Of a stretch of 64,000 nucleotides of DNA, positions 1 through 64,000 are shown piece after piece. The notes beneath the pieces are model-generated. The model had not been told where the DNA came from. It ran no database searches and was given only the letters and a program-made list of their open reading frames with translations. Source of the stretch: Synechococcus sp. M16CYN. Its GTDB lineage: Bacteria > Cyanobacteriota > Cyanobacteriia > PCC-6307 > Cyanobiaceae. The position numbers and the translations under genes are program-made. Location of the stretch: assembly GCF_040371545.1 (NCBI RefSeq), contig NZ_AP029048.1, positions 806,001 through 870,000 of the forward strand, read 5' to 3'. The stretch's first letter is position 1. Each line of letters begins with the position of its first letter.

Positions 1-1199
1 ATCTAGTTTAGTGCTGTGACTTATAATTTTATATCCTGTTTTTGTGATAATAATGTTCAAATTTATACATTTTTCTATTAACCTGTTAGCTTGATAAAAA
101 CTATTGTTAAAAATAACACTAACTAAAGTAATAATAGTTTAGTAGCTAACTATTTGGATCTGTAACGATTGCTGCTAATAATTAAATTATAATTCTTATT
201 TACTGGTGCTTTAACTATGTAAATAATAACTTTTAAAGATGAATATAGGTTTTATTTTTATAATTACTATTTATATTGATTCTACTAAATTTATTAGTAA
301 ACTACTTATTTATATACTATTTATTTAACTTAAAAAATCATCTATGTAATATTAGCGATAGACATTTATACTACTGTGTTCTCTATTATTACTGATTTTA
401 GTTATTTTTGTTATTTGAATGCAATTCTTAGGACTAACAAGTTTAATAAATTAAGTGAGTATTATCATGAATACGATGTTAACGTAATGCGTAGTTTTAT
501 ATATATCTAGCTACTATAATTTTGTGTCTTGAAGTTATTAACTTTAGCACTAAATAGAAATAATTAAATTATCTAAAGTGACCTAAATGTTAATGCAATT
601 GGCATTAAATTTGCTTGTGTTACAGGCACATATATTGTTGTTAACGTAGCATTTTATCCCATAAAATGGGTGAAAAAATACTTTTTGCTATTTGATAGTA
701 AATATATTATTCTTATCAGATATTAATAGAAATAGCATGTTTCCATTAATTGTATTAAATTATTGCTATAAAATCGACTTATTTCCAAATACTTGCATAG
801 TTTCTATGAATTAATGCTAGTAATAAGTAGATATAAATAATAACATAACTAATACTGAGTTAAAACCGGTACTAATTTAGTAATTGATATCTGCATGACA
901 AAACACAGTTGAAATCCTTGTCAATATCTAGTTTTATTAGTTTGGTTTAACTTGGTTATTAGGAATAAAATAATCTGCATCAAATAGTTGTTTTTTAATT
1001 GTTTAGATCAACTCAAGTTGACCGTATACGATCTAATGACGAATCTCGTTAAGCTATACATCGAATTTTGTACCGAAGCACCTGATAACCATTTGTTTTA
1101 AGACGGTAAATCCATGATCCACGTAGTATTTGAAATAGCCGGTCAGCTGCAAAATGTCTTGAAGCTGCAAGGCTACAAAGTTGTTGCGGTTTTTCTCTC
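1..1199. other. AT-rich tract without recognisable genes
   Basis: No open frame on either strand looks like a protein, and in-frame stops are dense. Hand counts of single lines give 25% G+C (1-60) and 13% (241-300), far below the roughly 60% of a typical gene line here (9361-9420). I saw no tRNA, no DnaA-box-like TTATCCACA, no long inverted repeat and no transposase-like frame. About 1030-1199 is less AT-rich and may belong to the region of the phage-like gene that follows. The most economical reading is decayed former coding DNA, but the sequence does not prove this. Confidence 0.6.
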
Positions 1200-1751
1200 A
1201 TGACTAATCTTGACTCCTCCCTCTCTAAGGAATCCAGCAATAGTTATGTTGATCAGGTTTTTGCTGATGAGTATGCAGCGAACCAGCCTTGGGCTGATAA
1301 GTGGGCGGCATTAACTGACGATCAAAAAGCGATGTCTTTAATTAGAGCAACATCATGGATGGAGACACTCAATTATTCAGGCAGCCGTTGCACTACGACC
1401 CAGCGTTTATCATGGCCCCGAACAAATGCAAGTTGTGACGGTGTTCCGGCTACTTGTGATGTTATACCTTATTCTATTCGCCGGGCAGAGGTTGAGCTTG
1501 CTTGGCAGGCTCATCAGAACCCCAACGCGATCATGAGTAGCGATGATAGTGCATCTGTCGGTACCTACGCGAAGCATCAGGATTCAGATTCGTCTATCGT
1601 CGAGCATGATCAATGCCAAGGCATATCAGTCACAGACTGTAAGGATTTGTCGGTGATTACAGCTTTCCCTTGGATTAAATGGTTAATTGGTTCCTGGATT
1701 GGTAACGAAATCAACGATAATGTCAGTTTCGTATTAAGATTGCGATCATAA
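1200..1751 (+). CDS. Phage head-tail connector / DnaT-like domain protein, orphan
   Basis: This 183-residue frame has the pattern of a small phage structural family, annotated as DnaT-like ssDNA-binding or putative head-tail connector proteins. Seen near the N-terminus: YVDQVFADEYAAN (about residues 16-28), then W..L.DDQK..SLIRAT.WM..LNYSG.RCTTTQ.LSWPR (about 35-74), then a short D-G-V segment and IPYSIRRAEVELAW (about 88-101). In the family the order is the same: ALI-A-R-LD, Q-LAWPR, IP--V--A--ELA. Residues after about 105 match nothing I know and may be divergent or read-through sequence. No capsid, terminase, portal or integrase lies nearby, and both flanks are AT-rich. I infer a prophage or cyanophage remnant. 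The domain call is fairly good; that the gene is functional is doubtful. Confidence 0.6.
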   Translation: MTNLDSSLSKESSNSYVDQVFADEYAANQPWADKWAALTDDQKAMSLIRATSWMETLNYSGSRCTTTQRLSWPRTNASCDGVPATCDVIPYSIRRAEVELAWQAHQNPNAIMSSDDSASVGTYAKHQDSDSSIVEHDQCQGISVTDCKDLSVITAFPWIKWLIGSWIGNEINDNVSFVLRLRS

Positions 1752-2806
1752 TCCTAAAATTAATATCATTTTATTATCTATCAGTCACCAGAATAAGTAC
1801 TATTTGTTGGGTAGCTAGACTGACAATTTAGCTATTAGTGATTCAACTATCTGCAAACAATTAATATAAAATTAAAGTAATATTAGCGTTGAAACTTAAA
1901 ATCTTAGGAGCATCGTAGTGCGTTGTATGATGGAATAACTTTAAGCAAAAAGTAGTTATTTATTTTATGAAACATTTTTGGAATCATTTGAAGAAATTTA
2001 ATTAAAAAGATAAGGATTAATGATCAGCTTTGACCTGAAAGAAATATTTAACTATGGTAACCTTATATGTTTTTAGATATTTCTAAGTCATACGCTAGTT
2101 TCGATAAATATACGATTAGCAAACGTATAAAATATTATCTGAGTAACTTAAGTTTACTTAACTGTGGGATTATCGGATTAGATATATAGTAAAAACTAGC
2201 AGACTTGATTATTTTTAAAGGTTAGTTTAACACTTATTTAAAAGTCAGCTTGCCTAAGTCCTTTGATACATAGCCAACTAACCAATATACTCGAAAGATT
2301 TTATAAGCTGTCAAGATTAACGTTTATATCATCTCTGAATTATTAATACCTTAGTTGGTTTGCATATACTTGATTTCGCTAGGTCAACAACTTTAAAATT
2401 TTAAAGCGACAAATACAAGTTAAAAATATGCAGTAGTTGACCTAATACAGTAATTAACTAAATTTTATCAGATAAATTATAGTGCTGTTGCGGTTTTTTA
2501 ATAATTCTAAAAATATAATTCTCGGCCGTAAATACATCTTTAACCTGGGTATAAAAATTATGTTTATAATCCAGCCTTTGAATGAGTTAAATAAATATAA
2601 AAGATATACAATAGTTAATATAGTTGGTTTTATTATTGGTCGGAGCAGAATATGCTAGTACTTAATGTATTTAACTAATAACTAATGATTAATTATAAAA
2701 AATTTTTTGAAGAGGTTAACTTTATTTATTTAATCCTAGTCATGCATAGTTGGAAAAAGTTACTTAAGGGTAGTACAGCTTAATATTGTTTTTACTTCCC
2801 ATTTCT
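1752..2806. other. AT-rich tract without recognisable genes
   Basis: About 1 kb of very AT-rich DNA between the phage-like gene and the DCC protein gene. Stops are frequent in all frames. I saw no RNA gene and no clear hairpin followed by a T run. It has the same base composition as 1-1199. Confidence 0.6.
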
Positions 2807-3214
2807 TCATAACGGGACACAACGATCCTTGCAAAGCGTATCTATATTATCTCGGCCAGTCCATTGAAGGCGACGCGACGCCCAAAATGCATAGATAATA
2901 TCGGCTAAAGGTTTAATAAGAGGCCAACGGGTTGGAGCATAAAGCCAACCCAAGCCAATAAGTAAATAAGCTTCTCGAAATACAGCCATATCTCGGAGTA
3001 CTTCTCCGTTAGCTGTTAATGCATGGATTCGTCCCATAGCAACTCGGTAACTAATATTCGCATAAGTAGAGGGGGTATAATCTGGAGAATCGATATTAAC
3101 AAAGGCAATTCTCTGGTCACGATCTCGGCTTTGAAGAAAACGAACCTCTCGCATACAAAGTGGACACCCACCATCAAAAAGCATTGTGAGATCTGGCTGA
3201 TTAGAAGAAAGCAT
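2807..3214 (-). CDS. DCC-family (DUF393) thiol-disulfide oxidoreductase-like protein
   Basis: The 135-residue product begins with the family signature: FDGGCPLCMREVRFL at about residues 13-27, containing the D-x-x-CPLC thioredoxin-like motif, followed by R-D-x-x-x-IAFVNID. The length is normal for DUF393/DCC proteins, which are predicted thioredoxin-fold enzymes; their substrate in cyanobacteria is not established. A tryptophan-rich segment (about 90-115) could pack on a membrane but has no clear transmembrane helix. The gene stands alone between gene-free stretches, yet its frame is intact and its base composition is closer to the core genes than the flanks, so it is probably under selection. 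Confidence 0.85.
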   Translation of the reverse strand: MLSSNQPDLTMLFDGGCPLCMREVRFLQSRDRDQRIAFVNIDSPDYTPSTYANISYRVAMGRIHALTANGEVLRDMAVFREAYLLIGLGWLYAPTRWPLIKPLADIIYAFWASRRLQWTGRDNIDTLCKDRCVPL

Positions 3215-4065
3215 GGTGGATAGTCGGCAAACTGCTACTTTGAGTTAACCGTTACAGAGAACCACCATTCTAGATAAATGCCACGCTACTTGCGGCAAAC
3301 AGTATTTAGGGAATTTAGCTGGAGCTGTACCGTTAGAGCATATAACAGATTTCTCGAACCAGGCTCTACGTTAGTTCAAACTATTAGTTGCTCTAGAAGT
3401 AGAAATCGACTCGTCTTATTGGTTGCTTATTATAACATCAAATGACGGGATTGTACTGAGGTACCCTATGGTGCACTGTTTGCCTCCGCATAAAAGCTAA
3501 ACCAACGCAAATTTTTATTTAAGGATCTTTTATAGGGTTTGAGCACTTGTGCCGTCGATACTTTGCCAAAGCTTAGATCTGTTCTCGTGATAACAAAACA
3601 ACCAATGACATGACTGCTGATGCCCGCACAGCACTCACCGATTAACATATCTCTACCTTAAGCATCGATGGTAGCTGACATAAGTTCCCGCGGATTTGCT
3701 AAGCAACCTATTTGTTGAAATGTCACGATGCATTCCTGTGAGAATTTTTGCCACTGGATGAGTAAGAAAAACGTCCCTGCAAAAAGTCTGACAGGCTTCG
3801 ATGATGAGATTCAATCTCGACATAAAACGCAGGTTTAAAGCAAGAACAAACGCTTCCTAACCCTTGTTAAAGCTTTCGGGTTTATGGACCTAAGTAACTC
3901 CGCTGGCAAAAGTGCGCAACCACGATTTCAAATAGAGCAGCGTCTACAACCGTGCGACCACTTAACCCGCCGCTCATGATTTGGATGGATTAAATACCTT
4001 AGATATGAACTTAACCTCAGCAACCCACGTTTTACTGCCAGCATGAGTGCAGAACACTTTTAGCC
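3215..4065. other. Intergenic stretch without a supported gene
   Basis: About 850 bases between the DCC gene and the CobW-family gene. G+C is moderate rather than extremely low. A 60-codon minus-strand frame (3466-3648) has no recognisable motif and no supporting context. The last 100 bases presumably hold the promoter of the CobW-family gene, but I cannot assign -10 or -35 elements with confidence. Confidence 0.5.
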
Positions 4066-5115
4066 ATGACCACAACCCCTGCCCCAGCCGGGGTACCCGT
4101 GACCATCCTCAGTGGTTTCCTGGGCGCTGGAAAAACCACGCTGTTGAATCACATTCTTAGCAATCAACAGGGTATGAAAACAGCCGTTCTTGTCAATGAA
4201 TTCGGTGAGATCGGCATCGACAATGATTTGGTCGTAACTACTGAAGAGGAGATGGTTGAGCTCAGCAATGGCTGCGTTTGTTGTTCGATCAACGGAGAGT
4301 TAATGGAAGCCGTAGAGCGGATTCTTGATCGACCCGAACCGCTCGATTACATTGTGGTAGAAACTACAGGCCTTGCAGATCCATTGCCAGTAGCGATGAC
4401 ATTCTTGGGCAGTGAACTGCGAGGCCAAACCCGACTAGACTCAATTATCACTCTAATTGATGCGGAAAATTTTGACGAGAAATTGATCAACACCGAGATA
4501 GGTAGAGCTCAAGTGGTCTATGGAGATATACTTCTTCTCAATAAATGCGATTTGGTTTCAGAAAAGCGGCTCCGTGCTGTTGAACAATCACTGCGTGATG
4601 TGAAAAGTGATGCTCGAATCCTGCGCTCGGTGAAGGGTGACGTTCCATTAGCTCTACTGCTAAGTGTTGGTTTATTTGAGTCCGACAAAGTCACCGGAAT
4701 AGAAGTCGACAGTAGAATTGAGAGCTTTAAACATGAGAATCAGTATGGCCAAGGTCATGTGCATAGTCATGGACATGATCATAAACATGGGGATGCGCAT
4801 CATTTAGAAATCGAGGGCTTTACATCACTGGCTTTTCAAAGTAATGGTCCCTTTGCTCTTCGCAAATTTCAGAATTTTCTCGACAACGAGATGCCGGCAG
4901 AAGTATTTCGAGCGAAAGGCATCCTTTGGTTCAAAGAAAGCAAAAAACGTCATATTTTTCACTTAGCTGGCAAGCGCTTTTCTATCGACGACTCCGAATG
5001 GACAGGTGATCACAAAAATCGGCTTGTGTTAATAGGCCGAGACCTTGACCACGCTACGCTGCACAAACAACTACAAGCCTGCGTAGCGACCGATCTTGAA
5101 AAGGGTCTTTTCTGA
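4066..5115 (+). CDS. CobW/P47K-family GTPase, probable metallochaperone
   Basis: This is a G3E-family GTPase that binds metal and hydrolyses GTP; relatives deliver zinc or cobalt to client enzymes in the cytoplasm. The Walker A loop GFLGAGKTT is at residues 17-25, the metal-binding CxCC motif (NGCVCCS) at 68-74, and the guanine-specificity motif NKCD near 160. A histidine-rich loop lies at about 228-246 (GQGHVHSHGHDHKHGDAHH), followed by the CobW C-terminal domain. The length of 349 is typical. The ATG at 4066 gives a normal N-terminus just ahead of the P-loop. It is not next to a cobalamin biosynthesis gene, so a zinc role is more likely than cobalt, but this cannot be settled here. A small membrane protein follows after 37 bases. 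Confidence 0.92.
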   Translation: MTTTPAPAGVPVTILSGFLGAGKTTLLNHILSNQQGMKTAVLVNEFGEIGIDNDLVVTTEEEMVELSNGCVCCSINGELMEAVERILDRPEPLDYIVVETTGLADPLPVAMTFLGSELRGQTRLDSIITLIDAENFDEKLINTEIGRAQVVYGDILLLNKCDLVSEKRLRAVEQSLRDVKSDARILRSVKGDVPLALLLSVGLFESDKVTGIEVDSRIESFKHENQYGQGHVHSHGHDHKHGDAHHLEIEGFTSLAFQSNGPFALRKFQNFLDNEMPAEVFRAKGILWFKESKKRHIFHLAGKRFSIDDSEWTGDHKNRLVLIGRDLDHATLHKQLQACVATDLEKGLF

Positions 5116-5152
5116 ACAGGCGCGGTGAAAAAAAGCTGACTACTGTGGCTCC

Positions 5153-5317
5153 ATGCAAGACACCTTGATGGATGAGCCCTTCGTCCTTGTTACCCTGCTT
5201 TTGGTCACCACAATTCTATTGTGGCTTTTGGCTGATTCTGATGACGACAATAGTAGTGGTGGTGGTTTGAGACAACCGATTTTCATCACCATTCCCGTAC
5301 CTCATAATCGGCACTAA
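5153..5317 (+). CDS. Small single-span membrane protein, 54 residues
   Basis: An open frame from ATG at 5153 to TAA at 5315-5317 encodes 54 residues. It has a short acidic N-terminus, one hydrophobic helix at about residues 9-27 (FVLVTLLLVTTILLWLLA), then a DSDDDNSSGGG linker and a Pro/His-rich tail (ITIPVPHNRH). This layout resembles small uncharacterised membrane proteins of marine picocyanobacteria. I cannot name a function. It is co-directional with and close to the CobW-family gene, so the two may be co-transcribed. The ordered helix-acidic-glycine layout argues against chance, but short length keeps confidence moderate. Confidence 0.6.
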   Translation: MQDTLMDEPFVLVTLLLVTTILLWLLADSDDDNSSGGGLRQPIFITIPVPHNRH

Positions 5318-5588
5318 GCCTAGTTAGGGCGTGTTTTGCAAATCTTCGCTGATACAGAGGTATTTCGCTGACTTTCCCATGATCATAATACGAGAACAAG
5401 CTCCATATCGCAATTATTTCGCCGCAATTTCAAGCTTCAATTTCAAAACTAGTTTCATTAGATTTAGAGATATTTTTGATAGCGATAAAGATTTTATTAA
5501 AAATAAAATCCAATCAGGGCAGGGTATATGTAAACGAAAGTTTTCCCTTCTAGTTCACATCTACTACTTAGCCATCGTCTAGATATAA

Positions 5589-7109
5589 ATGAGTCGACAG
5601 TTATTAAGTTGTTTATCAGCAGGATTGGCATTATTAGCCTTGTGGCCTCTATTCAACCTGGTAGGGGAAGGTCTACGAAGTTTTATGACTGACCCAACCG
5701 GTCTGGGTCCCGATGGTGGGCGTCAAATTTACGGCACTGCGATGCTGCTTGTAAGTAGTGCTCTGATTGGAACTATTATTGGAACTGCCAACGGCTGGCT
5801 GCTCATCAATTGCCGCTTTCGTGGTAGACGATGGCTACGCATCACACAATTTATTCCACTAGCAACTCCAGCTTACCTATTGTCTGCCACTCTTATCGAC
5901 CTGGGTAGCCGCCAGGGATGGCGTATCCACGGAATTGGATGGGGAATTATTGTGATGGCATTGACAACATACCCCTACGTATTTCTTCTCAGCACTGAAA
6001 GTTTTGCTGTGAGCGGACGGCGCTCGCTGGAAGCTTGCCTAAGCTTAGGGATGGGACCCTGGGCGGCCTTTCATAGGATTGCTCTTCCGATTGCCCTACC
6101 GGCGATCGCAGCCGGAGTCGCCCTAATGGGAATGGAAATTATGAACGAATTGGGAGCCGTCCAACTCCTAGGAATACCTAGCTTGTCGGCAGGAATTCTA
6201 GAAGCTTGGCAAGCGGATGGCAGTCCTACTGGTGCTATTCGTTTGGCTCTTATTACTTTCATGATTGTATTGGGTCTCATAATATGCGAACGACGACTGC
6301 GTCAACACGGTCGCCGTTGGAGTGATAGCACCGCGAAGGATGATGCTATAGCGTGGGAACTACGTGGCACCCGAGCTTTAGCAGCACAGCTTCTCGCCTT
6401 TGTACCGCCACTGATCACCTTGGGAACCCCTTTAATTTGGGCTGTAACCAACCTAGATCAGCTACAGAGTAATCTTACCGACGACCTGTTTCAACTTAGC
6501 CTTCGCAGCCTTCTTCTGGCGCTTACCGCATCCATCCTGGCTGTTAGCTCGGCGCTGCTGCTAGCTATTGCCAAGCGATGGACCGACTCTCCTTGGTTAC
6601 ATAGCCTCATGTTTTTTGCGGGGATGATTTACGCTGTCCCGGGCACTGTTTTAGCTCTAGCTCTGCTATTAACAGGAGCTCCCTGGCAGATCGCGCCTAT
6701 TGTTCTTTTGCTATGGGGTTATAGTAACCGATTTTTGGCTGTGGCAAAGGAAGGACTTGATGCAGCCCTTGAGCGTATAAGTCCCAATCTTGATGAAGCT
6801 GCGACGATCATGGGTTTCGATTGGCAACACGTATTGCGTCGCATCCATCTACCACTGCTAAAAGGACCCATAATTGTAGGTTTTCTTCTGGTATTTGTTG
6901 ATACAGTAAAAGAGTTGCCACTCACGTTTGCCCTACGCCCCTTTGACTTTGACACACTTTCGATCCGTGTGTACCAATGTGCAAGCGACGAGCGCTTAGC
7001 TGAGGCCTTGCTACCAGCACTGATGATTCTCGCACTTGGACTCATAGCTGCTGTGGCCTTAGTCCCTACTTTTGATCACCCTCCCAGTCGAAGATTACTG
7101 GATCCTTAG
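5589..7109 (+). CDS. Iron-type ABC transporter permease (FutB/FbpB/ThiP family)
   Basis: A 506-residue integral membrane protein of the fused two-domain permease type used by ferric-iron and thiamine importers. Two homologous halves are visible, each with about six hydrophobic helices. Each carries an EAA-like cytoplasmic loop that docks the ATPase: EACLSLGMGPWAAFHRIALP at about 148-167 and EAATIMGFDWQHVLRRIHLP at about 402-421. Length and the two EAA loops fit FutB-like proteins. No ATPase or binding protein is adjacent; a solute-binding protein gene lies far away at 60610-61620. Scattered fut-type genes are usual in marine picocyanobacteria. Iron as substrate is inferred from family, not shown. 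Confidence 0.88.
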   Translation: MSRQLLSCLSAGLALLALWPLFNLVGEGLRSFMTDPTGLGPDGGRQIYGTAMLLVSSALIGTIIGTANGWLLINCRFRGRRWLRITQFIPLATPAYLLSATLIDLGSRQGWRIHGIGWGIIVMALTTYPYVFLLSTESFAVSGRRSLEACLSLGMGPWAAFHRIALPIALPAIAAGVALMGMEIMNELGAVQLLGIPSLSAGILEAWQADGSPTGAIRLALITFMIVLGLIICERRLRQHGRRWSDSTAKDDAIAWELRGTRALAAQLLAFVPPLITLGTPLIWAVTNLDQLQSNLTDDLFQLSLRSLLLALTASILAVSSALLLAIAKRWTDSPWLHSLMFFAGMIYAVPGTVLALALLLTGAPWQIAPIVLLLWGYSNRFLAVAKEGLDAALERISPNLDEAATIMGFDWQHVLRRIHLPLLKGPIIVGFLLVFVDTVKELPLTFALRPFDFDTLSIRVYQCASDERLAEALLPALMILALGLIAAVALVPTFDHPPSRRLLDP

Positions 7110-7156
7110 CGCGATACAAAATTGAGCCAAGCGTAAGCATATTACTGAACACTTAG

Positions 7157-8083
7157 TCAGATTATCGTTCTGGTTCGCACTGCACTAAAGACGCGATGAC
7201 CACTCAGGATTCCGACTGCCAATACGTCGGCCATCGTAGATATAATCCGATGACTAAACGTGATCATCAGGAGTGGTGCTTCCTCTACCGATCCGCTAAG
7301 GCGAAGTAGCAAGATGGTTTCAAATACTCCCAAGCCGCTAGGGGCGCCTGGTGTCATCAAACCAATCGCATAAGCTAAACCAAAGGCGGCCAGCCAATGC
7401 GATATCTTTGGCTGATATATATCAAACGCCTGAACACAACAAAAGAAGCCTGCAAAGCGAAAGAGTACAAATATTGTTGCTGCCATGAGGGGCGTCCAAG
7501 GGTACCCTTGATGGTCACTGTTTTCTGTGATAAGAGAACTCATACCAGCCGACTGCAGCTTAGAAGCCTTCGAATGCTTCAACCATTGCAAGATCGGCTC
7601 TCTAAAACGAGGTATCATTGTCAGCGCTGGTAGTGGCGCAAGTATCACTAGGCCGCTTTGCCATCCCCCAACTATAAGCGTTAGTAGAGACGCCGCGATA
7701 GTTAAGAGGGGATCAAGGATGACGCCTGTTAGAGCAGGACCTGCTCCAATTGAGGAGCGAAGCAAGCGGATGCGCTCTACCAGATGCCAAATGCCGCCAG
7801 GCAAGTATTTACGTAAATTGCTACGAATAAATAAGGGCACTACGGCAAGATCCTCAGACAGCCAACCAAGCCAATCCAGCACTGTTCGCCAGGCCCAGCC
7901 ATTGATCAGGATGCTTAACCAAGTAAGACCCAGGCCAAGCATCAGCCATAACCAACCTTGTACATCCAGGCTTTGCTGACGTAGTTGTACACTCTGCCGA
8001 ACAAGGGTTACTGTGATGAAGACCAAGCTGATCGGCGTGATCCACAACTTTAGTGAACGTAGTCTGCCCGTCACCACATCCAT
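7157..8083 (-). CDS. UPF0104 / lysylphosphatidylglycerol synthase TM-region-like membrane protein
   Basis: A 308-residue polytopic protein with about seven or eight hydrophobic segments. The family signature is visible: FIRSNLRKYLPGGIWHLVER at about 85-104 and, near the C-terminus, GLMTPGAPSGLGVFETILLLRL at about 239-260. These match the UPF0104/AglD2-like flippase-related family. Members are membrane proteins linked loosely to lipid or glycan export, and the exact function is unknown. It is the last gene of an overlapping minus-strand operon; its start overlaps the end of larC by 13 bases. Confidence 0.82.
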   Translation of the reverse strand: MDVVTGRLRSLKLWITPISLVFITVTLVRQSVQLRQQSLDVQGWLWLMLGLGLTWLSILINGWAWRTVLDWLGWLSEDLAVVPLFIRSNLRKYLPGGIWHLVERIRLLRSSIGAGPALTGVILDPLLTIAASLLTLIVGGWQSGLVILAPLPALTMIPRFREPILQWLKHSKASKLQSAGMSSLITENSDHQGYPWTPLMAATIFVLFRFAGFFCCVQAFDIYQPKISHWLAAFGLAYAIGLMTPGAPSGLGVFETILLLRLSGSVEEAPLLMITFSHRIISTMADVLAVGILSGHRVFSAVRTRTII

Positions 8084-9282
8084 TTCTCTTCACTGCTGAA
8101 TGGAGCAGTTGCGGCGGTAGCACGTAAATCCGCTAGGGAACAACCTGTACGACGGCTTAACAGTCCCAACTCATCCGCTTCAAGCTTCACCGTGAGATGT
8201 CCATTGGGTCGCTTCACCTGTTTGGCAGGGAGTAGACCCCACTGGGTATCTAGCAGCCCCATTCGACGGGGTAATAACCATCGACCCTGTCGACGTTCCC
8301 GTAAGCCAAGGCTGCTGCTGGTATCAAGCCAGACATGCCGGACGGCTACTGCATGAGCATCGTCCACCAAAGCCATGACCCCATGACCACAGCGTCCCTT
8401 TTTCATTATCAATGGATGGATAGCTACATCTATGGCTCCTGCTTCGCGCAGCCTTTCCATCAGCAGCGCTAGATCCTCCGGAGTGGCATCATCTATCCAG
8501 GCTTCCTGGACAATTACAGCTTGACCAAGAGGAGCGTTAGCAACGTCTGATTCGGATGAACCGAGGATTAGCCTTACCAGGTTAGGACGATCCAACCGAA
8601 GATGACCGAGGCCAACGCCTATAGATTCTGGAGTGAAGATAAATGGCGGAGCGAAACAATCAGCTAATACTGCCATCAGAGCTAATCCAGTTGGTGTTAC
8701 TAGCTCACCGTTCGGACTATCGTTAGTCTGCTGTAGTGGCACCCGATATCGACGTGCCAGTTCCAGAACAGCAGGCACTGGGACTGGCAGAAGACCATGA
8801 GCTGTGGAAACAGTGCCGCGGCCTGTTGGAAGCGGGGAACAGCAGATCCACTCAGGATTGACTTGCTCAAGAGCAGCGCATACCCCCACTACATCTACGA
8901 AGGCATTTACCGTGCCAACCTCGTGAAAGTGTAAGGCGTTCATCTCGATGCCATGCGCAATGGATTCCGCTTCTGCAAGAGCAGTAAATACAGCCAGTAC
9001 CCGATCCTTAAGAAGAGAGTTCAGTGGTGCCCCAATGATTTGGCGTTGGATCTCAGACCAATGACGATTCGAAGGCTGTGTTTTCAGACTCGTCACGCTA
9101 AGACGACGTCCGCGTAGGCCACCACTGCGATCCTCGATGACGTCTATGCAGTAGCAGCCGGCAAAGCCTAAACGATGGAGTGGTTCTTCGATGACTGACA
9201 GCGGTACCCCAAGGTCGATAAAGCCAGCCAAGAGCATGTCACCGGCCAACCCGGTAGGAGCGTCAACCCAAAGCATGTTCAT
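8071..9282 (-). CDS. larC: LarC-like nickel-insertion (nickel-pincer cofactor) protein
   Basis: The 403-residue product opens with the LarC/UPF0272 signature: WVDAPTGLAGDMLLAGFIDLG at about 5-25, followed by HFHEVGTVNAFVDVVG at about 119-134. The central acidic region and C-terminal domain (EAWIDDATPEDLALLMERL) also fit. LarC is a CTP-dependent cyclometallase that inserts nickel into the pincer cofactor of lactate racemase. No larA, larB or larE is seen in this window, so the client here is unknown; stand-alone LarC homologues are common in cyanobacteria. The start overlaps the end of the upstream M41-like gene by four bases, indicating translational coupling. Confidence 0.88.
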   Translation of the reverse strand: MNMLWVDAPTGLAGDMLLAGFIDLGVPLSVIEEPLHRLGFAGCYCIDVIEDRSGGLRGRRLSVTSLKTQPSNRHWSEIQRQIIGAPLNSLLKDRVLAVFTALAEAESIAHGIEMNALHFHEVGTVNAFVDVVGVCAALEQVNPEWICCSPLPTGRGTVSTAHGLLPVPVPAVLELARRYRVPLQQTNDSPNGELVTPTGLALMAVLADCFAPPFIFTPESIGVGLGHLRLDRPNLVRLILGSSESDVANAPLGQAVIVQEAWIDDATPEDLALLMERLREAGAIDVAIHPLIMKKGRCGHGVMALVDDAHAVAVRHVWLDTSSSLGLRERRQGRWLLPRRMGLLDTQWGLLPAKQVKRPNGHLTVKLEADELGLLSRRTGCSLADLRATAATAPFSSEEKWMW

Positions 9283-9926
9283 CTCACCAAGCGCGGAGCT
9301 GTTTCCAGTAGGGTGATTGCCCGCGATTCAAGTCGGTCGAGTTGCTGACGCAGCTGCTGCTCAATCTCGCGGCGAGCACGTCGTTGTTCCCGCTGAGCTG
9401 TGTCGGCATCATGGCCAGATAGACCCCAAAGACGCCCCAAGAGAGCCCTGTCGTCAGCACCGCCACGAGCTTCGCCATATACTAATTTTTCTGCAGTGAT
9501 GCCTGCTTGCAGAACTCGACTCCAGCGGCGAAGCTCCTCGAGAGGCATACGCACTCTCTCTGGAACGGTGAACTCGGTTGCGCCACTGCTGCGCAGGCCA
9601 ACCTGAATACAAGCCAGGGTTCCTATTAGAACACGCTGAACAGGCAAAGACTCTGTTTCTGCGATCAATAGATGGCCTGCTTCATGCACAGCAATGCGAC
9701 GCAAACGATTTCGCCCGCCCGGAAGCGCTTCCGCCAAAATGTGGCCCCCCATACCCTGCCAGAAGGCAGCATCGATGCTAAACGCAACTAATCCTCCGAG
9801 AATGAATATAACAATCCAGGCAGGCGACAAACCAACAACCGGACCAACCACACCGAGACCCGTGATCCCTGCCACAACCAAGCCGACTCTTAATGGGTTG
9901 GTGGAACCCTGATCTTGTTCTGCCAC
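9279..9926 (-). CDS. Membrane-anchored M41-type metallopeptidase-like protein without ATPase domain
   Basis: The 215-residue protein has two hydrophobic helices at about residues 12-50 and then a soluble domain with HEAGH (about 80-84), the zinc site of FtsH-type M41 peptidases. A downstream acidic motif (EARGGADDRALLGRL, about 153-167) corresponds to the FtsH region supplying the third zinc ligand. No AAA+ module is present, so it cannot unfold substrates as FtsH does. Cyanobacteria and chloroplasts are known to carry such ATPase-less relatives. The retained zinc motif suggests a catalytic metallopeptidase, but substrates are unknown. The start codon is GTG and overlaps the stop of the upstream gene by one base. 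Confidence 0.82.
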   Translation of the reverse strand: MAEQDQGSTNPLRVGLVVAGITGLGVVGPVVGLSPAWIVIFILGGLVAFSIDAAFWQGMGGHILAEALPGGRNRLRRIAVHEAGHLLIAETESLPVQRVLIGTLACIQVGLRSSGATEFTVPERVRMPLEELRRWSRVLQAGITAEKLVYGEARGGADDRALLGRLWGLSGHDADTAQREQRRARREIEQQLRQQLDRLESRAITLLETAPRLVR

Positions 9927-10552
9927 TAGCGACTTTTGCGAGCTGTCACTTGTTTACGAGCCCCCTTAAATCTGCCGCCGCGGCTGGGCATTGGTGCAAT
10001 TACCTCATGGTGCTCGAGGTAGAGCTCTTGACCCTGACGGCGGAGGTCGAGGCTGACAAAATGACGTAGGTGCTTTTGTGAGAGCTCACCTTTGATTGAC
10101 AGTTTGAAAGGCAGAGGACGCTTTCCACCGTGACGGGGTTGTTGCCTCACCTTGACTGCCATCTCACCAGTTTCAGGCTTGGTAAAAATCAACTCCCCAC
10201 GGACTGAGAAATAGTCATCACCTTGTGAATGCGGAAGAGTATCATCGGCAGCATCTTGATTTGGGGCCAAGGTACTTGGCTCCCAGACACCTACAATTTG
10301 CAGATGCAGACGGTCGCTATCGCGACATCGGGGATACACCACCCATAAGTGAGATTGATCCATAGCAAGGTAGCGACGCATCAAGGTTAAAACTCTGCCA
10401 AGCACAACGGCTTCAAGTTCAAGACCATTGCAATCAGTCAGCACGCCACGCGTGAGCTGATCAGGATCTGTCGGGATGTAAATGCCGCGAACAAGACCTA
10501 TAGCCCGGAACTGCAATGGCTCGGTGACTGGAGGAATTGGGTGGGCACGCAT
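9926..10552 (-). CDS. Conserved cyanobacterial protein of unknown function
   Basis: I do not recognise a named domain. From the ATG at 10552 the product is about 208 residues (MRAHPIPPVTEPLQFRAIGL...). It is soluble, has a strongly basic C-terminal tail (GGRFKGARKQVTARKSR) and reads like a folded nucleic-acid or ribosome-associated protein, which is only an impression. A longer reading back to 10651 would overlap the divergent TPR gene and has an implausible N-terminus, so I prefer 10552, leaving 90 bases for a shared promoter. It heads the tight operon with the M41-like gene, larC and the UPF0104 gene. Confidence 0.7.
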   Translation of the reverse strand: MRAHPIPPVTEPLQFRAIGLVRGIYIPTDPDQLTRGVLTDCNGLELEAVVLGRVLTLMRRYLAMDQSHLWVVYPRCRDSDRLHLQIVGVWEPSTLAPNQDAADDTLPHSQGDDYFSVRGELIFTKPETGEMAVKVRQQPRHGGKRPLPFKLSIKGELSQKHLRHFVSLDLRRQGQELYLEHHEVIAPMPSRGGRFKGARKQVTARKSR

Positions 10553-10642
10553 TGGGCTGGTCCGTTCGGAGTTAAAAATCCGCGTGACGACTGTAGCCAG
10601 CTCTTTGCAATCACCCCAGACTGTTCGGGCTGATAAAAGCCC

Positions 10643-11458
10643 ATGACCCACCCAAAACCGATGCTGTTCCTAGGACTTTCTTTAGCCAGCACCGCACTTG
10701 TGGGGTGGGTTGTCGTGGCATCGCTGGCACCGCAAACCTTTGCTCGAGGAGATCGAGCAGCGGTCGATCAGCAGATCAACCTCTTGCTTAAACAACCGCG
10801 GCAACAGAGTGACCTTCCGCTGGAAGTACGTCGAACACTCTTGGAACGCCTTCTAGCTCTTGGAAGATTCCAAGAAGCACAGCTGGTGTTACAACCTTGG
10901 CAAACAGAAAATCCTCGCTCTTTCGGTCTAGCGCTTCTAATGGCCGACCTACGCCGACTTAACGGCGATACTCTTAGAGCTCGTCGCGACCTCACACAGC
11001 TTCTGAGATTGTATCCGGACCATCCTCATGTCCTACAGCTTCTGATTCTAGTGGATGAGAAGGACGGCAAAGGAAAACAAGCAGTGCGGAGATTACAACA
11101 ACGATTCAACGCTCGGACAGCAGGAAAAAGGTTAGAGCTCGGTCTACTGCTTGCTGATGTCAAGCGGCAACGGGGTCTTTCCAAAGCCGCTGCCAATCTT
11201 TATGTCCAGCTTGCTTCAGAATCACCTACGGAAGCTCGTCCTTGGCTAGCCCTCGCTCTACTAAAACAAGACGAAGGAAAAGTTGCAGAGGTTCAAGCTC
11301 TGTTGCAGAAAGCTCGACTTCGACGTTTTGGAGATGGCCAGCCTGATCCTTTGATAGACGATTTGGCTGCAAGTTGGAGTCTCAGAGCGGCTCGCATGCG
11401 ACCGACTCAAAAGTCAGCCCTTGAGGCTGTTGTTGATAAGCCTCAAGGGCTGCATTGA
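10643..11458 (+). CDS. TPR-like protein with N-terminal membrane anchor
   Basis: The 271-residue product has a hydrophobic N-terminal segment (about 7-27) that serves as a signal or anchor, then a helical region of degenerate tetratricopeptide repeats. Paired-helix units such as LLALGRFQEAQLVLQPW (about 69-85), LNGDTLRARRDLTQLLRLYP (about 107-126) and ALLKQDEGKVAEVQALLQKA show the TPR spacing. Such proteins act as scaffolds, here most likely on the periplasmic or thylakoid-lumen side. The partner is unknown. The 3' end overlaps the convergent small secreted-protein gene by 77 bases. The gene is divergent from the unknown gene at 9926-10552. Confidence 0.75.
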   Translation: MTHPKPMLFLGLSLASTALVGWVVVASLAPQTFARGDRAAVDQQINLLLKQPRQQSDLPLEVRRTLLERLLALGRFQEAQLVLQPWQTENPRSFGLALLMADLRRLNGDTLRARRDLTQLLRLYPDHPHVLQLLILVDEKDGKGKQAVRRLQQRFNARTAGKRLELGLLLADVKRQRGLSKAAANLYVQLASESPTEARPWLALALLKQDEGKVAEVQALLQKARLRRFGDGQPDPLIDDLAASWSLRAARMRPTQKSALEAVVDKPQGLH

Positions 11459-11699
11459 TCGCATCCGAAGGAGGTGTAGCGTCATTCATGACACTGAGAC
11501 GTTGAATCCGGTTGATGAGATCGAAGGAGTTGTTCATGTCCGGAAGAGTATTGCCTCTCAATTTTCTGGAATCCGGTTCATAAATCTGACGCCGTTCATG
11601 AGTTTCATGAAAACCATACGTCTGAGCCAAAACTGGGTCGACCATGCCCGATAAAAAGGGGGCGATGGCCGACAGGAACACCATTAGACGACAAGCCAT
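11382..11699 (-). CDS. Small secreted protein of unknown function
   Basis: A 105-residue product with a clear signal peptide: basic MACR start, hydrophobic core (LMVFLSAIAPFL) and a plausible cleavage after PVLAQ near residue 26. The mature part is about 80 residues, polar, without cysteine pairs apart from one near the C-terminus. I do not recognise the family. The C-terminal 25 codons overlap the convergent TPR gene, so one of the two ends could be shorter than called. The clean signal peptide supports a real gene. Confidence 0.6.
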   Translation of the reverse strand: MACRLMVFLSAIAPFLSGMVDPVLAQTYGFHETHERRQIYEPDSRKLRGNTLPDMNNSFDLINRIQRLSVMNDATPPSDAINAALEAYQQQPQGLTFESVACEPL

Positions 11700-11753
11700 A
11701 TGCGTAGGTCAAATTAGGCAAATGCTAGACATCAAACTTATTACCAAACTGTT

Positions 11754-12560
11754 ATGCGTATCGCCACCTGGAATGTGAATTCAGTGCGGTTGCGCCTTGA
11801 CCAGATCTTGGCTTGGCTAGAGTTATCACAGCCGGATTTGCTTTGCTTACAAGAAACTAAAGTAGATGACCCACTATTCCCCTTAAAAGCCTTCGAGACA
11901 AATGGTTGGTGGGCTAGTTTCCACGGGCAAAAGTCATATAATGGCGTTGCTCTGGTGAGCCGCAAGCCACTAAACGATGTGCGATGCGGATTTGCCGGGG
12001 AACTGCCGAAAGATCCGGAGGCTCTGGCACTTGGAGAACAGAAGCGTGTTATTAGTGCCCTTCTGGATGGTATCCGTGTTCTCAATCTTTATGTACCAAA
12101 TGGCTCCAGCTTAAAATCGAATAAGTATCTCTACAAACTTAATTGGCTAGGTTGTCTTAACCGCTACCTCAAGGCTCAAGCGGAGCGTGGCGAGCCTCTT
12201 TGCATGCTGGGAGACTTTAACATTGCTTCAGAGGCAAGGGATATTCATGATCCGCGACAGCTTGGCAAGAGAATTATGGCAAGTGACGCCGAGCGCAACA
12301 TACTAAACCAAGCTATTCTGGATAATGGTTTACAGGACGTTTTTAGGGTATTTGAGTCTGGTGCAGGACATTGGAGCTGGTGGGACTATCGCGCTAGCGC
12401 TTGGGATTGGGATTGTGGTTGGCGGATTGATCACATTTATCTTTGCGAGGAGCTGCTGGGTTTAGCTCGAAGTTGTGTGATCCATAAAAAGGTACGCGGC
12501 AATGACAAACCAAGTGATCATGTACCTGTAAGTGTTGATTTAGACTGGTGGTCTAACTAG
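11754..12560 (+). CDS. xth: Exodeoxyribonuclease III (AP endonuclease)
   Basis: This is an ExoIII/APE-type nuclease that cleaves at abasic sites and trims 3' ends in base excision repair. The N-terminal MRIATWNVNSVRLRL and LLCLQETKVDD (about residues 35-45) carry the metal-binding Asn and Glu. GDFNIA (about 150-155) holds the catalytic Asp/Asn pair. WWDYRASAWDWDCGWRIDHI (about 204-223) and SDHVPV at the C-terminus complete the active site. Length 268 is normal. It is convergent with glcD, with 23 bases between the stops. Confidence 0.96.
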   Translation: MRIATWNVNSVRLRLDQILAWLELSQPDLLCLQETKVDDPLFPLKAFETNGWWASFHGQKSYNGVALVSRKPLNDVRCGFAGELPKDPEALALGEQKRVISALLDGIRVLNLYVPNGSSLKSNKYLYKLNWLGCLNRYLKAQAERGEPLCMLGDFNIASEARDIHDPRQLGKRIMASDAERNILNQAILDNGLQDVFRVFESGAGHWSWWDYRASAWDWDCGWRIDHIYLCEELLGLARSCVIHKKVRGNDKPSDHVPVSVDLDWWSN

Positions 12561-12583
12561 AATGAATGACCTGGCCTTTCAGT

Positions 12584-14047
12584 TTAGAAAAGGTCGACAG
12601 TAGTTTGAAGACTCACAGATCGCTTTACAGATTCTCCGCATGTACGTGGCGTCGGAAGAATTTTACCTGGATTTGCACGGTTATCAGGGTCAAAGGCTCG
12701 CCGCACAAGACTCATGGTATCAAGATCTTCTGGCTCAAACATCCAGTCTAGATAGCAACGCTTGTCTGCGCCGATGCCATGTTCTCCGCTGATACTGCCT
12801 CCCACCGCCACGCATTCTTTAAGAATTGCGGCTCCGAGGTCCTTCACCCGTTGTTCAGCACCGGGTTCCGCTTCTGAGTAAAGGATAAGGGGATGCAAAT
12901 TGCCGTCTCCCGCATGAAACACATTGGCAACAGGCAACCCGTAGTCCTTACTGAGCTGCTCAATCGCAGTCAACACCGATGGGAGTCTACTGCGGGGAAC
13001 GACACCATCCTGAATGTAGTAGGTAGGCGCGACTTTCCCCACCGCTGAAAACGCGGACTTGCGCCCCTTCCACAAAGTAGCGCATTCCGCGGGATCCTCA
13101 GCTCGGCGTAGCCCCCGAGCTCCGGCCTTACGGCAAAGTTGCTCAGTCCTTTGAGCAGAATCCTGAACCTCCGCCTTTTGACCATCAAGCTCGATCAACA
13201 GGACAGCGGCCGCATTTCGCGGATACTCGTCATAACCAAAGAAATCATTGACCGCATTAATGGCGACATTGTCCATGATTTCCATTCCAGCCGGTAATAA
13301 ACCCGCTGCAGTCACAGCTCGCACCGCATCCCCGGCCGATTCCATTGTTTTGAAATCTGCAAGCAGAACGTTAACACATTCTGGGGCCCTGAGCAGTCGC
13401 AGTGTGATCGCAGTCGCAATTCCAAGAGTGCCTTCGCTACCGATAAAAGCACCACGTAAGTCGAGCTCCGGAGATTCAACTAAACCGTTGCCGAGTCTAG
13501 TGACACTTCCATCCGGAAGCACAACTTCCAGACCTAAAACATGATTGGCGGTGACGCCGTACTTAAGGCAGTGCACGCCACCAGAGTTTTCAGCCACATT
13601 ACCGCCGATACTGCAAATTACTTGACTAGAAGGGTCGGGAGCGTAATAAAAGCCGTCGCCAGCAACTGCCCGAGTCACCCAGCTGTTAATCACGCCCGGC
13701 TGCACAGTAACTCGGTGGTTTGCTAAATCTAGAGCGAGAACCTTTCGCATGCGACTGGTGACCACCAGCAGTGCCTCTTGATCTACTAAAGCTCCGCCAG
13801 AAAGGCCGGTACCGCTACCTCGTGCCACGAAAGGAACGCCATGAACATAACAACATCGGAGAACAGCAGCGACTTGATTAGTTGTTTCTGGCAAAACGGC
13901 TAAGGGTGGGCACTGACGCTCAAGCGTTAAGCCGTCACAATCGTAACTCAACAACTCCTGACGCTTAGAAACAACACCTTTAGCAGGGAGTAGATGACGG
14001 AGATCTCTTTCCAGAGCTATCAAGTCGTAAGACACGCTATCCCTCAA
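12584..14047 (-). CDS. glcD: Glycolate oxidase/dehydrogenase FAD-binding subunit
   Basis: The 487-residue protein belongs to the FAD-linked oxidase family (GlcD). It oxidises photorespiratory glycolate to glyoxylate and passes electrons to quinone. The FAD pyrophosphate-binding loop is visible as PFVARGSGTGLSGGAL at about 72-87, with further FAD contacts in SSQVICSIGGNVAENSGGVH at about 140-159. The C-terminal substrate domain contains VFHAGDGNLHPLILY and SGEHGIGADKRCYL, with histidines expected to bind metal or substrate. The iron-sulfur subunit glcF is not in this window. The protein fits the photorespiratory need of an oxygenic phototroph. Confidence 0.94.
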   Translation of the reverse strand: MRDSVSYDLIALERDLRHLLPAKGVVSKRQELLSYDCDGLTLERQCPPLAVLPETTNQVAAVLRCCYVHGVPFVARGSGTGLSGGALVDQEALLVVTSRMRKVLALDLANHRVTVQPGVINSWVTRAVAGDGFYYAPDPSSQVICSIGGNVAENSGGVHCLKYGVTANHVLGLEVVLPDGSVTRLGNGLVESPELDLRGAFIGSEGTLGIATAITLRLLRAPECVNVLLADFKTMESAGDAVRAVTAAGLLPAGMEIMDNVAINAVNDFFGYDEYPRNAAAVLLIELDGQKAEVQDSAQRTEQLCRKAGARGLRRAEDPAECATLWKGRKSAFSAVGKVAPTYYIQDGVVPRSRLPSVLTAIEQLSKDYGLPVANVFHAGDGNLHPLILYSEAEPGAEQRVKDLGAAILKECVAVGGSISGEHGIGADKRCYLDWMFEPEDLDTMSLVRRAFDPDNRANPGKILPTPRTCGESVKRSVSLQTTVDLF

Positions 14048-14173
14048 GATGATTTAAGGTTAGGCCGGTTCTTCTATCCATCTGCCGCAATTGGGACGTG
14101 TGTACAGACGTAACCGGACGATTTTAGGTCAGGATGATGCACGGTTTACACTTGCCTCTTGGCGTCGGTTCCT

Positions 14174-15475
14174 GTGACAACATCTACGTTGAACACCAGC
14201 CGCTCTCAGGCTATTTTCGGCGCAGCGCAGGGCTTGATGCCCGGTGGAGTGAGTTCCCCTGTGCGCGCGTTCCAATCGGTCAGCGGTCACCCGATCGTAT
14301 TTGATCGGGTGAAAGGCTCCTATGCCTGGGATGTTGATGGCAACAAATACATTGATTACATAGGTAGCTGGGGGCCCGCTATCTGCGGCCATGCCCATCC
14401 TGAAGTGATCAACGTCCTTCAAGAAGTAATTGAAAAAGGTACAAGTTTCGGAGCACCTTGTGCTCTTGAGAACACACTGGCGAAGATGGTGATCGATGCT
14501 GTGCCCAGCGTCGAGATGGTGCGCTTCGTGAACAGTGGAACCGAGGCTTGTATGGCTGTTTTACGTCTTATGCGTGCTTATACCGGCCGCGACAAGGTAA
14601 TCAAGTTCGAAGGCTGCTACCACGGTCACGCGGATATGTTTTTGGTAAAGGCTGGTTCCGGCGTAGCGACCCTTGGCCTACCGGATTCACCGGGTGTTCC
14701 GCGTAGCACTACGGCCAACACCCTTACCGCTCCCTACAATGGTCTTGAGGCAGTTAAAGCTTTATTTGCAGAGAATCCAGATGCGATTTCTGGCGTCATT
14801 CTCGAGCCTATTGTTGGCAATGCCGGCTTCATTCAGCCTGAGCCAGGCTTCCTAGAAGGGCTAAGGGAACTAACAAAAGAAAACGGTGCCCTTCTTATTT
14901 TTGACGAGGTGATGACTGGTTTTCGCATTAGCTACGGCGGAGCGCAAGCCCATTTTGGTGTCATACCGGACCTTACGACCATGGGTAAAGTGATAGGAGG
15001 AGGCCTTCCAGTAGGGGCCTACGGAGGTCGCGCCGACATCATGCAAATGGTCTCTCCAGCAGGCCCGATGTATCAAGCAGGAACCTTGAGTGGAAATCCT
15101 CTCGCAATGGCCGCTGGCATCAAAACCCTTGAGTTACTAAAGCAGACCGGTAGTTACGACAAGTTGGCTGCCACAACTGAGAAATTAATAACTGGTATTA
15201 AAGATGCCGCCAAGGAAGTTGGTCTCCCGATCACTGGAGGCAGCGTGAGTGCCATGTTTGGTTTTTTTCTCTGCGAAGGTCCGGTTCGTAATTTTGAAGA
15301 AGCGAAGGCCACTGACTCTGAGCGTTTTGGCAGATTGCACCGTGCCATGCTCGAACGTGGGGTTTATCTTGCGCCATCAGCGTTCGAAGCTGGCTTCACA
15401 TCCTTGGCCCACTCCGATACTGACATTGACGCCACGGTTAGTGCTTTTCGAGAAAGCTTTGCCGAAATCGTTTAG
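14174..15475 (+). CDS. hemL: Glutamate-1-semialdehyde 2,1-aminomutase
   Basis: HemL makes 5-aminolevulinate from glutamate-1-semialdehyde, the committed C5-pathway step for heme and chlorophyll, using PLP. Clear motifs are [13 protein letters not shown] near the N-terminus, [24 protein letters not shown], and the PLP-lysine region [17 protein letters not shown] near residue 270. A TTG at 14159 would give 438 residues. I prefer the GTG at 14174, which gives [12 protein letters not shown], because picocyanobacterial HemL proteins usually start only a few residues before the NTSRS segment. No strong terminator follows directly. Downstream begins a long gene-poor tract. Confidence 0.95.
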
Positions 15476-16009
15476 TTGTTAGGTTTCTGTTGCTAGCTCC
15501 TTCTCCGCACGAGTGTGCTAAACTAAATTTGCTAGATTGTATCGATAGTGATTGACCAGCTAATAACATTGCATTGAGGATGCGCGGAGATCGCCGCCGC
15601 GAAGTATCCCAAGTAAGTTTATACCCGCGTTCAAGGCAAATCCAAAACGTTAATAGCAGCAGATATGTGCCATGCTTTAGACCTCTCGCTGAGGACTTTA
15701 AACCCAGTTCCTCTTTTCTCGTCACTTGACAGGAAACAAACTAAACGAATTACCAAGTGCTCTTTGATTCTGTGGTTATCGTTTATCACCGGCGGCTACC
15801 GGCTAGTAGAGCAGCTATGTCCCAGTCCAGCGTACACACTAATGTTAAGAGAGCGACTTTCTAATGTGCGCTGTAAGGTCTTCCCTACGAACAGTTCCTG
15901 AGGGGTTAGTGAATCAAGCTAGTTAACTAGGGTAGGAAGTATCAAATCAAATATACCCGCTGTTCATGCGCCCAGCTTCATACTGGTGTTGCTATTTGAC
16001 CGACAATGA

Positions 16010-16041
16010 CTCGTTAATTCTCTTAATCGAGAATTAACGAG
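16010..16041 (+). terminator. Perfect 13-bp hairpin followed by a T run, no gene upstream
   Basis: Bases 16010-16022 (CTCGTTAATTCTC) are the exact reverse complement of 16029-16041, with a six-base loop. GTATTTTTG follows. This is a Rho-independent-terminator-like structure with an AT-rich stem. No intact gene ends just before it on the plus strand, so it may terminate an undetected RNA or belong to a gene lost by decay. Confidence 0.55.
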
Positions 16042-16324
16042 GTATTTTTGACGATTTAAGCATCTGAGTCGAATGGATTACTTTAAATTCAACTTAACTA
16101 TTACTTCATATTTCTGACCTTGGGGATTGTGGAGGTACAGACTAAGGAGATACTAAAATTATAAAATCACGTCATACAATGTCGTCAAATGATGCAAAAA
16201 TCTCTTTCCGATTAAGTACCTATCTACATGGATGACATCAAAATCTAGACGGTTATAAAATTATACGAGAAATCTCATTTAAGAAACTAAACTAATCATC
16301 CTAAATAGCCCGCAGCGGTTCGCC

Positions 16325-16456
16325 GTGATTGATAATCAAGAATCACTTAAAGTACCCTCAACTGTTTGTTTCGGCTGTCTACACCAACAGCAAAACGCTG
16401 CTGCCGAGCGACTCACCTTAGCTGATCAGGCCCACTTCGCTATTGAGACGGATTGA
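16325..16456 (+). CDS. Possible 43-residue ORF or gene fragment
   Basis: A frame from GTG at 16325 to TGA at 16454-16456 encodes 43 residues with a cysteine pair (VCFGCLH) and an Ala-rich helical stretch (NAAAERLTLADQAHFAI). Its base composition is nearer to coding DNA than the flanks. No family is recognised and no clear ribosome-binding site was seen. It may be a small gene or the tail of a lost one. Confidence 0.25.
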   Translation: MIDNQESLKVPSTVCFGCLHQQQNAAAERLTLADQAHFAIETD

Positions 16457-16689
16457 CTCTAGGATAGAGTTGAGTTGGGGACCACACCGTATATTCAACG
16501 GTAAACTCAAGCGTTAACGAGATCTAAACGGTTATGGGGTAGAGAGGCTGAAAAAAGCCTAGAAGGGGTTAAGAAGATATAAAATCAGCTTGAGAGGTGG
16601 CTTTCAAAAAGCAGAAAGCGTTTCAAACACTGCCTTAACCCCCCATAGACTAAGAAAAGCATTAGAAGAAAAGTGAGAGACTAAAAAGC

Positions 16690-17980
16690 AAGATCCAGAT
16701 CAGAGACGAAATAGCGACCTTTGACCAGTTTTTTATCTTACTACCTAAAGACATAAATCAACGAGACAAATTCTTCGAGGAAATATTCATTCCTCGATAC
16801 TTGAAAGAAGGATTCGAGTGGAATATGAAAGTAGGTAAGATTTGATTATGGAAAGAATATTCACAAGAATAGGGCAAAGACTGCGATACTAATCTTGTCC
16901 TCGAATACAAATAAAAACATATTAGGCAGCCTAATGCAAATATATTTTGCCAGATAAAGATATCTTAAAAGCGGAGATTAATAGCTTTTTCAGCTATATC
17001 AAATTATTCAAGAATCAGCGTTCGATTACTGACTTTATAAGTAGATAAATAAGGAAAATATGTAGCAAGTCATCCAAAAGTAAGAGAAGCAGGTTGTGTA
17101 CTTTCTCGGAGAACATTTCAGGAAATTAGTGGTTGAGTTTCTATTATCAACACAAGATCTCTCTACTGGAAAAAGAAAAGATAAAAGAGTTCTAAGATCT
17201 CATCAAGAAGAGAAAATCAAAATGTTATAGTGGAATTAAAAACAGAGGTTAACTACCTATGGCATGTGGCACAGGCAGAATGCTAACTTCTTTATAGGTA
17301 AATAAAAAACTCAAAGCCAAATCAGCGCTAGCTCTTGTATTCTTTCTAAGCCTATTAGCTCAAACCCCAAGAAAATAGGCTGTAATAAGTAAAAGAGATC
17401 TCGATTGGATATACACATGCTCGGGCAAAATAGTAACCACAAAGGATCAAGCTTTTAACGACTGGATCGAGAACACAAATAAATTAGAGGTTGCAGTCAC
17501 AAGTGATTCCGGTGAAATCCAAAAGTTTCTTTCAGAAAATCATAAGGGAACTATCTTCTTTATTTACCAGTCATTGCTATCGGTAATAAAAACACAAGAC
17601 TTGTAGAAAAGCCTTGCTTTCGATATGACATTTGTTGACAAAATACATCGACACGCCGACAAAGCTTTTAAAATATTTCATTCTATTCTTGACGACAAAA
17701 TAATCATAGTAAAGCAAAGATTATCCATGATTGCAGCTCCAAGAATACTCAGGTTTCATATCAAAGAAATACTAAAATGAACGAGATAAAAGTCATATCA
17801 ATTGATGATGAGAAAATATTTGGCGACGTTTTTCATGAACCAAAATTCTCACAAGTAATTGAAGCTAATCTCTTAAGCGACTACCAAGTCTTACTTATTA
17901 GCATTGACGATTATTCAATCAGAGAAAAAGTCGTAAGCAAAAACTGCTTGCCATCAATGATGAGTAGGATTGCAATGTAA
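16690..17980 (+). pseudogene. Decayed SF2 helicase with N-terminal nuclease-like domain (COG4889-like, restriction-type)
   Basis: Consecutive frames together spell the start of a large restriction-type helicase. From 16711 (frame 1) comes TFDQFFILLPKDINQRDKFF and then RYLKEGFEWNMKVGKI-stop-LWKEYSQE-stop-GKDCDTNLVLEYK. This matches the family N-terminus ending in a D-LVLE-K nuclease-like core. About 16960-17140 (another frame) gives KDILKAEINSFFSY. Then come RSHQEEKIK (about 17190-17220) and a Walker A box MACGTGRM (17259 onward, expected ACGTGKT). ALVFFLSLLAQTPRK follows, then FFIYQSLLS, then VDKIHRHAD (17634 onward, motif II), then RLSMIAAPRIL (motif III, expected TATPR). After a frameshift at about 17777 comes ISIDDEKIFGDVFHEPKFSQ...LLSDYQVLLISIDD. 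In-frame stops lie at 16843, 16870, 16912, 17295, 17376 and 17604. The second RecA lobe and everything beyond are missing. I infer a dead defence gene. Confidence 0.85.
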
Positions 17981-18878
17981 AGAGTATAATATTAATAGTA
18001 GTACTCATTAAAGTAACACAAAAAATTTAATTTATATAGAAAACTTTTTATAGTTGAATCAAACGTGCCAAAATTTTGCAAGAAATTAAAATATTTTGTG
18101 TAGAAGAGTTTTTTGAAGTTATCAAACTTGATGCTTAGATGAAAAAGATAAATACAGTTTGCTAATAAATTACTGCTTAATCCTCTCTGACTAATAAAGA
18201 TTCACTCTTGTCTTATAGGTATATTTCAATATTTATTACCGCAGCATTTGCATTGAGATATGTTAAATTTTAACTTAAGTTAATTTACATCACATCGATA
18301 ATGCTGTTAAACAAATAACATTTTTCTCACAAAATTTAGAACTACTGAGCAAATAATACAGTATTATAATTGAGAATTGTTTAAGAATTTCACCCATGGT
18401 CAGTCTTTTCTAAGAAACCGTTATGTTCAATAGTGTTTGGTCAATTTTCGCCAACTTAATGGTTGCTGTTGTGATCGCGAGTTATTTGATAGACGTAGTG
18501 AAAAATCTACGTTAATAAAGATAGTTGAAATGTGAGATTAATTTATTTGTATCTTACTTTTAAATAAAACAGATAAACTTTGTAAATACGTTATACATTA
18601 ATTACAAAAGTAATACTTGAGTTTTATGATTAATTAGGTTGTTAGTTAATTCAACTAACAAGATTGAAATGAAGAGATTAAATAAGTTTAATTAAAATAA
18701 TTAAAGAAGTAACGTTCTTTAAAGAAGTAACGCCCTTCTAAGCGAAAACTTTTATCCATCCGCCACCTGCGTGAGAATGAGTAAGCCACCGGCTTTAAAT
18801 AAAATTCTGGCTTAAGTACCTAATGCAGTTAATATCAGTCGCGAGTAGAATTGGGGATAGCGTAGTACCGGAGTAGCA
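17981..18878. other. AT-rich tract after the helicase pseudogene
   Basis: About 900 bases of very AT-rich sequence with frequent stops. I see no further helicase motifs, so the C-terminal part of that gene is gone or unrecognisable. One 30-codon frame with a hydrophobic helix (18423-18515) is listed separately. A direct repeat GAAGTAACG occurs twice close together at about 18707 and 18725. Confidence 0.5.
18423..18515 (+). CDS. Possible 30-residue single-helix membrane peptide
   Basis: ATG at 18423 to TAA at 18513-18515 encodes 30 residues, almost all one hydrophobic helix (SIFANLMVAVVIASYLIDVV) with a basic C-terminus (KNLR). The shape recalls small photosystem or cytochrome b6f subunits, but I could not match it to PsbX, PsbY, PsaM, PetN, PetM or Psb30. 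Its local G+C is higher than the flanks. It may also be chance. Confidence 0.3.
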   Translation: MFNSVWSIFANLMVAVVIASYLIDVVKNLR

Positions 18879-19022
18879 ATGAAAGGTCTTGTCCAATGGT
18901 TCGGCGATGCTTGCGCTTACGCCATGGGCGCTGTTGGCTTGGATGAAAGGCGTCAAGTGCCACCACCAATAGGGGTGCAACCTTACCATGGTATTCCGAT
19001 GAAGCATCGGCACAGAGCTTGA
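18879..19022 (+). CDS. Small protein of 47 residues, unknown function
   Basis: ATG at 18879 to TGA at 19020-19022 encodes a 47-residue product with an N-terminal amphipathic helix (MKGLVQWFGDACAYAMGAVG), then LDERRQVPPPIGVQPYHG and a basic tail MKHRHRA. The helix-then-proline-rich layout looks like a genuine short cyanobacterial protein. The opposite strand has a longer open frame (18795-19091), but its translation is rich in Ser/Thr/His and lacks any domain, so I regard it as a shadow. G+C rises to coding-like values exactly over this ORF. Confidence 0.5.
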   Translation: MKGLVQWFGDACAYAMGAVGLDERRQVPPPIGVQPYHGIPMKHRHRA

Positions 19023-19261
19023 CGTTAACATCACCTTCATTGGTGGTAGTGTTAGGGACACGAGAGCCTGACGCTTCTTGTTCGCAATCAAATAAATTGA
19101 GGTCAGCAGTTCATCTCTTTTAAACCAAGTGATAAGAGGTATCGATGCTTTTGCTCGTCACTAAAGCCACCCCTAATTTTCTATCTAATAAATAAAGTTA
19201 TAGATGGAAATTTCTGTCTGCAATGTAGCTATTCCAAACAGAAATAATTTACATTGGGGCT

Positions 19262-19438
19262 ATGATAGTGAGTGGAAGTGATGCCTGGCTGTCACGCGAT
19301 CTAAATTTCAGTTATGGTTCTTCTCATGCTTCCATCTTGTCAGAGTCAGTTTCATTGCTATTGAGGAGGCGGGGTTTTGATATAATAGGGGTGACTGCTC
19401 AGGAAGGGATGTTTTTAGTGTTCAGATGGTTTGTTTAG
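19262..19438 (+). CDS. Possible 58-residue ORF or fragment
   Basis: ATG at 19262 to TAG at 19436-19438 gives 58 residues: a polar N-terminus (SGSDAWLSRDLNFSYGSSHA), a basic RRRGFDIIGV segment and a hydrophobic end (MFLVFRWFV). It has no stop over 59 codons in a moderately AT-rich setting. I recognise no family. It could be the remains of a longer gene. Support is weak. Confidence 0.25.
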   Translation: MIVSGSDAWLSRDLNFSYGSSHASILSESVSLLLRRRGFDIIGVTAQEGMFLVFRWFV

Positions 19439-19657
19439 TCAAGCAATGGTTGAGTAAATAGAATTTTGGTGAGTTTTAGAAGCAGGTTTGCTGCCTGGGT
19501 GTTCTTGCTCTTCTATCGAACCTACACGCCATCAACGCGTAGTTGAGATCCATTAACGAAGCAGCTATCCGAATTATTTTTGCAATCTTAACAGTGTATC
19601 TGAATCAAATTAGATGGTATTGTGTGATTTAATTATCTAAACTTTAAGTTTCAACTC

Positions 19658-20155
19658 TTACCGATAGTTCTCAAATTGGAGAGGGACATTTAAATCGTCC
19701 TCTATGCTTTTTATAAGTTGAATAGCAGCCTGAAGATCGTCCTTGCTTTTGCCAGTGATCCGTATGCTTTCTCCTTGGATAGCAACAGTTACTTTCTTGA
19801 GTTTGTCGCGCACGCTTTTACTCAGTTGCTTAGCAGTTTCTTGACTTAAACCCTTACGCAACTTCACAACTTGCTGGATCCGGTTACCCCCAACAGACTT
19901 AGGCATCTGGAAGTCAAAGATCTTCAATGAAAGGTTCCTTTTTATGGCTTTTGTCCGCAATATTTCCTCTACAGATTGGAGGGTCATGTCACTGTTGGTT
20001 GTGATCACTAACTCAGTTGCCTCCAACACAATCTCAGTGCTAGAATCCTTTAGATCGTAGCGATTAGACACATCCCGACGCACTTGGTCAAGGGTATTCA
20101 CCAATTCTTGTCGGCTGAAGTCAGACACCACATCAAAGGAGGAAGTGCTGGCCAT
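19658..20155 (-). CDS. yajQ: YajQ family (UPF0234) nucleotide-binding protein
   Basis: The 165-residue protein begins SSFDVVSDFSRQELVNTLDQ, the YajQ signature. It continues with RYDLKDSSTEI and ends with the family C-terminus IRITGKSKDDLQAAIQLIK...LNVPLQFENYR. The length matches the family. Structures of relatives show two ferredoxin-like folds, and some bind cyclic-di-GMP or tRNA; the role in cyanobacteria is unknown. The ATG gives the expected N-terminus. It lies divergent from the MAPEG gene with 56 bases between them. Confidence 0.95.
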   Translation of the reverse strand: MASTSSFDVVSDFSRQELVNTLDQVRRDVSNRYDLKDSSTEIVLEATELVITTNSDMTLQSVEEILRTKAIKRNLSLKIFDFQMPKSVGGNRIQQVVKLRKGLSQETAKQLSKSVRDKLKKVTVAIQGESIRITGKSKDDLQAAIQLIKSIEDDLNVPLQFENYR

Positions 20156-20211
20156 GGCACGCGTTCAGTGTTCCTTCCAGCTTATAAAAGACCGGGAATA
20201 GAGTCCACACC

Positions 20212-20664
20212 TTGTCATTACCACAACTGTTTATCGCTACAAATGCCACACCTTATGCCTGGTCCCTTGTATTGGCGAGTGGAACTGTTCTGGCCAGCAT
20301 TATTCCCCTCGGTCTAGCACGCTCCGCAGCTAACTTTGAGATGAAAGACATGGCTGCTCCAAGGGCTATGTTCAAGCGTTTACCAGCCTGGGGAAAACGC
20401 GCCAGCTGGGCTCACCAGAACAGCCTTGAAGCTTTCACACTCCACGCCCCAGCGGTTCTAATTGCTTTAATCGCAGCACAACACAGTGGCCCCCTTTCAA
20501 CGGGGGCATTCGCAGCGGCTTTTGTGCATCCGGTTCTTCGTCTGATTTATATTGCGACTTACGTTAGCAATATGCCCTTAGCTCGTGGGTTTTGCTGGGC
20601 TAGCGGTTTACTCTGCACTGGCATTCTCTACAGCGAAGGTCTCAAGTTTTTCATCAGCGGCTAG
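20212..20664 (+). CDS. MAPEG family membrane protein
   Basis: A 150-residue protein with four hydrophobic helices. The MAPEG-type signature is visible in KRASWAHQNSLEAFTLHAPAV at about 63-83, where RA--A--N--E----F is typical, and in FVHPVLRLIYIATYV at about 103-117. Family members include glutathione transferases and eicosanoid enzymes, but many bacterial ones have no known substrate. The start is a TTG at 20212, since no ATG occurs before the first helix. The gene ends directly against the convergent DprA-like gene (stop to stop, no gap). Confidence 0.82.
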   Translation: MSLPQLFIATNATPYAWSLVLASGTVLASIIPLGLARSAANFEMKDMAAPRAMFKRLPAWGKRASWAHQNSLEAFTLHAPAVLIALIAAQHSGPLSTGAFAAAFVHPVLRLIYIATYVSNMPLARGFCWASGLLCTGILYSEGLKFFISG

Positions 20665-21183
20665 TCAATCGAAGTAGAGCAAACTCACAATCTTGCCCAT
20701 CTCTTCCGCGGTACGTGCACTAGCCAGTAACGTCTCGCTATCGTGAAATGCCAGACATATGAGTTGATCACAACGACTAATGATTTCTTGATTGCAAAGA
20801 CTGCTAGCCATCGGTAGAGGCAAATCGTCTTGTTCAGTTTTTTCGACGAGATGTAGCACTCTCTCAAGTAAATCCCGAATTTCTACAGCTTGCCGATCCA
20901 AGCTCTGAGGCAGTAACACTGTGAGCTGCGATGGATCCACCTCTAGTACACCTCGAATCACAGCAGCATTGACACCCTGTGATCCAGACGTAATCAAAGA
21001 GTGACCTTCCTGGACGAGCGAGCGAGCCACCAATTCGACGAGATGAATTGCAACCACTGGCACGTGTCTACTACCGAGAATGGCGATCTTCCTCTTTCCC
21101 TTGTCTTGTAAAAGCGCCAGTTCTTGCGCCAGCGTGTCTACCCGATCAAGGGACGGCAGATCCAGTGACTGACTCAAGAACAA
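20665..21183 (-). CDS. DprA/LOG-like Rossmann-fold protein
   Basis: The 172-residue protein has a Rossmann-type nucleotide-binding pattern: KIAILGSRHVPVVAIHLVELVARSLVQEGHSLITSGSQGVNAAVIRG, recalling the first part of DprA/SMF (GSR, then SGGA-G-D). It lacks the DprA C-terminal winged helix and the N-terminal SAM domain, so it is probably not a competence recombination mediator itself. Small DprA-like proteins of this length occur across cyanobacteria with unknown function. It follows the Pta-N-like gene by 31 bases on the same strand and is probably co-transcribed. Confidence 0.72.
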   Translation of the reverse strand: MFLSQSLDLPSLDRVDTLAQELALLQDKGKRKIAILGSRHVPVVAIHLVELVARSLVQEGHSLITSGSQGVNAAVIRGVLEVDPSQLTVLLPQSLDRQAVEIRDLLERVLHLVEKTEQDDLPLPMASSLCNQEIISRCDQLICLAFHDSETLLASARTAEEMGKIVSLLYFD

Positions 21184-21214
21184 CCTGCCTAAATTACCCA
21201 GAAACTAGCAACCA

Positions 21215-22312
21215 TTAGACATTATGAACAGTCAAGTTCAGAGCCGAAAACAGTCGATTTAATTGGCAATGCTCCTCCACAAGGCGAAAAGCATAGGTGG
21301 CTTTTACTGCCTCATGCAAACGCACATGACCGAAGGCCTGCTCAATTACCTCCACTGCGGTTAGGGTATCTTGATTGACTTTAAGCAACGGGATATCTAG
21401 TTCTTCCGCACGATTAATGAGCTGCGGCAAGGGTTCTCCTACACCAGTAAGAATTAAACACTGCGTTGAAGCCTCTAATGCAGCCAACTGAATATCGGTG
21501 CGATCAGCGCCTGTTACAACTGCCATATTTCGTCGCCTTCGAAAAAATTCCATGGCAGAGTTCACATTCATCGCACCAATACTCAATGTTTCCACCAGCA
21601 GTTCTTGTCGTTCCTGACAACAGATTACTTTGGCTTTTAAACGTCGTACCAGCTCACTTACGGTGACACTGCGTAACAACGGCGACCGAGGCATTACACC
21701 AAGCACAGCAAGGCCGAAAGCCTCAAGCGTGGGCACAACTTGATGCTTCAAATTGTTTACTTCCTGCGGTGTAACGGCATTCAATACCACGCCAACAAGG
21801 TGACTTCCAAGAGACTGCTTTGCGGCAAGGAGAGGCTCGACGCTAAGGCTATCCTGCCATAAATGCACAAGTACGACTTTTGCTCCTAAACCTTTTGCAA
21901 GTTGCGGGAGGCTTAGGCCATAAAGGAAACCCTCATGCAAACTTCCTGCACACTCGAGTAGAGTTAAGCCTTCATAGGCGGCCACTTGTTGACAGAGCTG
22001 CTCAAATCTCTCCCCAGCATCCAACTGACCAAGCCCGAGACGACTTGTAACTGTTACAGGAGAAATTAAATGAAGGGATGGAATCAGACGATCTGCTTCA
22101 AATCCAAGGGTGTCGCCGATAAAACGCACGTCGTCATCAATCAACGGCTGCGGAATAGGTTCTTTGCTCGCATCCCAGTCCAGACTTGTGGCTAGGGGTT
22201 TGCCAAAACGAATCGCATGACCGGATTGGCTGAGCCGCTGAGCAATGCCCAAAACAAGAGCAGACTTACCACTGAACGGCTCACACGATCCGATCAGCAG
22301 AGTCGTTCCCAT
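21215..22312 (-). CDS. BioD-like/DRTGG phosphotransacetylase N-terminal-type ATPase
   Basis: A 365-residue cytoplasmic protein. The N-terminus MGTTLLIGSCEPFSGKSALVL contains a modified P-loop (EPFSGKSA) of the dethiobiotin-synthetase-like fold. A DRTGG-type regulatory domain fills the C-terminal half (VVTGADRTDIQLAALEASTQ, about 263-282). This architecture corresponds to the N-terminal, non-catalytic part of long phosphotransacetylases (COG0857). The phosphotransacetylase catalytic domain is absent. Function is unknown. It leads a two-gene unit with the DprA-like gene. Confidence 0.78.
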   Translation of the reverse strand: MGTTLLIGSCEPFSGKSALVLGIAQRLSQSGHAIRFGKPLATSLDWDASKEPIPQPLIDDDVRFIGDTLGFEADRLIPSLHLISPVTVTSRLGLGQLDAGERFEQLCQQVAAYEGLTLLECAGSLHEGFLYGLSLPQLAKGLGAKVVLVHLWQDSLSVEPLLAAKQSLGSHLVGVVLNAVTPQEVNNLKHQVVPTLEAFGLAVLGVMPRSPLLRSVTVSELVRRLKAKVICCQERQELLVETLSIGAMNVNSAMEFFRRRRNMAVVTGADRTDIQLAALEASTQCLILTGVGEPLPQLINRAEELDIPLLKVNQDTLTAVEVIEQAFGHVRLHEAVKATYAFRLVEEHCQLNRLFSALNLTVHNV

Positions 22313-22338
22313 GAATCGCGTCTTAATCGCTTGTAAAT

Positions 22339-22524
22339 CTAGATGCCTACTCTCCCTTCCTTGCTAATTCGTGAAACGGCGCGTGCCAAAAGAAACTCTG
22401 TATAGATTGAATTCCAGTTCCTACTGGGAATAGACAAACCACCAGCCAGGTCAACGACTGATGTATCAGGAAAGAGTATGGGAGTACCGAATCGAGCACG
22501 GCGACACTCCTCCGTAACTCCAGT
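22339..22524 (-). pseudogene. Start-less 61-codon reading frame, probable gene remnant or non-canonical start
   Basis: On the minus strand a frame from just after TAA (22525-22527) to TAG (22339-22341) reads TGVTEECRRARFGTPILFPD and then TSVVDLAGGLSIPSRNWNSI, then YTEFLLARAVSRISKEGRVGI. It is protein-like throughout, with a convincing C-terminal helix. However, it has no ATG, GTG or TTG near the beginning; the first TTG is internal (GLS). Either the N-terminal part was lost, or an ATT/GTT-like start is used. I cannot name the family. It lies 26 bases upstream of the BioD/DRTGG-like gene on the same strand. Confidence 0.45.
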
Positions 22525-22729
22525 TTAATGGAAATACATGCTCTCTGGATTTCTTTTGCAAGACGTTTTTACTGCTAAACATTAACTCTGCGGAATCTGC
22601 AACATCATCTTCAACTCATCTGATTTTGTTGAACCAATGTGGTGGGAGGAAGAGATAATTACCTAAAAGTGTTATTTGACGAAGCGCAACGGTCTCAGAA
22701 TCATTTTAAGAGTACTTCAGGTTGGAAAA

Positions 22730-23461
22730 ATGACTCGGCTTAAGCAATCTTCTTTTAAAGACCGCTGCATCGGCATCACCGGTGCAAGGGGCACTCTTGG
22801 TCGTGCTTTTGCTCGTAGTTTTCGTGCCGGCGGAGCCGAGGTTGTTGGTTTCACTCACGGTACGCCTCCATCGGAAGACGATAAAATGGGACCAAACTAT
22901 TGGATTTCTTGGAGTTGTGGCAATGAGGCCGCTCTCGACCATGACTTCGCACGGCTTGACGTGCTAGTGGTGAATCATGGCATCAATCCTCATGGTGCCC
23001 AGAGCATTGAGGATGTGAATAAGACCTTGGAGGTGAATGCCCTGAGTAGCTGGCGTCTTATGCAGAGGTTCGATCAGATCAGTCAATCTCTGCCTAAGGA
23101 CAGGCCTAGAGAAATCTGGATCAACACTTCTGAAGCAGAAATACAGCCTGCCATAAGTCCTGTCTACGAACTTTCCAAACGGCTTTTAGGTCAACTTGTC
23201 AGCCTCCGTGGAGCTACTCTGGATGCAATTAGTCGAGATAGGTTAATTATACGGAAGCTAGTCTTGGGTCCCTTCCGGTCAGATCTCAACCCAATCGGAT
23301 TGATGGAGGCCGATTTTGTTGCGAGTCAAGTGTTATGGCAAGCCAGCCGGGGAATGCGTTTGATCATTGTCACCCCGAACCCAGTAACCTACATACTGAT
23401 GCCTCTTACCGAACTAGGGCGTCGGCTATACAGCCAAATACTTAATCATTCCGGTCGGTAA
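22730..23461 (+). CDS. Short-chain dehydrogenase/reductase family protein
   Basis: From the ATG at 22730 the product is 243 residues. [29 protein letters not shown] near the N-terminus is the TGxxxGxG-type nucleotide-binding turn, followed by [14 protein letters not shown] (NAG-like motif). A Tyr-x-x-x-Lys pair appears in [12 protein letters not shown] (about 161-172). INTSEAEI replaces the usual Ser region. Cyanobacterial relatives are annotated as SDR proteins, some fused to sterol-desaturase-like domains; substrate is unknown. An upstream extension to 22676 adds a basic peptide that looks spurious. The gene overlaps the convergent map by 20 bases. Confidence 0.82.
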
Positions 23462-24287
23462 GAATTTCGCAGCCGTCACTGGTCACTAAGACTGTGTGTT
23501 CCCACTGCGATGATAGTTCTCCATCCTGGGTCACCACCGTCCATCGATCTCGAAGAGTGCGGCACGCTTTGCTACCTGCATTGAGTATCGGCTCGATCGC
23601 CAAGGTCATACCAGAACGCAGCTTCAAATTGGGAAGCTCATCAGTCCGAAAATTGAACACAGACGGTTCTTCGTGAAGGTTACGCCCGACGCCGTGACCG
23701 GTGTAATCCTCTACTACGCTGAAGCCATTGGCTTTGACATGATCTTCTACTGCCCCTGCGATGTCGAGGAGAGTGTTACCTGCCTTGACCTGGCTAATTC
23801 CAGCCATCAACGACTCGTGCGCTACACGATTGAGGGTTTGCGCTCTAACAGAAGAATCGCCGACACAGATACTAACGCAGCTGTCACCGTGGTATCCCTC
23901 GAAACACGCACCGGTATCCACCTTGAGAAGGTCACCTTTGTGAATCACGCGCTTCGTGCTTGGAATGCCATGTACAACTTCATTATTGATACTTGCGCAG
24001 ATGCTTGCAGGAAACCCGTGATAACCCTTGAAACTAGGAATGGCCCCCATTTCAAGGATTCGACGCTCGGCGAAAATATTAAGGTCACCTGTGGTTTGGC
24101 CCGGCTCCACCATTGCCATGATCTCTCGTAGCACCGTGGCAACGATCTTGCTGGCTTGACGCATGATCTTCACTTCACGAGTCGACTTAATTTCGACCCC
24201 GCGGCGTTGTTGAATACGCGGTCCAGCAGCAATAGTTCGACCCTGAGATGCCTGAGTGGTGGCTAGCAAGTCGGCAAAGAGATTCAT
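23442..24287 (-). CDS. map: Methionine aminopeptidase, type I
   Basis: Removes the N-terminal methionine from nascent proteins using two metal ions. All ligands are visible: Asp in [16 protein letters not shown] (both Asp positions), His in [12 protein letters not shown], Glu in [10 protein letters not shown] and Glu in [10 protein letters not shown]. The 281-residue length includes a 35-residue N-terminal extension ([18 protein letters not shown]...) ahead of the catalytic domain, as seen in other cyanobacterial Map proteins. It overlaps the convergent SDR gene at its 3' end and is divergent from a small membrane protein gene. Confidence 0.95.
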
Positions 24288-24331
24288 TGGCCAGCTCTAT
24301 ATACGTCACGCTATCAACAGCATGCATTCCG

Positions 24332-24625
24332 ATGCAGTTCATGACATTGCTTGTGCGCGTGCGCAAACTTCACCAACGCATTGCTCCCTTTGTTCTGCTG
24401 CCTTTGCTGGTAACCGTGTGCTCTGGTGTGAGTTATCGACTCGCCCGTGATTGGTTTGGGGTTAGTCGTGAGCAAGTTCATTGGTTGATGGCACTACATG
24501 AAGGCGAGTGGTTAGGACCCAATCTCGAGCCTGTCGTGGTATTTATGAATGCGGTTGGGCTACTCTGGATGCTGGTTACGGGCTTAATACTTTTGCTTGG
24601 ACGCTGGCGTCGGCAGGTAGACTGA
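24332..24625 (+). CDS. Small PepSY-TM-like membrane protein
   Basis: From ATG 24332 the product is 97 residues with two transmembrane helices (about 16-33 and 73-91). The pattern [22 protein letters not shown], followed by [20 protein letters not shown] and [14 protein letters not shown], resembles the PepSY-associated TM family with its conserved H-R near the first helix and LH-G between helices. Function is not known; relatives are linked to iron reduction or peptide transport. An ATG nine bases later (24341) is also possible. It is followed 29 bases later by rplS on the same strand. Confidence 0.68.
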
Positions 24626-24654
24626 AATCTCTTGGTGATATACGCGGAGCTGGG

Positions 24655-25107
24655 ATGGTGGCCAATCTAGAGGACATCGCGGTGACCGAAGAAGGCAATC
24701 AAGAAAAACCTACGACAACCAAGGCAATGCCTACGGCACACTCCAACAAGCTTTGTGCAGAGCAGCTGATTCGCCAATTCGAAAGCGAGCAGCAAAAGGT
24801 AGACCTCCCTGAGATCTATGTTGGCGACACCGTTCGGGTTGGTGTTCGAATTAGCGAAGGCAACCGGGAGCGGGTTCAGCCTTATGAAGGTGTGGTTATT
24901 TCCAGTCGTCACGGTGGGCTGAAGCAAACCGTCACAGTTCGCCGAATTTTCCAGGGAATCGGCGTTGAGCGGGTATTCATGTTGCACAGTCCACAGGTGG
25001 CTTCCATAAAGGTTGAGCGGCGCGGTAAAGTGCGTAGGGCGAAGCTTTTCTATCTGCGAAAACGGGTGGGTAAGGCCACCCGTGTTAAGCAGCGCTTCGA
25101 TCGTTGA
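24655..25107 (+). CDS. rplS: 50S ribosomal protein L19
   Basis: L19 sits at the 30S-50S interface. The conserved body starts at [20 protein letters not shown] and ends [14 protein letters not shown], with [20 protein letters not shown] and [16 protein letters not shown] between. From the ATG at 24655 the product is 150 residues, about 35-40 longer than the E. coli protein because of an acidic, Thr-rich N-terminal extension ([18 protein letters not shown]). Marine Synechococcus L19 proteins carry similar extensions. A longer frame to 24508 would overlap the previous gene and is not supported. Confidence 0.97.
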
Positions 25108-25168
25108 GGTTTCGGCCTCAGTTCAACCCAATGGTTAACACAATGTTGGCTGAGGAGCTCATTGTCTT

Positions 25169-25241
25169 GCGTCGTTAGTTCAGTTGGTAGAACGCAGGTC
25201 TCCAAAACCTGATGTCGGGGGTTCAAGTCCTCCACGGCGCG
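25169..25241 (+). tRNA. trnW: tRNA-Trp (anticodon CCA)
   Basis: The cloverleaf can be drawn. Acceptor strands GCGTCGT and ACGGCGC pair with one G-T wobble, the discriminator is G (25241), and the D-loop is AGTTCAGTTGGTAGAAC. The anticodon stem-loop has CCA at 25202-25204, and the T arm has GGTTCAAGTCC. The CCA tail is not encoded. Confidence 0.95.
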
Positions 25242-25277
25242 TCCGATGACCTTTCGTACAGTTTCCCGGTTCTGAGT

Positions 25278-25466
25278 ATGGAGTTGGATCTTCAACCTGG
25301 TGATGTGGTAAAGGTGTTGGAGTCAGCCGCCCTCGGCTGGGTTCGCGCCCGTGTGATTCGCGTCAAGTCAGGTGGTCGCGTAGTTGTGCAAAGTGATCAG
25401 GGTCGGGAATTCACCGCCCGTGGCAATCAAGTTCGATTAATCGAACCCGCTGGATTCCGTCCTTAA
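25278..25466 (+). CDS. Small conserved protein, 62 residues, SH3-like beta pattern
   Basis: From ATG at 25278 the product is 62 residues: MELDLQPGDVVKVLESAALG, then WVRARVIRVKSGGRVVVQSD, then a short tail ending IEPAGFRP. The alternating hydrophobic pattern with turns at PGD, SGGR and DQGRE suggests a small beta barrel like an SH3 or KOW fold. The function is unknown; similar short ORFs occur in marine picocyanobacteria. A longer frame starting inside the tRNA-Trp gene (25212) is implausible. Confidence 0.7.
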   Translation: MELDLQPGDVVKVLESAALGWVRARVIRVKSGGRVVVQSDQGREFTARGNQVRLIEPAGFRP

Positions 25467-25540
25467 CGTTGGCCACTCACGTAACCATTACGGCATTGTT
25501 TTTATCTGGGAATTGGCAGTTCAACCCCATCCCACACAAA

Positions 25541-25605
25541 CCCTCCTGTTGACGGAGGGCCGTGCGGCGGTTGATACTGACCTGGTCGCTATTGCGACGC
25601 AGGTC
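25541..25605 (+). terminator. Two consecutive hairpins before tRNA-Asp
   Basis: Bases 25541-25546 (CCCTCC) pair with 25554-25559 (GGAGGG). Bases 25579-25589 pair with 25595-25605 around a TATT loop with one bulge (GACCTG-GTCGC / GCGAC-G-CAGGTC). The second hairpin is followed by AGGTTCTTCTGG, a weak T-rich stretch. They probably end the transcript of the 62-residue protein, or they form a structured RNA of unknown role. Confidence 0.45.
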
Positions 25606-25646
25606 AGGTTCTTCTGGGCGCGTCTTGGAGTAACCGAATCAGGCCT

Positions 25647-25720
25647 GGGACCGTAGTTCAACCGGTTAGAGCACCGCCCTGTCACGGCGGAAGTTGCGGG
25701 TTCGAATCCCGTCGGTCCCG
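25647..25720 (+). tRNA. trnD: tRNA-Asp (anticodon GTC)
   Basis: Acceptor GGGACCG pairs with CGGTCCC, with discriminator G at 25720. The D arm is AGTTCAACCGGTTAGAGC, the anticodon loop has GTC at 25681-25683 within a CCGCC/GGCGG stem, and the T arm is GCGGGTTCGAATCCCGT. All standard elements are present. It lies 22 bases before gltX. Confidence 0.97.
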
Positions 25721-25742
25721 TTCCCTTGAACTCAATACTGCG

Positions 25743-27176
25743 ATGGTGCGTGTTCGCCTGGCCCCTAGCCCAACGGGCACTCTACATATCGGCACAGCAC
25801 GCACAGCGGTTTTCAACTGGTTATTTGCTAGGAGTCAGGGCGGAGAATTTCTTCTCCGCATTGAGGACACTGACAAGGAACGCTCAGGGTCTGAGTTTAC
25901 CCAAAACATCTTGGAAGGCCTTCAATGGTTGGGCATTGACTGGAACGAAAAGCCGGTGATCCAGAGTGAAAGGGTTGACCAGCATCAGGACGCAATTCGT
26001 GTGCTTCTGAACAAAGGGTTGGCCTACCGCTGCTACGTTAACGATGTTGAACTTGAAGCGATGCGGCATGCTCAGAGGGCATTAAACCAAGCTCCTCGTT
26101 ATGACAACCGCCACCGCCACCTAACCCCTGAACAGGAGGATGCGTTCCAGGCCGAAGGACGTGAAGCGGTAATCCGATTTCGCATCCATAACAACGTCGA
26201 AATTGAATGGAACGATTTGGTTCGAGGTCCGATGCGCTGGCAAGGGGTCGACCTCGGCGGTGACATGGTAATCGCCCGACGGGCACCTGCCGATCAGATC
26301 GGAGATCCGCTGTACAACCTTGCTGCAGTGGTTGACGATGCTGCCATGAATATTTCCCATGTGATACGTGGGGAAGACCATATCGCCAATACAGCCAAGC
26401 AGCTTTTGCTTTATGACGCCCTCGGACTGATCGCGCCGACTTTTGCTCACACTCCATTGATCCTCAATGCAGATGGTCGCAAGCTCTCAAAGCGTGACGG
26501 CGTAACGTCCATCGACGATTTCCGTATAATGGGGTACACCGCCGAAGCGGTCGCAAATTATATGATGCTATTGGGGTGGTCTGTACCTGAAGGTGTGGGT
26601 GAACGTTGCACTCTCGCTCAAGCAGCTGAGTTATTCAGCTTTAAACGGGTTGGTAAAGCTGGGGCACGTTTTGATTGGAGCAAACTTAACTGGCTTAATG
26701 CTCAAGTGCTGCATGGCTGGACTTCGGAACAGCTCCTAGAGAGTCTTTGCCCTCTTTGGGTCGACAGAGGCTGGAAGGTTCCAGCAAAGCGATCTTGGTG
26801 TCTTGAATTATGTAAGTTGATTGGCCCCTCACTTATACTCCTCAAAGATGGTGTTGAGCAGGCGCTTCCCTTTTTTGAGCGTCCTGATCTCCAAGAGGAT
26901 GCTAACCAACAACTTGAGGTAGAAGGATCCAAGACTGCCATTATCCATCTCTTAGATCTACTTCAGACAGAGTTTTGGTCAGGTAGCGACATGAATCAAG
27001 CTCAGGTCCTTCTTGAAAATGCAGCGAAAGCTGCAGAGGTTAAAAAGAGCGTGATGATGAGATCACTGCGAGCCGCCTTGCTAGGGTGTCTCCAGGGACC
27101 TGACCTCATCACTACCTGGTCGCTTTTGGCGCAGATCGGGGAAGATGTACCGCGACTTCAACGTTGCATCAGCTAG
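25743..27176 (+). CDS. gltX: Glutamyl-tRNA synthetase
   Basis: Class I synthetase that charges tRNA-Glu. In cyanobacteria this also feeds 5-aminolevulinate synthesis through the C5 pathway, linking it to hemL in this window. The HIGH-box appears as [15 protein letters not shown] (about 9-23), the zinc-like insert region follows, and the KMSKS motif is KLSKRDG at about 245-251. Length 477 is typical. The start is the ATG at 25743. The 3' end overlaps the convergent antiporter gene by eight bases. Confidence 0.97.
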
Positions 27177-28386
27177 ATCCCTTTGGAGTGACATTGGTTT
27201 TGGTTAAACCCAGTATCTGTGCAAGCGGTTGAGCGGTCAAGCCTTGCAGTCCTACAGTCATCAAGATCGTGAGGAATACTAATCCCTGTAAGCGACCTGC
27301 CCCAAGAATTCCGGCCTGTTCCAAACGAATTGAGAACAGTGACGCCACGGATGCTGTGACAATTCCACGAGGCGCCAACCAACCCAAGAACAAACGCTGG
27401 GGCAGCTTTAATGGCAAGCCCATGGTAGCGATCCCAACAGCAAAGGGTCTCACCACTAGCATCAGTGTGAGAACGCAAAGGATTCCTCCCCAACCTAAAG
27501 GACTCAATTCAGCCCACGAGACATCTGCTGCCAGTAAGGGGAAAAGCATCGTGATTGCCAGTTGCGCCAGTTCTTGAATCAGCCCATCTAGCTCAGCTGT
27601 ATAAATACCAGGTCGACGCCCCACAACAATTCCTGCTGCTACAGATGCGGGCAATGCTGACTCTGGCAAGAACCATTCACTAACCCCATACATTAAAAAT
27701 AAGATTCCCAGACTGAGCTGAAGTGGTAAACCAGAAGATTGTTCGGACTTCAGGCGGCGCAAAATCTCAGATAAAAGCCAGCCAACGCCAATACCGACCA
27801 GCACACCACCGCCCAAGCGTAATATCAGACCAATAAAAAGCTCTTTCCATCCGTGCAAGTCGCCTAGCACTAGTTCCAAAAGCAGTAGCGCAAGGACGGC
27901 ACCAACTGGTTCAAGAAGAAGACCTTCTGCTTCAAGAACATCTCCTAAAGGTGGAGCTAAGCGAATTTGCCGCACTAACGGGGTAACCACGGTTGGTCCC
28001 GTTGCCAAAACAATTGCACTGAACACTGCCGCCACTGACCAATCTAGACCAGCTAACCAATGGGCAGTAATCAAACCACTCGCAAGAGAGATTAGCAGGC
28101 GAAACAAAGCAATGCGCTGCACAGTGGCTTTGATCGTGTCGCCAGGGATGCGCAGATTCATCCCTCCATCAAACAGCACAAGACTGACCAACAGCCCCAC
28201 AATTGTTTCGAGGCCTGGACCGAGGTCGAGGGGTTCAACGAGACCAAGGCCAGAGCGTCCGATCAAGAGCCCTGACAGCAGCAGAAGAACCACTCCAGGC
28301 AGCCCGGAGAAAGCCGATAAAAGACGCGCCGCCGCCCCAGAGAATACGGTAATTCCCCAAAGCAGACCAAGCCGCTCAGGTGTCAT
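27169..28386 (-). CDS. CPA1-type sodium(potassium):proton antiporter
   Basis: The 405-residue protein has about 12 hydrophobic helices. Family features are [20 protein letters not shown] (about 73-92), the transport-core [16 protein letters not shown] (about 128-143, variant of TDP/TGP) and the conserved Arg in [20 protein letters not shown] (about 334-353). It lacks the long C-terminal regulatory domain of some NhaP proteins. Such exchangers export Na+ in exchange for H+, important in seawater. Exact ion preference is not evident from sequence. Confidence 0.9.
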
Positions 28387-29201
28387 AGACAGAAGAAAAA
28401 CCGATGTTGATGTTCTACGTGTGCACCAACATCAGTTACTGTCTGGGGGCACAAAAGCAGGTATTCATCCTCGCGATCATCCGTGGCCATAGTCACAAAA
28501 TCTTGCTTTGTTTCAGTACTAATAATTCGTCTGATATCACCCTTGAAAGGTCTCTATTTTCGGGAAAAATACCTGTTTAGTTCGTCTTACCACCAGGAGG
28601 AAGCAGTGAGAATGTACGGAATAGGGAAGTGCTATGAGGAGCATCGGTGCAAACGACAATCGTAGTGATTGATTCGAGATGGTGGATTGACTTTGTCTCT
28701 ACCTAATAAACGTGGCTGGGCCTTGATCAACGCCGAGCTTGGAGGGAATTCCAGTGCAATGGGCAGGAAGACTGAGATGGGTTTTTAGAGACCCTAAGTG
28801 GCTTACTAGGCAACTGTATCCTAGCCCATAAAGATCGAATTTGGCAATCATTCCAAGACTGCAACCATCATTCATATTTCAACCCGCCGCAACAAATCTG
28901 AGCGCCTATCCGAGGCTAACACTTGAATCAAAGTCGATAAATTTTGTCATTCCTTGCTTCCATAAAATCCCGATCTGCTGCAATGTCGACGGATGACCAA
29001 AAATTCAAGCAAACAGATGCAATGATCAATGGTCTTCGATACCATCCATCTCTTCACAAACCTGAGCTTCTCCAAAAAGAAAAATCATGTTCCTCTTTAT
29101 CGTCAATACAAAAGGGATTTGAGCTAATCAAAAAGGATGCTTAGTGCTGATGATTGGTAATAATACAAGCAAAGCATTACATGGTTAGAATGGAACTAGC
29201 A
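28387..29201. other. Intergenic stretch without a supported gene
   Basis: About 815 bases between the antiporter and wecB. Plus-strand frames at 28483-28665 (60 codons) and 28944-29144 (66 codons) have no motif, no signal and no convincing ribosome-binding site. A short protein-like run NKRGWALINAELGGNSSAMG occurs near 28706-28765 but ends at TAG, perhaps part of a lost gene. No RNA gene was recognised. Confidence 0.5.
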
Positions 29202-30314
29202 TCAGACACTAAGATAGCGTTTGCAGAGGTCAAGAATGCGAGTGCTGGCATGTCCATCTCCGAAGGGATTGATAGCTTGAGACATGGCTTTATAGGCGAT
29301 CGGATCATTTAACAAGCGTGAGACTTCCCCTACAACTACCGCTGGACTGGTGCCTATTAACCTAGCCGTGCCGGCATCGACCGCCTCCGGACGTTCGGTC
29401 GTGCGACGCAATACCAGCACCGGCTTGCCTAGCGCCGGCGCTTCCTCTTGCAGTCCACCAGAGTCGGTTAACAGCAATGTGCAGCCCCTCATTGCTGCCA
29501 CTAGGCGGTCATAGTCAAGAGGTTCTGTAAGCACTACTCGCGGATGATCTCCCAGCAAGGCCTGCAGGGGTCTTCGCACTGTAGGATTGCGGTGCAGTGG
29601 CAGCAACAGAGCGGTGTCTGGAAAGCAATCCAGTACCTGCCGGATCCCTGAGGCGATGTCTATCAGTCGATTACCCCAGTTTTCTCGACGATGGACTGTA
29701 GCGAGAATTACACGCTGGGATTGCCAATCAAGCCTATCGAAGTGAATTTTGGGTGCGATTTTTGTCATTAAGAGCAAGGCATCAATCACGGTGTTCCCCG
29801 TCACCACCACGTCGCCTAAAACTCCTGATGCGCGTAGATTTGTCTCTGCTTTAACCGTTGGAGCAAAGTGCAGTGTGACAATTTGTGACAGTAAGCGTCT
29901 ATTTGCTTCTTCGGGGAATGGATCCAAGAGTTTGTCGGTTCGCAGGCCTGCTTCAACATGGCCTACAGGGATCTGTTCATAAAAGGCCGCTAAACCAGCA
30001 GCAAACGCCGTGGTGGTGTCCCCTTGAATTAGAACCATTTGTGGTGGGTAGGCCTGAAAATCATTTCGCAGTCCATGCAAAGCTGCACATGTGATATGGG
30101 TCAGGGACTGACGCGAAACCATTAGATTGAGGTCCCGATCGGCGTGCAAGCCGAATAAATTCATCACCTGGGCCACCATCTCACGATGCTGGCCGGTTAG
30201 AATGACTCGAGTTGTTAGGGCCTTGCAGGCCTGAAAGATCTGTATTACGGGAGCAAGTTTGATCGCCTCTGGGCGTGTTCCTAGGACAATGGTGACACGG
30301 GGTCGGTCAGTCAT
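29202..30314 (-). CDS. wecB: UDP-N-acetylglucosamine 2-epimerase (non-hydrolysing)
   Basis: Converts UDP-GlcNAc to UDP-ManNAc for surface polysaccharide synthesis. Signature elements are VTIVLGTRPEAIKLAPVI at the N-terminus, TGQHREM (about 41-47), QGDTTTAF (about 95-102), GHVEAGLRT (about 118-126) and LTDSGGLQEEAPALGKPVLVLR near the C-terminus, with the conserved Asp, Glu and His residues. The length of 370 is normal. The partner dehydrogenase and glycosyltransferases are not nearby; both flanks are gaps, so it seems to be an isolated survivor or a stand-alone gene. Confidence 0.95.
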   Translation of the reverse strand: MTDRPRVTIVLGTRPEAIKLAPVIQIFQACKALTTRVILTGQHREMVAQVMNLFGLHADRDLNLMVSRQSLTHITCAALHGLRNDFQAYPPQMVLIQGDTTTAFAAGLAAFYEQIPVGHVEAGLRTDKLLDPFPEEANRRLLSQIVTLHFAPTVKAETNLRASGVLGDVVVTGNTVIDALLLMTKIAPKIHFDRLDWQSQRVILATVHRRENWGNRLIDIASGIRQVLDCFPDTALLLPLHRNPTVRRPLQALLGDHPRVVLTEPLDYDRLVAAMRGCTLLLTDSGGLQEEAPALGKPVLVLRRTTERPEAVDAGTARLIGTSPAVVVGEVSRLLNDPIAYKAMSQAINPFGDGHASTRILDLCKRYLSV

Positions 30315-31316
30315 GACATCCGCTCGAGCACGCGGACTCTATGGCTCTTGGATGATCAGACACGCTCAACAGTAGCCTATTTAGATGCAATATGTCGGCA
30401 TTACCCTGGAATTACGTTATTTCTAGATGATAGTCAACCCAGTTAGGTTCCTCGTTGCACCCTGTCGGCAAACCCAGTCCCAAAACGATTTAACATCGTC
30501 CAAGGTCGCATTGGGCTCTCCCAGCCTAAGATTTCACCTTGCGCATTGTCTATGGAACTGGGTATTCCGAATCTACTCGGATGTTAGAAAGATTCTGCTC
30601 TTTCAGATCCTTGGCAATTGGAGGCAACCTATCAATCTACTTATCGCTGATTAAACAATATTTTAGGCATAAGTATTGAGAAATTATGTCTCCGCCGCAA
30701 ATTGACAATTTGCTTTAACAGAGATAAGAAGCCGGGTGACTTCCATTGATCATACAACGAATGGAAGCTAACTCTTGCTCGATTCGCTTCGGTTTCCTAT
30801 CACGATGAGATTTTGATTGGTTGCACAAAGCACTCTCGACCATGTGAGGAGTTGGCCGCCGGTACTACCCTAAAGCTAACGACACGCTTGAAAGGCTTGA
30901 TTTTCTACAGCCGCATCAATGGTATTGGCGAAGGGATAACATTAATAACCATGATCGATTAGATCAATACTTAATAAGATTGGTATATATTTCCTACTAT
31001 GAAAAGACCTATGAAATCAAGCATTTCTTGATTTACTGTCGTGAACTCGAGATAAACATGTTGAAATTTTAGAACATATTACAAGTAACTCTTGATGAAC
31101 AGCTAGATGCAATTCTTGCAGATGAGCTTGTGGAAAGGTAAGCGGTCAATAGGCCTTTAGGTGGCACAGCCGAGTAAACTCTGTATTTTTATAGCTTTCT
31201 TAGTTATTTTAACCTCTCGCAGAGACGGGAAGCATAAATAGTGATACAGTTACTAGTCAAATTTCAGGTTCCAATAAGCTAGCACGAACTTTATGCGATC
31301 CATAATCGATCAGCCA
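30315..31316. other. Intergenic stretch with one protein-like remnant
   Basis: About 1 kb between wecB and the hli gene. A plus frame of 75 codons (30427-30654) is without recognisable features. The most protein-like part, 30848-31141, is listed separately. The rest is AT-rich and shows no RNA gene. Confidence 0.5.
30848..31141 (+). pseudogene. Open frame with one internal stop, possible decayed gene
   Basis: In frame 2, between a TGA ending at 30847 and a TAA ending at 31141, the sequence reads GVGRRYYPKANDTLERLDFL, then QPHQWYWRRDNINNHDRLDQ, then YLIRLVYISYYEKTYEIKHF. A further short segment leads to TAG at 31070-31072, and then comes NILQVTLDEQLDAILADELV. The aromatic, charged composition with helical periodicity on both sides of the stop is protein-like. 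There is no start codon at a plausible place. I do not recognise the family. Confidence 0.35.
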
Positions 31317-31505
31317 TCAGCCCGTGTTGCATACTCTGGACACAAGTAATACGACTAAACCGGCTGATAAACCGATCATGGCGAGTCGACCATTCCAAAT
31401 TTCTGCTTGAGGAGTGAAACCTCGTTTCCAGGCATTGAGTTCACTTGAGCCCACCGGTTCTGGTGCCTGTCGCACCGCTGTCCTTGATACTGGTTGTTCT
31501 GTCAT
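31317..31505 (-). CDS. hli: High-light-inducible protein (Hlip, one-helix CAB-like)
   Basis: From the ATG at 31505 the product is 62 residues. The chlorophyll-binding helix is visible as EIWNGRLAMIGLSAGLVVLL at about 35-54, with the ExxNGRxAMIG signature. Hlips bind chlorophyll and carotenoid in the thylakoid membrane and protect photosystem assembly under light stress. The N-terminus is polar and Pro/Ala-rich. It begins 36 bases downstream of the tsaD stop on the same strand, so the two may share a transcript. Confidence 0.92.
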   Translation of the reverse strand: MTEQPVSRTAVRQAPEPVGSSELNAWKRGFTPQAEIWNGRLAMIGLSAGLVVLLVSRVCNTG

Positions 31506-31540
31506 GGCGATCCTTTTAGGGAGCACCTTACGAGCATTTT

Positions 31541-32614
31541 TCAAAAGGCAGGTAAAGATTCGTAAAGGGCATCAGCCCGTTCTAGTTGCCAGCGAGCAGC
31601 CACACCGGTCTCACAGGATGTGGCTAGAACCCCCCTCTGTAACCTGCCGAGAGCCGCAGCGCCGATCATGGCTGCATTGTCTGTACAGTACTTTAGTGGC
31701 GCCATCGAAACAGTCACTCCAAGGATTTCCCCTTGCCGTTTCATGAGCTGGCGCAGTCGCCGATTTGCAGCAACTCCGCCTACCATAACTAAGTGATTGA
31801 GGTTGTGGTCCATTGCACATCGAAAGCTGTGTTCCACTAACACTTCCGCCACAACCCGCTCAAAACTCGCAGCAAGATCGGCTAGCGGCAAAGCACCCCC
31901 AGATGCTCGCAATCCATTCACGATGCGAAGCATGGCCGTTTTCAAGCCACTGAAAGAAAAATCGTACGGGTGAAACCCACCGCTAGGCATCGAAATTTTG
32001 CCCTTGGGAAGTGAGAAACGCTTAGGGTCCCCCTCGGTTGCTTTCGCCTGAATGGCTGGGCCACCTGGGTATCCCAAGCCAAGTAACCGAGCAACTTTGT
32101 CGAATGCTTCACCAACTGCATCGTCATGACTGCGGCCGAGTCGCTCCATTAGCCCATGAGGTCCAACACGGATCAACTCTGTATGTCCACCGCTTACCAA
32201 AAGGACAAGATATGGCGGAGAAGGACTGTAATTTCCTAGATATACAGATGCCAAATGACCTTCTAGATGATGAATTCCTAGAAAGGAAATCTGGTGTAAA
32301 GCTGCAAGGGTGCGTCCAGTCACCGAGGCAACCATCAAAGCTCCGACAAGACCCGGTGTGACGGTGGCCGCGATTGCATCCAGTTCATGAATGGGAAGAG
32401 CGGATTCCCGCAACACTGCATTCACAAGAAACGGCATGGCTTCTACATGAAGGCGCGAGGCAATTTCTGGTACAACTCCACCCCATAAAGCATGCTCTTG
32501 TACCTGAGATGCAATTTGGGATGCCAAAACTTCAATATCCCCATTAGCAGTGCTGCGAACGACCGCAGCAGCTGACTCGTCACAACTTGTTTCGAGGGCA
32601 AGCACTGAATGCAT
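31541..32614 (-). CDS. tsaD: tRNA N6-adenosine threonylcarbamoyltransferase
   Basis: TsaD transfers the threonylcarbamoyl group to A37 of ANN-decoding tRNAs. The N-terminus [16 protein letters not shown] and the iron-binding HLEGH (about 115-119) are diagnostic, with VSGGHTELI (about 140-148), [23 protein letters not shown] and [11 protein letters not shown] near the C-terminus. Length of 357 is typical. It is divergent from psaF, with 79 bases between start codons; hli follows on the same strand. Confidence 0.97.
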
Positions 32615-32654
32615 TGTGGCTGAGACCCTCCCCTACTGTCCGCGTGAGACATCT

Positions 32655-32675
32655 TGCCCGTTACCGGGCAGTTTT
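32655..32675 (+). promoter_or_regulatory. Terminator-like hairpin in the psaF leader
   Basis: TGCCCG (32655-32660) pairs with CGGGCA (32665-32670) around TTAC, followed by GTTTT. It lies in the 79 bases between the tsaD and psaF starts, 19 bases before the psaF ATG. It could be a 5' stabilising stem, an attenuator, or a terminator for upstream plus-strand read-through. Confidence 0.45.
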
Positions 32676-32693
32676 AAAACAGGAATCGTTTCA

Positions 32694-33170
32694 ATGCATC
32701 GTTTTTTTGCTGTTGTGATTTCGGCCCTTCTGGTGTTCAGCTTTGCTCCCATTGCAAAGGCAGATGTAGCCGGCTTAACCCCTTGTTCTGAAAGCGCTCG
32801 CTTCCAGCAGCGTGCTGCTGCTGCAGCAACATCTCAAGCCAAAGCCCGGTTTGAGATGTACAGCCAAGCCTCATGTGGAGAGGATGGTTTACCTCATCTC
32901 ATCGTGGATGGCCGTTGGAGCCACGCTGGTGATTTCGTTTATCCTGGAATCATGTTTCTTTATATCGCGGGATGCATTGGCTGGGCCGGTCGCGAGTACC
33001 TCAAGGCAACCCGCGGTAAGAATGCAGCTACAAATGAGATTCAAATCGATCTAGGCATCGCATTTAGGAGTCTTATGGCAGCCGCCCTATGGCCCCTTGC
33101 CGCTTTTGGAGAATTCACCAGCGGTAATCTTTTGGAAGACGACAACAAGGTCACCGTTTCCCCTCGTTAA
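32694..33170 (+). CDS. psaF: Photosystem I subunit III (PsaF)
   Basis: From the ATG at 32694 the product is 158 residues with a lumen-targeting signal peptide (MHRFFAVVISALLVFSFAPIAKA). The mature protein begins DVAGLTPCSES and contains the conserved Cys pair (TPC...ASC), FEMYSQASCGEDGLPHLIVD and a transmembrane segment GIMFLYIAGCIGWAGREYL. PsaF lies on the plastocyanin/cytochrome c6 side of photosystem I. The extended frame back to 32550 overlaps tsaD and is not real. psaJ follows 34 bases later. Confidence 0.97.
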   Translation: MHRFFAVVISALLVFSFAPIAKADVAGLTPCSESARFQQRAAAAATSQAKARFEMYSQASCGEDGLPHLIVDGRWSHAGDFVYPGIMFLYIAGCIGWAGREYLKATRGKNAATNEIQIDLGIAFRSLMAAALWPLAAFGEFTSGNLLEDDNKVTVSPR

Positions 33171-33204
33171 CCATCCAAAATCGCTTTAACATCACTTAGA
33201 TCTC

Positions 33205-33321
33205 ATGAACAAATTTCTCACCACTGCTCCTGTAGTTGCAGCAATTTGGTTTACCGTCACAGCTGGAATCCTGATCGAATGGAATCGTTTTTTCCCCGAT
33301 CTATTGTTCCACCCAATGTGA
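33205..33321 (+). CDS. psaJ: Photosystem I subunit IX (PsaJ)
   Basis: A 38-residue frame from ATG 33205 to TGA 33319-33321: [20 protein letters not shown], then [18 protein letters not shown]. The single helix, the LTTAPV start and the [11 protein letters not shown] end are characteristic of PsaJ, a small photosystem I membrane subunit that contacts PsaF. The usual psaF-psaJ order supports the call. It is shorter than the usual cut-off for gene finding. Confidence 0.96.
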
Positions 33322-33367
33322 ATGAGCCACCCTAAGTGTGACTATCAAGGACTTTGATTATGTGTCT

Positions 33368-33931
33368 TTAGTCTGAGGTAAGCCGCATGTGTTGCTCCAG
33401 TTGATGAAGCGCCTGGTTCAGATCATCGTTGATCACCACGGCATCAAATTCGTCTTGCGCGTTCAGTTCATCACGCGCTCGGCTTAAGCGGCGCTGAATC
33501 GCATCCTCCGTATCTGTTCCTCGACTACGAATTCGTCGTTCTAATTCTTCAAAGCTGGGAGGCGCCAGAAAAATCTGGAAGCCGTCAGGGAAGCTGGTTC
33601 GCACTTGCCTCGCACCTTCCAGCTCAATTTCCAATAGGACAGGACGACCCGCGGCTAAGTGCTGCTCGACTGGAATACGGGGAGTACCGTAACAATTAGC
33701 AGCAAATTCAGCCCACTCGAGTAATCCTCCCTCGGCCACCAGGTCATTGAATCTGTCACGCGAATAGAAGAAATAGTTAACCCCCTCTTTCTCTCCTTCC
33801 CTGGGGGTTCGTGTGGTAGCTGAAACCGACAGCCAAATCTTTGGATATTGATCCAGCAGTCGCTGGATCAATATCCCTTTACCAACCCCACTCGGCCCTG
33901 TAATTACAATGAGCCTACTACTGCCTGCCAT
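33368..33931 (-). CDS. gmk: Guanylate kinase
   Basis: Phosphorylates GMP to GDP with ATP. The P-loop [10 protein letters not shown] is at about 11-20 (GKG in place of GKS/T), followed by [20 protein letters not shown] (GMP-binding TR-R-GE--G--Y-F) and a lid region [15 protein letters not shown]. Length 187 is normal. Convergent with psaJ, 46 bases apart. A 1.2 kb gap lies upstream. Confidence 0.96.
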
Positions 33932-35173
33932 TTAAAAGCTGTCTAATGTGCAAGCAAGCAGATTAAGAGACTTTTCTTATCATACCTAGTAAACAAGACG
34001 TCAAGCTTTCAACCTATTTAGCTCATCATAATCTAAAATCTTTAGAGAGTAGCTTAGCTTAGGCTAAACCAGCAAAAAAATTTACCGCACCTCGTCATGG
34101 TCATTGTTTCATTGTAAGATGTAAGTCTATTTGGACAGAACAGTCGCCCACGGCAATCCATCGCTCTATTATGAGCAAACGCGACTGGTCATATCTGGTC
34201 GTCAACTTCGAGACCATCGACTCAAAGTTCCTCCGATCAACATCAAAAGCAACTACTACTTTCATCCCTACTTCAAGGATGTTGGTTGGACAGAAAAGAA
34301 AATATTCAAAATTGACTAGCACGATTGCGATAATTTCCTTCTATCTGAAAGAGTTTCCTCGATTAAGACTGTTTAGAAGATTTATTCATACACCTAACAG
34401 TCCAGTTAGCTGACAGATAACGTCCGCTAGTTCAACCTAGATTTAAGGATCTAAATAAGACTCCGTGTAAATGAAGGCCTACATTTGCGGTTGAATTAAA
34501 TAAAATGTAACGTTTTCAACAAAATTATCGTGATGACGATTGCTAAGTCTAAGGAAGAAAATCCAGAGAAATACACCAGAAATGAACCAATCTTGTACTT
34601 TAGAGAAATTAAGCTCTGCTAACAACGACTTGAATGATTAACTTTAAGCAAGGAAATGTATAGGCCAGTCGGCTTTCAAGAGTAAGGTGGATAATCCCTG
34701 GTCAAGATAACTGCCAACGTTCAGACATTGACACAATGATAAAAACTCATCCTCTGAAACCAACGGGCTGTACCAAATCAATGATTCGAGCTGGATTGGG
34801 GCGGTTTGTAAAGTAGCCCGGATTGGTTTGAATCAGGGTAAGGCTAAAAAGACGACCCCAGTTCAACGTACGTAATAGGCGCTACTCCGACTATGTATGC
34901 GGTCATCAAATGTTTCAATGACCCGGGCGATAAAGACATCTTGGCTCTATGACAAGTGCAAACCGGGCTTGGGGTAGACTATAGTCAGGACTTAGCCGAA
35001 AATCTTAGACAGTTTATTATCTATGCACGCTTGGAGCGGTCCGGTAACTATTTGCCATGGATAGAAGAGGACTTATCTAGATAACTCTCAGCATGCAAAG
35101 CAGCGTCGGTTTCTCTTTCGCCTGATCTGACCAAGAATCCGGGCTGACCTGTTGTTTCGCCTCTTCCGCGTCC
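33932..35173. other. Intergenic stretch without a firmly supported gene
   Basis: About 1.2 kb between gmk and tatC. The only protein-like frame is 34131-34319 (listed separately). Other frames are short and featureless. No tRNA or known RNA structure was seen. G+C is lower than in the flanking genes. Confidence 0.5.
34131..34319 (+). CDS. Possible 62-residue ORF, unknown
   Basis: Encodes MDRTVAHGNPSLYYEQTRLV, then ISGRQLRDHRLKVPPINIKS, then NYYFHPYFKDVGWTEKKIFK, ending in ID. The composition is protein-like, with charged and aromatic residues well spaced, but no family is recognised. An antisense frame of 73 codons overlaps. It could be a remnant of a longer gene, since it lies in a gap of the decaying type. 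Confidence 0.25.
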   Translation: MDRTVAHGNPSLYYEQTRLVISGRQLRDHRLKVPPINIKSNYYFHPYFKDVGWTEKKIFKID

Positions 35174-35977
35174 GTGTTTGAACGTCCCGACAGCTCTCCA
35201 GCCCTCCGGCCCCCTCCACCGATTCCGGTTGGGAATGGTTCTGATGACGCTGATCTGCCCAATGAGGTGGAAATGCCATTGATGGATCATTTGGCAGAGT
35301 TGCGTGAGCGATTGCTACGAAGCCTTCTAGCCATCGTGCTGGGAGCAGTGCTCTGTCTGATTGGGGTGAAGCCCTTAGTGCAATTTTTGGAAGCACCAGC
35401 AAAAGGAGTTCGTTTTTTACAGCTGGCGCCGGGGGAATTCTTATTTGTGTCATTGAAAGTGGCAGGTTATGCCGGCCTAGCCCTGGCTTTGCCTTACGTG
35501 TTATTTCAGTTGTTAGCCTTTATTTTGCCAGGATTAACTTTGCGGGAGCGTCGCTTAATTGCGCCAGCTGTAGCTAGTTCGGCGGTTTTGTTCTTTGTGG
35601 GTCTTGCCTTTGCTTGGTGGATCTTAGTACCAGCGGCCCTGAAGTTTTTGGTCAATTACGGGGCCGATATTGTGGAACCACTTTGGTCAATCGAGCGGTA
35701 TCTCGATTTTGTTCTACTACTGATGTTGGCCACTGGCCTGGCTTTTCAGCTTCCCGTGCTACAACTACTTTTGGGGCTCCTTGGGTTAGTCCAATGGCGT
35801 TCTATGCTTAGCGCTTGGCGATGGACTGTTTTGGGTTCGGCACTCGCTGGTGCCGTATTGACTCCCTCTACTGATCCAATCACGATGCTGCTGCTCGCTG
35901 GTGCGATCACAGGACTTTTTTTAGTGGGAGTAGCACTAGTGGCTCTCACCGAGAGTTTCAGATCAGAAACTCTTTGA
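35174..35977 (+). CDS. tatC: Sec-independent (Tat) translocase subunit TatC
   Basis: TatC is the twin-arginine receptor subunit in thylakoid and plasma membranes, needed here for exporting Rieske-type proteins such as PetC. The signature MPLMDHLAELRERLLRSLLA lies at about 34-53, followed by six helices and the conserved TPSTDPITMLLLA near the C-terminus. The GTG at 35174 gives 267 residues with a proline-rich leader; an ATG at 35273 would give a shorter protein of about 234 that still holds all conserved parts. The 3' end overlaps the convergent DUF3067 gene by 20 bases. Confidence 0.95.
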   Translation: MFERPDSSPALRPPPPIPVGNGSDDADLPNEVEMPLMDHLAELRERLLRSLLAIVLGAVLCLIGVKPLVQFLEAPAKGVRFLQLAPGEFLFVSLKVAGYAGLALALPYVLFQLLAFILPGLTLRERRLIAPAVASSAVLFFVGLAFAWWILVPAALKFLVNYGADIVEPLWSIERYLDFVLLLMLATGLAFQLPVLQLLLGLLGLVQWRSMLSAWRWTVLGSALAGAVLTPSTDPITMLLLAGAITGLFLVGVALVALTESFRSETL

Positions 35978-36341
35978 GCAGGCTGTTTGTTTCAGGCCCT
36001 TCTAGGTGCAACTGAAAGCTAAGGGCTTTACCAAAACGCGGTTTGCCGCGCGTCGTGGCTAGCCAATGCCGCACCTCATTGGATAAACCGAGACGATTCA
36101 CAACATCCAGCACTTCAGCAAGATGACTTCGATAACTATTTTCATCCATCGGAAAGGACTGCTGCTCGAGACACGCCCACATCAAATGCAGGTAAAGACG
36201 ATGACGTCGCACCACTAGTTGAAGGTCATAAGTCGCCCTCCAGCGCTGACGTAGACAGCCAATGACCTCCTCTACACCAAGGGGAGCAGCAGCAAAAGAA
36301 GAGTTGATATCAAGCACAGGTTTACTGATGAACGGTGGCAA
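35958..36341 (-). CDS. DUF3067 family protein
   Basis: The 127-residue product matches DUF3067 of cyanobacteria and plastids: VIGCLRQRWRATYDLQLVVR, RLYLHLMWACLEQQSFPM, YRSHLAEVLDVVNRLG and RGKPRFGKALSFQLHL. The family is small, soluble and of unknown function. Its position beside petC-petA is often seen in cyanobacteria. It is divergent from petC (77 bases) and overlaps the convergent tatC end. Confidence 0.85.
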   Translation of the reverse strand: MPPFISKPVLDINSSFAAAPLGVEEVIGCLRQRWRATYDLQLVVRRHRLYLHLMWACLEQQSFPMDENSYRSHLAEVLDVVNRLGLSNEVRHWLATTRGKPRFGKALSFQLHLEGPETNSLLKEFLI

Positions 36342-36418
36342 AGGCCAGTCGGTGCAAAGCGTGGCAAGCCATTATGTGCCCATAATGATCGTCACTCCGT
36401 GATGGATGAACATCCGCC

Positions 36419-36958
36419 ATGACTCAAATTCCCTCGAGCGATGTGCCCGGAATGGGTCGTCGGCAGTTCATGAATCTGCTGACGTTCGGTTCCGTAACTG
36501 GTGTCGCCCTGGGGGCTCTGTACCCAGTAGCGAACTACTTCATTCCTCCTAAAGCATCCGCTGGCAGTAGTGGTGGCATCACTGCTAAAGATGAACTTGG
36601 CAATGCAATCACCGCCAGCGGATGGCTTTCAAGCCACCCAGAAGGTGACCGCAATCTAGTTCAAGGCCTGAAAGGTGACCCTACCTATCTGGTAGTTGAA
36701 AGTTCTGACACCATCGGCAATTATGGCATCAATGCCATTTGCACGCACCTGGGCTGCGTTGTGCCATGGAACAGCAGCAGCAACAAATTCATGTGTCCCT
36801 GCCACGGCAGTCAATATGATGCTACTGGAAAGGTTGTTCGTGGTCCAGCGCCGCTTTCCTTAGCTTTGGCCAATGTCAATGTCGAAAACGATAACGTCTT
36901 TATTAGCCAATGGTCCGAGACTGACTTCCGCACTGGCGACAAGCCTTGGTGGACTTGA
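36419..36958 (+). CDS. petC: Cytochrome b6f Rieske iron-sulfur subunit
   Basis: PetC carries the 2Fe-2S cluster that oxidises plastoquinol in the b6f complex. The cluster ligands are in [10 protein letters not shown] (about 108-117) and [20 protein letters not shown] (about 126-145). The N-terminus has [21 protein letters not shown], a twin-arginine (RRQF) signal anchor, consistent with Tat export and with tatC nearby. Length 179 is usual. petA follows within 45 bases, giving the classic petCA operon. Confidence 0.97.
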
Positions 36959-36998
36959 TTTCCTTTGTCCAATGTCCATACACCCTTTTTATCGTTTC

Positions 36999-37934
36999 AT
37001 GCGTCGCGCTCTCTTTCTCCTTTTCGGTTCGCTGGTTTTCGGCTTGACACTGATGATCGCCCCAGCTGTAAGCTGGGCCTATCCATTCTGGGCACAGCAA
37101 AACTATGACAGTCCCCGGGAAGCCACCGGTAAAATTGTTTGTGCAAATTGCCACCTAGCTAAGAAAATAACTCAAGCGGAGGTTCCGCAGTCGGTCCTCC
37201 CGGACAGCGTATTTAAGGCCAGCGTGAAGGTTCCGTACGAAGAAGGAATTAGAGAAATTAGCGCTGATGGTAGTGAAGTTCAACTTCAGGTTGGTGCTGT
37301 GATGATGCTTCCAGACGGTTTCACTCTGGCTCCTCAGGATCGATGGACTGACGAGATTAAAGAAGAAACCGAGGGCGTCTATTTCACTCAATACAGCGAG
37401 GATAAGCCTAACATCCTTCTAGTCGGTCCAATTCCTGGTGATCAAAACCAGGAGATTGTGTTCCCCATCCTATCCCCGGATCCAGCCACTGATAGCAATA
37501 TTCATTTCGGCAAGTATCAAATTCATGTCGGTGGCAATCGCGGCCGAGGTCAGGTGTATCCAACCGGTGACAAAAGCAATAACACTTTCTTCACAGCTCC
37601 AAAAGAAGGTAAAGTCACCTCTATTGAGGCTGGAGACGACGGAACCAATGTGATTACTATTGATGCTACTGATGGTACTAGCATAACTGAAATTATTCCT
37701 GTTGGTCCGACCCTTTTAGTGAGCGTTGGTGATTCTGTTGAGGCTGGAGAAGCAATTACGAACGATCCCAATGTTGGAGGTTTTGCTCAAGTTGATACTG
37801 AGATAGTTTTGCAAAATCCTGTTCGTATTTACGGCTTGCTTGCCTTTTTTGCAGCTGTTGCTGTTACACAAATCATGCTCGTTCTTAAGAAGAGGCAGAT
37901 TGAAAAAGTGCAGGCCGCCGCAGGTAACTTTTAA
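36999..37934 (+). CDS. petA: Apocytochrome f
   Basis: Cytochrome f transfers electrons from the Rieske protein to plastocyanin or cytochrome c6. From ATG 36999 ([10 protein letters not shown]...) the product is 311 residues with a signal peptide ending AVSWA, then the mature [20 protein letters not shown] with the Tyr heme ligand. The heme-binding CANCH follows at about 48-52. The large lumenal domain and a single C-terminal helix ([20 protein letters not shown]) complete it. An alternative ATG at 36972 adds nine residues. The start at 36873, inside petC, is not credible. Confidence 0.97.
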
Positions 37935-37939
37935 GCCGC

Positions 37940-38782
37940 ATGTTTATCTCCCCCGGGCCTGAACTGTTTCAGTTTGGGCCTTTGGTATTACGTTGGTATG
38001 GGCTACTTATCGCCTTAGCCATATTAATTGGACTAAGTCTATCCAGTCGGCTAGCTCAACTGCGTAAGCTTGAACATAATCTGGTCAGCGATTTACTTCC
38101 TGCGCTTGTATTGTTTTCTATTGTTGGGGCAAGGGTCTATTACGTTGCCTTTGAATGGCACAACTACGCAGCTACACCACTAAAGTCATTTGCCATCTGG
38201 GAAGGCGGCATAGCAATCCATGGCGCATTAGTCGCGGGAATTCTCACCTTGATTTTCTTTTGCCGAAAACGTCATCAACCTTTTTGGGAAGTTTTTGACA
38301 TCTTAGTCCCATCCGTTGCTTTTGGCCAAGCCCTAGGACGCTGGGGCAATTTCTTCAACTCGGAAGCCTTTGGGGTCCCAACCAATCTACCCTGGAAACT
38401 ATTTATTCCGATATCAAACCGTCCGCTAATTTACATTGATAGCGAATTTTTCCATCCCACTTTTTTATACGAATCATTCTGGAACCTGTTTCTTTTCACT
38501 GCTTTGATCTTAATTTTTCGATGGGGACTGCATAGCGTTAATAAACTTCCAGCAGGTATGATGAGCTGCTTGTATTTAATTGGTTATAGCTTGGGGCGGG
38601 TTTGGATTGAAGGACTACGCATTGACCCCCTCTGTATCGGGGCCCTGCCGCCAACCTGTGAAGGCGGTATTCGCATTGCTCAGCTGATGAGTGTGATCCT
38701 TGCCGCAATTGGATGTGCAGGCTTTTGGTGGCTCTATGGTCAAAAAAGACCGCTACCTGATCCTGGCTCTCGTGTCAACTAG
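37940..38782 (+). CDS. lgt: Prolipoprotein diacylglyceryl transferase
   Basis: Transfers diacylglycerol to the lipobox cysteine of prolipoproteins in the plasma membrane. The Lgt signature [17 protein letters not shown] (about 129-145) is present, as are HGALVAGIL (about 94-102), [11 protein letters not shown] (about 173-183) and [15 protein letters not shown] (about 213-227). Length of 280 is normal. It begins five bases after the petA stop, so it is probably in the pet transcript. Lipobox proteins are also encoded in this window at 60610-61620 and 63441-63875. Confidence 0.96.
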
Positions 38783-38825
38783 GGCCACAATCTGTTGAGC
38801 TTGTATCCCACAAATTGCAATAACC

Positions 38826-39581
38826 ATGCATCCCATCAGTTTCGTAGGAGCCGGCCCTGGAGCATCAGACTTGTTGACTCTGCGTGCAGCAGATCGACTG
38901 CGTTCTGCTGATACTTTGGTCTGGGCAGACTCTCTTGTGTGTCCAGCTATCACCAAATTGGTGCCTGAAAGATGCGAGAAGATTAGGACAAGTAAAATGA
39001 CCTTAGAAGAGATAATCTCTGTTCTGGTTGATAAACAGCGCAGCGGACAACGAGTGGTACGTTTACATGATGGCGATACAGCTCTTTACAGCGCGATCAA
39101 TGAACATATTTGTATGCTCACTGATTACAATATTCCTGTTGAAGTCGTGCCTGGTATCAGTGCTTATCAAGCGACAGCAGCAGGACTAGCAACCGAGTTG
39201 ACAATTCCTGGAGTGGTGCAAACTGTAATTCTTGGTCGAGCTAGCGGTCGAACCGGCGTTCCGAATAATGAAAGTTTGAGCAGGCTTGCGGCTCTCAAAG
39301 CCAGTCTTTGTCTTTATCTCAGTGCTCACTACGTGGAAGAGGTGCAATCGACCTTACTAGAATATTACCCAGTAGATACACCTGTTGCTGTTGGTCATCG
39401 TGTGAGTTGGCCTGATGAATTGCTTTCTGTCACCCCCTTGAATGAGATGACTGCGTTTACTCGCAAACACAAGTTGCTCCGCACTACCCTTTATATAGTG
39501 AGCCCAGCACTTGTTAGCGGACCACAACGTTCTTGCCTCTATTCACCAAATTATAACCATCTATTTAGGCCGAATCTTTAA
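38826..39581 (+). CDS. cobM: Precorrin-4 C11-methyltransferase
   Basis: A SAM-dependent uroporphyrin/corrin methyltransferase in (pseudo)cobalamin synthesis. The N-terminus ISFVGAGPGASDLLTLRAAD (about 4-23) is the P-x-G-D/AGPGA loop; later LHDGDTALYSAINEH and VVPGISAYQATAAGL are typical of CobM/CbiF. The length of 251 matches. The only other corrinoid-linked gene in the window is the CobT-like protein at 61617-62819. No cobalamin riboswitch was seen in the 43 bases after lgt. Confidence 0.92.
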   Translation: MHPISFVGAGPGASDLLTLRAADRLRSADTLVWADSLVCPAITKLVPERCEKIRTSKMTLEEIISVLVDKQRSGQRVVRLHDGDTALYSAINEHICMLTDYNIPVEVVPGISAYQATAAGLATELTIPGVVQTVILGRASGRTGVPNNESLSRLAALKASLCLYLSAHYVEEVQSTLLEYYPVDTPVAVGHRVSWPDELLSVTPLNEMTAFTRKHKLLRTTLYIVSPALVSGPQRSCLYSPNYNHLFRPNL

Positions 39582-39610
39582 AAGAAGAGTAGTCTAGGGT
39601 TGGCTAGTAT

Positions 39611-39682
39611 GGGCGATTAGCACAGTGGTAGCGCGCTTCCTTCACACGGAAGGGGTCACTGGTTCGAATCCAGTATCGCCCA
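39611..39682 (+). tRNA. trnV: tRNA-Val (anticodon CAC)
   Basis: Acceptor GGGCGAT pairs with ATCGCCC, with discriminator A (39682). The D arm is TAGCACAGTGGTAGCGC, the anticodon stem CTTCC/GGAAG encloses TTCACAC giving anticodon CAC, and the T arm is CTGGTTCGAATCCAG. All positions fit a standard tRNA without an encoded CCA. Confidence 0.96.
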
Positions 39683-39781
39683 TGTTGTTGTTGATTTCTT
39701 CAACTGCCTCTTGTTTAGATTAATTATAACTGTTTAACAGAAAACAACTAATATCAGCTTAGGTCAATAATCTAAATTGAG

Positions 39782-40588
39782 ATGGACATAGCGTCGCTGG
39801 ATGACAATCAGGAGTTGCACTCAGGTCTTTTGTTTGTCGGTCAAAAACTTGCCAAGCGCCGTCTTGCTAAGGGTCTAAACCAGACGCAGCTAGCTGATCA
39901 ACTACACTTGGCCGTAGAGCAACTTGATGCGCTCGAATCTGGTTATCTAGAGAAACTTCCAGAACCTGTATTTATCAAAGCGATGGTGAGAAGACTCAGC
40001 AATCACCTCAAAATGGATGCTGATGCCATGGTAGTTGCACTCAAACCTTTATCTAGTAAAACAGAATGCAAAGAGCGAAGACTGCTCTCTCCGCGGTGGG
40101 CTGTTAATCCTTCTGGATCATGGTTTCGAACATCTAAGGAGATAGACTGGGCGCGGCTTTTCCTTCTCGGCGCAGCTGCGCTGGGAGTCCTGGTCTTGAT
40201 TCAACATCCTGAACCGTCTGACACCACCCAGCCTATCCAAGCCGACCAGTCTGCATCCTTACCCTTCACAGCAAACACAAATCGGACCAGCGAAGCTACT
40301 ATCAAGGGCAAGGACCTAGATCACGCCACTTTTAATACCGTCAGCCCTCCTGCTACAACCTTCATTACAATCAATAGTAAAGAATCTAGCTGGATTGCGC
40401 TTAGGCGCAAAGGCGCAATCGAGTTTGAAGGTATGCTTGAAGGGCAAAGGAAAATAGATAATCCTGGTTCCGTAGAGATCTATGCAGGTCGACCTGACCT
40501 TGTAGTGGTGACTGTCGCAAACAAAAAACCAACCGTCCTGGGTAGGATTGACGAAATTGGCTGGGTGCCTCTTACTCCTGGACGCTGA
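39782..40588 (+). CDS. RodZ-like HTH membrane protein with C-terminal DUF4115
   Basis: The 268-residue protein has an N-terminal XRE-type helix-turn-helix (GQKLAKRRLAKGLNQTQLAD at about 21-40). One transmembrane helix follows (LFLLGAAALGVLVLIQ, about 124-139), then a linker and a periplasmic beta domain with the DUF4115 pattern (SSWIALRRKGAIEFEGMLEG...PGSVEIYAGRPDLVVV). This is the RodZ layout, where the protein binds MreB and helps shape the cell. mreBCD are not in the window. In small coccoid cyanobacteria the role is uncertain. It overlaps the convergent ppx gene by 17 bases. Confidence 0.82.
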   Translation: MDIASLDDNQELHSGLLFVGQKLAKRRLAKGLNQTQLADQLHLAVEQLDALESGYLEKLPEPVFIKAMVRRLSNHLKMDADAMVVALKPLSSKTECKERRLLSPRWAVNPSGSWFRTSKEIDWARLFLLGAAALGVLVLIQHPEPSDTTQPIQADQSASLPFTANTNRTSEATIKGKDLDHATFNTVSPPATTFITINSKESSWIALRRKGAIEFEGMLEGQRKIDNPGSVEIYAGRPDLVVVTVANKKPTVLGRIDEIGWVPLTPGR

Positions 40589-42218
40589 CGCTAAGCAAAA
40601 CTCCAGATGTTTCACAGATCACGTCAGCGCAACTTTCCAGGCTCCACTTCTCTAAATCCAGACTCTGGTTTAAGCGACTCGGAATGAGTTGAAGCTGCAA
40701 CTTGTTAGCGGAAGCTTGCACGCGAAGCGAGTCTATAACAGGCTCAGGACGACGATCCAACGCTGCCGCCAGTCTTAGTAAAAGAGACATCTCACCAACA
40801 CGCCTCCGATTCTCTCTTGTACCTAATGCTTGCCATGATTCATGACGTTTTTTGGGTAGGCCACGGCGATGGTAACGAGCAATAGCTGCTACCATTAGGT
40901 GCTCCGCCTCGGAGTAACCTAGGAGCTCGCCGTGGCGAATCAAATACCAGGAATGTTTGTGGTAGGCGCTGAAATTTATATGTTGACCACACTTATGTAG
41001 CATTGCGGCAGCCCAGAGCAACTCTCTCCCCTGGCCATCATCATGGTGAATTATACCCTTGGTGTTGTCATACAACGTGAGGGAATTGATCGCTACTTTA
41101 TGGGCTCGCGGTTGGTTGACAGCGAAACGCTGCACTTGATGAATCACCGTCCGCTGACGGATGCTGCTTTGGAAGTTGAAACGATCTTTTAGTAGACCGT
41201 GACGCAGCATCCAATCCACGATCAAACCTTCTCGCAGGGCTCGTTCGCTGAGCATCAGTTCCTCAGCATCCAACATCTGCATAGCGGTTTGTAAAATCAG
41301 CGCACCCGGAACAATGATTTCAGCGCGACGATCATTAATCGAAGAGAGCTCACGCCGTTGCATTGGAGTCATGGCCACTAATCGCTCTACCACGCGATCA
41401 AGACGGGAGCGCGACACTCGATAACCATGAGATTTGAGAAGAGGGCGCTCGTCTTCATCAGCCGCCAGAGCTCCGATTGCCATGGCCGTTCCGCTAGTGG
41501 CAACTAGAACAGGACTCTCCCCAGGATTAATGCGGCGACGCACTTTATCGACTGCAGATTCTAAAGATCCCTGAATAAAGGCCTGAAGGAATGATCGTCG
41601 CTGCAGAGAAATCGGTTCGTTTTTAATGAAATCCCGTTGAAGTCGTACGGCTCCTATAGGAGTACTTGTGAGGGCGCGCGCATCTCTACCATCCGCCAAA
41701 ATCAACTCGGTAGAGCCACCTCCAATATCAAGAAGTAAATGAGGATCTTCCCCAAATGACATTCCGGAGAGCACACCGAGGTATATCAGCCTCGCTTCTT
41801 CCGGACCGCTAACTAGATCTATCTCCATGCCCAATTCTTCTTTAATGCGCTGCAGGAAGTCACGGCCGTTCGGAGCTTCGCGCACAGCGCTAGTGGCTGC
41901 GGTCACCACCTGCTCGACTTGATGACTGTTGGCTAAATCACGAAAACGACGAAGGGTTTCGAAGCCGCGCTCTATGGCACCAGAGGAGAGTTTTCCAGTG
42001 TCCGGATCTCGCTCACCAAGACGGGTGGTGGACTTTTCAGCTTGAACAATGCTGAAGGTGCTTAAGGCTGAATCAACAGATGCCACCAACAAGTGTGTGG
42101 AGTTCGTGCCGATATCGATTGCCGCAATTTGCCGTAAACCACCGGACCGCGATCCACTAGATGGTGAAAGCCTTTCAAGCTCTTCAGATGTCAGATCAGC
42201 AGTCCCGGCTTCTGACAT
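40572..42218 (-). CDS. ppx: Exopolyphosphatase / Ppx-GppA phosphatase
   Basis: Hydrolyses terminal phosphates of polyphosphate or (p)ppGpp. AAIDIGTNSTHLLVASVD near the N-terminus and LLDIGGGSTELILADG (about 164-179) are the ASKHA phosphate loops, with the catalytic Glu in AATSAVREAPN. The C-terminal half is an HD-type domain (WAAAMLHKCGQHINFSAYHKH at about 404-424), giving the long form of 548 residues known from cyanobacteria. The gene is divergent from the ubiA-like gene with 89 bases between. Confidence 0.94.
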   Translation of the reverse strand: MSEAGTADLTSEELERLSPSSGSRSGGLRQIAAIDIGTNSTHLLVASVDSALSTFSIVQAEKSTTRLGERDPDTGKLSSGAIERGFETLRRFRDLANSHQVEQVVTAATSAVREAPNGRDFLQRIKEELGMEIDLVSGPEEARLIYLGVLSGMSFGEDPHLLLDIGGGSTELILADGRDARALTSTPIGAVRLQRDFIKNEPISLQRRSFLQAFIQGSLESAVDKVRRRINPGESPVLVATSGTAMAIGALAADEDERPLLKSHGYRVSRSRLDRVVERLVAMTPMQRRELSSINDRRAEIIVPGALILQTAMQMLDAEELMLSERALREGLIVDWMLRHGLLKDRFNFQSSIRQRTVIHQVQRFAVNQPRAHKVAINSLTLYDNTKGIIHHDDGQGRELLWAAAMLHKCGQHINFSAYHKHSWYLIRHGELLGYSEAEHLMVAAIARYHRRGLPKKRHESWQALGTRENRRRVGEMSLLLRLAAALDRRPEPVIDSLRVQASANKLQLQLIPSRLNQSLDLEKWSLESCADVICETSGVLLSVSVQE

Positions 42219-42307
42219 GGACGACTTTGGCCCGACGCTCTACCACTTTGACACTGTCAGTCACGATCACCTGACTCAGACTTAAGGTCCTTCAAATTCC
42301 AGCTTCC

Positions 42308-43204
42308 GTGAATAGCACCATCACTAGTGTCCGCCCCTGGATCGAGCTGCTCCGCTGGAACAGACCAACCGGGCGACTCATTTTATTAATACCAGCCGGT
42401 TGGTCTCTTTGGTTAACACCAACAGCACCCCCCAGCCTACTACTAACCTTCCAAATCCTGGTAGGAGGTCTTGCTGTAAGTGCGGCGGGCTGCATAGTCA
42501 ACGACCTATGGGACCAACATTTTGACCGCCAAGTGGCAAGAACCCAAGAACGACCGCTGGCCCGAGGTGCTTTGGGGAGAAACGAAGCAATATTCCTTTT
42601 GTGCGTCTTACTTATTCTCAGCTTTGTCGTAGTTCTATTGCTGCCCTACGAAAGCAGAATCCTTTGTTTGATATTGGCAGTCGCGGCCCTTCCACCAATT
42701 TTGATTTACCCCTCCGCGAAACGCTGGTTTGTATACCCGCAAGCGGTTCTTGCCCTCTGCTGGGGCTTTGCGGTTCTGATCCCGTGGGCCGCCGCGGAAG
42801 CCACACTTAACTGGAGTCCAGCTCTCATCGGATGCTGGATAGCTACTTTGCTGTGGACCTTTGGGTTTGACACGGTCTATGCCATGGCAGACCAGAGTGA
42901 TGACGCAAAAATTGGTTTGCGCAGCAGCGCTTTAAGTCTAGGACAAGCGGCTGTTCCGGTAATTCGAATTTGCTATGGATTCACTTGCTTCTCTCTGGCT
43001 GTGGCGGCAGCATCAAACCGTATTTCAGCAACATTTTGGCCGTTCTGGCTAATCGCCACTGTGTTGATGCAGGTCAGCTGCATACCTCTTATGCGAGGAA
43101 GGGAAACGGCATCAACAACCCCGTTCATTCGCCATTTCAACCAACAAGTACAAATTGGCGCATTAATATTGGTTGGACTTGTCTTGGCACGAGGTTTGAG
43201 CTAA
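42308..43204 (+). CDS. ubiA: 4-hydroxybenzoate polyprenyltransferase (UbiA family)
   Basis: A 298-residue membrane prenyltransferase. The first Asp-rich motif NDLWDQHFDRQVARTQERPL (about 65-84) and the second motif DTVYAMADQSDDAKIGLRS (about 189-207) are clear, among eight or nine hydrophobic helices. In cyanobacteria this enzyme attaches solanesyl pyrophosphate to 4-hydroxybenzoate for plastoquinone synthesis. The start gives the expected N-terminus (VRPWIELLRWNRPTGRLILL). Its stop overlaps the start of the S66 peptidase gene by one base (TAATG). Confidence 0.93.
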   Translation: MNSTITSVRPWIELLRWNRPTGRLILLIPAGWSLWLTPTAPPSLLLTFQILVGGLAVSAAGCIVNDLWDQHFDRQVARTQERPLARGALGRNEAIFLLCVLLILSFVVVLLLPYESRILCLILAVAALPPILIYPSAKRWFVYPQAVLALCWGFAVLIPWAAAEATLNWSPALIGCWIATLLWTFGFDTVYAMADQSDDAKIGLRSSALSLGQAAVPVIRICYGFTCFSLAVAAASNRISATFWPFWLIATVLMQVSCIPLMRGRETASTTPFIRHFNQQVQIGALILVGLVLARGLS

Positions 43205-44091
43205 TGCTGCCTCTCAGGCCTGCGGTTCCTTTACGTACCGGCGACGGTGTGACCTGCGTGGCAACCAGTTCCGCGCTTGAGACAGGTGAACATTTAAATC
43301 AAGGCATCGCCATTTTAGAGAATTGGGGTTTGAGAGTGCACCCCCATGATTTAATTGGTCGACGCTGGGGTTGTCTAGCAGGGAGCGATTGTGATCGACG
43401 TGCAGACTTGGAGCCTAAGCTAGATACCGCCTTGCTGGCCTGTGCGCTCGGTGGCTGGGGGGCAGCAAGGCTCCTGGATACACCCATTGCCTGGAAACCA
43501 GGCTGGCTGTTGGGTTTTTCTGATATCACAGCTTTACTCTGGGCGAGGCTAACCGCAGGTTTCGCAGGAGGAGTTCATGGCCCTCTGCTCACCACCTTGT
43601 CTAATGAACCGGAATGGAGTCAAGAACGATTGCGAAAACTGTTATTCGGTGAATCAATTCCTAATTTACAAGGGCGTCCTGCCGGTACTGGTCAGGCTTC
43701 CGGCCCTCTGGTGGCGGCTAATCTCACAGTGGCAACACACCTAATAGGAACTGCCCACATTCCAAATCTATCCAATACGATTCTTATTTTCGAAGATGTT
43801 GGCGAAGCGCCGTACCGCGTCGATCGAATGTTGACTCAATGGCGATTAAGTGGGATCTTGCATAAATTAGCTGGGATTGGATTCGGAAGCTTTGAAAACT
43901 GTGACAATGCTACCCATCCAAATTCACTGCACCTTGGTATCGAGCAGGTGCTCGAGGAACGCACAGCTGATCTAGGAATCCCTAGGGTGTTCGATCTACC
44001 CATAGGGCATCGATGCGGAAATGCTGCCCTGCCATTAGGGGCGATTGCCCGACTAGATGGACAAAATGGGTACCTTATTTTGCCAACCTAG
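43204..44091 (+). CDS. S66 family peptidase (LD-carboxypeptidase / MccF-like)
   Basis: From the ATG at 43204 the product is 295 residues. Features of the S66 fold are the N-terminal [29 protein letters not shown] (about 103-111), [11 protein letters not shown] (nucleophile region), [19 protein letters not shown] with the Glu of the catalytic relay, and [16 protein letters not shown] with the catalytic His. Members trim murein tetrapeptides or detoxify microcin C-like compounds; which applies here is not decidable. Convergent overlap of 17 bases with ispD. A longer frame from 42970 is a shadow over ubiA. Confidence 0.85.
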
Positions 44092-44755
44092 AGCTCAGCA
44101 CAGCTTCGGCCACAACAAGATCAAACGGTGTGGTCACTTTGATATTTGAGGGACTTGCATCCAATACCCGCACCGACCATTGCAGACGCTCATAAAGCGA
44201 AGCGTCGTCTGTAACACTCCATCCCTTTGCTTCCGCCATGGCATGGGCCTGACGTAACTGTTTCGCTTCGAATCCTTGCGGCGTTTGTGCTGCCCACAAT
44301 CTAGCGCGATCAGGTGTATCCACAATTACCCCATCTATCCCAACTCGTTTAATAGTGTCAGTTACAGGGGTTGCAGCGATTACAGCCGTTCCAGCTTGCA
44401 CCGCTAATGCACAACGATCAAACAGACCTGGCCGAGACAAACACCTAGCCCCATCGTGGATCATAACGTACTGTGCTCCCTCCGGTAGTTTGGCTAGGCC
44501 CCGCAAAACGGATTCCTGGCGGGTGCTGCCACCCTGGATCCAAACAAAAGGTTTGTCCACTGTCCCGACAGCCTTGAGAATGTTGGTTCGATCAATCTCC
44601 TGGCCAACGATTCCGATCCAACTGATTTGAACAGCCGCCAATGCTGCTTCCACCGTCCAGGCAATCAGTGGACGTCCTAAAAGGGGCAACAACAACTTGT
44701 TTCGATCTGCACCCATGCGGCTACCACTCCCTGCTGCAGCAATCAACAGATGCAT
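44075..44755 (-). CDS. ispD: 2-C-methyl-D-erythritol 4-phosphate cytidylyltransferase
   Basis: IspD makes CDP-methylerythritol in the MEP isoprenoid pathway. From the ATG at 44755 the product is 226 residues: [20 protein letters not shown] holds the CTP-binding loop. [13 protein letters not shown] (about 97-109) carries the metal-binding Asp, and [18 protein letters not shown] and VTDDASLYE are family motifs. The longer start at 44830 adds a segment rich in Cys and Trp that is not homologous. It is divergent from the GT9-like gene, 74 bases apart. Confidence 0.95.
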
Positions 44756-44829
44756 AAGCGACTTCCTGCTACAAGCAGGTGGAAACGTTCTCCATACAAT
44801 CAACTCGCACCACGGATCGCAGTGCGTCA

Positions 44830-45666
44830 ATGCGAGTTCTTGCTCTCAGTCCTGGTTCGCTACAGGACCAATTGGACCGATTACCTGCTCTAGCAAGCCT
44901 TTGTCAGCAACTCGATGCGTCTTTATATGTAGCCTGTGATCCAAAGGTAAGCGCTGCATGGAATCTTCTTTCCGTCGTGAAAAAAGTATTCTCATTCGGC
45001 TTTGAAACTAATCCCAGCCTTGCAGATTGGGCTAATCTGCTCGGCAATGTGAGAGAGCCAGACTTTCAAGTTTGCATCAACTTCGCCAAAGGACAGCAGG
45101 TCAACTTGATGCTGTTTATGAGTCACATCCCCAATCGGATCGCTGCGTCAGGCTTCGCGTGTACGGATCTAGTAGTGCATGAAGGCTCAGGTTTTTCCCC
45201 ACAACGGCTTGCTTCCTATCTCACTCCTCTTGGATGCAGTTTAGATGCCAACGCGTTTCGTCTCACCTTACCTAGGCAAGAACTGGAAGAGAGTCGCTCC
45301 AGTCAGCCTCCGGGGGATGGTCCCATGCTAATGCTTGCTCCATCGAAATCATATGGAGATTGGCCCAGTGAACGCTGGTCATCGCTACCTAGAAGTATTT
45401 CTAACCGACTAGCTAACTTGCGGAGCGTCACGCTAGATCGTGGATTACCGTTACGCCGCTGTGCTGCTGCCGTGGCTTGCGCTGATGTTGTGCTAAGCAG
45501 CTGCGCTGTCACCCAACGGCTTGCCGTTTATTTCGGAATACCCCTTCTAGCACTGGGAGCTCAACCAGACGATTTGCCGGAGCGTCCTGAAATTCGTTGT
45601 CTTGGTAAAAAGGGAGCCCTAGCCTCCCTCAGCGAAAATGAGGTTCTTAACGCTCTCGGTTTTTAA
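44830..45666 (+). CDS. GT9 (heptosyltransferase-like) glycosyltransferase family protein
   Basis: From ATG 44830 the product is 278 residues starting [20 protein letters not shown], similar to the start of ADP-heptose:LPS heptosyltransferases. [20 protein letters not shown] in the middle corresponds to the P-x-S-----KxWP--RW region, and [27 protein letters not shown] to the nucleotide-sugar site (D-H-A--TP-VALFG). The usual His/Thr positions are altered ([10 protein letters not shown]), so catalysis is uncertain. Cyanobacterial relatives of unknown role exist. It lies nine bases before the K+ channel gene. Confidence 0.72.
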
Positions 45667-45675
45667 GGCTCCGAC

Positions 45676-46737
45676 ATGAGCGGCAAAAACGGGGCCAAAA
45701 GAGGGTTAGGTCTACTAATAACACCTTGGCAAAGACCATTCAGCGCTCTTGCCATCCTTATTATAGTTGGCACCATCGGCTACCGACTCACTGAAGGTTG
45801 GGATTGGGGTGATTGCATCTGGATGGTGTTAATCACCGTCAGTACAATCGGGTACGGCGAGGTAGAAACCCTCTCCCCACAAGGACGCTTGGTAACTGTT
45901 TTGATCGTGGTTGGTGGGCTCGTTGTCGTCCAGCTTGCGATTCAGCGGGTGCTGGGATTGAAAGAATCCGGTTACTTTCACAGACTACAGAAGCTTCACC
46001 TTCATCGCATGCTGGAGCTCATGCACAATCATGTCATCCTCTGCGGCTATGGACGTATCGGTCAGGAGATTGCTGCTCAACTATTAAGGTATAACGTTCC
46101 ATTTGTGGTCATTGAAACGGATTCGAATCGTCGGGATGTGGCTGAATCTAAAGGGTTCAAGGTGCTACAGGCCGATGCAACGCTTGACGAAACACTTCTC
46201 GAAGCAGGATTGAAGCGCTGCAAAAGTCTCATAGCGGCTCTTCCAGGAGATGCTTCCAATTTATACATTGTTCTCAGCGCCAGGGATCTGTGTCCAGACT
46301 GTCGCCTTGTTGCACGGGCCAGCAGCGATGAAGCTACAGCCAAACTGCGATTGGCTGGAGCTTCGGCGGTTGTAAACCATCACGTGGCAGGCGGTCGAGT
46401 GATGGCCACCTCCGCTCTCCGCCCATTGGCACTCGATTTTATGGAACTTCTAGTAGGATCCGACCATGAAATCGAAGAGTTCCAACTCAATCATAAACCT
46501 CAACATCTCTGCAAAATCTATGGCCGCAGTTTAGCTGAGCTCGAACTTGGTCGACGCAGCGGAGCGATGGTGCTTGCGATCCTTGATCAAGGAAGATTGA
46601 TCGCAAACCCAGGCAGTCACATACGGTTGGGTCCAGGCCAACTGCTGATCGTACTCGGCAGTCAACCACAGCTCTCCCGATTTCAGGATTTGCTCGGTGA
46701 GGCAGTAGACAGCGTTACAACAACAGTACCGAGTTGA
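45676..46737 (+). CDS. Potassium channel with RCK/TrkA domains
   Basis: A 353-residue protein. Two helices flank a pore loop with the selectivity filter VSTIGYGEVETLS (about 56-68). A RossmannRCK domain follows (HVILCGYGRIGQEIAAQLL, about 114-132, NAD-binding GxGxxG) with a conserved E.D pattern, then a TrkA-C domain at the C-terminus (LGRRSGAMVLAILDQGRLIA). This architecture matches KtrA-gated or MthK-like channels. It probably mediates K+ flux at the plasma membrane. The filter is TIGYGE rather than TVGYGD. Its stop directly abuts the region before fabG. Confidence 0.9.
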   Translation: MSGKNGAKRGLGLLITPWQRPFSALAILIIVGTIGYRLTEGWDWGDCIWMVLITVSTIGYGEVETLSPQGRLVTVLIVVGGLVVVQLAIQRVLGLKESGYFHRLQKLHLHRMLELMHNHVILCGYGRIGQEIAAQLLRYNVPFVVIETDSNRRDVAESKGFKVLQADATLDETLLEAGLKRCKSLIAALPGDASNLYIVLSARDLCPDCRLVARASSDEATAKLRLAGASAVVNHHVAGGRVMATSALRPLALDFMELLVGSDHEIEEFQLNHKPQHLCKIYGRSLAELELGRRSGAMVLAILDQGRLIANPGSHIRLGPGQLLIVLGSQPQLSRFQDLLGEAVDSVTTTVPS

Positions 46738-47538
<801 letters not shown>

Positions 47539-47542
47539 AATC

Positions 47543-47719
47543 TTAAAAATCCAGTGGTTTGGCCAGCTTCTCACGAAGACGACGTATCCGCTTAAGCAGT
47601 TGCAAACGGCGTCGCCGTGCTGTAGCAGTTAGAAAAATACGCAACGGCACATAGATAAAAGCCATGGAGGCAGCGAGGCCTGCCATCAGCACAAAGAACA
47701 GCGCTCTGGAATCAGACAT
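47543..47719 (-). CDS. Small membrane protein with basic C-terminus, 58 residues
   Basis: The minus strand from ATG 47717-47719 to TAA 47543-47545 encodes 58 residues: MSDSRALFFVLMAGLAASMA, then FIYVPLRIFLTATARRRRLQ, then LLKRIRRLREKLAKPLDF. A single hydrophobic helix is followed by a highly basic amphipathic tail. This is typical of small conserved cyanobacterial membrane proteins of unknown function, and it is free of stops throughout. It is convergent with fabG and divergent from groL. Confidence 0.72.
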   Translation of the reverse strand: MSDSRALFFVLMAGLAASMAFIYVPLRIFLTATARRRRLQLLKRIRRLREKLAKPLDF

Positions 47720-47850
47720 GCGCAGACCCTAAATAAGATCGGGAGTGCAGGGCACATCAGGGACCTTCAGTATTCGGCTATCCCCACCAGAGTCCCCCTC
47801 ATGAATGACTACGGCTCTATGGGACAGTGGCGGCTGGCTGAGTTGCCATC

Positions 47851-49578
47851 ATGGCCAAACTTGTTTCCTTCTCTGACGAATCTCGCAGCTCAATTGAGCG
47901 TGGTGTTGATGCTTTAGCGAATGCCGTTCGCGTGACCATCGGGCCCCGGGGGCGAAACGTGGTTCTCGAGAAAAAGTTTGGTGCCCCAGACATCGTAAAT
48001 GATGGTGACACCATTGCTCGCGATATTGAGCTCGAAGATCCTTTCGAAAATCTTGGTGCTAAGTTGATGCAACAGGTGGCGTCTAAGACTAAGGATAAGG
48101 CTGGAGACGGGACAACTACAGCGACCGTGCTTGCCCAAGCCATGGTGCATGAGGGACTTCGCAATACGGCAGCTGGGGCTAGCTCCGTAGAATTACGTCG
48201 CGGTATGGAAAAAGCTGCGGCTCAAATTGTCGCCGGTCTAACAAATCGAAGTCAGGCAATTGCTAGTGACACAATCCAACAAGTGGCCACAGTGAGCTCT
48301 GGCGGTGATGAAGAGGTTGGTCGCATGATCGCTGAAGCCATGGATCGGGTCAGCACTGACGGAGTCATCACAGTTGAGGAGTCCAAGTCACTGGCTACAG
48401 AGGTAGAGGTCACTGAAGGTATGGCCTTTGATCGAGGCTACAGCTCCCCCTACTTCGTCACTGATACAGACCGTCAGGTCTGTGAATTCGAGAATCCACT
48501 CATCTTGCTGACTGATCGAAAGATCAGCAACGTTAACGATATTGTTCCAGTTCTTGAAACGGTTCAGAAGAGTGGTTCTCCTCTACTGATCCTTGCGGAG
48601 GAAGTGGAGGGTGAGGCACTTGCCACTCTCGTGATGAACAAGAATCGCGGTGTTCTTCAGGTAGCTGCTGTACGTGCCCCTTCTTTTGGGGAACGACGTA
48701 AAGCAACTCTGTCTGATATTGCTGTTCTCACGGGTGGCATCCTGATCAGTGAAGATCAAGCAATGACTCTCGACAAGGTAGCTCTGGACGATCTTGGTCA
48801 CGCTCGCAGGGTAACTATCAGCAAGGAGAGCACTACCATCGTCGCCAACGACGACTACCGTAAGGCTGTTGGTAAACGTGTTGCAGCGATTAGGCGCGAA
48901 CTCGATGTCACAGAATCTGACTACGACCGCGAAAAACTTAATGAGCGGATCGCCAAGCTTGGTGGCGGAGTAGCTGTTATCAAGGTTGGTGCCGCGACTG
49001 AAACCGAGCTGAGAAACCGAAAGCTTAGAATCGAGGATGCTCTCAACGCCACCCGTGCAGCGGTAGAAGAAGGCATCGTTGCTGGTGGTGGAAGCACACT
49101 TTTGCAATTGGCCGAAGATCTCAACAGCTTGGCGGCTAAACTGGACGGTGATCAGCGCACCGGCGTGGAAATCGTGCAACGATCCCTTACTGCACCCATT
49201 CATCAGATAGCTACTAATGCAGGGCACAATGGTGACGTGGTGATTGAGACCATGCGTCAAAGTGGTAAAGGATTTAATGCCCTCAGTGGTGATTACGAAG
49301 ATTTAACAAAGACTGGCATTGTGGATGCGACGAAAGTCGTGCGTTTAGCTGTTCAAGACGCAGTGTCTATCGCCTCTTTGCTTGTGACAACAGAAGTTGC
49401 AATTGCAGACAAACCAGAACCCGAGGCTGCTGCTGGCTCCTCCAGTGGAGACGACCCCATGGGCGGAGGTATGGGAGGTATGCCTGGTATGGGAGGTATG
49501 GGAGGTATGCCTGGTATGGGAGGTATGGGAGGTATGCCTGGTATGGGAGGTATGGGAGGTATGCCTGGTATGATGTAA
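47851..49578 (+). CDS. groL: 60 kDa chaperonin GroEL, stand-alone (GroL2-type)
   Basis: A 575-residue group I chaperonin. Conserved motifs are [20 protein letters not shown], the ATP site [20 protein letters not shown] (DGTTT) and the apical-domain hinge segments. No groES precedes it, so this is the second, separate groL type common in cyanobacteria. I saw no CIRCE inverted repeat (TTAGCACTC-N9-GAGTGCTAA) in the 130 bases upstream, so HrcA control is not indicated. The C-terminal Gly-Gly-Met tail is unusually long and built from a perfect repeat (listed separately). The gene stop touches the convergent nanE stop. Confidence 0.97.
49471..49572 (+). repeat. 27-bp tandem repeat encoding GGMPGMGGM-type tail of GroEL
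   Basis: An identical 18-base core (ATGGGAGGTATGCCTGGT) begins at 49471, 49498, 49525 and 49552, giving a 27-base period. The first three copies are complete units and the fourth is partial. Each unit encodes MGGMPGMGG. Synonymous positions are identical in every copy, which implies recent duplication or active homogenisation rather than selection on protein alone. The preceding copy-like unit (ATGGGCGGAGGT) is diverged. Confidence 0.95.
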
Positions 49579-50268
49579 CTAATGAGTTAGTTGGTGACAA
49601 TAGGCTGCTACTTGAAGATCCACACCTGTAATTGCAGTCCCGACGACAACATTGTCCGCTCCAGCTCTGAGAGCCGAGCGGGCTTCTGTCGGCGATTTGA
49701 TTCCTCCTTCGCAAATCAACCGGACTGATAGACCGAGGTGGCGACGTAGATCTGGCAACAGCTCTAGTCCTGGAGGTGTACGATCTGACGTTTTTTCTGT
49801 ATGACCGTATAAGGTAGTCCCAATCCAATCGCAGCCAAGCTTTGCTGCAAAAAGACCGTTTTGGACACTATCGATATCTGCCATTAGTGTGGCTTGCAGC
49901 TCGTGGCGAGCACGTTGTGTCAAATCTGCTAGTAATTGACTGTTGGGACGCCGACGATCTGTTGCGTCCAAAGCAATCACGTCAGCTCCCGCTGACCAAA
50001 CCGCTTGAATTTCTCTCCAGCCAGGCGTGATGTACACATCACTACCAGGAAAGGCGCATTTCCATAGACCAATAATCAGTGCCTTTGGACAACGGCGCCG
50101 AACAGCGCCAATATGCTCAGGGCTTTCCAAGCGCACACCAACTGCACCACTGCGTAGCGAAGCCTCGGCAATCGAAGCAATCACCTCTGGGTCACGTATA
50201 GGAGATCCCCAAGGTGCTTGTACAGAAACGATCAGCCCCTGATTAAGGACTTTAGTCGTTGGGATCAT
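49579..50268 (-). CDS. nanE: N-acetylmannosamine-6-phosphate 2-epimerase-like protein
   Basis: The 229-residue TIM-barrel protein shows NanE features: GLIVSVQAPWGSPIRDPEVI near the N-terminus, SGAVGVRLESPEHI, ALDATDRRRP, MADIDSVQNGLFAAKLGCDWIGTTLYGHT, and phosphate-binding ICEGGIKSPTEA and ADNVVVGTAIT. NanE converts ManNAc-6-P to GlcNAc-6-P. No sialic-acid or ManNAc kinase genes are near; cyanobacteria may use it for amino-sugar recycling. It ends one base from the groL stop on the other strand. The gap upstream separates it from the ABC exporter. Confidence 0.9.
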   Translation of the reverse strand: MIPTTKVLNQGLIVSVQAPWGSPIRDPEVIASIAEASLRSGAVGVRLESPEHIGAVRRRCPKALIIGLWKCAFPGSDVYITPGWREIQAVWSAGADVIALDATDRRRPNSQLLADLTQRARHELQATLMADIDSVQNGLFAAKLGCDWIGTTLYGHTEKTSDRTPPGLELLPDLRRHLGLSVRLICEGGIKSPTEARSALRAGADNVVVGTAITGVDLQVAAYCHQLTH

Positions 50269-50665
50269 GCTGACTTAAGTAGAAGTGCATCCTCAACCCG
50301 AAACAGTTGGTGGTGCAATAGAAAGCGACAGGTTTGGTAAGGGACTACTGGGCATTGGCAGGTTCTCTATAACTCACCACGACTATCCTACTTTTCTGTA
50401 ACAACAGCCAATCTCTCTGAGATGGAAGAAATGCTTACGTAAATACCGATGCCTAAGCTGGCAACTAGGCATCTCGACAGCTAATTCAAAACAATTGGCA
50501 AGCATTTTTGATAGAGGACTACTTATAGAAACGGCACACCCACGCATACGCATTAGGCAATAGATCATCCAACACTTGCTGTGTCAAGTGTTCTAGATTA
50601 GAGGTCAAAGAAGATTCTAGCAAAGCTTAAAATCAGGTTAGTGGGATGAAGGGGAAATTATAGAT
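50269..50665. other. Intergenic stretch without a supported gene
   Basis: About 400 bases between nanE and the ABC permease. A 61-codon minus frame (50383-50568) lacks any feature. I see no terminator with a clear T run and no RNA gene. It would hold the nanE promoter. Confidence 0.5.
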
Positions 50666-51520
50666 TTAGGAGAGCTTGCGATTAAGCAGAGGACGAGTTA
50701 AGAGAAATAACCCGATGGCAAAAACCGATAGGACTAGCAAACAGGTTTGGCCTGTGAGATTTCCGTAGGGAGCCTCAAGAATAACCTCCGAAAGGTTAAG
50801 AGGACCACGATAGGCGGCGCGTATGGGCTCTATTGCGAAGGTGAGTGGGTTTAGGACTGCAAGCCAGCCCAACCAAACTGGCATAAAAGACAAGGGTGCG
50901 AGCGCCGTGCTTGCAAAGAGTAACGGCAGATTCACTACGAAAATTACCGCAATTAATTCTATATGCCCAGGAAGTGCAAAGGCCAAGCCAAGACTCAACG
51001 CTGTTACAGCGAGGATTAACAGTAACAGTGTAGCCATCACTAGGATAAGGCCAACTCCGCCAGGCCAACCGTATCCAAGGTATTTTGCGGTGACCATGAT
51101 AGCTAGGCTCTGGAACAAGCTCAGAGCTGTGATGTAAATCACCGAAGCCAGTACGATTGAAGTACGGCTTCGCAATGGGGCTACCAACAGTCGATTCAGG
51201 AAGCCGAACTCTCGGTCAAACATCACGGGAAGCCCAGCGTTTAGAGCTCCACTGAATGCGGTAAACGCAACGACTCCGGCACCGAGAAAGCTTCCATAAC
51301 TCATCCCGTCAGGCAGCAGTCCCTCCGGTGCATTAGCGAATAGCGCACCAAACAGAACCAACCAAATTAATGGTTGAAGAACTCCGGCTACCAGGGTGGA
51401 GGGACGACGGGTCAACTGTAAAAACAGACGACGAGTCAAGGCTATAGTCTCCTGGGTGAGTTCCGCCAAAGCCCTAGGGGCTTGAGCTGACGTGGCTACA
51501 GGGGAAAGTGGGGAGTTCAT
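50666..51520 (-). CDS. ABC-2 type transporter permease
   Basis: From the ATG at 51520 the product is 284 residues with six hydrophobic helices. The ABC-2 signature is visible in FLQLTRRPSTLVAGVLQPLIWLVLFG, FDREFGFLNRLLVAPLRSRTS (about 118-138) and FVVNLPLLFASTALAPLSFMP. With the adjacent ATPase it forms a DrrAB/NodIJ-like exporter. The substrate is not known; its linkage to ctaA-ctaB in marine Synechococcus-type genomes may be only positional. The start is chosen to lie just after the ATPase stop (13-base gap). Confidence 0.9.
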   Translation of the reverse strand: MNSPLSPVATSAQAPRALAELTQETIALTRRLFLQLTRRPSTLVAGVLQPLIWLVLFGALFANAPEGLLPDGMSYGSFLGAGVVAFTAFSGALNAGLPVMFDREFGFLNRLLVAPLRSRTSIVLASVIYITALSLFQSLAIMVTAKYLGYGWPGGVGLILVMATLLLLILAVTALSLGLAFALPGHIELIAVIFVVNLPLLFASTALAPLSFMPVWLGWLAVLNPLTFAIEPIRAAYRGPLNLSEVILEAPYGNLTGQTCLLVLSVFAIGLFLLTRPLLNRKLS

Positions 51521-51533
51521 TAATTCAGACTCA

Positions 51534-52544
51534 TCACATGGATTGACGCTTTTCTTGCTTGATATCTCGCTGCCCAGCAATGGCTAGTTCGGCGTCCATC
51601 AGGGTGCATCCAGTTGCTTGAAGGTAAACGTCATCAAGGCTGGGACGACTTTGGGTCAAAGCAAATATGGAAATACCAGCACTGTTAAGCGAATGACGTA
51701 GGCGCTCGATCACCAACTCACCCTCAATGACCAAGTTTAACGAAAAACCTTGGGCACGGTTGATTACGACCTGACGCACGCCCTCGACTGATTTAAGGAT
51801 GGCACAGACACGTGCCGCTTCCTGAGCATCGCTGAATTCACGGATCCGGAGAGTGACGCGGTCCCCTCCCAAGCATTGCTTTAACGCCGCAGGAGTACCT
51901 TCAGCAATCACAGTTCCGGCATCTATGATCGCTATTCGATCGGCTAAGGCTTCAATTTCCTCAAGATAGTGACTACTTAGCAGAACGCTAGTGCCATCCT
52001 CAACCAGCTGATTCAATAACTGCCAGATTACGCTACGGCTTTCAATATCAAGGCCTACAGTGGGCTCATCCAGCACTAGAAGCCGCGGACGATGCAAAAG
52101 GCCGGCGGCTAGATCTAAACGCCGCCGCATTCCACCAGAGTACGTACCGCAGCGGCGATCAATCCACGGCTTCATGTTGAGTCGGTCAATTAAAGCATCA
52201 ATCTGATAATCACGGTCTCGCCGCTTCAGATGATATATATCTCCTTGGAATTGTAGGAGCTCACGACCGCTAAGAACTTTATCAATCGCTACTTCCTGGG
52301 CGACATAACCCAGCAAACAGCGAACCTCTTTTGGATTTTGCAGAGCATCCACGCCAGCCACGTGCACAGAACCACTGTCGGGAGATAAAAGGGTGGTAAG
52401 GATACGCAACACAGTGGTTTTTCCAGCTCCGTTAGGACCGAGCAACCCATAAAGACAAGCTTCCGGGACAGTCATATCAAGATTGCTGAGGGCACTTACC
52501 GCTCCATAGGTTTTGGAGAGCTGCCTCAACTCAATCATCGCCAT
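51534..52544 (-). CDS. ABC-2 type transporter ATPase
   Basis: The 336-residue DrrA-like ATPase has Walker A GPNGAGKTTVLRI (about 36-48), the ABC signature YSGGMRRRLDLAAGL (about 135-149), Walker B LLVLDEPTVGLD (about 155-166) and the H-loop LLSSHYLEEIEALADR. The C-terminal extension (about 220-320) is typical of DrrA subfamily proteins. It couples ATP hydrolysis to export through the permease encoded directly downstream. It lies 40 bases after ctaB, so it is likely transcribed with ctaA-ctaB. Confidence 0.94.
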   Translation of the reverse strand: MAMIELRQLSKTYGAVSALSNLDMTVPEACLYGLLGPNGAGKTTVLRILTTLLSPDSGSVHVAGVDALQNPKEVRCLLGYVAQEVAIDKVLSGRELLQFQGDIYHLKRRDRDYQIDALIDRLNMKPWIDRRCGTYSGGMRRRLDLAAGLLHRPRLLVLDEPTVGLDIESRSVIWQLLNQLVEDGTSVLLSSHYLEEIEALADRIAIIDAGTVIAEGTPAALKQCLGGDRVTLRIREFSDAQEAARVCAILKSVEGVRQVVINRAQGFSLNLVIEGELVIERLRHSLNSAGISIFALTQSRPSLDDVYLQATGCTLMDAELAIAGQRDIKQEKRQSM

Positions 52545-52584
52545 CGGGCAACATCGGGGTCATGGACCTGAATCAATCTGAACT

Positions 52585-53577
52585 CTAGAGAGGACTCAGA
52601 TAGGGCCTATATACATTCAGTATAAAAATTACCTGCTGATCGAGCCGAGCGACCAAATCTAATCGGCTCAATATAAGAAGGAGACAAATACCGAATAGAT
52701 AAAGGATTGACCAGCGGAAGAGGTTCTTGGCATTAGTCAGGCTGCCAGAATCAGCCTCCAAACGATGCACCAACTGCAGCAAGCGGCCGTTGTAAGGCAA
52801 CAACATTAGGCCATAAAAAATGCCACCGGTGGGAAGCGCCAGAATCCCAAATCCACTTAAGAGAGCTGTGGCCCAGCCATACCGACTGATCGCTTTTGCT
52901 GTTACAACAGGCCCCCTCACCGAAGGCAGCATCGGAATTCCCACAGCGCGGTAGTCTTCCCGTAGTAATAACGCCAGAGCCCAGAAGTGAGCAGGAGTCC
53001 AAACCATAACCAATGCAAACAACCACCATCCACTTAGGCCGATATGCCCTGTTGCTGCTGCAGCACCGACCAGGGGTGGAATCGCTCCTGCAAGGCCACC
53101 GATAACAATGTTTTGTGTGGTTCGCGGTTTGAGTAGAGCTGTATAGAGCAGCACATAAATGCAAAGACCCAAAAGAGATAAGCCTGCAGCAAGACAGTTC
53201 ACGCCACTTATCAAAAGCATTGCTGCTGCTAGCGTGCAAGCGATGGCCCCAGTGAATGCGGTAGTTGGAGATAGGCGTCCCGATGGCAACGCACGGTCGC
53301 TTGTACGGTTCATTCGGCTATCCAGATCTTGTTCCCATAGGCAATTCAGAACTCCGGCGGCAGCCGAAGCCAAAGCGCCACCGCCAAGGGTGCACACCAA
53401 ACGAGGGGAAGAAAGTGGCCACCCTTCGGTCAAGGCCATTCCGGCCAGTGTGGTAGCTAAAAGAAGTGGGATGAGTCGCGGTTTGGCGACCTCCAGCCAG
53501 GCCGGAAGCTTTACACGCTTGCGAGACGGTACAATTTCTGCTCTGGTGAAACTAGCGGTCGTGGTTACTTCAGCCAT
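52585..53577 (-). CDS. ctaB: Protoheme IX farnesyltransferase (heme O synthase)
   Basis: Attaches farnesyl to heme B, the first step to heme A for cytochrome c oxidase. The UbiA-type motif [20 protein letters not shown] (about 77-96) and the second Asp-rich region [17 protein letters not shown] (about 199-215) are visible among nine hydrophobic helices, with [19 protein letters not shown] near the start. The ATG at 53577 overlaps the end of ctaA by eight bases; a start at 53607 adds ten residues ([10 protein letters not shown]) with less typical character. Length fits at about 330. Confidence 0.95.
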
Positions 53578-54499
53578 GACAGGTCTCCAAGGTGGATCCC
53601 TCAACAATGAAGGGAGTGACGGAAGGTGGTTCAGGGCGTCGGGCCGCGAGTGCCGCCAGCACCGCTACCAAAACTGCCGCTAACAGCTGATGGGCAGTCG
53701 TGATCAGGGGCTGAGATAACCCGAAATGTAAAGTGGCTGCCCCGAGACCTGCTTGGCCAGCCAAAAGAACGACAGCTGTCGATAAGAAGGGCCATTGCTG
53801 ACGGGTCCAGCCGTCGGCAAGCAAGGCCTGGGCTACGAACAGCAACACTGCCCCTGCGACCAGTATTGCGGTGGAGCGGTGCAGTGCAACCCAATTGCAG
53901 GTATCTCCTCTGGTCAGGCAAATCTGGGTAGCCCAAGTCGTTGCTATGCGGGCACCGAACAAGCACTGGCCCATAACAGCGACCAAAGCCAGTAGAGAGA
54001 AACTACGCCACCAGAGTGGAGCAGGAATTGCAGCGGGTTGCTGCAAACACTGAGTAATTCCACTCAAGATCGCTACTAAGGTTAAAGCTAGTAGCAGATG
54101 TGCTGTAACAATCCCCGATGGCAGCAGTTGCAACACGGTGAGGGCACCGAGGCAACCCTGCAGGGCCACCATTACAACCAAGACGAAACTTACCCACGGG
54201 AGCCACCGCGGAAGTAGTCGTCTCCAAATCAGAGAAACGACTGCCAACACAAGCAATGCGATACCAACTATGAGGGCATCGAGCCTGTGAAACCACTCGA
54301 GAAACACTTGAGTGTTCATCTGCCTGTACGGCAGAAGAGTTCCATAACAGAGTGGCCAATCTGGACAGGCCAGACCAGCTTCCATTACGCGCGTCGCTCC
54401 ACCGATCACGATGAGTGCTACGAGAGCCACGACGAGATGAGCTGAGAGCCGAGCCAGCTGCTGCCGCACAATTGATAAAGTGAAAGTCGTCATCGACAA
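53570..54499 (-). CDS. ctaA: Heme A synthase (CtaA/COX15)
   Basis: Oxidises heme O to heme A. The 309-residue membrane protein has eight hydrophobic helices. Conserved elements are [21 protein letters not shown] (about 38-58), with the H/G and CPDWPLC loop, [13 protein letters not shown] (about 68-80), the heme-ligand His in [12 protein letters not shown] (about 130-141) and the C-terminal [14 protein letters not shown] and [13 protein letters not shown] helices. It faces the ctaCDE operon divergently, leaving 196 bases for promoters. ctaB follows with an overlapping start. Confidence 0.95.
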
Positions 54500-54695
54500 G
54501 CTCCTATCGACGGGGTCGCCAGTGTCCTAAATGGACCGTAGCGATAGGCTGCCGTATGCCACGTTCTATGTAACGAGTGCAATATTTCTCAGCTGCCAAT
54601 GATGTACTTTTGCTGACAAAACCAATGACTTAACAATCACTTTATGGAGATAGCTGGATCTCTTTATACGCTGATAGAAGTAAGGGATTTAATTA

Positions 54696-55493
54696 GTGCA
54701 GATCCCGTCCACCATTCTTACACTTGTGCTAGGGATGGTTTTAGTCATCGGAGGATTGTGGATTGGACAAACAATCAATTTTCTGCCTACGGAAGCTAGT
54801 CTCAATGCTCTGATTTACGACCAACTTTTCCGGGTTCTTTTCACGATTGGAGCAATTTTATTTGTAGGCATTGTTGGACTCCTCGTCTTTAGCTTGATTC
54901 GTTTTCGACGAAAAAATAATTACATTGGTGATGGAGTTGCTATCGAAGGTAACCTTCCCCTAGAAATTTTCTGGACGGCGGTTCCTGCGGTTGTAGTGTT
55001 ATTTGTGGGTTTATATAGTTATGATATCTACGATCGAATGGGAGGCATAGTTCCCTTAGCTCATGACCACGTGAATGAAACACAAGAACAAAAGATTTGG
55101 GGAGGGGTTGGCTCAAGATCAATAGACTCGGAAACGGTCTCCAACGTTTTGTCAATTGAAGTAACGGCAATGCAATTCGCATTTTTATTTCACTATCCCG
55201 ATGGAAATATCACTACAGGGGAACTGCACGTTCCGGCTGATCGTACAATCACACTCCGCATGGAATCAAAAGATGTCATTCATGCTTTTTGGGTGCCTGA
55301 GTTCCGCTTAAAGCAAGACATAATTCCTGGTCAGCCAACACAACTGAGCTTCACCGCGACTCGACCAGGTCGATATCCCATTGTTTGCGCAGAACTTTGC
55401 GGTCCTTACCACGGCAGCATGCGCTCTGCGGTTGTTGTAGAAGAGCCAGATGCTTGGCAAAGCTGGTTCAGTAGTAACACGAAACTAACCTAA
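54696..55493 (+). CDS. ctaC: Cytochrome c oxidase subunit II
   Basis: Subunit II carries the binuclear CuA site that accepts electrons from cytochrome c or plastocyanin. Two N-terminal helices are followed by a cupredoxin domain. The CuA ligands are visible in DVIHAFWVPEF (about 191-201, His) and VCAELCGPYHGSM (about 229-241: Cys, Glu, Cys, His, Met). The start is a GTG at 54696. Length 265 is shorter than many subunit II proteins that carry a C-terminal heme domain, so this is a plain CuA type. Confidence 0.95.
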   Translation: MQIPSTILTLVLGMVLVIGGLWIGQTINFLPTEASLNALIYDQLFRVLFTIGAILFVGIVGLLVFSLIRFRRKNNYIGDGVAIEGNLPLEIFWTAVPAVVVLFVGLYSYDIYDRMGGIVPLAHDHVNETQEQKIWGGVGSRSIDSETVSNVLSIEVTAMQFAFLFHYPDGNITTGELHVPADRTITLRMESKDVIHAFWVPEFRLKQDIIPGQPTQLSFTATRPGRYPIVCAELCGPYHGSMRSAVVVEEPDAWQSWFSSNTKLT

Positions 55494-55524
55494 ATCATTC
55501 ACAAAACAGTTGACAATACCGGAA

Positions 55525-57195
55525 ATGACTGCCACCATCGCCTCTCGCGGAACAGGGCCCCGACCAAGATTACAGCCAACGGGTTGGCTGAGATACTTTA
55601 GCTTCAGCGTTGATCACAAAGTAATTGGACTGCAATATCTTGTGTGTGGATTTGTTTTTTATCTGGTCGGCGGCGCCCTTGCTGGAGCAATTCGCACTGA
55701 GCTTATTAGTCCTGTAGCCGACTTTATGGCACGCGATGTTTATAACCAAGTGTTGACTTTACATGGTACAGTGATGATATTTCTCTGGATTGTTCCGGTT
55801 GTCAATGGTGCTTTTGGAAACTATTTGATTCCATTTTATGTCGGTGCACGCGATATGGCTTTTCCGCGTCTTAATGCAGTGGCTTTTTGGTTAATCCCAC
55901 CAGCAGGCTTACTTTTAGTCGCTAGTTATTTCATTACCGGGGCAGCCCAATCAGGTTGGACTGCTTATCCACCGCTTAGCGTTACTACACCTGCCACAGG
56001 ACAAATTATCTGGATTCTTAGTGTCTTGTTACTTGGCGGTAGTTCAATTTTTGGTGGAATTAATTTCATCGCCACAATTTTAAAATTACGTCAGCCAGGA
56101 CTTAAACTCATGCAGATGCCGATGTACTGCTGGGCAATGCTTGGAACCAGTATCCTTGTGATAGCATCTACGCCTGTCCTTGCAGGCACGTTAGTACTTC
56201 TAAGCTTTGATATTGTTGCGCATACTGGTTTTTTTAACCCGGCACTTGGGGGGAATGTCGTTGTATATCAACATTTGTTCTGGTTCTATTCTCATCCAGC
56301 GGTGTATATCATGGTCTTACCTGCCTTTGGCTTGGTAAGTGAAATCCTTCCGGTTCACGCTCGTAAGCCTCTTTTTGGCTACGTAACGATGGTTTATTCA
56401 ATAATGGGGATTGTCGTTCTTGGATTAATCGTTTGGGCTCACCATATGTTCACTAGTGGTACTCCCCCCTGGATGCGTCTATTTTTTACCATTGCCACAA
56501 CATTTATTGCTGTTCCAACAGGGATTAAATTTTTTAACTGGCTTGCCACTCTTTGGGGTGGTCGGATCAGTCTCAATAGTGCTGTTCTTTTTTCTTGTGG
56601 ATTTATTGTAAATTTTGTGCTCGGCGGCATTACCGGAGTTGCTCTAGCTCAAGTGCCTTTTGATATACATGTGCACGATACTTATTTCGTTGTTGCACAT
56701 TTTCACTACATCGTTTTCGGAGGTTCAGTCTTTATAATCTTTGCCTCGGTCTATCATTGGTATCCAAAGTTTACTGGACGCATGCTGAATGAAGATTTAG
56801 GCCGCTTCCACTGCATGCTCACCTTTATCGGTTTCAACCTTTGCTTTGGTCCCCAACACTGGCTCGGACTCAATGGTATGCCACGGCGCGTTTCGGAATA
56901 CGACCCCCAATTCACTTTGATCAATCAGATCAGTTCAGTTGGAGCTTTGTTGATGGCTATCAGTACGCTTCCTTTCCTCTGGAACGTAATTCAGAGTGCC
57001 ATTTCTGGAAAGATTGCAGGAGATAATCCTTGGAACGCATTAACGCCAGAATGGCTCACCAGTTCTCCCCCCCCGGTGCAAAACTGGGCTGGAGAAACAC
57101 CTCTGGTAGAAGAACCTTACGGCTACGGCGTTCCTATCAATGCAATCGACCTATCTGCTACCAGCGGTCGTGATCTCTGGAGAAGTGGCAAATGA
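55525..57195 (+). CDS. ctaD: Cytochrome c oxidase subunit I
   Basis: The catalytic heme a3-CuB subunit of terminal respiration. Heme and copper ligands appear in order: LTLHGTVMIFLWIVP (His for heme a), WFYSHPAVYIMVLPAFG (CuB His, with the Tyr of the H-x-x-x-Y crosslink), AHHMFTSG (two CuB His) and HDTYFVVAHFHYIVFGG (heme a and a3 His). Twelve helices fit the length of about 556. The ATG at 55525 gives MTATIASRGTGPRPRLQPTG; a TTG at 55510 is a weaker option. The next gene overlaps by four bases. Confidence 0.97.
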   Translation: MTATIASRGTGPRPRLQPTGWLRYFSFSVDHKVIGLQYLVCGFVFYLVGGALAGAIRTELISPVADFMARDVYNQVLTLHGTVMIFLWIVPVVNGAFGNYLIPFYVGARDMAFPRLNAVAFWLIPPAGLLLVASYFITGAAQSGWTAYPPLSVTTPATGQIIWILSVLLLGGSSIFGGINFIATILKLRQPGLKLMQMPMYCWAMLGTSILVIASTPVLAGTLVLLSFDIVAHTGFFNPALGGNVVVYQHLFWFYSHPAVYIMVLPAFGLVSEILPVHARKPLFGYVTMVYSIMGIVVLGLIVWAHHMFTSGTPPWMRLFFTIATTFIAVPTGIKFFNWLATLWGGRISLNSAVLFSCGFIVNFVLGGITGVALAQVPFDIHVHDTYFVVAHFHYIVFGGSVFIIFASVYHWYPKFTGRMLNEDLGRFHCMLTFIGFNLCFGPQHWLGLNGMPRRVSEYDPQFTLINQISSVGALLMAISTLPFLWNVIQSAISGKIAGDNPWNALTPEWLTSSPPPVQNWAGETPLVEEPYGYGVPINAIDLSATSGRDLWRSGK

Positions 57196-57809
57196 CTAGC
57201 ACCCTTCCTGTTCAGTCCAAAAGCGCCGATGTAAAAGAACAGGTCGAGAAACAAATCAATAAGGCACATGGCGATCATCGCATATTTGGATTGGCAATCT
57301 TCCTAACGGCCGATGCCATGACATTTGCCGGCTTTTTTGCGGCTTACCTCACTTTTAAAGCAGTCAACCCTCTACCGGAAGGAACGATATACGAATTAGA
57401 ACTCCTTCTGCCAACTCTCAACACTGTGCTGCTTTTAGTTAGTAGTGCTACATTCCACTCTGCAGGCCAAGCGATTCGCAACAGCAATCACGGCCGGTGT
57501 CGGCTTTGGTTACTAGTCACTGCAGCCTTAGGAATCGCATTCTTGACCAGTCAGATGTTTGAATACTTTACTCTCCCTTTTGGGCTTACAGATAACTTGT
57601 ATGCCAGCACCTTCTTCGCTGCTACCGGTTTTCATGGTCTACATGTTACGCTTGGCACCCTCATGATTTTTATCGTGTGGTGGCAAGCGCGAGAGGCTGG
57701 GGGACGTGTAACCGCTAACAATCACTTCCCTTTGGAGGCTGCCGAGCTCTACTGGCATTTCGTTGATGGAATTTGGGTTGTTTTATTTGTGATATTTTAT
57801 TTACTTTAG
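57192..57809 (+). CDS. ctaE: Cytochrome c oxidase subunit III
   Basis: A 205-residue subunit with five hydrophobic helices, the short bacterial form. FLTADAMTFAGFFAAYLTFK (about 35-54) and GFHGLHVTLGTLMIFIVWWQ (about 151-170), plus the ending ELYWHFVDGIWVVLFVIFYLL, are subunit III signatures with the conserved His-Glu region. Its ATG overlaps the ctaD stop by four bases, completing the ctaCDE operon. About 55 bases separate it from the cyAbrB gene. Confidence 0.95.
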   Translation: MTSTLPVQSKSADVKEQVEKQINKAHGDHRIFGLAIFLTADAMTFAGFFAAYLTFKAVNPLPEGTIYELELLLPTLNTVLLLVSSATFHSAGQAIRNSNHGRCRLWLLVTAALGIAFLTSQMFEYFTLPFGLTDNLYASTFFAATGFHGLHVTLGTLMIFIVWWQAREAGGRVTANNHFPLEAAELYWHFVDGIWVVLFVIFYLL

Positions 57810-57864
57810 ATCCCTTGCCTATATTGATTATTTAGGTCAAAATTTATTTGAATCAAATTTCGCA

Positions 57865-58236
57865 ATGCTGGTCGGCAAAGAGCTGCTAGATAAAGCCAGA
57901 TCGCTCAGCAATCGACCGGAAGAGGACATTGCTCGCGGTTGTGGATATGTCGGTGCTAGCGGTCGACTCCTCAAAAAGAGTTTTTATCGAGCCCTAGTTG
58001 AAGCCAAAGCAAAGGCTCAGAACTGGCAACTACCAAAAAATACGAACTCCTCTGCGACAGGAACACGTGGACGCCAAGCAGAATTCCGTACCCGAGTCCA
58101 TGGAAACGGGAATTTGCTTATTGGTCATGCTTATACACGCCAACTTGGGCTTGAACCTGGCCAAGAGTTTCGTATTGAATTGCAAGAGGACGATGGCTCG
58201 ATTCTTCTTCTGCAGATCGATCAAGACCAGCCATGA
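57865..58236 (+). CDS. cyAbrB-type transcriptional regulator
   Basis: The 123-residue protein matches cyanobacterial AbrB-like regulators: LLDKARSLSNRPEEDIARGCGYV near the N-terminus and the C-terminal AbrB-like swapped-hairpin region NLLIGHAYTRQLGLEPGQEF. In cyanobacteria the DNA-binding domain lies at the C-terminus, unlike AbrB of Bacillus. cyAbrB proteins bind DNA broadly and tune nitrogen, carbon and hydrogenase genes. It could be co-transcribed with ctaCDE. It overlaps the convergent ribE by 16 bases. Confidence 0.9.
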   Translation: MLVGKELLDKARSLSNRPEEDIARGCGYVGASGRLLKKSFYRALVEAKAKAQNWQLPKNTNSSATGTRGRQAEFRTRVHGNGNLLIGHAYTRQLGLEPGQEFRIELQEDDGSILLLQIDQDQP

Positions 58237-58880
58237 AAAGCCAACCAGGCAGCAGAAAGATCGGTTTCCTTTGTTAAAGGATTATCGTTCGAAGCTTTTC
58301 CTTTCAACAATAGTTCTGCATAACGTGCAAGCTGGTCGACTTCGAGATTCACCTGGTCACCAACAATCAGCTTTTGCAGGCTCGTTGAGTTCCATGTATG
58401 AGAAATCACAGCCACGGAAAAAGTAACTCCTTCATCGCTACAATCGGCTACGGTGAGGCTGATACCGTCTACAGCGATACTGGCTTTTTCACACACGTAA
58501 CGACCGAAGCGTGGCTCCTGCCAGCGTATTTTTAAACGCCAAGATTGAGGCAAAGTCTCAAGGCCGATTACTTTGCCAGGGGCATCGACGTGACCACTCA
58601 CCAAATGGCCACCAAGACGATCACTAAAACAAAGGGCAGGTTCTAAATTGACGATTCCGCCTAACTCTGATTTACGGCCCAAGGTGGTTCGGTGCAACGT
58701 TTCTTCACTGACATCAGCGCGAAAACCGTCTCCGACTAGTTCGGCTACAGTCAGGCACACCCCATCCACAGCGATACTGTCACCTAACAAAAGGGGTGCA
58801 AATGGTGTACAACCCGTCACTACAACTGATCCAGAGCGCCTCTGAATTGTTCCCACCGACTGCACAAGTCCCGTAAACAT
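58221..58880 (-). CDS. ribE: Riboflavin synthase alpha chain
   Basis: Dismutates two lumazines to riboflavin. The protein of 219 residues contains two homologous lumazine-binding barrels: MFTGLVQSVGTIQ begins the first and HLVSGHVDAPGKVIGLE the second. Repeated motifs SIAVDGVCLTV and SIAVDGISLTV (about 35-45 and 132-142), and NLEPAL/NLEVDQLARY, are clear. No FMN riboswitch is obvious in the 50 bases upstream. It is divergent from the BFN nuclease gene. Confidence 0.96.
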   Translation of the reverse strand: MFTGLVQSVGTIQRRSGSVVVTGCTPFAPLLLGDSIAVDGVCLTVAELVGDGFRADVSEETLHRTTLGRKSELGGIVNLEPALCFSDRLGGHLVSGHVDAPGKVIGLETLPQSWRLKIRWQEPRFGRYVCEKASIAVDGISLTVADCSDEGVTFSVAVISHTWNSTSLQKLIVGDQVNLEVDQLARYAELLLKGKASNDNPLTKETDLSAAWLAFHGWS

Positions 58881-58930
58881 CGCCTGGGTGATCTACTTTC
58901 GCCATAATCTGTCAGCGTTGAAGCGTCGCC

Positions 58931-59503
58931 ATGGTTGAGATGAGCGTCGCAGGTGTTGCTTTAGATGCCATCAGTCGAAGCCCGATCGTACTTCTCAGGG
59001 ATCCCAGCAGTCGGCGTCAGGTCCCGATTTGGATCGATCAGTCGCAGGCCTACAACATCATGGCGGGCTTGCAAGACATACCTCCTTTACGGCCGCTGAG
59101 TCATGACCTCATGGCAACTCTCCTTGTAGTTGGCGGGCTGAAACTCGACCGCGTCATTGTGCATTCCATCGAAGACAATACATTTCATGCTGTACTACGA
59201 CTTCGAATCGATTCGGACGACGCTGAACTTAACAACAATGAAATGGAATTTATTGAATTGGATGCCAGACCAAGTGATGCTATTGCCTTGGCTGTCCGAA
59301 CCGGTTGTAGTATCTGGATGCTAGAGGAGGTAGTGGCTGAAGCATCGATTGCAGTCGATGCCGAAGCGGACGCCGAAGATCAAATCGCTTTTAATCGCTT
59401 TATTGACGATTTAAGCCCTGCTGCTCTCGTACGTCATTTGGATAAGCGAGGCAGGTCGGATCAGGACCCTTCAGACACCAACCTCCCCCCCTCAGGTGAG
59501 TGA
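58931..59503 (+). CDS. Bifunctional nuclease family (BFN/DUF151) protein
   Basis: The 190-residue protein fits the BFN/DUF151 domain: VEMSVAGVALDAISRSPIVLLRD, RRQVPIWIDQSQAYNIMAGL, RPLSHDLMATLLVVGG and FIELDARPSDAIALAVRTGC. Plant BFN members have DNase and RNase activity; the cyanobacterial function is unknown. The tail is acidic (VDAEADAEDQIAF). The stop overlaps the start of the aldo/keto reductase by four bases, so the two are coupled. Confidence 0.9.
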   Translation: MVEMSVAGVALDAISRSPIVLLRDPSSRRQVPIWIDQSQAYNIMAGLQDIPPLRPLSHDLMATLLVVGGLKLDRVIVHSIEDNTFHAVLRLRIDSDDAELNNNEMEFIELDARPSDAIALAVRTGCSIWMLEEVVAEASIAVDAEADAEDQIAFNRFIDDLSPAALVRHLDKRGRSDQDPSDTNLPPSGE

Positions 59504-60621
59504 AGCGCCGGTCATTTGGGCAGGGACGTCCCGTTAGCCTATTTACCCTGGGAACGATGCGGGCCTTGAGCTCCGTTGAGCACATGGCAAGGGTGCTCGA
59601 AGCCGCTGTCGATATTGGTATTAATCACTTAGAGACCGCCCCTGCTTATGGACCCGCAGAACAGTTTCTGGGAGAGGCACTAAGGAGCTCTTCAAAAATT
59701 CCCCAAGGCAATTGGGTGATTACAAGTAAACTTCTGCCGGGCCTTACCTTTGAAGAAGGTCAACGTCAACTGAATAGCATCCTTCAGCGACTTGGAGTCA
59801 AAACGCTTGACAATCTTGCGATTCATGGAATTAATCTTCCAGAACATTTAGATTGGGTCCTGCAGGGGGACGGAGCACATCTACTGGATTGGGCTCTTGC
59901 CAGTGGTCGTGTCACGCAGCTTGGGTTTAGCAGCCACGGAAGCTTCGCCTTGATTAAAAGCGCTTTGGATTGCAAGCGTTTCAGTTTTTGCAGTTTACAT
60001 CTCCATCTTCTAGACCCTCAGCGGTTGCCCCTTGCGCGCTGGGCTTTGAACCACGGCATCGGAGTAATGGCAATTTCTCCAGCAGACAAAGGCGGACGGC
60101 TGCAAGCTCCAAGCGCTACTATGAGGAGCGACTGCTACCCTGTAGAACCCTTAGCTCTCGCTTATCGATACTTGTTGGCTCAGGGAGTTTCCACACTCAC
60201 CCTGGGAGCAGCGGCTCCAAATGACTTATCAATTTTAAAAAATCTTGCCCAATGCGATGGACCCCTCAATGAGCAAGAAACCAAGGCGTTGCGAAGGTTG
60301 GAGCGACTTCGAAAGGAGCGCTTAGGTAATGAGTTCTGCAAGCAATGCCGTGGTTGTTTACCCTGTCCCAATCATGTACCAATACCTGATCTTCTAAGGC
60401 TACGCAATTTAGCTGTCGGTCATGACCTTGTTGGTTACAGCCAAGAGCGTTATAACCTCATCGGGAAAGCTGGGCACTGGTGGGAGAGTGTGAATGCCTC
60501 TGCATGTAAGGGTTGTGGCGATTGCCTACCTCGTTGCCCTCATCAGCTAGACATTCCCCAACTTTTAGCAGATACTCATGCGAGACTCGCCGCCGCACCT
60601 CGGCGGCGGTTATGGGGTTGA
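59500..60621 (+). CDS. Aldo/keto reductase with C-terminal 4Fe-4S ferredoxin domain
   Basis: The 373-residue protein has an N-terminal AKR barrel (GINHLETAPAYGPAEQFLGE with the Asp/Tyr-like catalytic region, ITSKLLP, LGFSSHGS). The C-terminal part has two cysteine clusters, CKQCRGCLPCPNHVPIP (about 286-302) and CKGCGDCLPRCPHQL (about 337-351). This is the typical fused AKR-ferredoxin family found widely in bacteria. Electron partner and substrate are unknown. The start is GTG at 59500. It overlaps the convergent solute-binding protein gene by 12 bases. Confidence 0.9.
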   Translation: MKRRSFGQGRPVSLFTLGTMRALSSVEHMARVLEAAVDIGINHLETAPAYGPAEQFLGEALRSSSKIPQGNWVITSKLLPGLTFEEGQRQLNSILQRLGVKTLDNLAIHGINLPEHLDWVLQGDGAHLLDWALASGRVTQLGFSSHGSFALIKSALDCKRFSFCSLHLHLLDPQRLPLARWALNHGIGVMAISPADKGGRLQAPSATMRSDCYPVEPLALAYRYLLAQGVSTLTLGAAAPNDLSILKNLAQCDGPLNEQETKALRRLERLRKERLGNEFCKQCRGCLPCPNHVPIPDLLRLRNLAVGHDLVGYSQERYNLIGKAGHWWESVNASACKGCGDCLPRCPHQLDIPQLLADTHARLAAAPRRRLWG

Positions 60622-61620
60622 CGCCTGCCAGCGTTCCCGCAAACTGATTTGTTGCTCAGGCTTAAGCCTCGGAAGTGACCAACATAAATCCCAAATCTTA
60701 GCTGGTGGTAGCATTAGTGAGTGCCAGCGTTCAGGAAGATATTGGCGATCGGTTTCAAGTAAGGCGGTGGGCAAAGGGGCACGCCAGCCGAACTGTAAAA
60801 GACGTCGCCGCAAGGGTTCGCGCCACGCTTGTTCTACCCATTCTTGAGGCAATGGCTCCTGAGTCCCGAATGGCCTTGCCAGCATAGTCCAGTTTAGAGG
60901 GGCCCCCTGAGCTGGTAGAACCGCCGCTACTCGAGGATCTTGCTTGAGCAAGGGTAAGCATCGCTGCAAGGGCAACACCACTACAGTCGCCACTCCCTTC
61001 AACAACCAATTTACCGCTTGCCTATCGTCGAACGTGAGTACCTGGCGACGCAAGCGTTCCAAGGCGTCCTTTTGCTCCAATCGATCTGCCAGGTTAATCA
61101 CCAGTAGTGGACTAGCGGGAAGTATAATTCGTCCCTGCAGATGGGGATCCAGCAACATCTCCCAACCCAGCATTTTTATCGATTCCACGATAGCGTTCTG
61201 GCGAACTAGCATCACCCAAGGACTTACGCCAACAGGTAGAACACATGATTCCTGGGGTCCTAATGCTTCCAGAAGCCTGAGTGCAGCTGCATCGAGCCGG
61301 TTCCGAAGTGGGGAAGCTGCGATAGGTTGCAATGGAACTGTTGAAAGAGATTCAATCCAACCGTCGGTGAAAGCAAGGAGATCTGCTTGGTTACGATCTG
61401 CCTGTGTCCATTGATTTAAGGTTTTGGATGTGATGAACTGCCATGGTTTCGGTAACTCTGTCGTCCAACGTTTCGGTAGAATTCCTGAAAGAGCTAAGAG
61501 CTGTGGCGCAGCCACAGCTCTGCGACAGCCAGCCAACGCTACTAAGCTGGCCCCGCCTGCTATCTGTAGAAAGTGACGTCGGCAAATTTTCCTTGAACAC
61601 CACTCAAGAGATGTGGTCAT
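60610..61620 (-). CDS. Tat/lipobox-bearing ABC solute-binding protein
   Basis: From the ATG at 61620 the product is 336 residues, ahead of which a longer frame would extend into the CobT-like gene. The N-terminus has a twin-arginine pair RRHFLQIAGGASLVALAGC, with LAGC as a lipobox, suggesting Tat export followed by lipidation. The rest resembles periplasmic type 2 solute-binding proteins (polyamine/iron type): DLLAFTDGWIESL, VGVSPWVMLVRQNAI and LQGRIILPASPLLVI. The ligand is not identifiable. No permease or ATPase is adjacent; the fut-like permease at 5589 is far away. Its start overlaps the CobT-like stop by four bases. Confidence 0.8.
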   Translation of the reverse strand: MTTSLEWCSRKICRRHFLQIAGGASLVALAGCRRAVAAPQLLALSGILPKRWTTELPKPWQFITSKTLNQWTQADRNQADLLAFTDGWIESLSTVPLQPIAASPLRNRLDAAALRLLEALGPQESCVLPVGVSPWVMLVRQNAIVESIKMLGWEMLLDPHLQGRIILPASPLLVINLADRLEQKDALERLRRQVLTFDDRQAVNWLLKGVATVVVLPLQRCLPLLKQDPRVAAVLPAQGAPLNWTMLARPFGTQEPLPQEWVEQAWREPLRRRLLQFGWRAPLPTALLETDRQYLPERWHSLMLPPAKIWDLCWSLPRLKPEQQISLRERWQASTP

Positions 61621-62819
61621 AAGCCCGATTCTACGGGGCAACCAAGGAGCTGCGCCATTGCTCGGTCGCAGTCAGCCACAAGCTCATGGTAGCCGACTCC
61701 CCTTAGCTGGGCAAGGAACAACAACGCACCAGCACCCACCCCTTCTTTCACGTAACCCTGTTCATAGTCACGCAGCGCCTGATAGGAGCTGGCGTGAAAG
61801 TGGATACCACATGCGAAAACCGATAGCAGTAACCCAAATCGTGCTCCAATTTCGTTTACTAAATGATCCAACAAAGATGGTTGTCCATCGATAGCTCCTT
61901 CATCGGCTAACCAAGCCGTTGTGCCCACAAGTACCTGATGAACTAGGGAGTCCCTGTCTGTTTCCGACAACGCATATAGGGCCAATGCCAACACGGCTAA
62001 CATCTGACTTCCACCCCCCAGCAGCACAGGTTGATGGGATCGCACAGCTCCCACTAACAAACCTGTCGCTAATACTTGAAAGGGATCGCCCACCGCCGCC
62101 AACATAGCTACGGCAGTACAAGTTTCGCCAAGATTGGCTTGTCTTAGCCCTTTAGCCACCAGAGCAAATTTTAAGGCTCGAGGTGATTGTCTTGCGCTAC
62201 CGCTGATCAAATCCGCGACGTGGAACCCAAGCGCAGTGAGCACAGCCTGAGCCGTGGTTGTTCCACCTGGAACGCATTCGATGAGCGTAAGAGGCCTCTT
62301 CAGCCCAGCACCGATTCGTTCTCCTTGACGCCAAAGGTGGTCTACCCGATCAATCGTCATAGCGGCTCCAGAAGAAAGACAGTCAGCGGGCCCGAGATCT
62401 GACGATTCAACTCTTAGGTGGTCGAAATCCGGCTGCATCATCAGGCCTATCACCGCCACCAGAGGTTGCAGAGACAGCCGACGAACCGCGACATGACTCA
62501 ACAAAGCAGGTGATACACCAGCCGAAAGGGATGGAAGAGGCCACTTTTTCGACGTGGAGGGTCCTTTCAGTAACAGTTCAGCATCAGCAAGTGCTGTGAT
62601 CCTTCGAGCTGTAGCTGTTGAACCGGCTTCAGAAATACCCTTATGCTCAGCGGTTCGCGTCGCTGCCAACAGAAGCAGCAGATCAAGGCTAAGGTTTTGC
62701 TTAAGCCAAGGGGCCAGCATCGTGACATGAGCAGCGGGAGAACCTTGCTGACCTACACAGCGACAGCCTTCAGGCAAAACCAGGGGAAAATTAGATGGGG
62801 TCGAAGGCAACAAATCCAT
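61617..62819 (-). CDS. CobT-like nicotinate mononucleotide:base phosphoribosyltransferase family (UPF0284)
   Basis: The 400-residue protein from ATG 62819 matches the UPF0284/CobT-like family of cyanobacteria. Typical parts are LAATRTAEHKGISEAGSTATARRI (about 55-78), RPLTLIECVPGGTTTAQAVL, GDPFQVLATGLLVGAV and AWLADEGAIDGQPSLLDHLV. CobT activates the lower-ligand base of cobalamin; marine Synechococcus make pseudocobalamin with adenine, so the exact substrate is uncertain. It sits in an overlapping operon between DUF2232 and a solute-binding protein. The 22 extra residues from 62885 are not conserved-looking. Confidence 0.82.
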   Translation of the reverse strand: MDLLPSTPSNFPLVLPEGCRCVGQQGSPAAHVTMLAPWLKQNLSLDLLLLLAATRTAEHKGISEAGSTATARRITALADAELLLKGPSTSKKWPLPSLSAGVSPALLSHVAVRRLSLQPLVAVIGLMMQPDFDHLRVESSDLGPADCLSSGAAMTIDRVDHLWRQGERIGAGLKRPLTLIECVPGGTTTAQAVLTALGFHVADLISGSARQSPRALKFALVAKGLRQANLGETCTAVAMLAAVGDPFQVLATGLLVGAVRSHQPVLLGGGSQMLAVLALALYALSETDRDSLVHQVLVGTTAWLADEGAIDGQPSLLDHLVNEIGARFGLLLSVFACGIHFHASSYQALRDYEQGYVKEGVGAGALLFLAQLRGVGYHELVADCDRAMAQLLGCPVESGL

Positions 62820-63444
62820 ACAGCAATTGAGGCGGCTCAGGAATGGGAGAACGCAGCCGGGGGAAGATCCAAAACGCCAAGGCATGAAGGGAAAGCACGT
62901 AAATGACTTGCTGCATCACCACTAGGGCTAAAACCATCAGCTGAACCTGCGTCATATCAGGAGCCATCGGTAAGTCGAACAAAGCGACAAGGCGTTCAAG
63001 CAATCCAGCTCCACCGCGATTAATCACTAACCAAAGGTTCTCGCCTATGAGCAGTGAAAGGACTACAATACGCACCAGAAAGCCACATGTCCCAAGCATT
63101 GCTCCTATACCCCAACTCAACCACCAGCTCAGTCCTCGATACCAGCTCCATCCCAGCCAAAGCGCGAGCAACCCATATGGAAACAACAATAAAAGCCCAC
63201 GAACGGGACCCATTAGCGCGGTAAGGAGAAGTACGGCTAAAAGCAACCCTTCAGCTCCAGAGTGGCCGCCACGGCGCAACTGAAGGAGCGTGAGGGGAAG
63301 TGGTACAGCTAAACGAAGTAAGGCACCCCCGATGGGAAGGTAATACAAAGCCAACCAGATCAAGCCTGTTGTTGCTGCCAAATAAGCCCCTTCCACCAAC
63401 CGCAAAGCCTGCTGACGGCTAAGGGGCATTGGATCCAAGTTCAT
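62791..63444 (-). CDS. DUF2232 polytopic membrane protein
   Basis: The 217-residue protein has about six hydrophobic helices: LVEGAYLAATTGLIWLALYY, PLPLTLLQLRRGGHSGAEGLLLAVLLLTALMG (split across two helices), LLLLFPYGLLALWLGWSWYR and LVLALVVMQQVIYVLSLHAL. The early topology and LRRG-x-x-G segment fit DUF2232/YybS-like proteins, predicted membrane transporters of unknown substrate. It overlaps the upstream lipoprotein gene by four bases and the CobT-like gene by 29 bases. Confidence 0.78.
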   Translation of the reverse strand: MNLDPMPLSRQQALRLVEGAYLAATTGLIWLALYYLPIGGALLRLAVPLPLTLLQLRRGGHSGAEGLLLAVLLLTALMGPVRGLLLLFPYGLLALWLGWSWYRGLSWWLSWGIGAMLGTCGFLVRIVVLSLLIGENLWLVINRGGAGLLERLVALFDLPMAPDMTQVQLMVLALVVMQQVIYVLSLHALAFWIFPRLRSPIPEPPQLLYGFVAFDPI

Positions 63445-63875
63445 GGCTCGACCCGTTCAATGCGTTCAACGGTAAAGCTCACATCAGCCTCACGTAGCGT
63501 CCGAGTAACGATCTCGGCGGGAGCAGCAGGATCTGCTCCAGATAGATGAATTGTGATTCTGTAAGGCTCTTGGGGCTGATCCGATGGTGGCAATGTGGTC
63601 GTTTTTAACTTTATCCTTTCAGCTTTGAGACTTGTTGAAACTCTGGGTTTAGAGTCCGTCAATTCGAAATGTATAGGTTTAGCTCGGGTGTCAGAATCCT
63701 CGAACGAGGCTGCTACTGAAGGAGACGCCTGGCTAGCTACTGCTGGCGCCATGCTGGTGGGAGGTGCAGCAGCGGAAGGAACAAAACTCTTTTCCAATTG
63801 TTCAGCAAAAGGATTCCCAACACACCCTGGCATCAACACCAGAGGAACCATCCACACCAGGCGTTGCAGCATCAA
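63441..63875 (-). CDS. Putative lipoprotein of unknown function
   Basis: The 144-residue protein has a short signal peptide with lipobox (MMLQRLVWMVPLVLMPGC, Cys at about 18). An Ala/Pro/Ser-rich linker follows, then a small C-terminal domain (YRITIHLSGADPAAPAEIVTRTLREADVSFTVERIERV) with a predicted beta-alpha-beta pattern. No family recognised. It starts the overlapping operon DUF2232-CobT-like-solute-binding protein, and is divergent from the partial gene at the window end (18 bases). Confidence 0.75.
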   Translation of the reverse strand: MMLQRLVWMVPLVLMPGCVGNPFAEQLEKSFVPSAAAPPTSMAPAVASQASPSVAASFEDSDTRAKPIHFELTDSKPRVSTSLKAERIKLKTTTLPPSDQPQEPYRITIHLSGADPAAPAEIVTRTLREADVSFTVERIERVEP

Positions 63876-63893
63876 CTTTTTCCTGGTCTAATT

Positions 63894-64000
63894 ATGCGCA
63901 CGGCACTGGCTCGTAGACGCCCAGTTTTTGTGGTGGCTGGAAGTTTTTTTGCTGCTGGTTTCTTAGCGGCGGGTCTTTTTGTCGAATTTGCCTTACTTAC
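63894..64000 (+). CDS. Partial gene running off the window end
   Basis: ATG at 63894 opens a frame without stop to the end. The visible 35 residues start MRTALARRRPVFVVAGSFFA and continue into AGFLAAGLFVEFALL. Basic residues precede a hydrophobic segment, as in a signal anchor or type II membrane protein. Nothing more can be said from this fragment. Confidence 0.6.
   Translation, partial: MRTALARRRPVFVVAGSFFAAGFLAAGLFVEFALL

What the first reader, a model, noticed from the sequence alone, without database searches (positions are those of the whole stretch)
16690..17980. Decayed restriction-type SF2 helicase in a streamlined cyanobacterium
The reading frame is broken by at least six in-frame stops and several frameshifts, but the ordered motifs are readable. 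They are an N-terminal nuclease-like D-LVLE-K, a degraded Walker A (ACGTGRM where ACGTGKT is expected), motif II VDKIH (expected VDEAH), SMIAAPR (expected SMTATPR) and DDEKIFG with LLSDYQV. Two stops (16843, 16870) sit exactly where family members have Trp in IWLW and EWG. This implies G-to-A changes of TGG. The second RecA lobe and the rest are missing. A known COG4889-like defence enzyme appears to be lost here, giving direct evidence for erosion of phage defence.
Basis: partly seen in the sequence, partly recalled or inferred. Interest (0 to 1): 0.75.

Follow-up and report, generated by a model that had tools for sequence, protein, structure and literature searches.

The report
Dead restriction-like gene in a cyanobacterial symbiont
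A broken and badly worn remnant of a DNA-cutting, probably virus-fighting enzyme gene sits in the genome of what appears to be a cyanobacterium living on a dinoflagellate; it shows ordinary gene decay in a shrinking genome rather than a new kind of system.

Summary
Window 16711-17950 (+) aligns to residues 1-414 of an intact 912-aa relative in the same genus (Mrr nuclease + SF2 helicase + four HA repeats), with nine stops placed identically by two relatives and six or seven frame changes. Four stops sit at Trp codons; 67 of 160 residues invariant in five intact relatives are changed. The second helicase lobe and HA repeats are not detectable above shuffled controls. The intact relatives match the Type ISP enzyme LlaBIII over nuclease and motor but show no methyltransferase domain.

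Context changes the story. The genome (1,940,073 bp plus a 17,326-bp plasmid) fits CregCyn, the reduced cyanobiont of the dinoflagellate Citharistes regius. The pseudogene fills an interval where the two nearest relatives keep six genes; three of these were searched for in the whole genome and not found. A second restriction locus (HsdM/HsdS) is also broken. The helicase was found in only 3 of 33 congeners, so its loss may be turnover of a mobile accessory gene; selective erosion of phage defence is not shown. New member of a known kind; modest interest.

The parts
16711..17950 (+). pseudogene of an Mrr-nuclease/SF2-helicase protein, residues 1 to about 414 of the 912-aa relative L007:7906-10644
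   Evidence: tblastn; frame-aware alignment; Pfam ResIII
16711..17058 (+). remnant of the Mrr_cat_2 nuclease domain (residues 1 to about 116); invariant Asp61 changed to Asn, Gln75 to stop
17058..17950 (+). remnant of linker and first RecA lobe (motifs I, II, III recognisable and all altered)
17951..18084 (+). possible further decayed collinear stretch (residues 415 to 463, includes TFYS.IKRAKILQE against TFHSRVKSAKKFSE); not above chance taken alone
   Evidence: alignment; shuffles
16843..16845 (+). TGA stop at Trp45 of the relative
16870..16872 (+). TAG stop at Trp54 of the relative
17295..17297 (+). TAG stop at invariant Trp199
17376..17378 (+). TAG stop at invariant Trp226
15476..19657 (.). 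gene-poor 4.2-kb interval between hemL and yajQ that holds six further genes in the two nearest relatives G006 and G014
18879..19022 (+). small 47-aa ORF still open, the only interval item found to be shared with relatives (L010, L011, L033)
14159..15475 (+). hemL, intact flanking gene
19658..20155 (-). yajQ-like gene, intact flanking gene

Best explanation
It is a dead gene. An accessory Mrr-nuclease/SF2-motor/HA-repeat enzyme, of a family that in part travels on mobile islands, once stood between hemL and yajQ in the ancestor of this cyanobiont. It lost function, took AT-biased point mutations (TGG to TAG/TGA), stops and indels, and lost or wore away its second helicase lobe and HA repeats. 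It makes no product now. While alive it most likely worked as in Type ISP enzymes: an ATP-driven motor moves along double-stranded DNA and carries a nuclease, with the HA repeats perhaps taking the place of the missing methyltransferase and recognition domain. Shown: homology, truncation, stops, mutation bias, absence of neighbouring genes. Inferred: mobile origin, antiphage role, timing relative to symbiosis, role of the HA repeats, absence of any product.
For: Homology E 1.15e-33 against the window; nine shared stops and six or seven frame changes; at sites invariant in three intact relatives, GC-to-AT changes at 166 of 374 GC sites against AT-to-GC at 81 of 475 AT sites, and second-codon-position change 0.27 against 0.16 and 0.19 in two intact controls; GC 33% against 42-43% in the three closest intact copies; intact relatives carry Mrr_cat_2, ResIII, Helicase_C and HA and G014 matches LlaBIII residues 14-657 at E 1.7e-95; two intact copies (G013, G167) lie 3 to 7 kb from a tRNA-Ser and a phage-type integrase; three neighbour genes were not found in the whole genome.
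Against: No read data, so assembly indels cannot be excluded one by one; but substitution-level decay over 400 codons between intact flanking genes is not an assembly artefact. Third-position excess (0.56 against 0.31 and 0.27) shows that much of the divergence arose under constraint, so the gene may have been functional for part of its branch. Low GC alone proves little: two intact relatives, G371 and G125, have 32 and 30%. The nuclease piece alone gives no Pfam hit. The helicase piece alone finds nothing among PDB sequences and no phage record.
Confidence: 0.9

Rival explanations
1. Selective erosion of phage defence: life in the host chamber lowers phage exposure, so this genome lost its restriction systems preferentially.
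For: A second restriction locus is broken in the same genome: HsdM with two in-frame stops and split over three frames, HsdS with a stop and a frame change; one HsdR query found no HsdR in that stretch, the plasmid or the window. Nakayama et al. describe chamber life and broad gene loss.
Against: Six other neighbours of the same interval have no detectable counterpart in the window either; the helicase is rare in congeners (3 of 33); the paper reports no marked bias by functional category in the number of lost proteins, transporters being the largest group. Only four families were searched as a defence inventory.
Confidence: 0.25
2. The stops and frameshifts are errors of whole-genome amplification and long-read assembly.
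For: The published CregCyn genome was made from amplified DNA with hybrid assembly; reads were not available.
Against: Residue-level decay: 67 of 160 invariant residues changed, including the helicase motifs; flanking hemL and yajQ are intact at 93 and 87% identity to G006.
Confidence: 0.03
3. The remnant did not die here but was brought in already dead, for example as part of an inserted island.
For: None of 25 relatives' intervals has a helicase match, and two intact copies lie in mobile-looking regions.
Against: No tRNA gene lies between hemL and yajQ and no island boundary was seen; an integrase remnant was not searched for separately.
Confidence: 0.15

Closest known systems
Type ISP restriction-modification enzymes (LlaBIII, PDB 4xqk; LlaGI, 5ffj)
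   Same: Mrr-family nuclease followed by SF2 motor; intact relative G014 matches LlaBIII 14-657 at E 1.7e-95
   Different: Four intact relatives show no Pfam match to a methyltransferase or recognition domain and have 3 to 11 HA repeats after the motor; the window copy is dead and truncated
Intact Mrr/SF2/HA helicases of picocyanobacteria and other bacteria (L007, L047, L048, L049; genome hits)
   Same: Direct relatives; the fragment aligns collinearly with residues 1-414
   Different: L007, L047, L048 and L049 are open frames; the window copy is not
CregCyn genome (PMC11150560)
   Same: Chromosome of 1.94 Mbp and plasmid of about 17 Kbp, sister of clade IV strains CC9902 and BL107; the window genome has 1,940,073 + 17,326 bp and its hemL scores best against G014 and G006
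   Different: The paper's main text holds none of the words pseudogene, restriction, defense or phage; its supplements were not seen

Membership tests
Pseudogene of the Mrr/SF2/HA helicase family | significant collinear similarity to intact members | tested here: met
Pseudogene of the Mrr/SF2/HA helicase family | disabling changes (stops, frameshifts, lost motif residues) | tested here: met
Pseudogene of the Mrr/SF2/HA helicase family | second helicase lobe and HA repeats present in the remnant | tested here: not met
   no similarity above 200 dinucleotide shuffles
Pseudogene of the Mrr/SF2/HA helicase family | defects confirmed by reads | not testable with these tools
   no read data
Type ISP restriction-modification enzyme (intact relatives) | N-terminal Mrr nuclease | tested here: met
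   Mrr_cat_2 E 3.6e-32 in G014; also G167, G371, G125
Type ISP restriction-modification enzyme (intact relatives) | SF2 helicase-like motor | tested here: met
   ResIII and Helicase_C; LlaBIII match
Type ISP restriction-modification enzyme (intact relatives) | methyltransferase and target recognition domain in the same chain | tested here: not met
   no such Pfam match in G014, G167, G371, G125 (HA repeats follow the motor) nor in G026 (no HA); LlaBIII match ends at 657 of 1578
COG4889 predicted helicase | match to the COG4889 profile | not testable with these tools
   no COG library on hand
CregCyn as source organism | 1.94-Mbp chromosome plus a plasmid of about 17 Kbp, nearest to clade IV | tested here: inconclusive
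   sizes fit and hemL is nearest to G014 and G006, but that these are the clade IV strains is recalled from genome sizes, and the record name was not seen (empty)

The most novel reading that the evidence does not exclude
The intact relatives are a methyltransferase-free branch of the Type ISP motor-nucleases, carried in marine picocyanobacteria on islands that integrate at tRNA-Ser and found in many other genomes, in which a variable number of HA repeats (3 to 11) does the target recognition; and the dinoflagellate cyanobiont has lost this system and a Type I system one after the other, the helicase long ago and HsdM recently, because chamber life relaxes selection for restriction.
Probability: 0.15. 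Interest if true: 0.55.

Novelty: new member of a known kind. Interest (0 to 1): 0.3.

Why it matters
It documents, with intact relatives to compare, the death of a restriction-like gene in what seems to be a bacterium in reductive symbiosis, together with a second broken restriction locus. That makes it possible to ask by counting whether defence genes go first when a free-living cyanobacterium moves onto a host. The fragment itself has no function that I can see, and such accessory genes are patchy in relatives too, so the single case is ordinary.

Tried and rejected
Looked for the C-terminal half (from residue 405) with the proteins of four relatives against 17950-19657: best 20.4 bits against shuffle means of 18.2 to 19.0 and 95% points of 20.8 to 21.9, so nothing. 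Looked for remnants of the interval genes of relatives: none by tblastn; one DNA match at about 18812-19013 that is the 47-aa ORF. Looked for phage DNA in the flanks 15476-16710 and 17951-19655: none. Helicase piece against phages: no match; against plasmids: 25 records, all under 60% identity, 15 of the 20 listed annotated as type ISP enzymes. Trees: with ten rows the fragment's place was unresolved; after leaving out the long row G026, nine rows put it with the five other picocyanobacterial rows against three outgroup rows at 100/100, and with G014, G013 and G167 at only 71/86.6; its own branch is long, so I lay no weight on its place. The call for the NDT neighbour in the own genome was empty without a positive control; PRT and GT92 were run with three positive controls. 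An exact window pattern in genome contigs found nothing, so no record name was obtained. No structure was predicted. The ResIII count across the genus (8 in this genome, 2 to 13 in the others) seems to me to be mostly housekeeping helicases and its list is cut, so it is not used. Paper searches on R-M and symbiont decay, tycheposons and HA domains were seen as listings only, apart from passages of PMC10696648, which lists defence genes in coastal Synechococcus and was not needed.

Full report
What is there. With the intact protein of G014 (L007:7906-10644, 912 aa) as query, tblastn against the 64-kb window gives hits at 16711-17058, 16938-17765 and 17696-17941, with E down to 1.15e-33; the other three hits of that query have E 2.9 or more. 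A frame-aware alignment pairs 448 codons with 197 identities for G014 and 452 with 183 for G013, counted to the far end at 18084; the secure part ends near 17950, at residue 414.

State of decay. Up to 17950 nine stops are placed identically with both relatives; four sit at Trp codons (16843 TGA; 16870, 17295 and 17376 TAG). Frame changes up to 17950 number seven with G014 and six with G013. At nucleotide sites invariant in three intact relatives, G or C became A or T at 166 of 374, and A or T became G or C at 81 of 475. Change per codon position at those sites is 0.31, 0.27 and 0.56; the intact controls G371 and G125 show 0.28, 0.16, 0.52 and 0.39, 0.19, 0.61. So the second position is relaxed, but part of the divergence arose under constraint. 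Of 160 residues invariant in five intact relatives, 93 are kept and 67 changed, among them Asp61, Gln75, Lys193, Thr194, Glu314 and Thr346. By my count on the printed LlaBIII alignment Thr346 is the counterpart of LlaBIII Thr376, whose alanine mutant has about 4-fold lower ATPase (passages of PMC7049714). GC is 33% against 42-43% in G014, G013 and G167 and 48% for the window, though intact G371 and G125 have 32 and 30%. The second lobe and HA repeats are not found above shuffles.

What the gene was. The G014 protein carries Mrr_cat_2, ResIII, Helicase_C and four HA domains; G167 has six HA domains, G371 eleven and G125 three; the more distant G026 protein has nuclease and motor but no HA. G014 matches LlaBIII (PDB 4xqk) over residues 3-610 at E 1.7e-95 and LlaGI at 3.9e-74. 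No methyltransferase domain appears in these five chains. Type ISP enzymes are single chains of nuclease, SF2 motor, coupler, methyltransferase and recognition domain (abstract of PMC4666363 as shown in the search listing). The relatives therefore share the Type ISP nuclease-motor half but fail its methyltransferase test. The two best PADLOC matches are restriction enzymes, over residues 6-609 and 16-609 only. Antiphage action is inferred, not shown.

Distribution. With the fragment as query, 4 of 34 genomes of the genus match, this one included; the other three are G014 (45%), G013 (41%) and G026 (30%), all open frames, that of G013 cut by a contig end. Nineteen of the 34 are near-complete, so some absences may be gaps. 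With the intact protein, 10 of 388 genomes sampled from the class match at E 1e-60. Sixty-four IMG/VR loci encode relatives, 18 of them reaching beyond residue 800. In G013 and G167 the gene lies 3 to 7 kb from a tRNA-Ser and an integrase of the phage type. The fragment's place in a tree is unsure.

Which organism. The window lies in a genome of 1,957,399 bases in two contigs, 1,940,073 and 17,326. Its hemL scores best against G014 (94%) and G006 (93%). CregCyn, the symbiont of Citharistes regius, has a 1.94-Mbp chromosome and a plasmid of about 17 Kbp and is sister to CC9902 and BL107 (PMC11150560: abstract and the whole of Results and discussion). I take the window to be CregCyn by inference; the record name was not obtained (one search found nothing). 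That G006 and G014 are CC9902 and BL107 is recalled from genome sizes. The paper's main text has no occurrence of pseudogene, restriction, defense or phage, and it is the only held paper with the word CregCyn; its supplements were not seen.

The site. I fetched the hemL-yajQ interval from 25 of the 33 other genomes of the genus, namely those in which both genes were found on one contig. An NDT-like and a PRT-like gene are present in 25 of 25, a hypothetical protein and a small protein in 24 of 25 each, a cytidine-deaminase-like gene in 19 and a GT92-like protein in 13; none is in the window (these labels are mine, by eye, not from a family search). PRT and GT92 are absent from the whole genome while three control genomes ring; NDT is absent too, without a control in that call. 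None of the 25 intervals has a helicase match. Of 72 mechanically found ORFs shared by G006 and G014 across the syntenic stretch, 10 have no window match, and six of the ten lie in this interval (counted by hand; some of the 72 may not be genes, and matches with internal stops were not examined). So this is a local loss of a conserved block plus a dead accessory gene.

Wider decay of restriction. PF02384 finds an HsdM in this genome split over three frames (chromosome 311300-312207), and PF01420 finds HsdS in two stretches, one with a TAG; pieces were confirmed with Pfam. Similarity to HsdM of G021 begins further upstream, at L050:8665, and that stretch holds two in-frame stops before the first open piece; one of them stands where G021 has Trp, by eye. 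HsdS has a stop and a frame change. One HsdR query found nothing in this stretch, the plasmid or the window; the rest of the genome was not searched for HsdR. This locus looks far less worn than the helicase, and its frame changes could still be assembly errors. Six of 33 congeners have PF02384 matches and 3 of 33 have PF01420 matches; PF00145 rings in 2 of 33 and not here. So this genome holds restriction-type remains where most congeners show none, which weakens the claim that symbiosis caused the loss.

Verdict. A real pseudogene, correctly read by the first stage in almost all details. Its setting is most likely a reducing symbiont; its family is a methyltransferase-free relative of Type ISP enzymes; and its loss may be no more than turnover of a mobile accessory gene.

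Noticed in passing
L050:8665-11718 (G000 chromosome about 310664-313717): Second decayed restriction locus in the same genome: HsdM with two in-frame stops and split over three frames, HsdS with a stop and a frame change, near a serine recombinase at L050:7252-7956 (-)..
   Followed up: partly
window 15476-19657: Six genes kept between hemL and yajQ in G006 and G014 have no detectable counterpart here; three of them searched for are absent from the whole genome..
   Followed up: yes
window 18879-19022 (+): Open 47-aa ORF conserved in L010, L011 and L033, the only shared item of the interval that was found..
   Followed up: partly
window 18423-18515 (+): A 30-aa membrane-like ORF without a convincing counterpart in the 25 relatives' intervals..
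   Followed up: no
window 33931-35174: A 563-aa ORF shared by G006 and G014 has no detectable counterpart; the gap is full of stops in the frames read..
   Followed up: no
L048:6082-10107 and L047:8075-11185: Intact relatives carry 11 and 6 tandem HA repeats; the number varies from 3 to 11 in the four chains counted..
   Followed up: partly
L007:5590-6270, 7051-7893, 17077-17964: Two PD-(D/E)XK proteins stand just upstream of the intact helicase, and an ORF that looks to me like a phage RNA polymerase fragment lies further on (last label by eye)..
   Followed up: no
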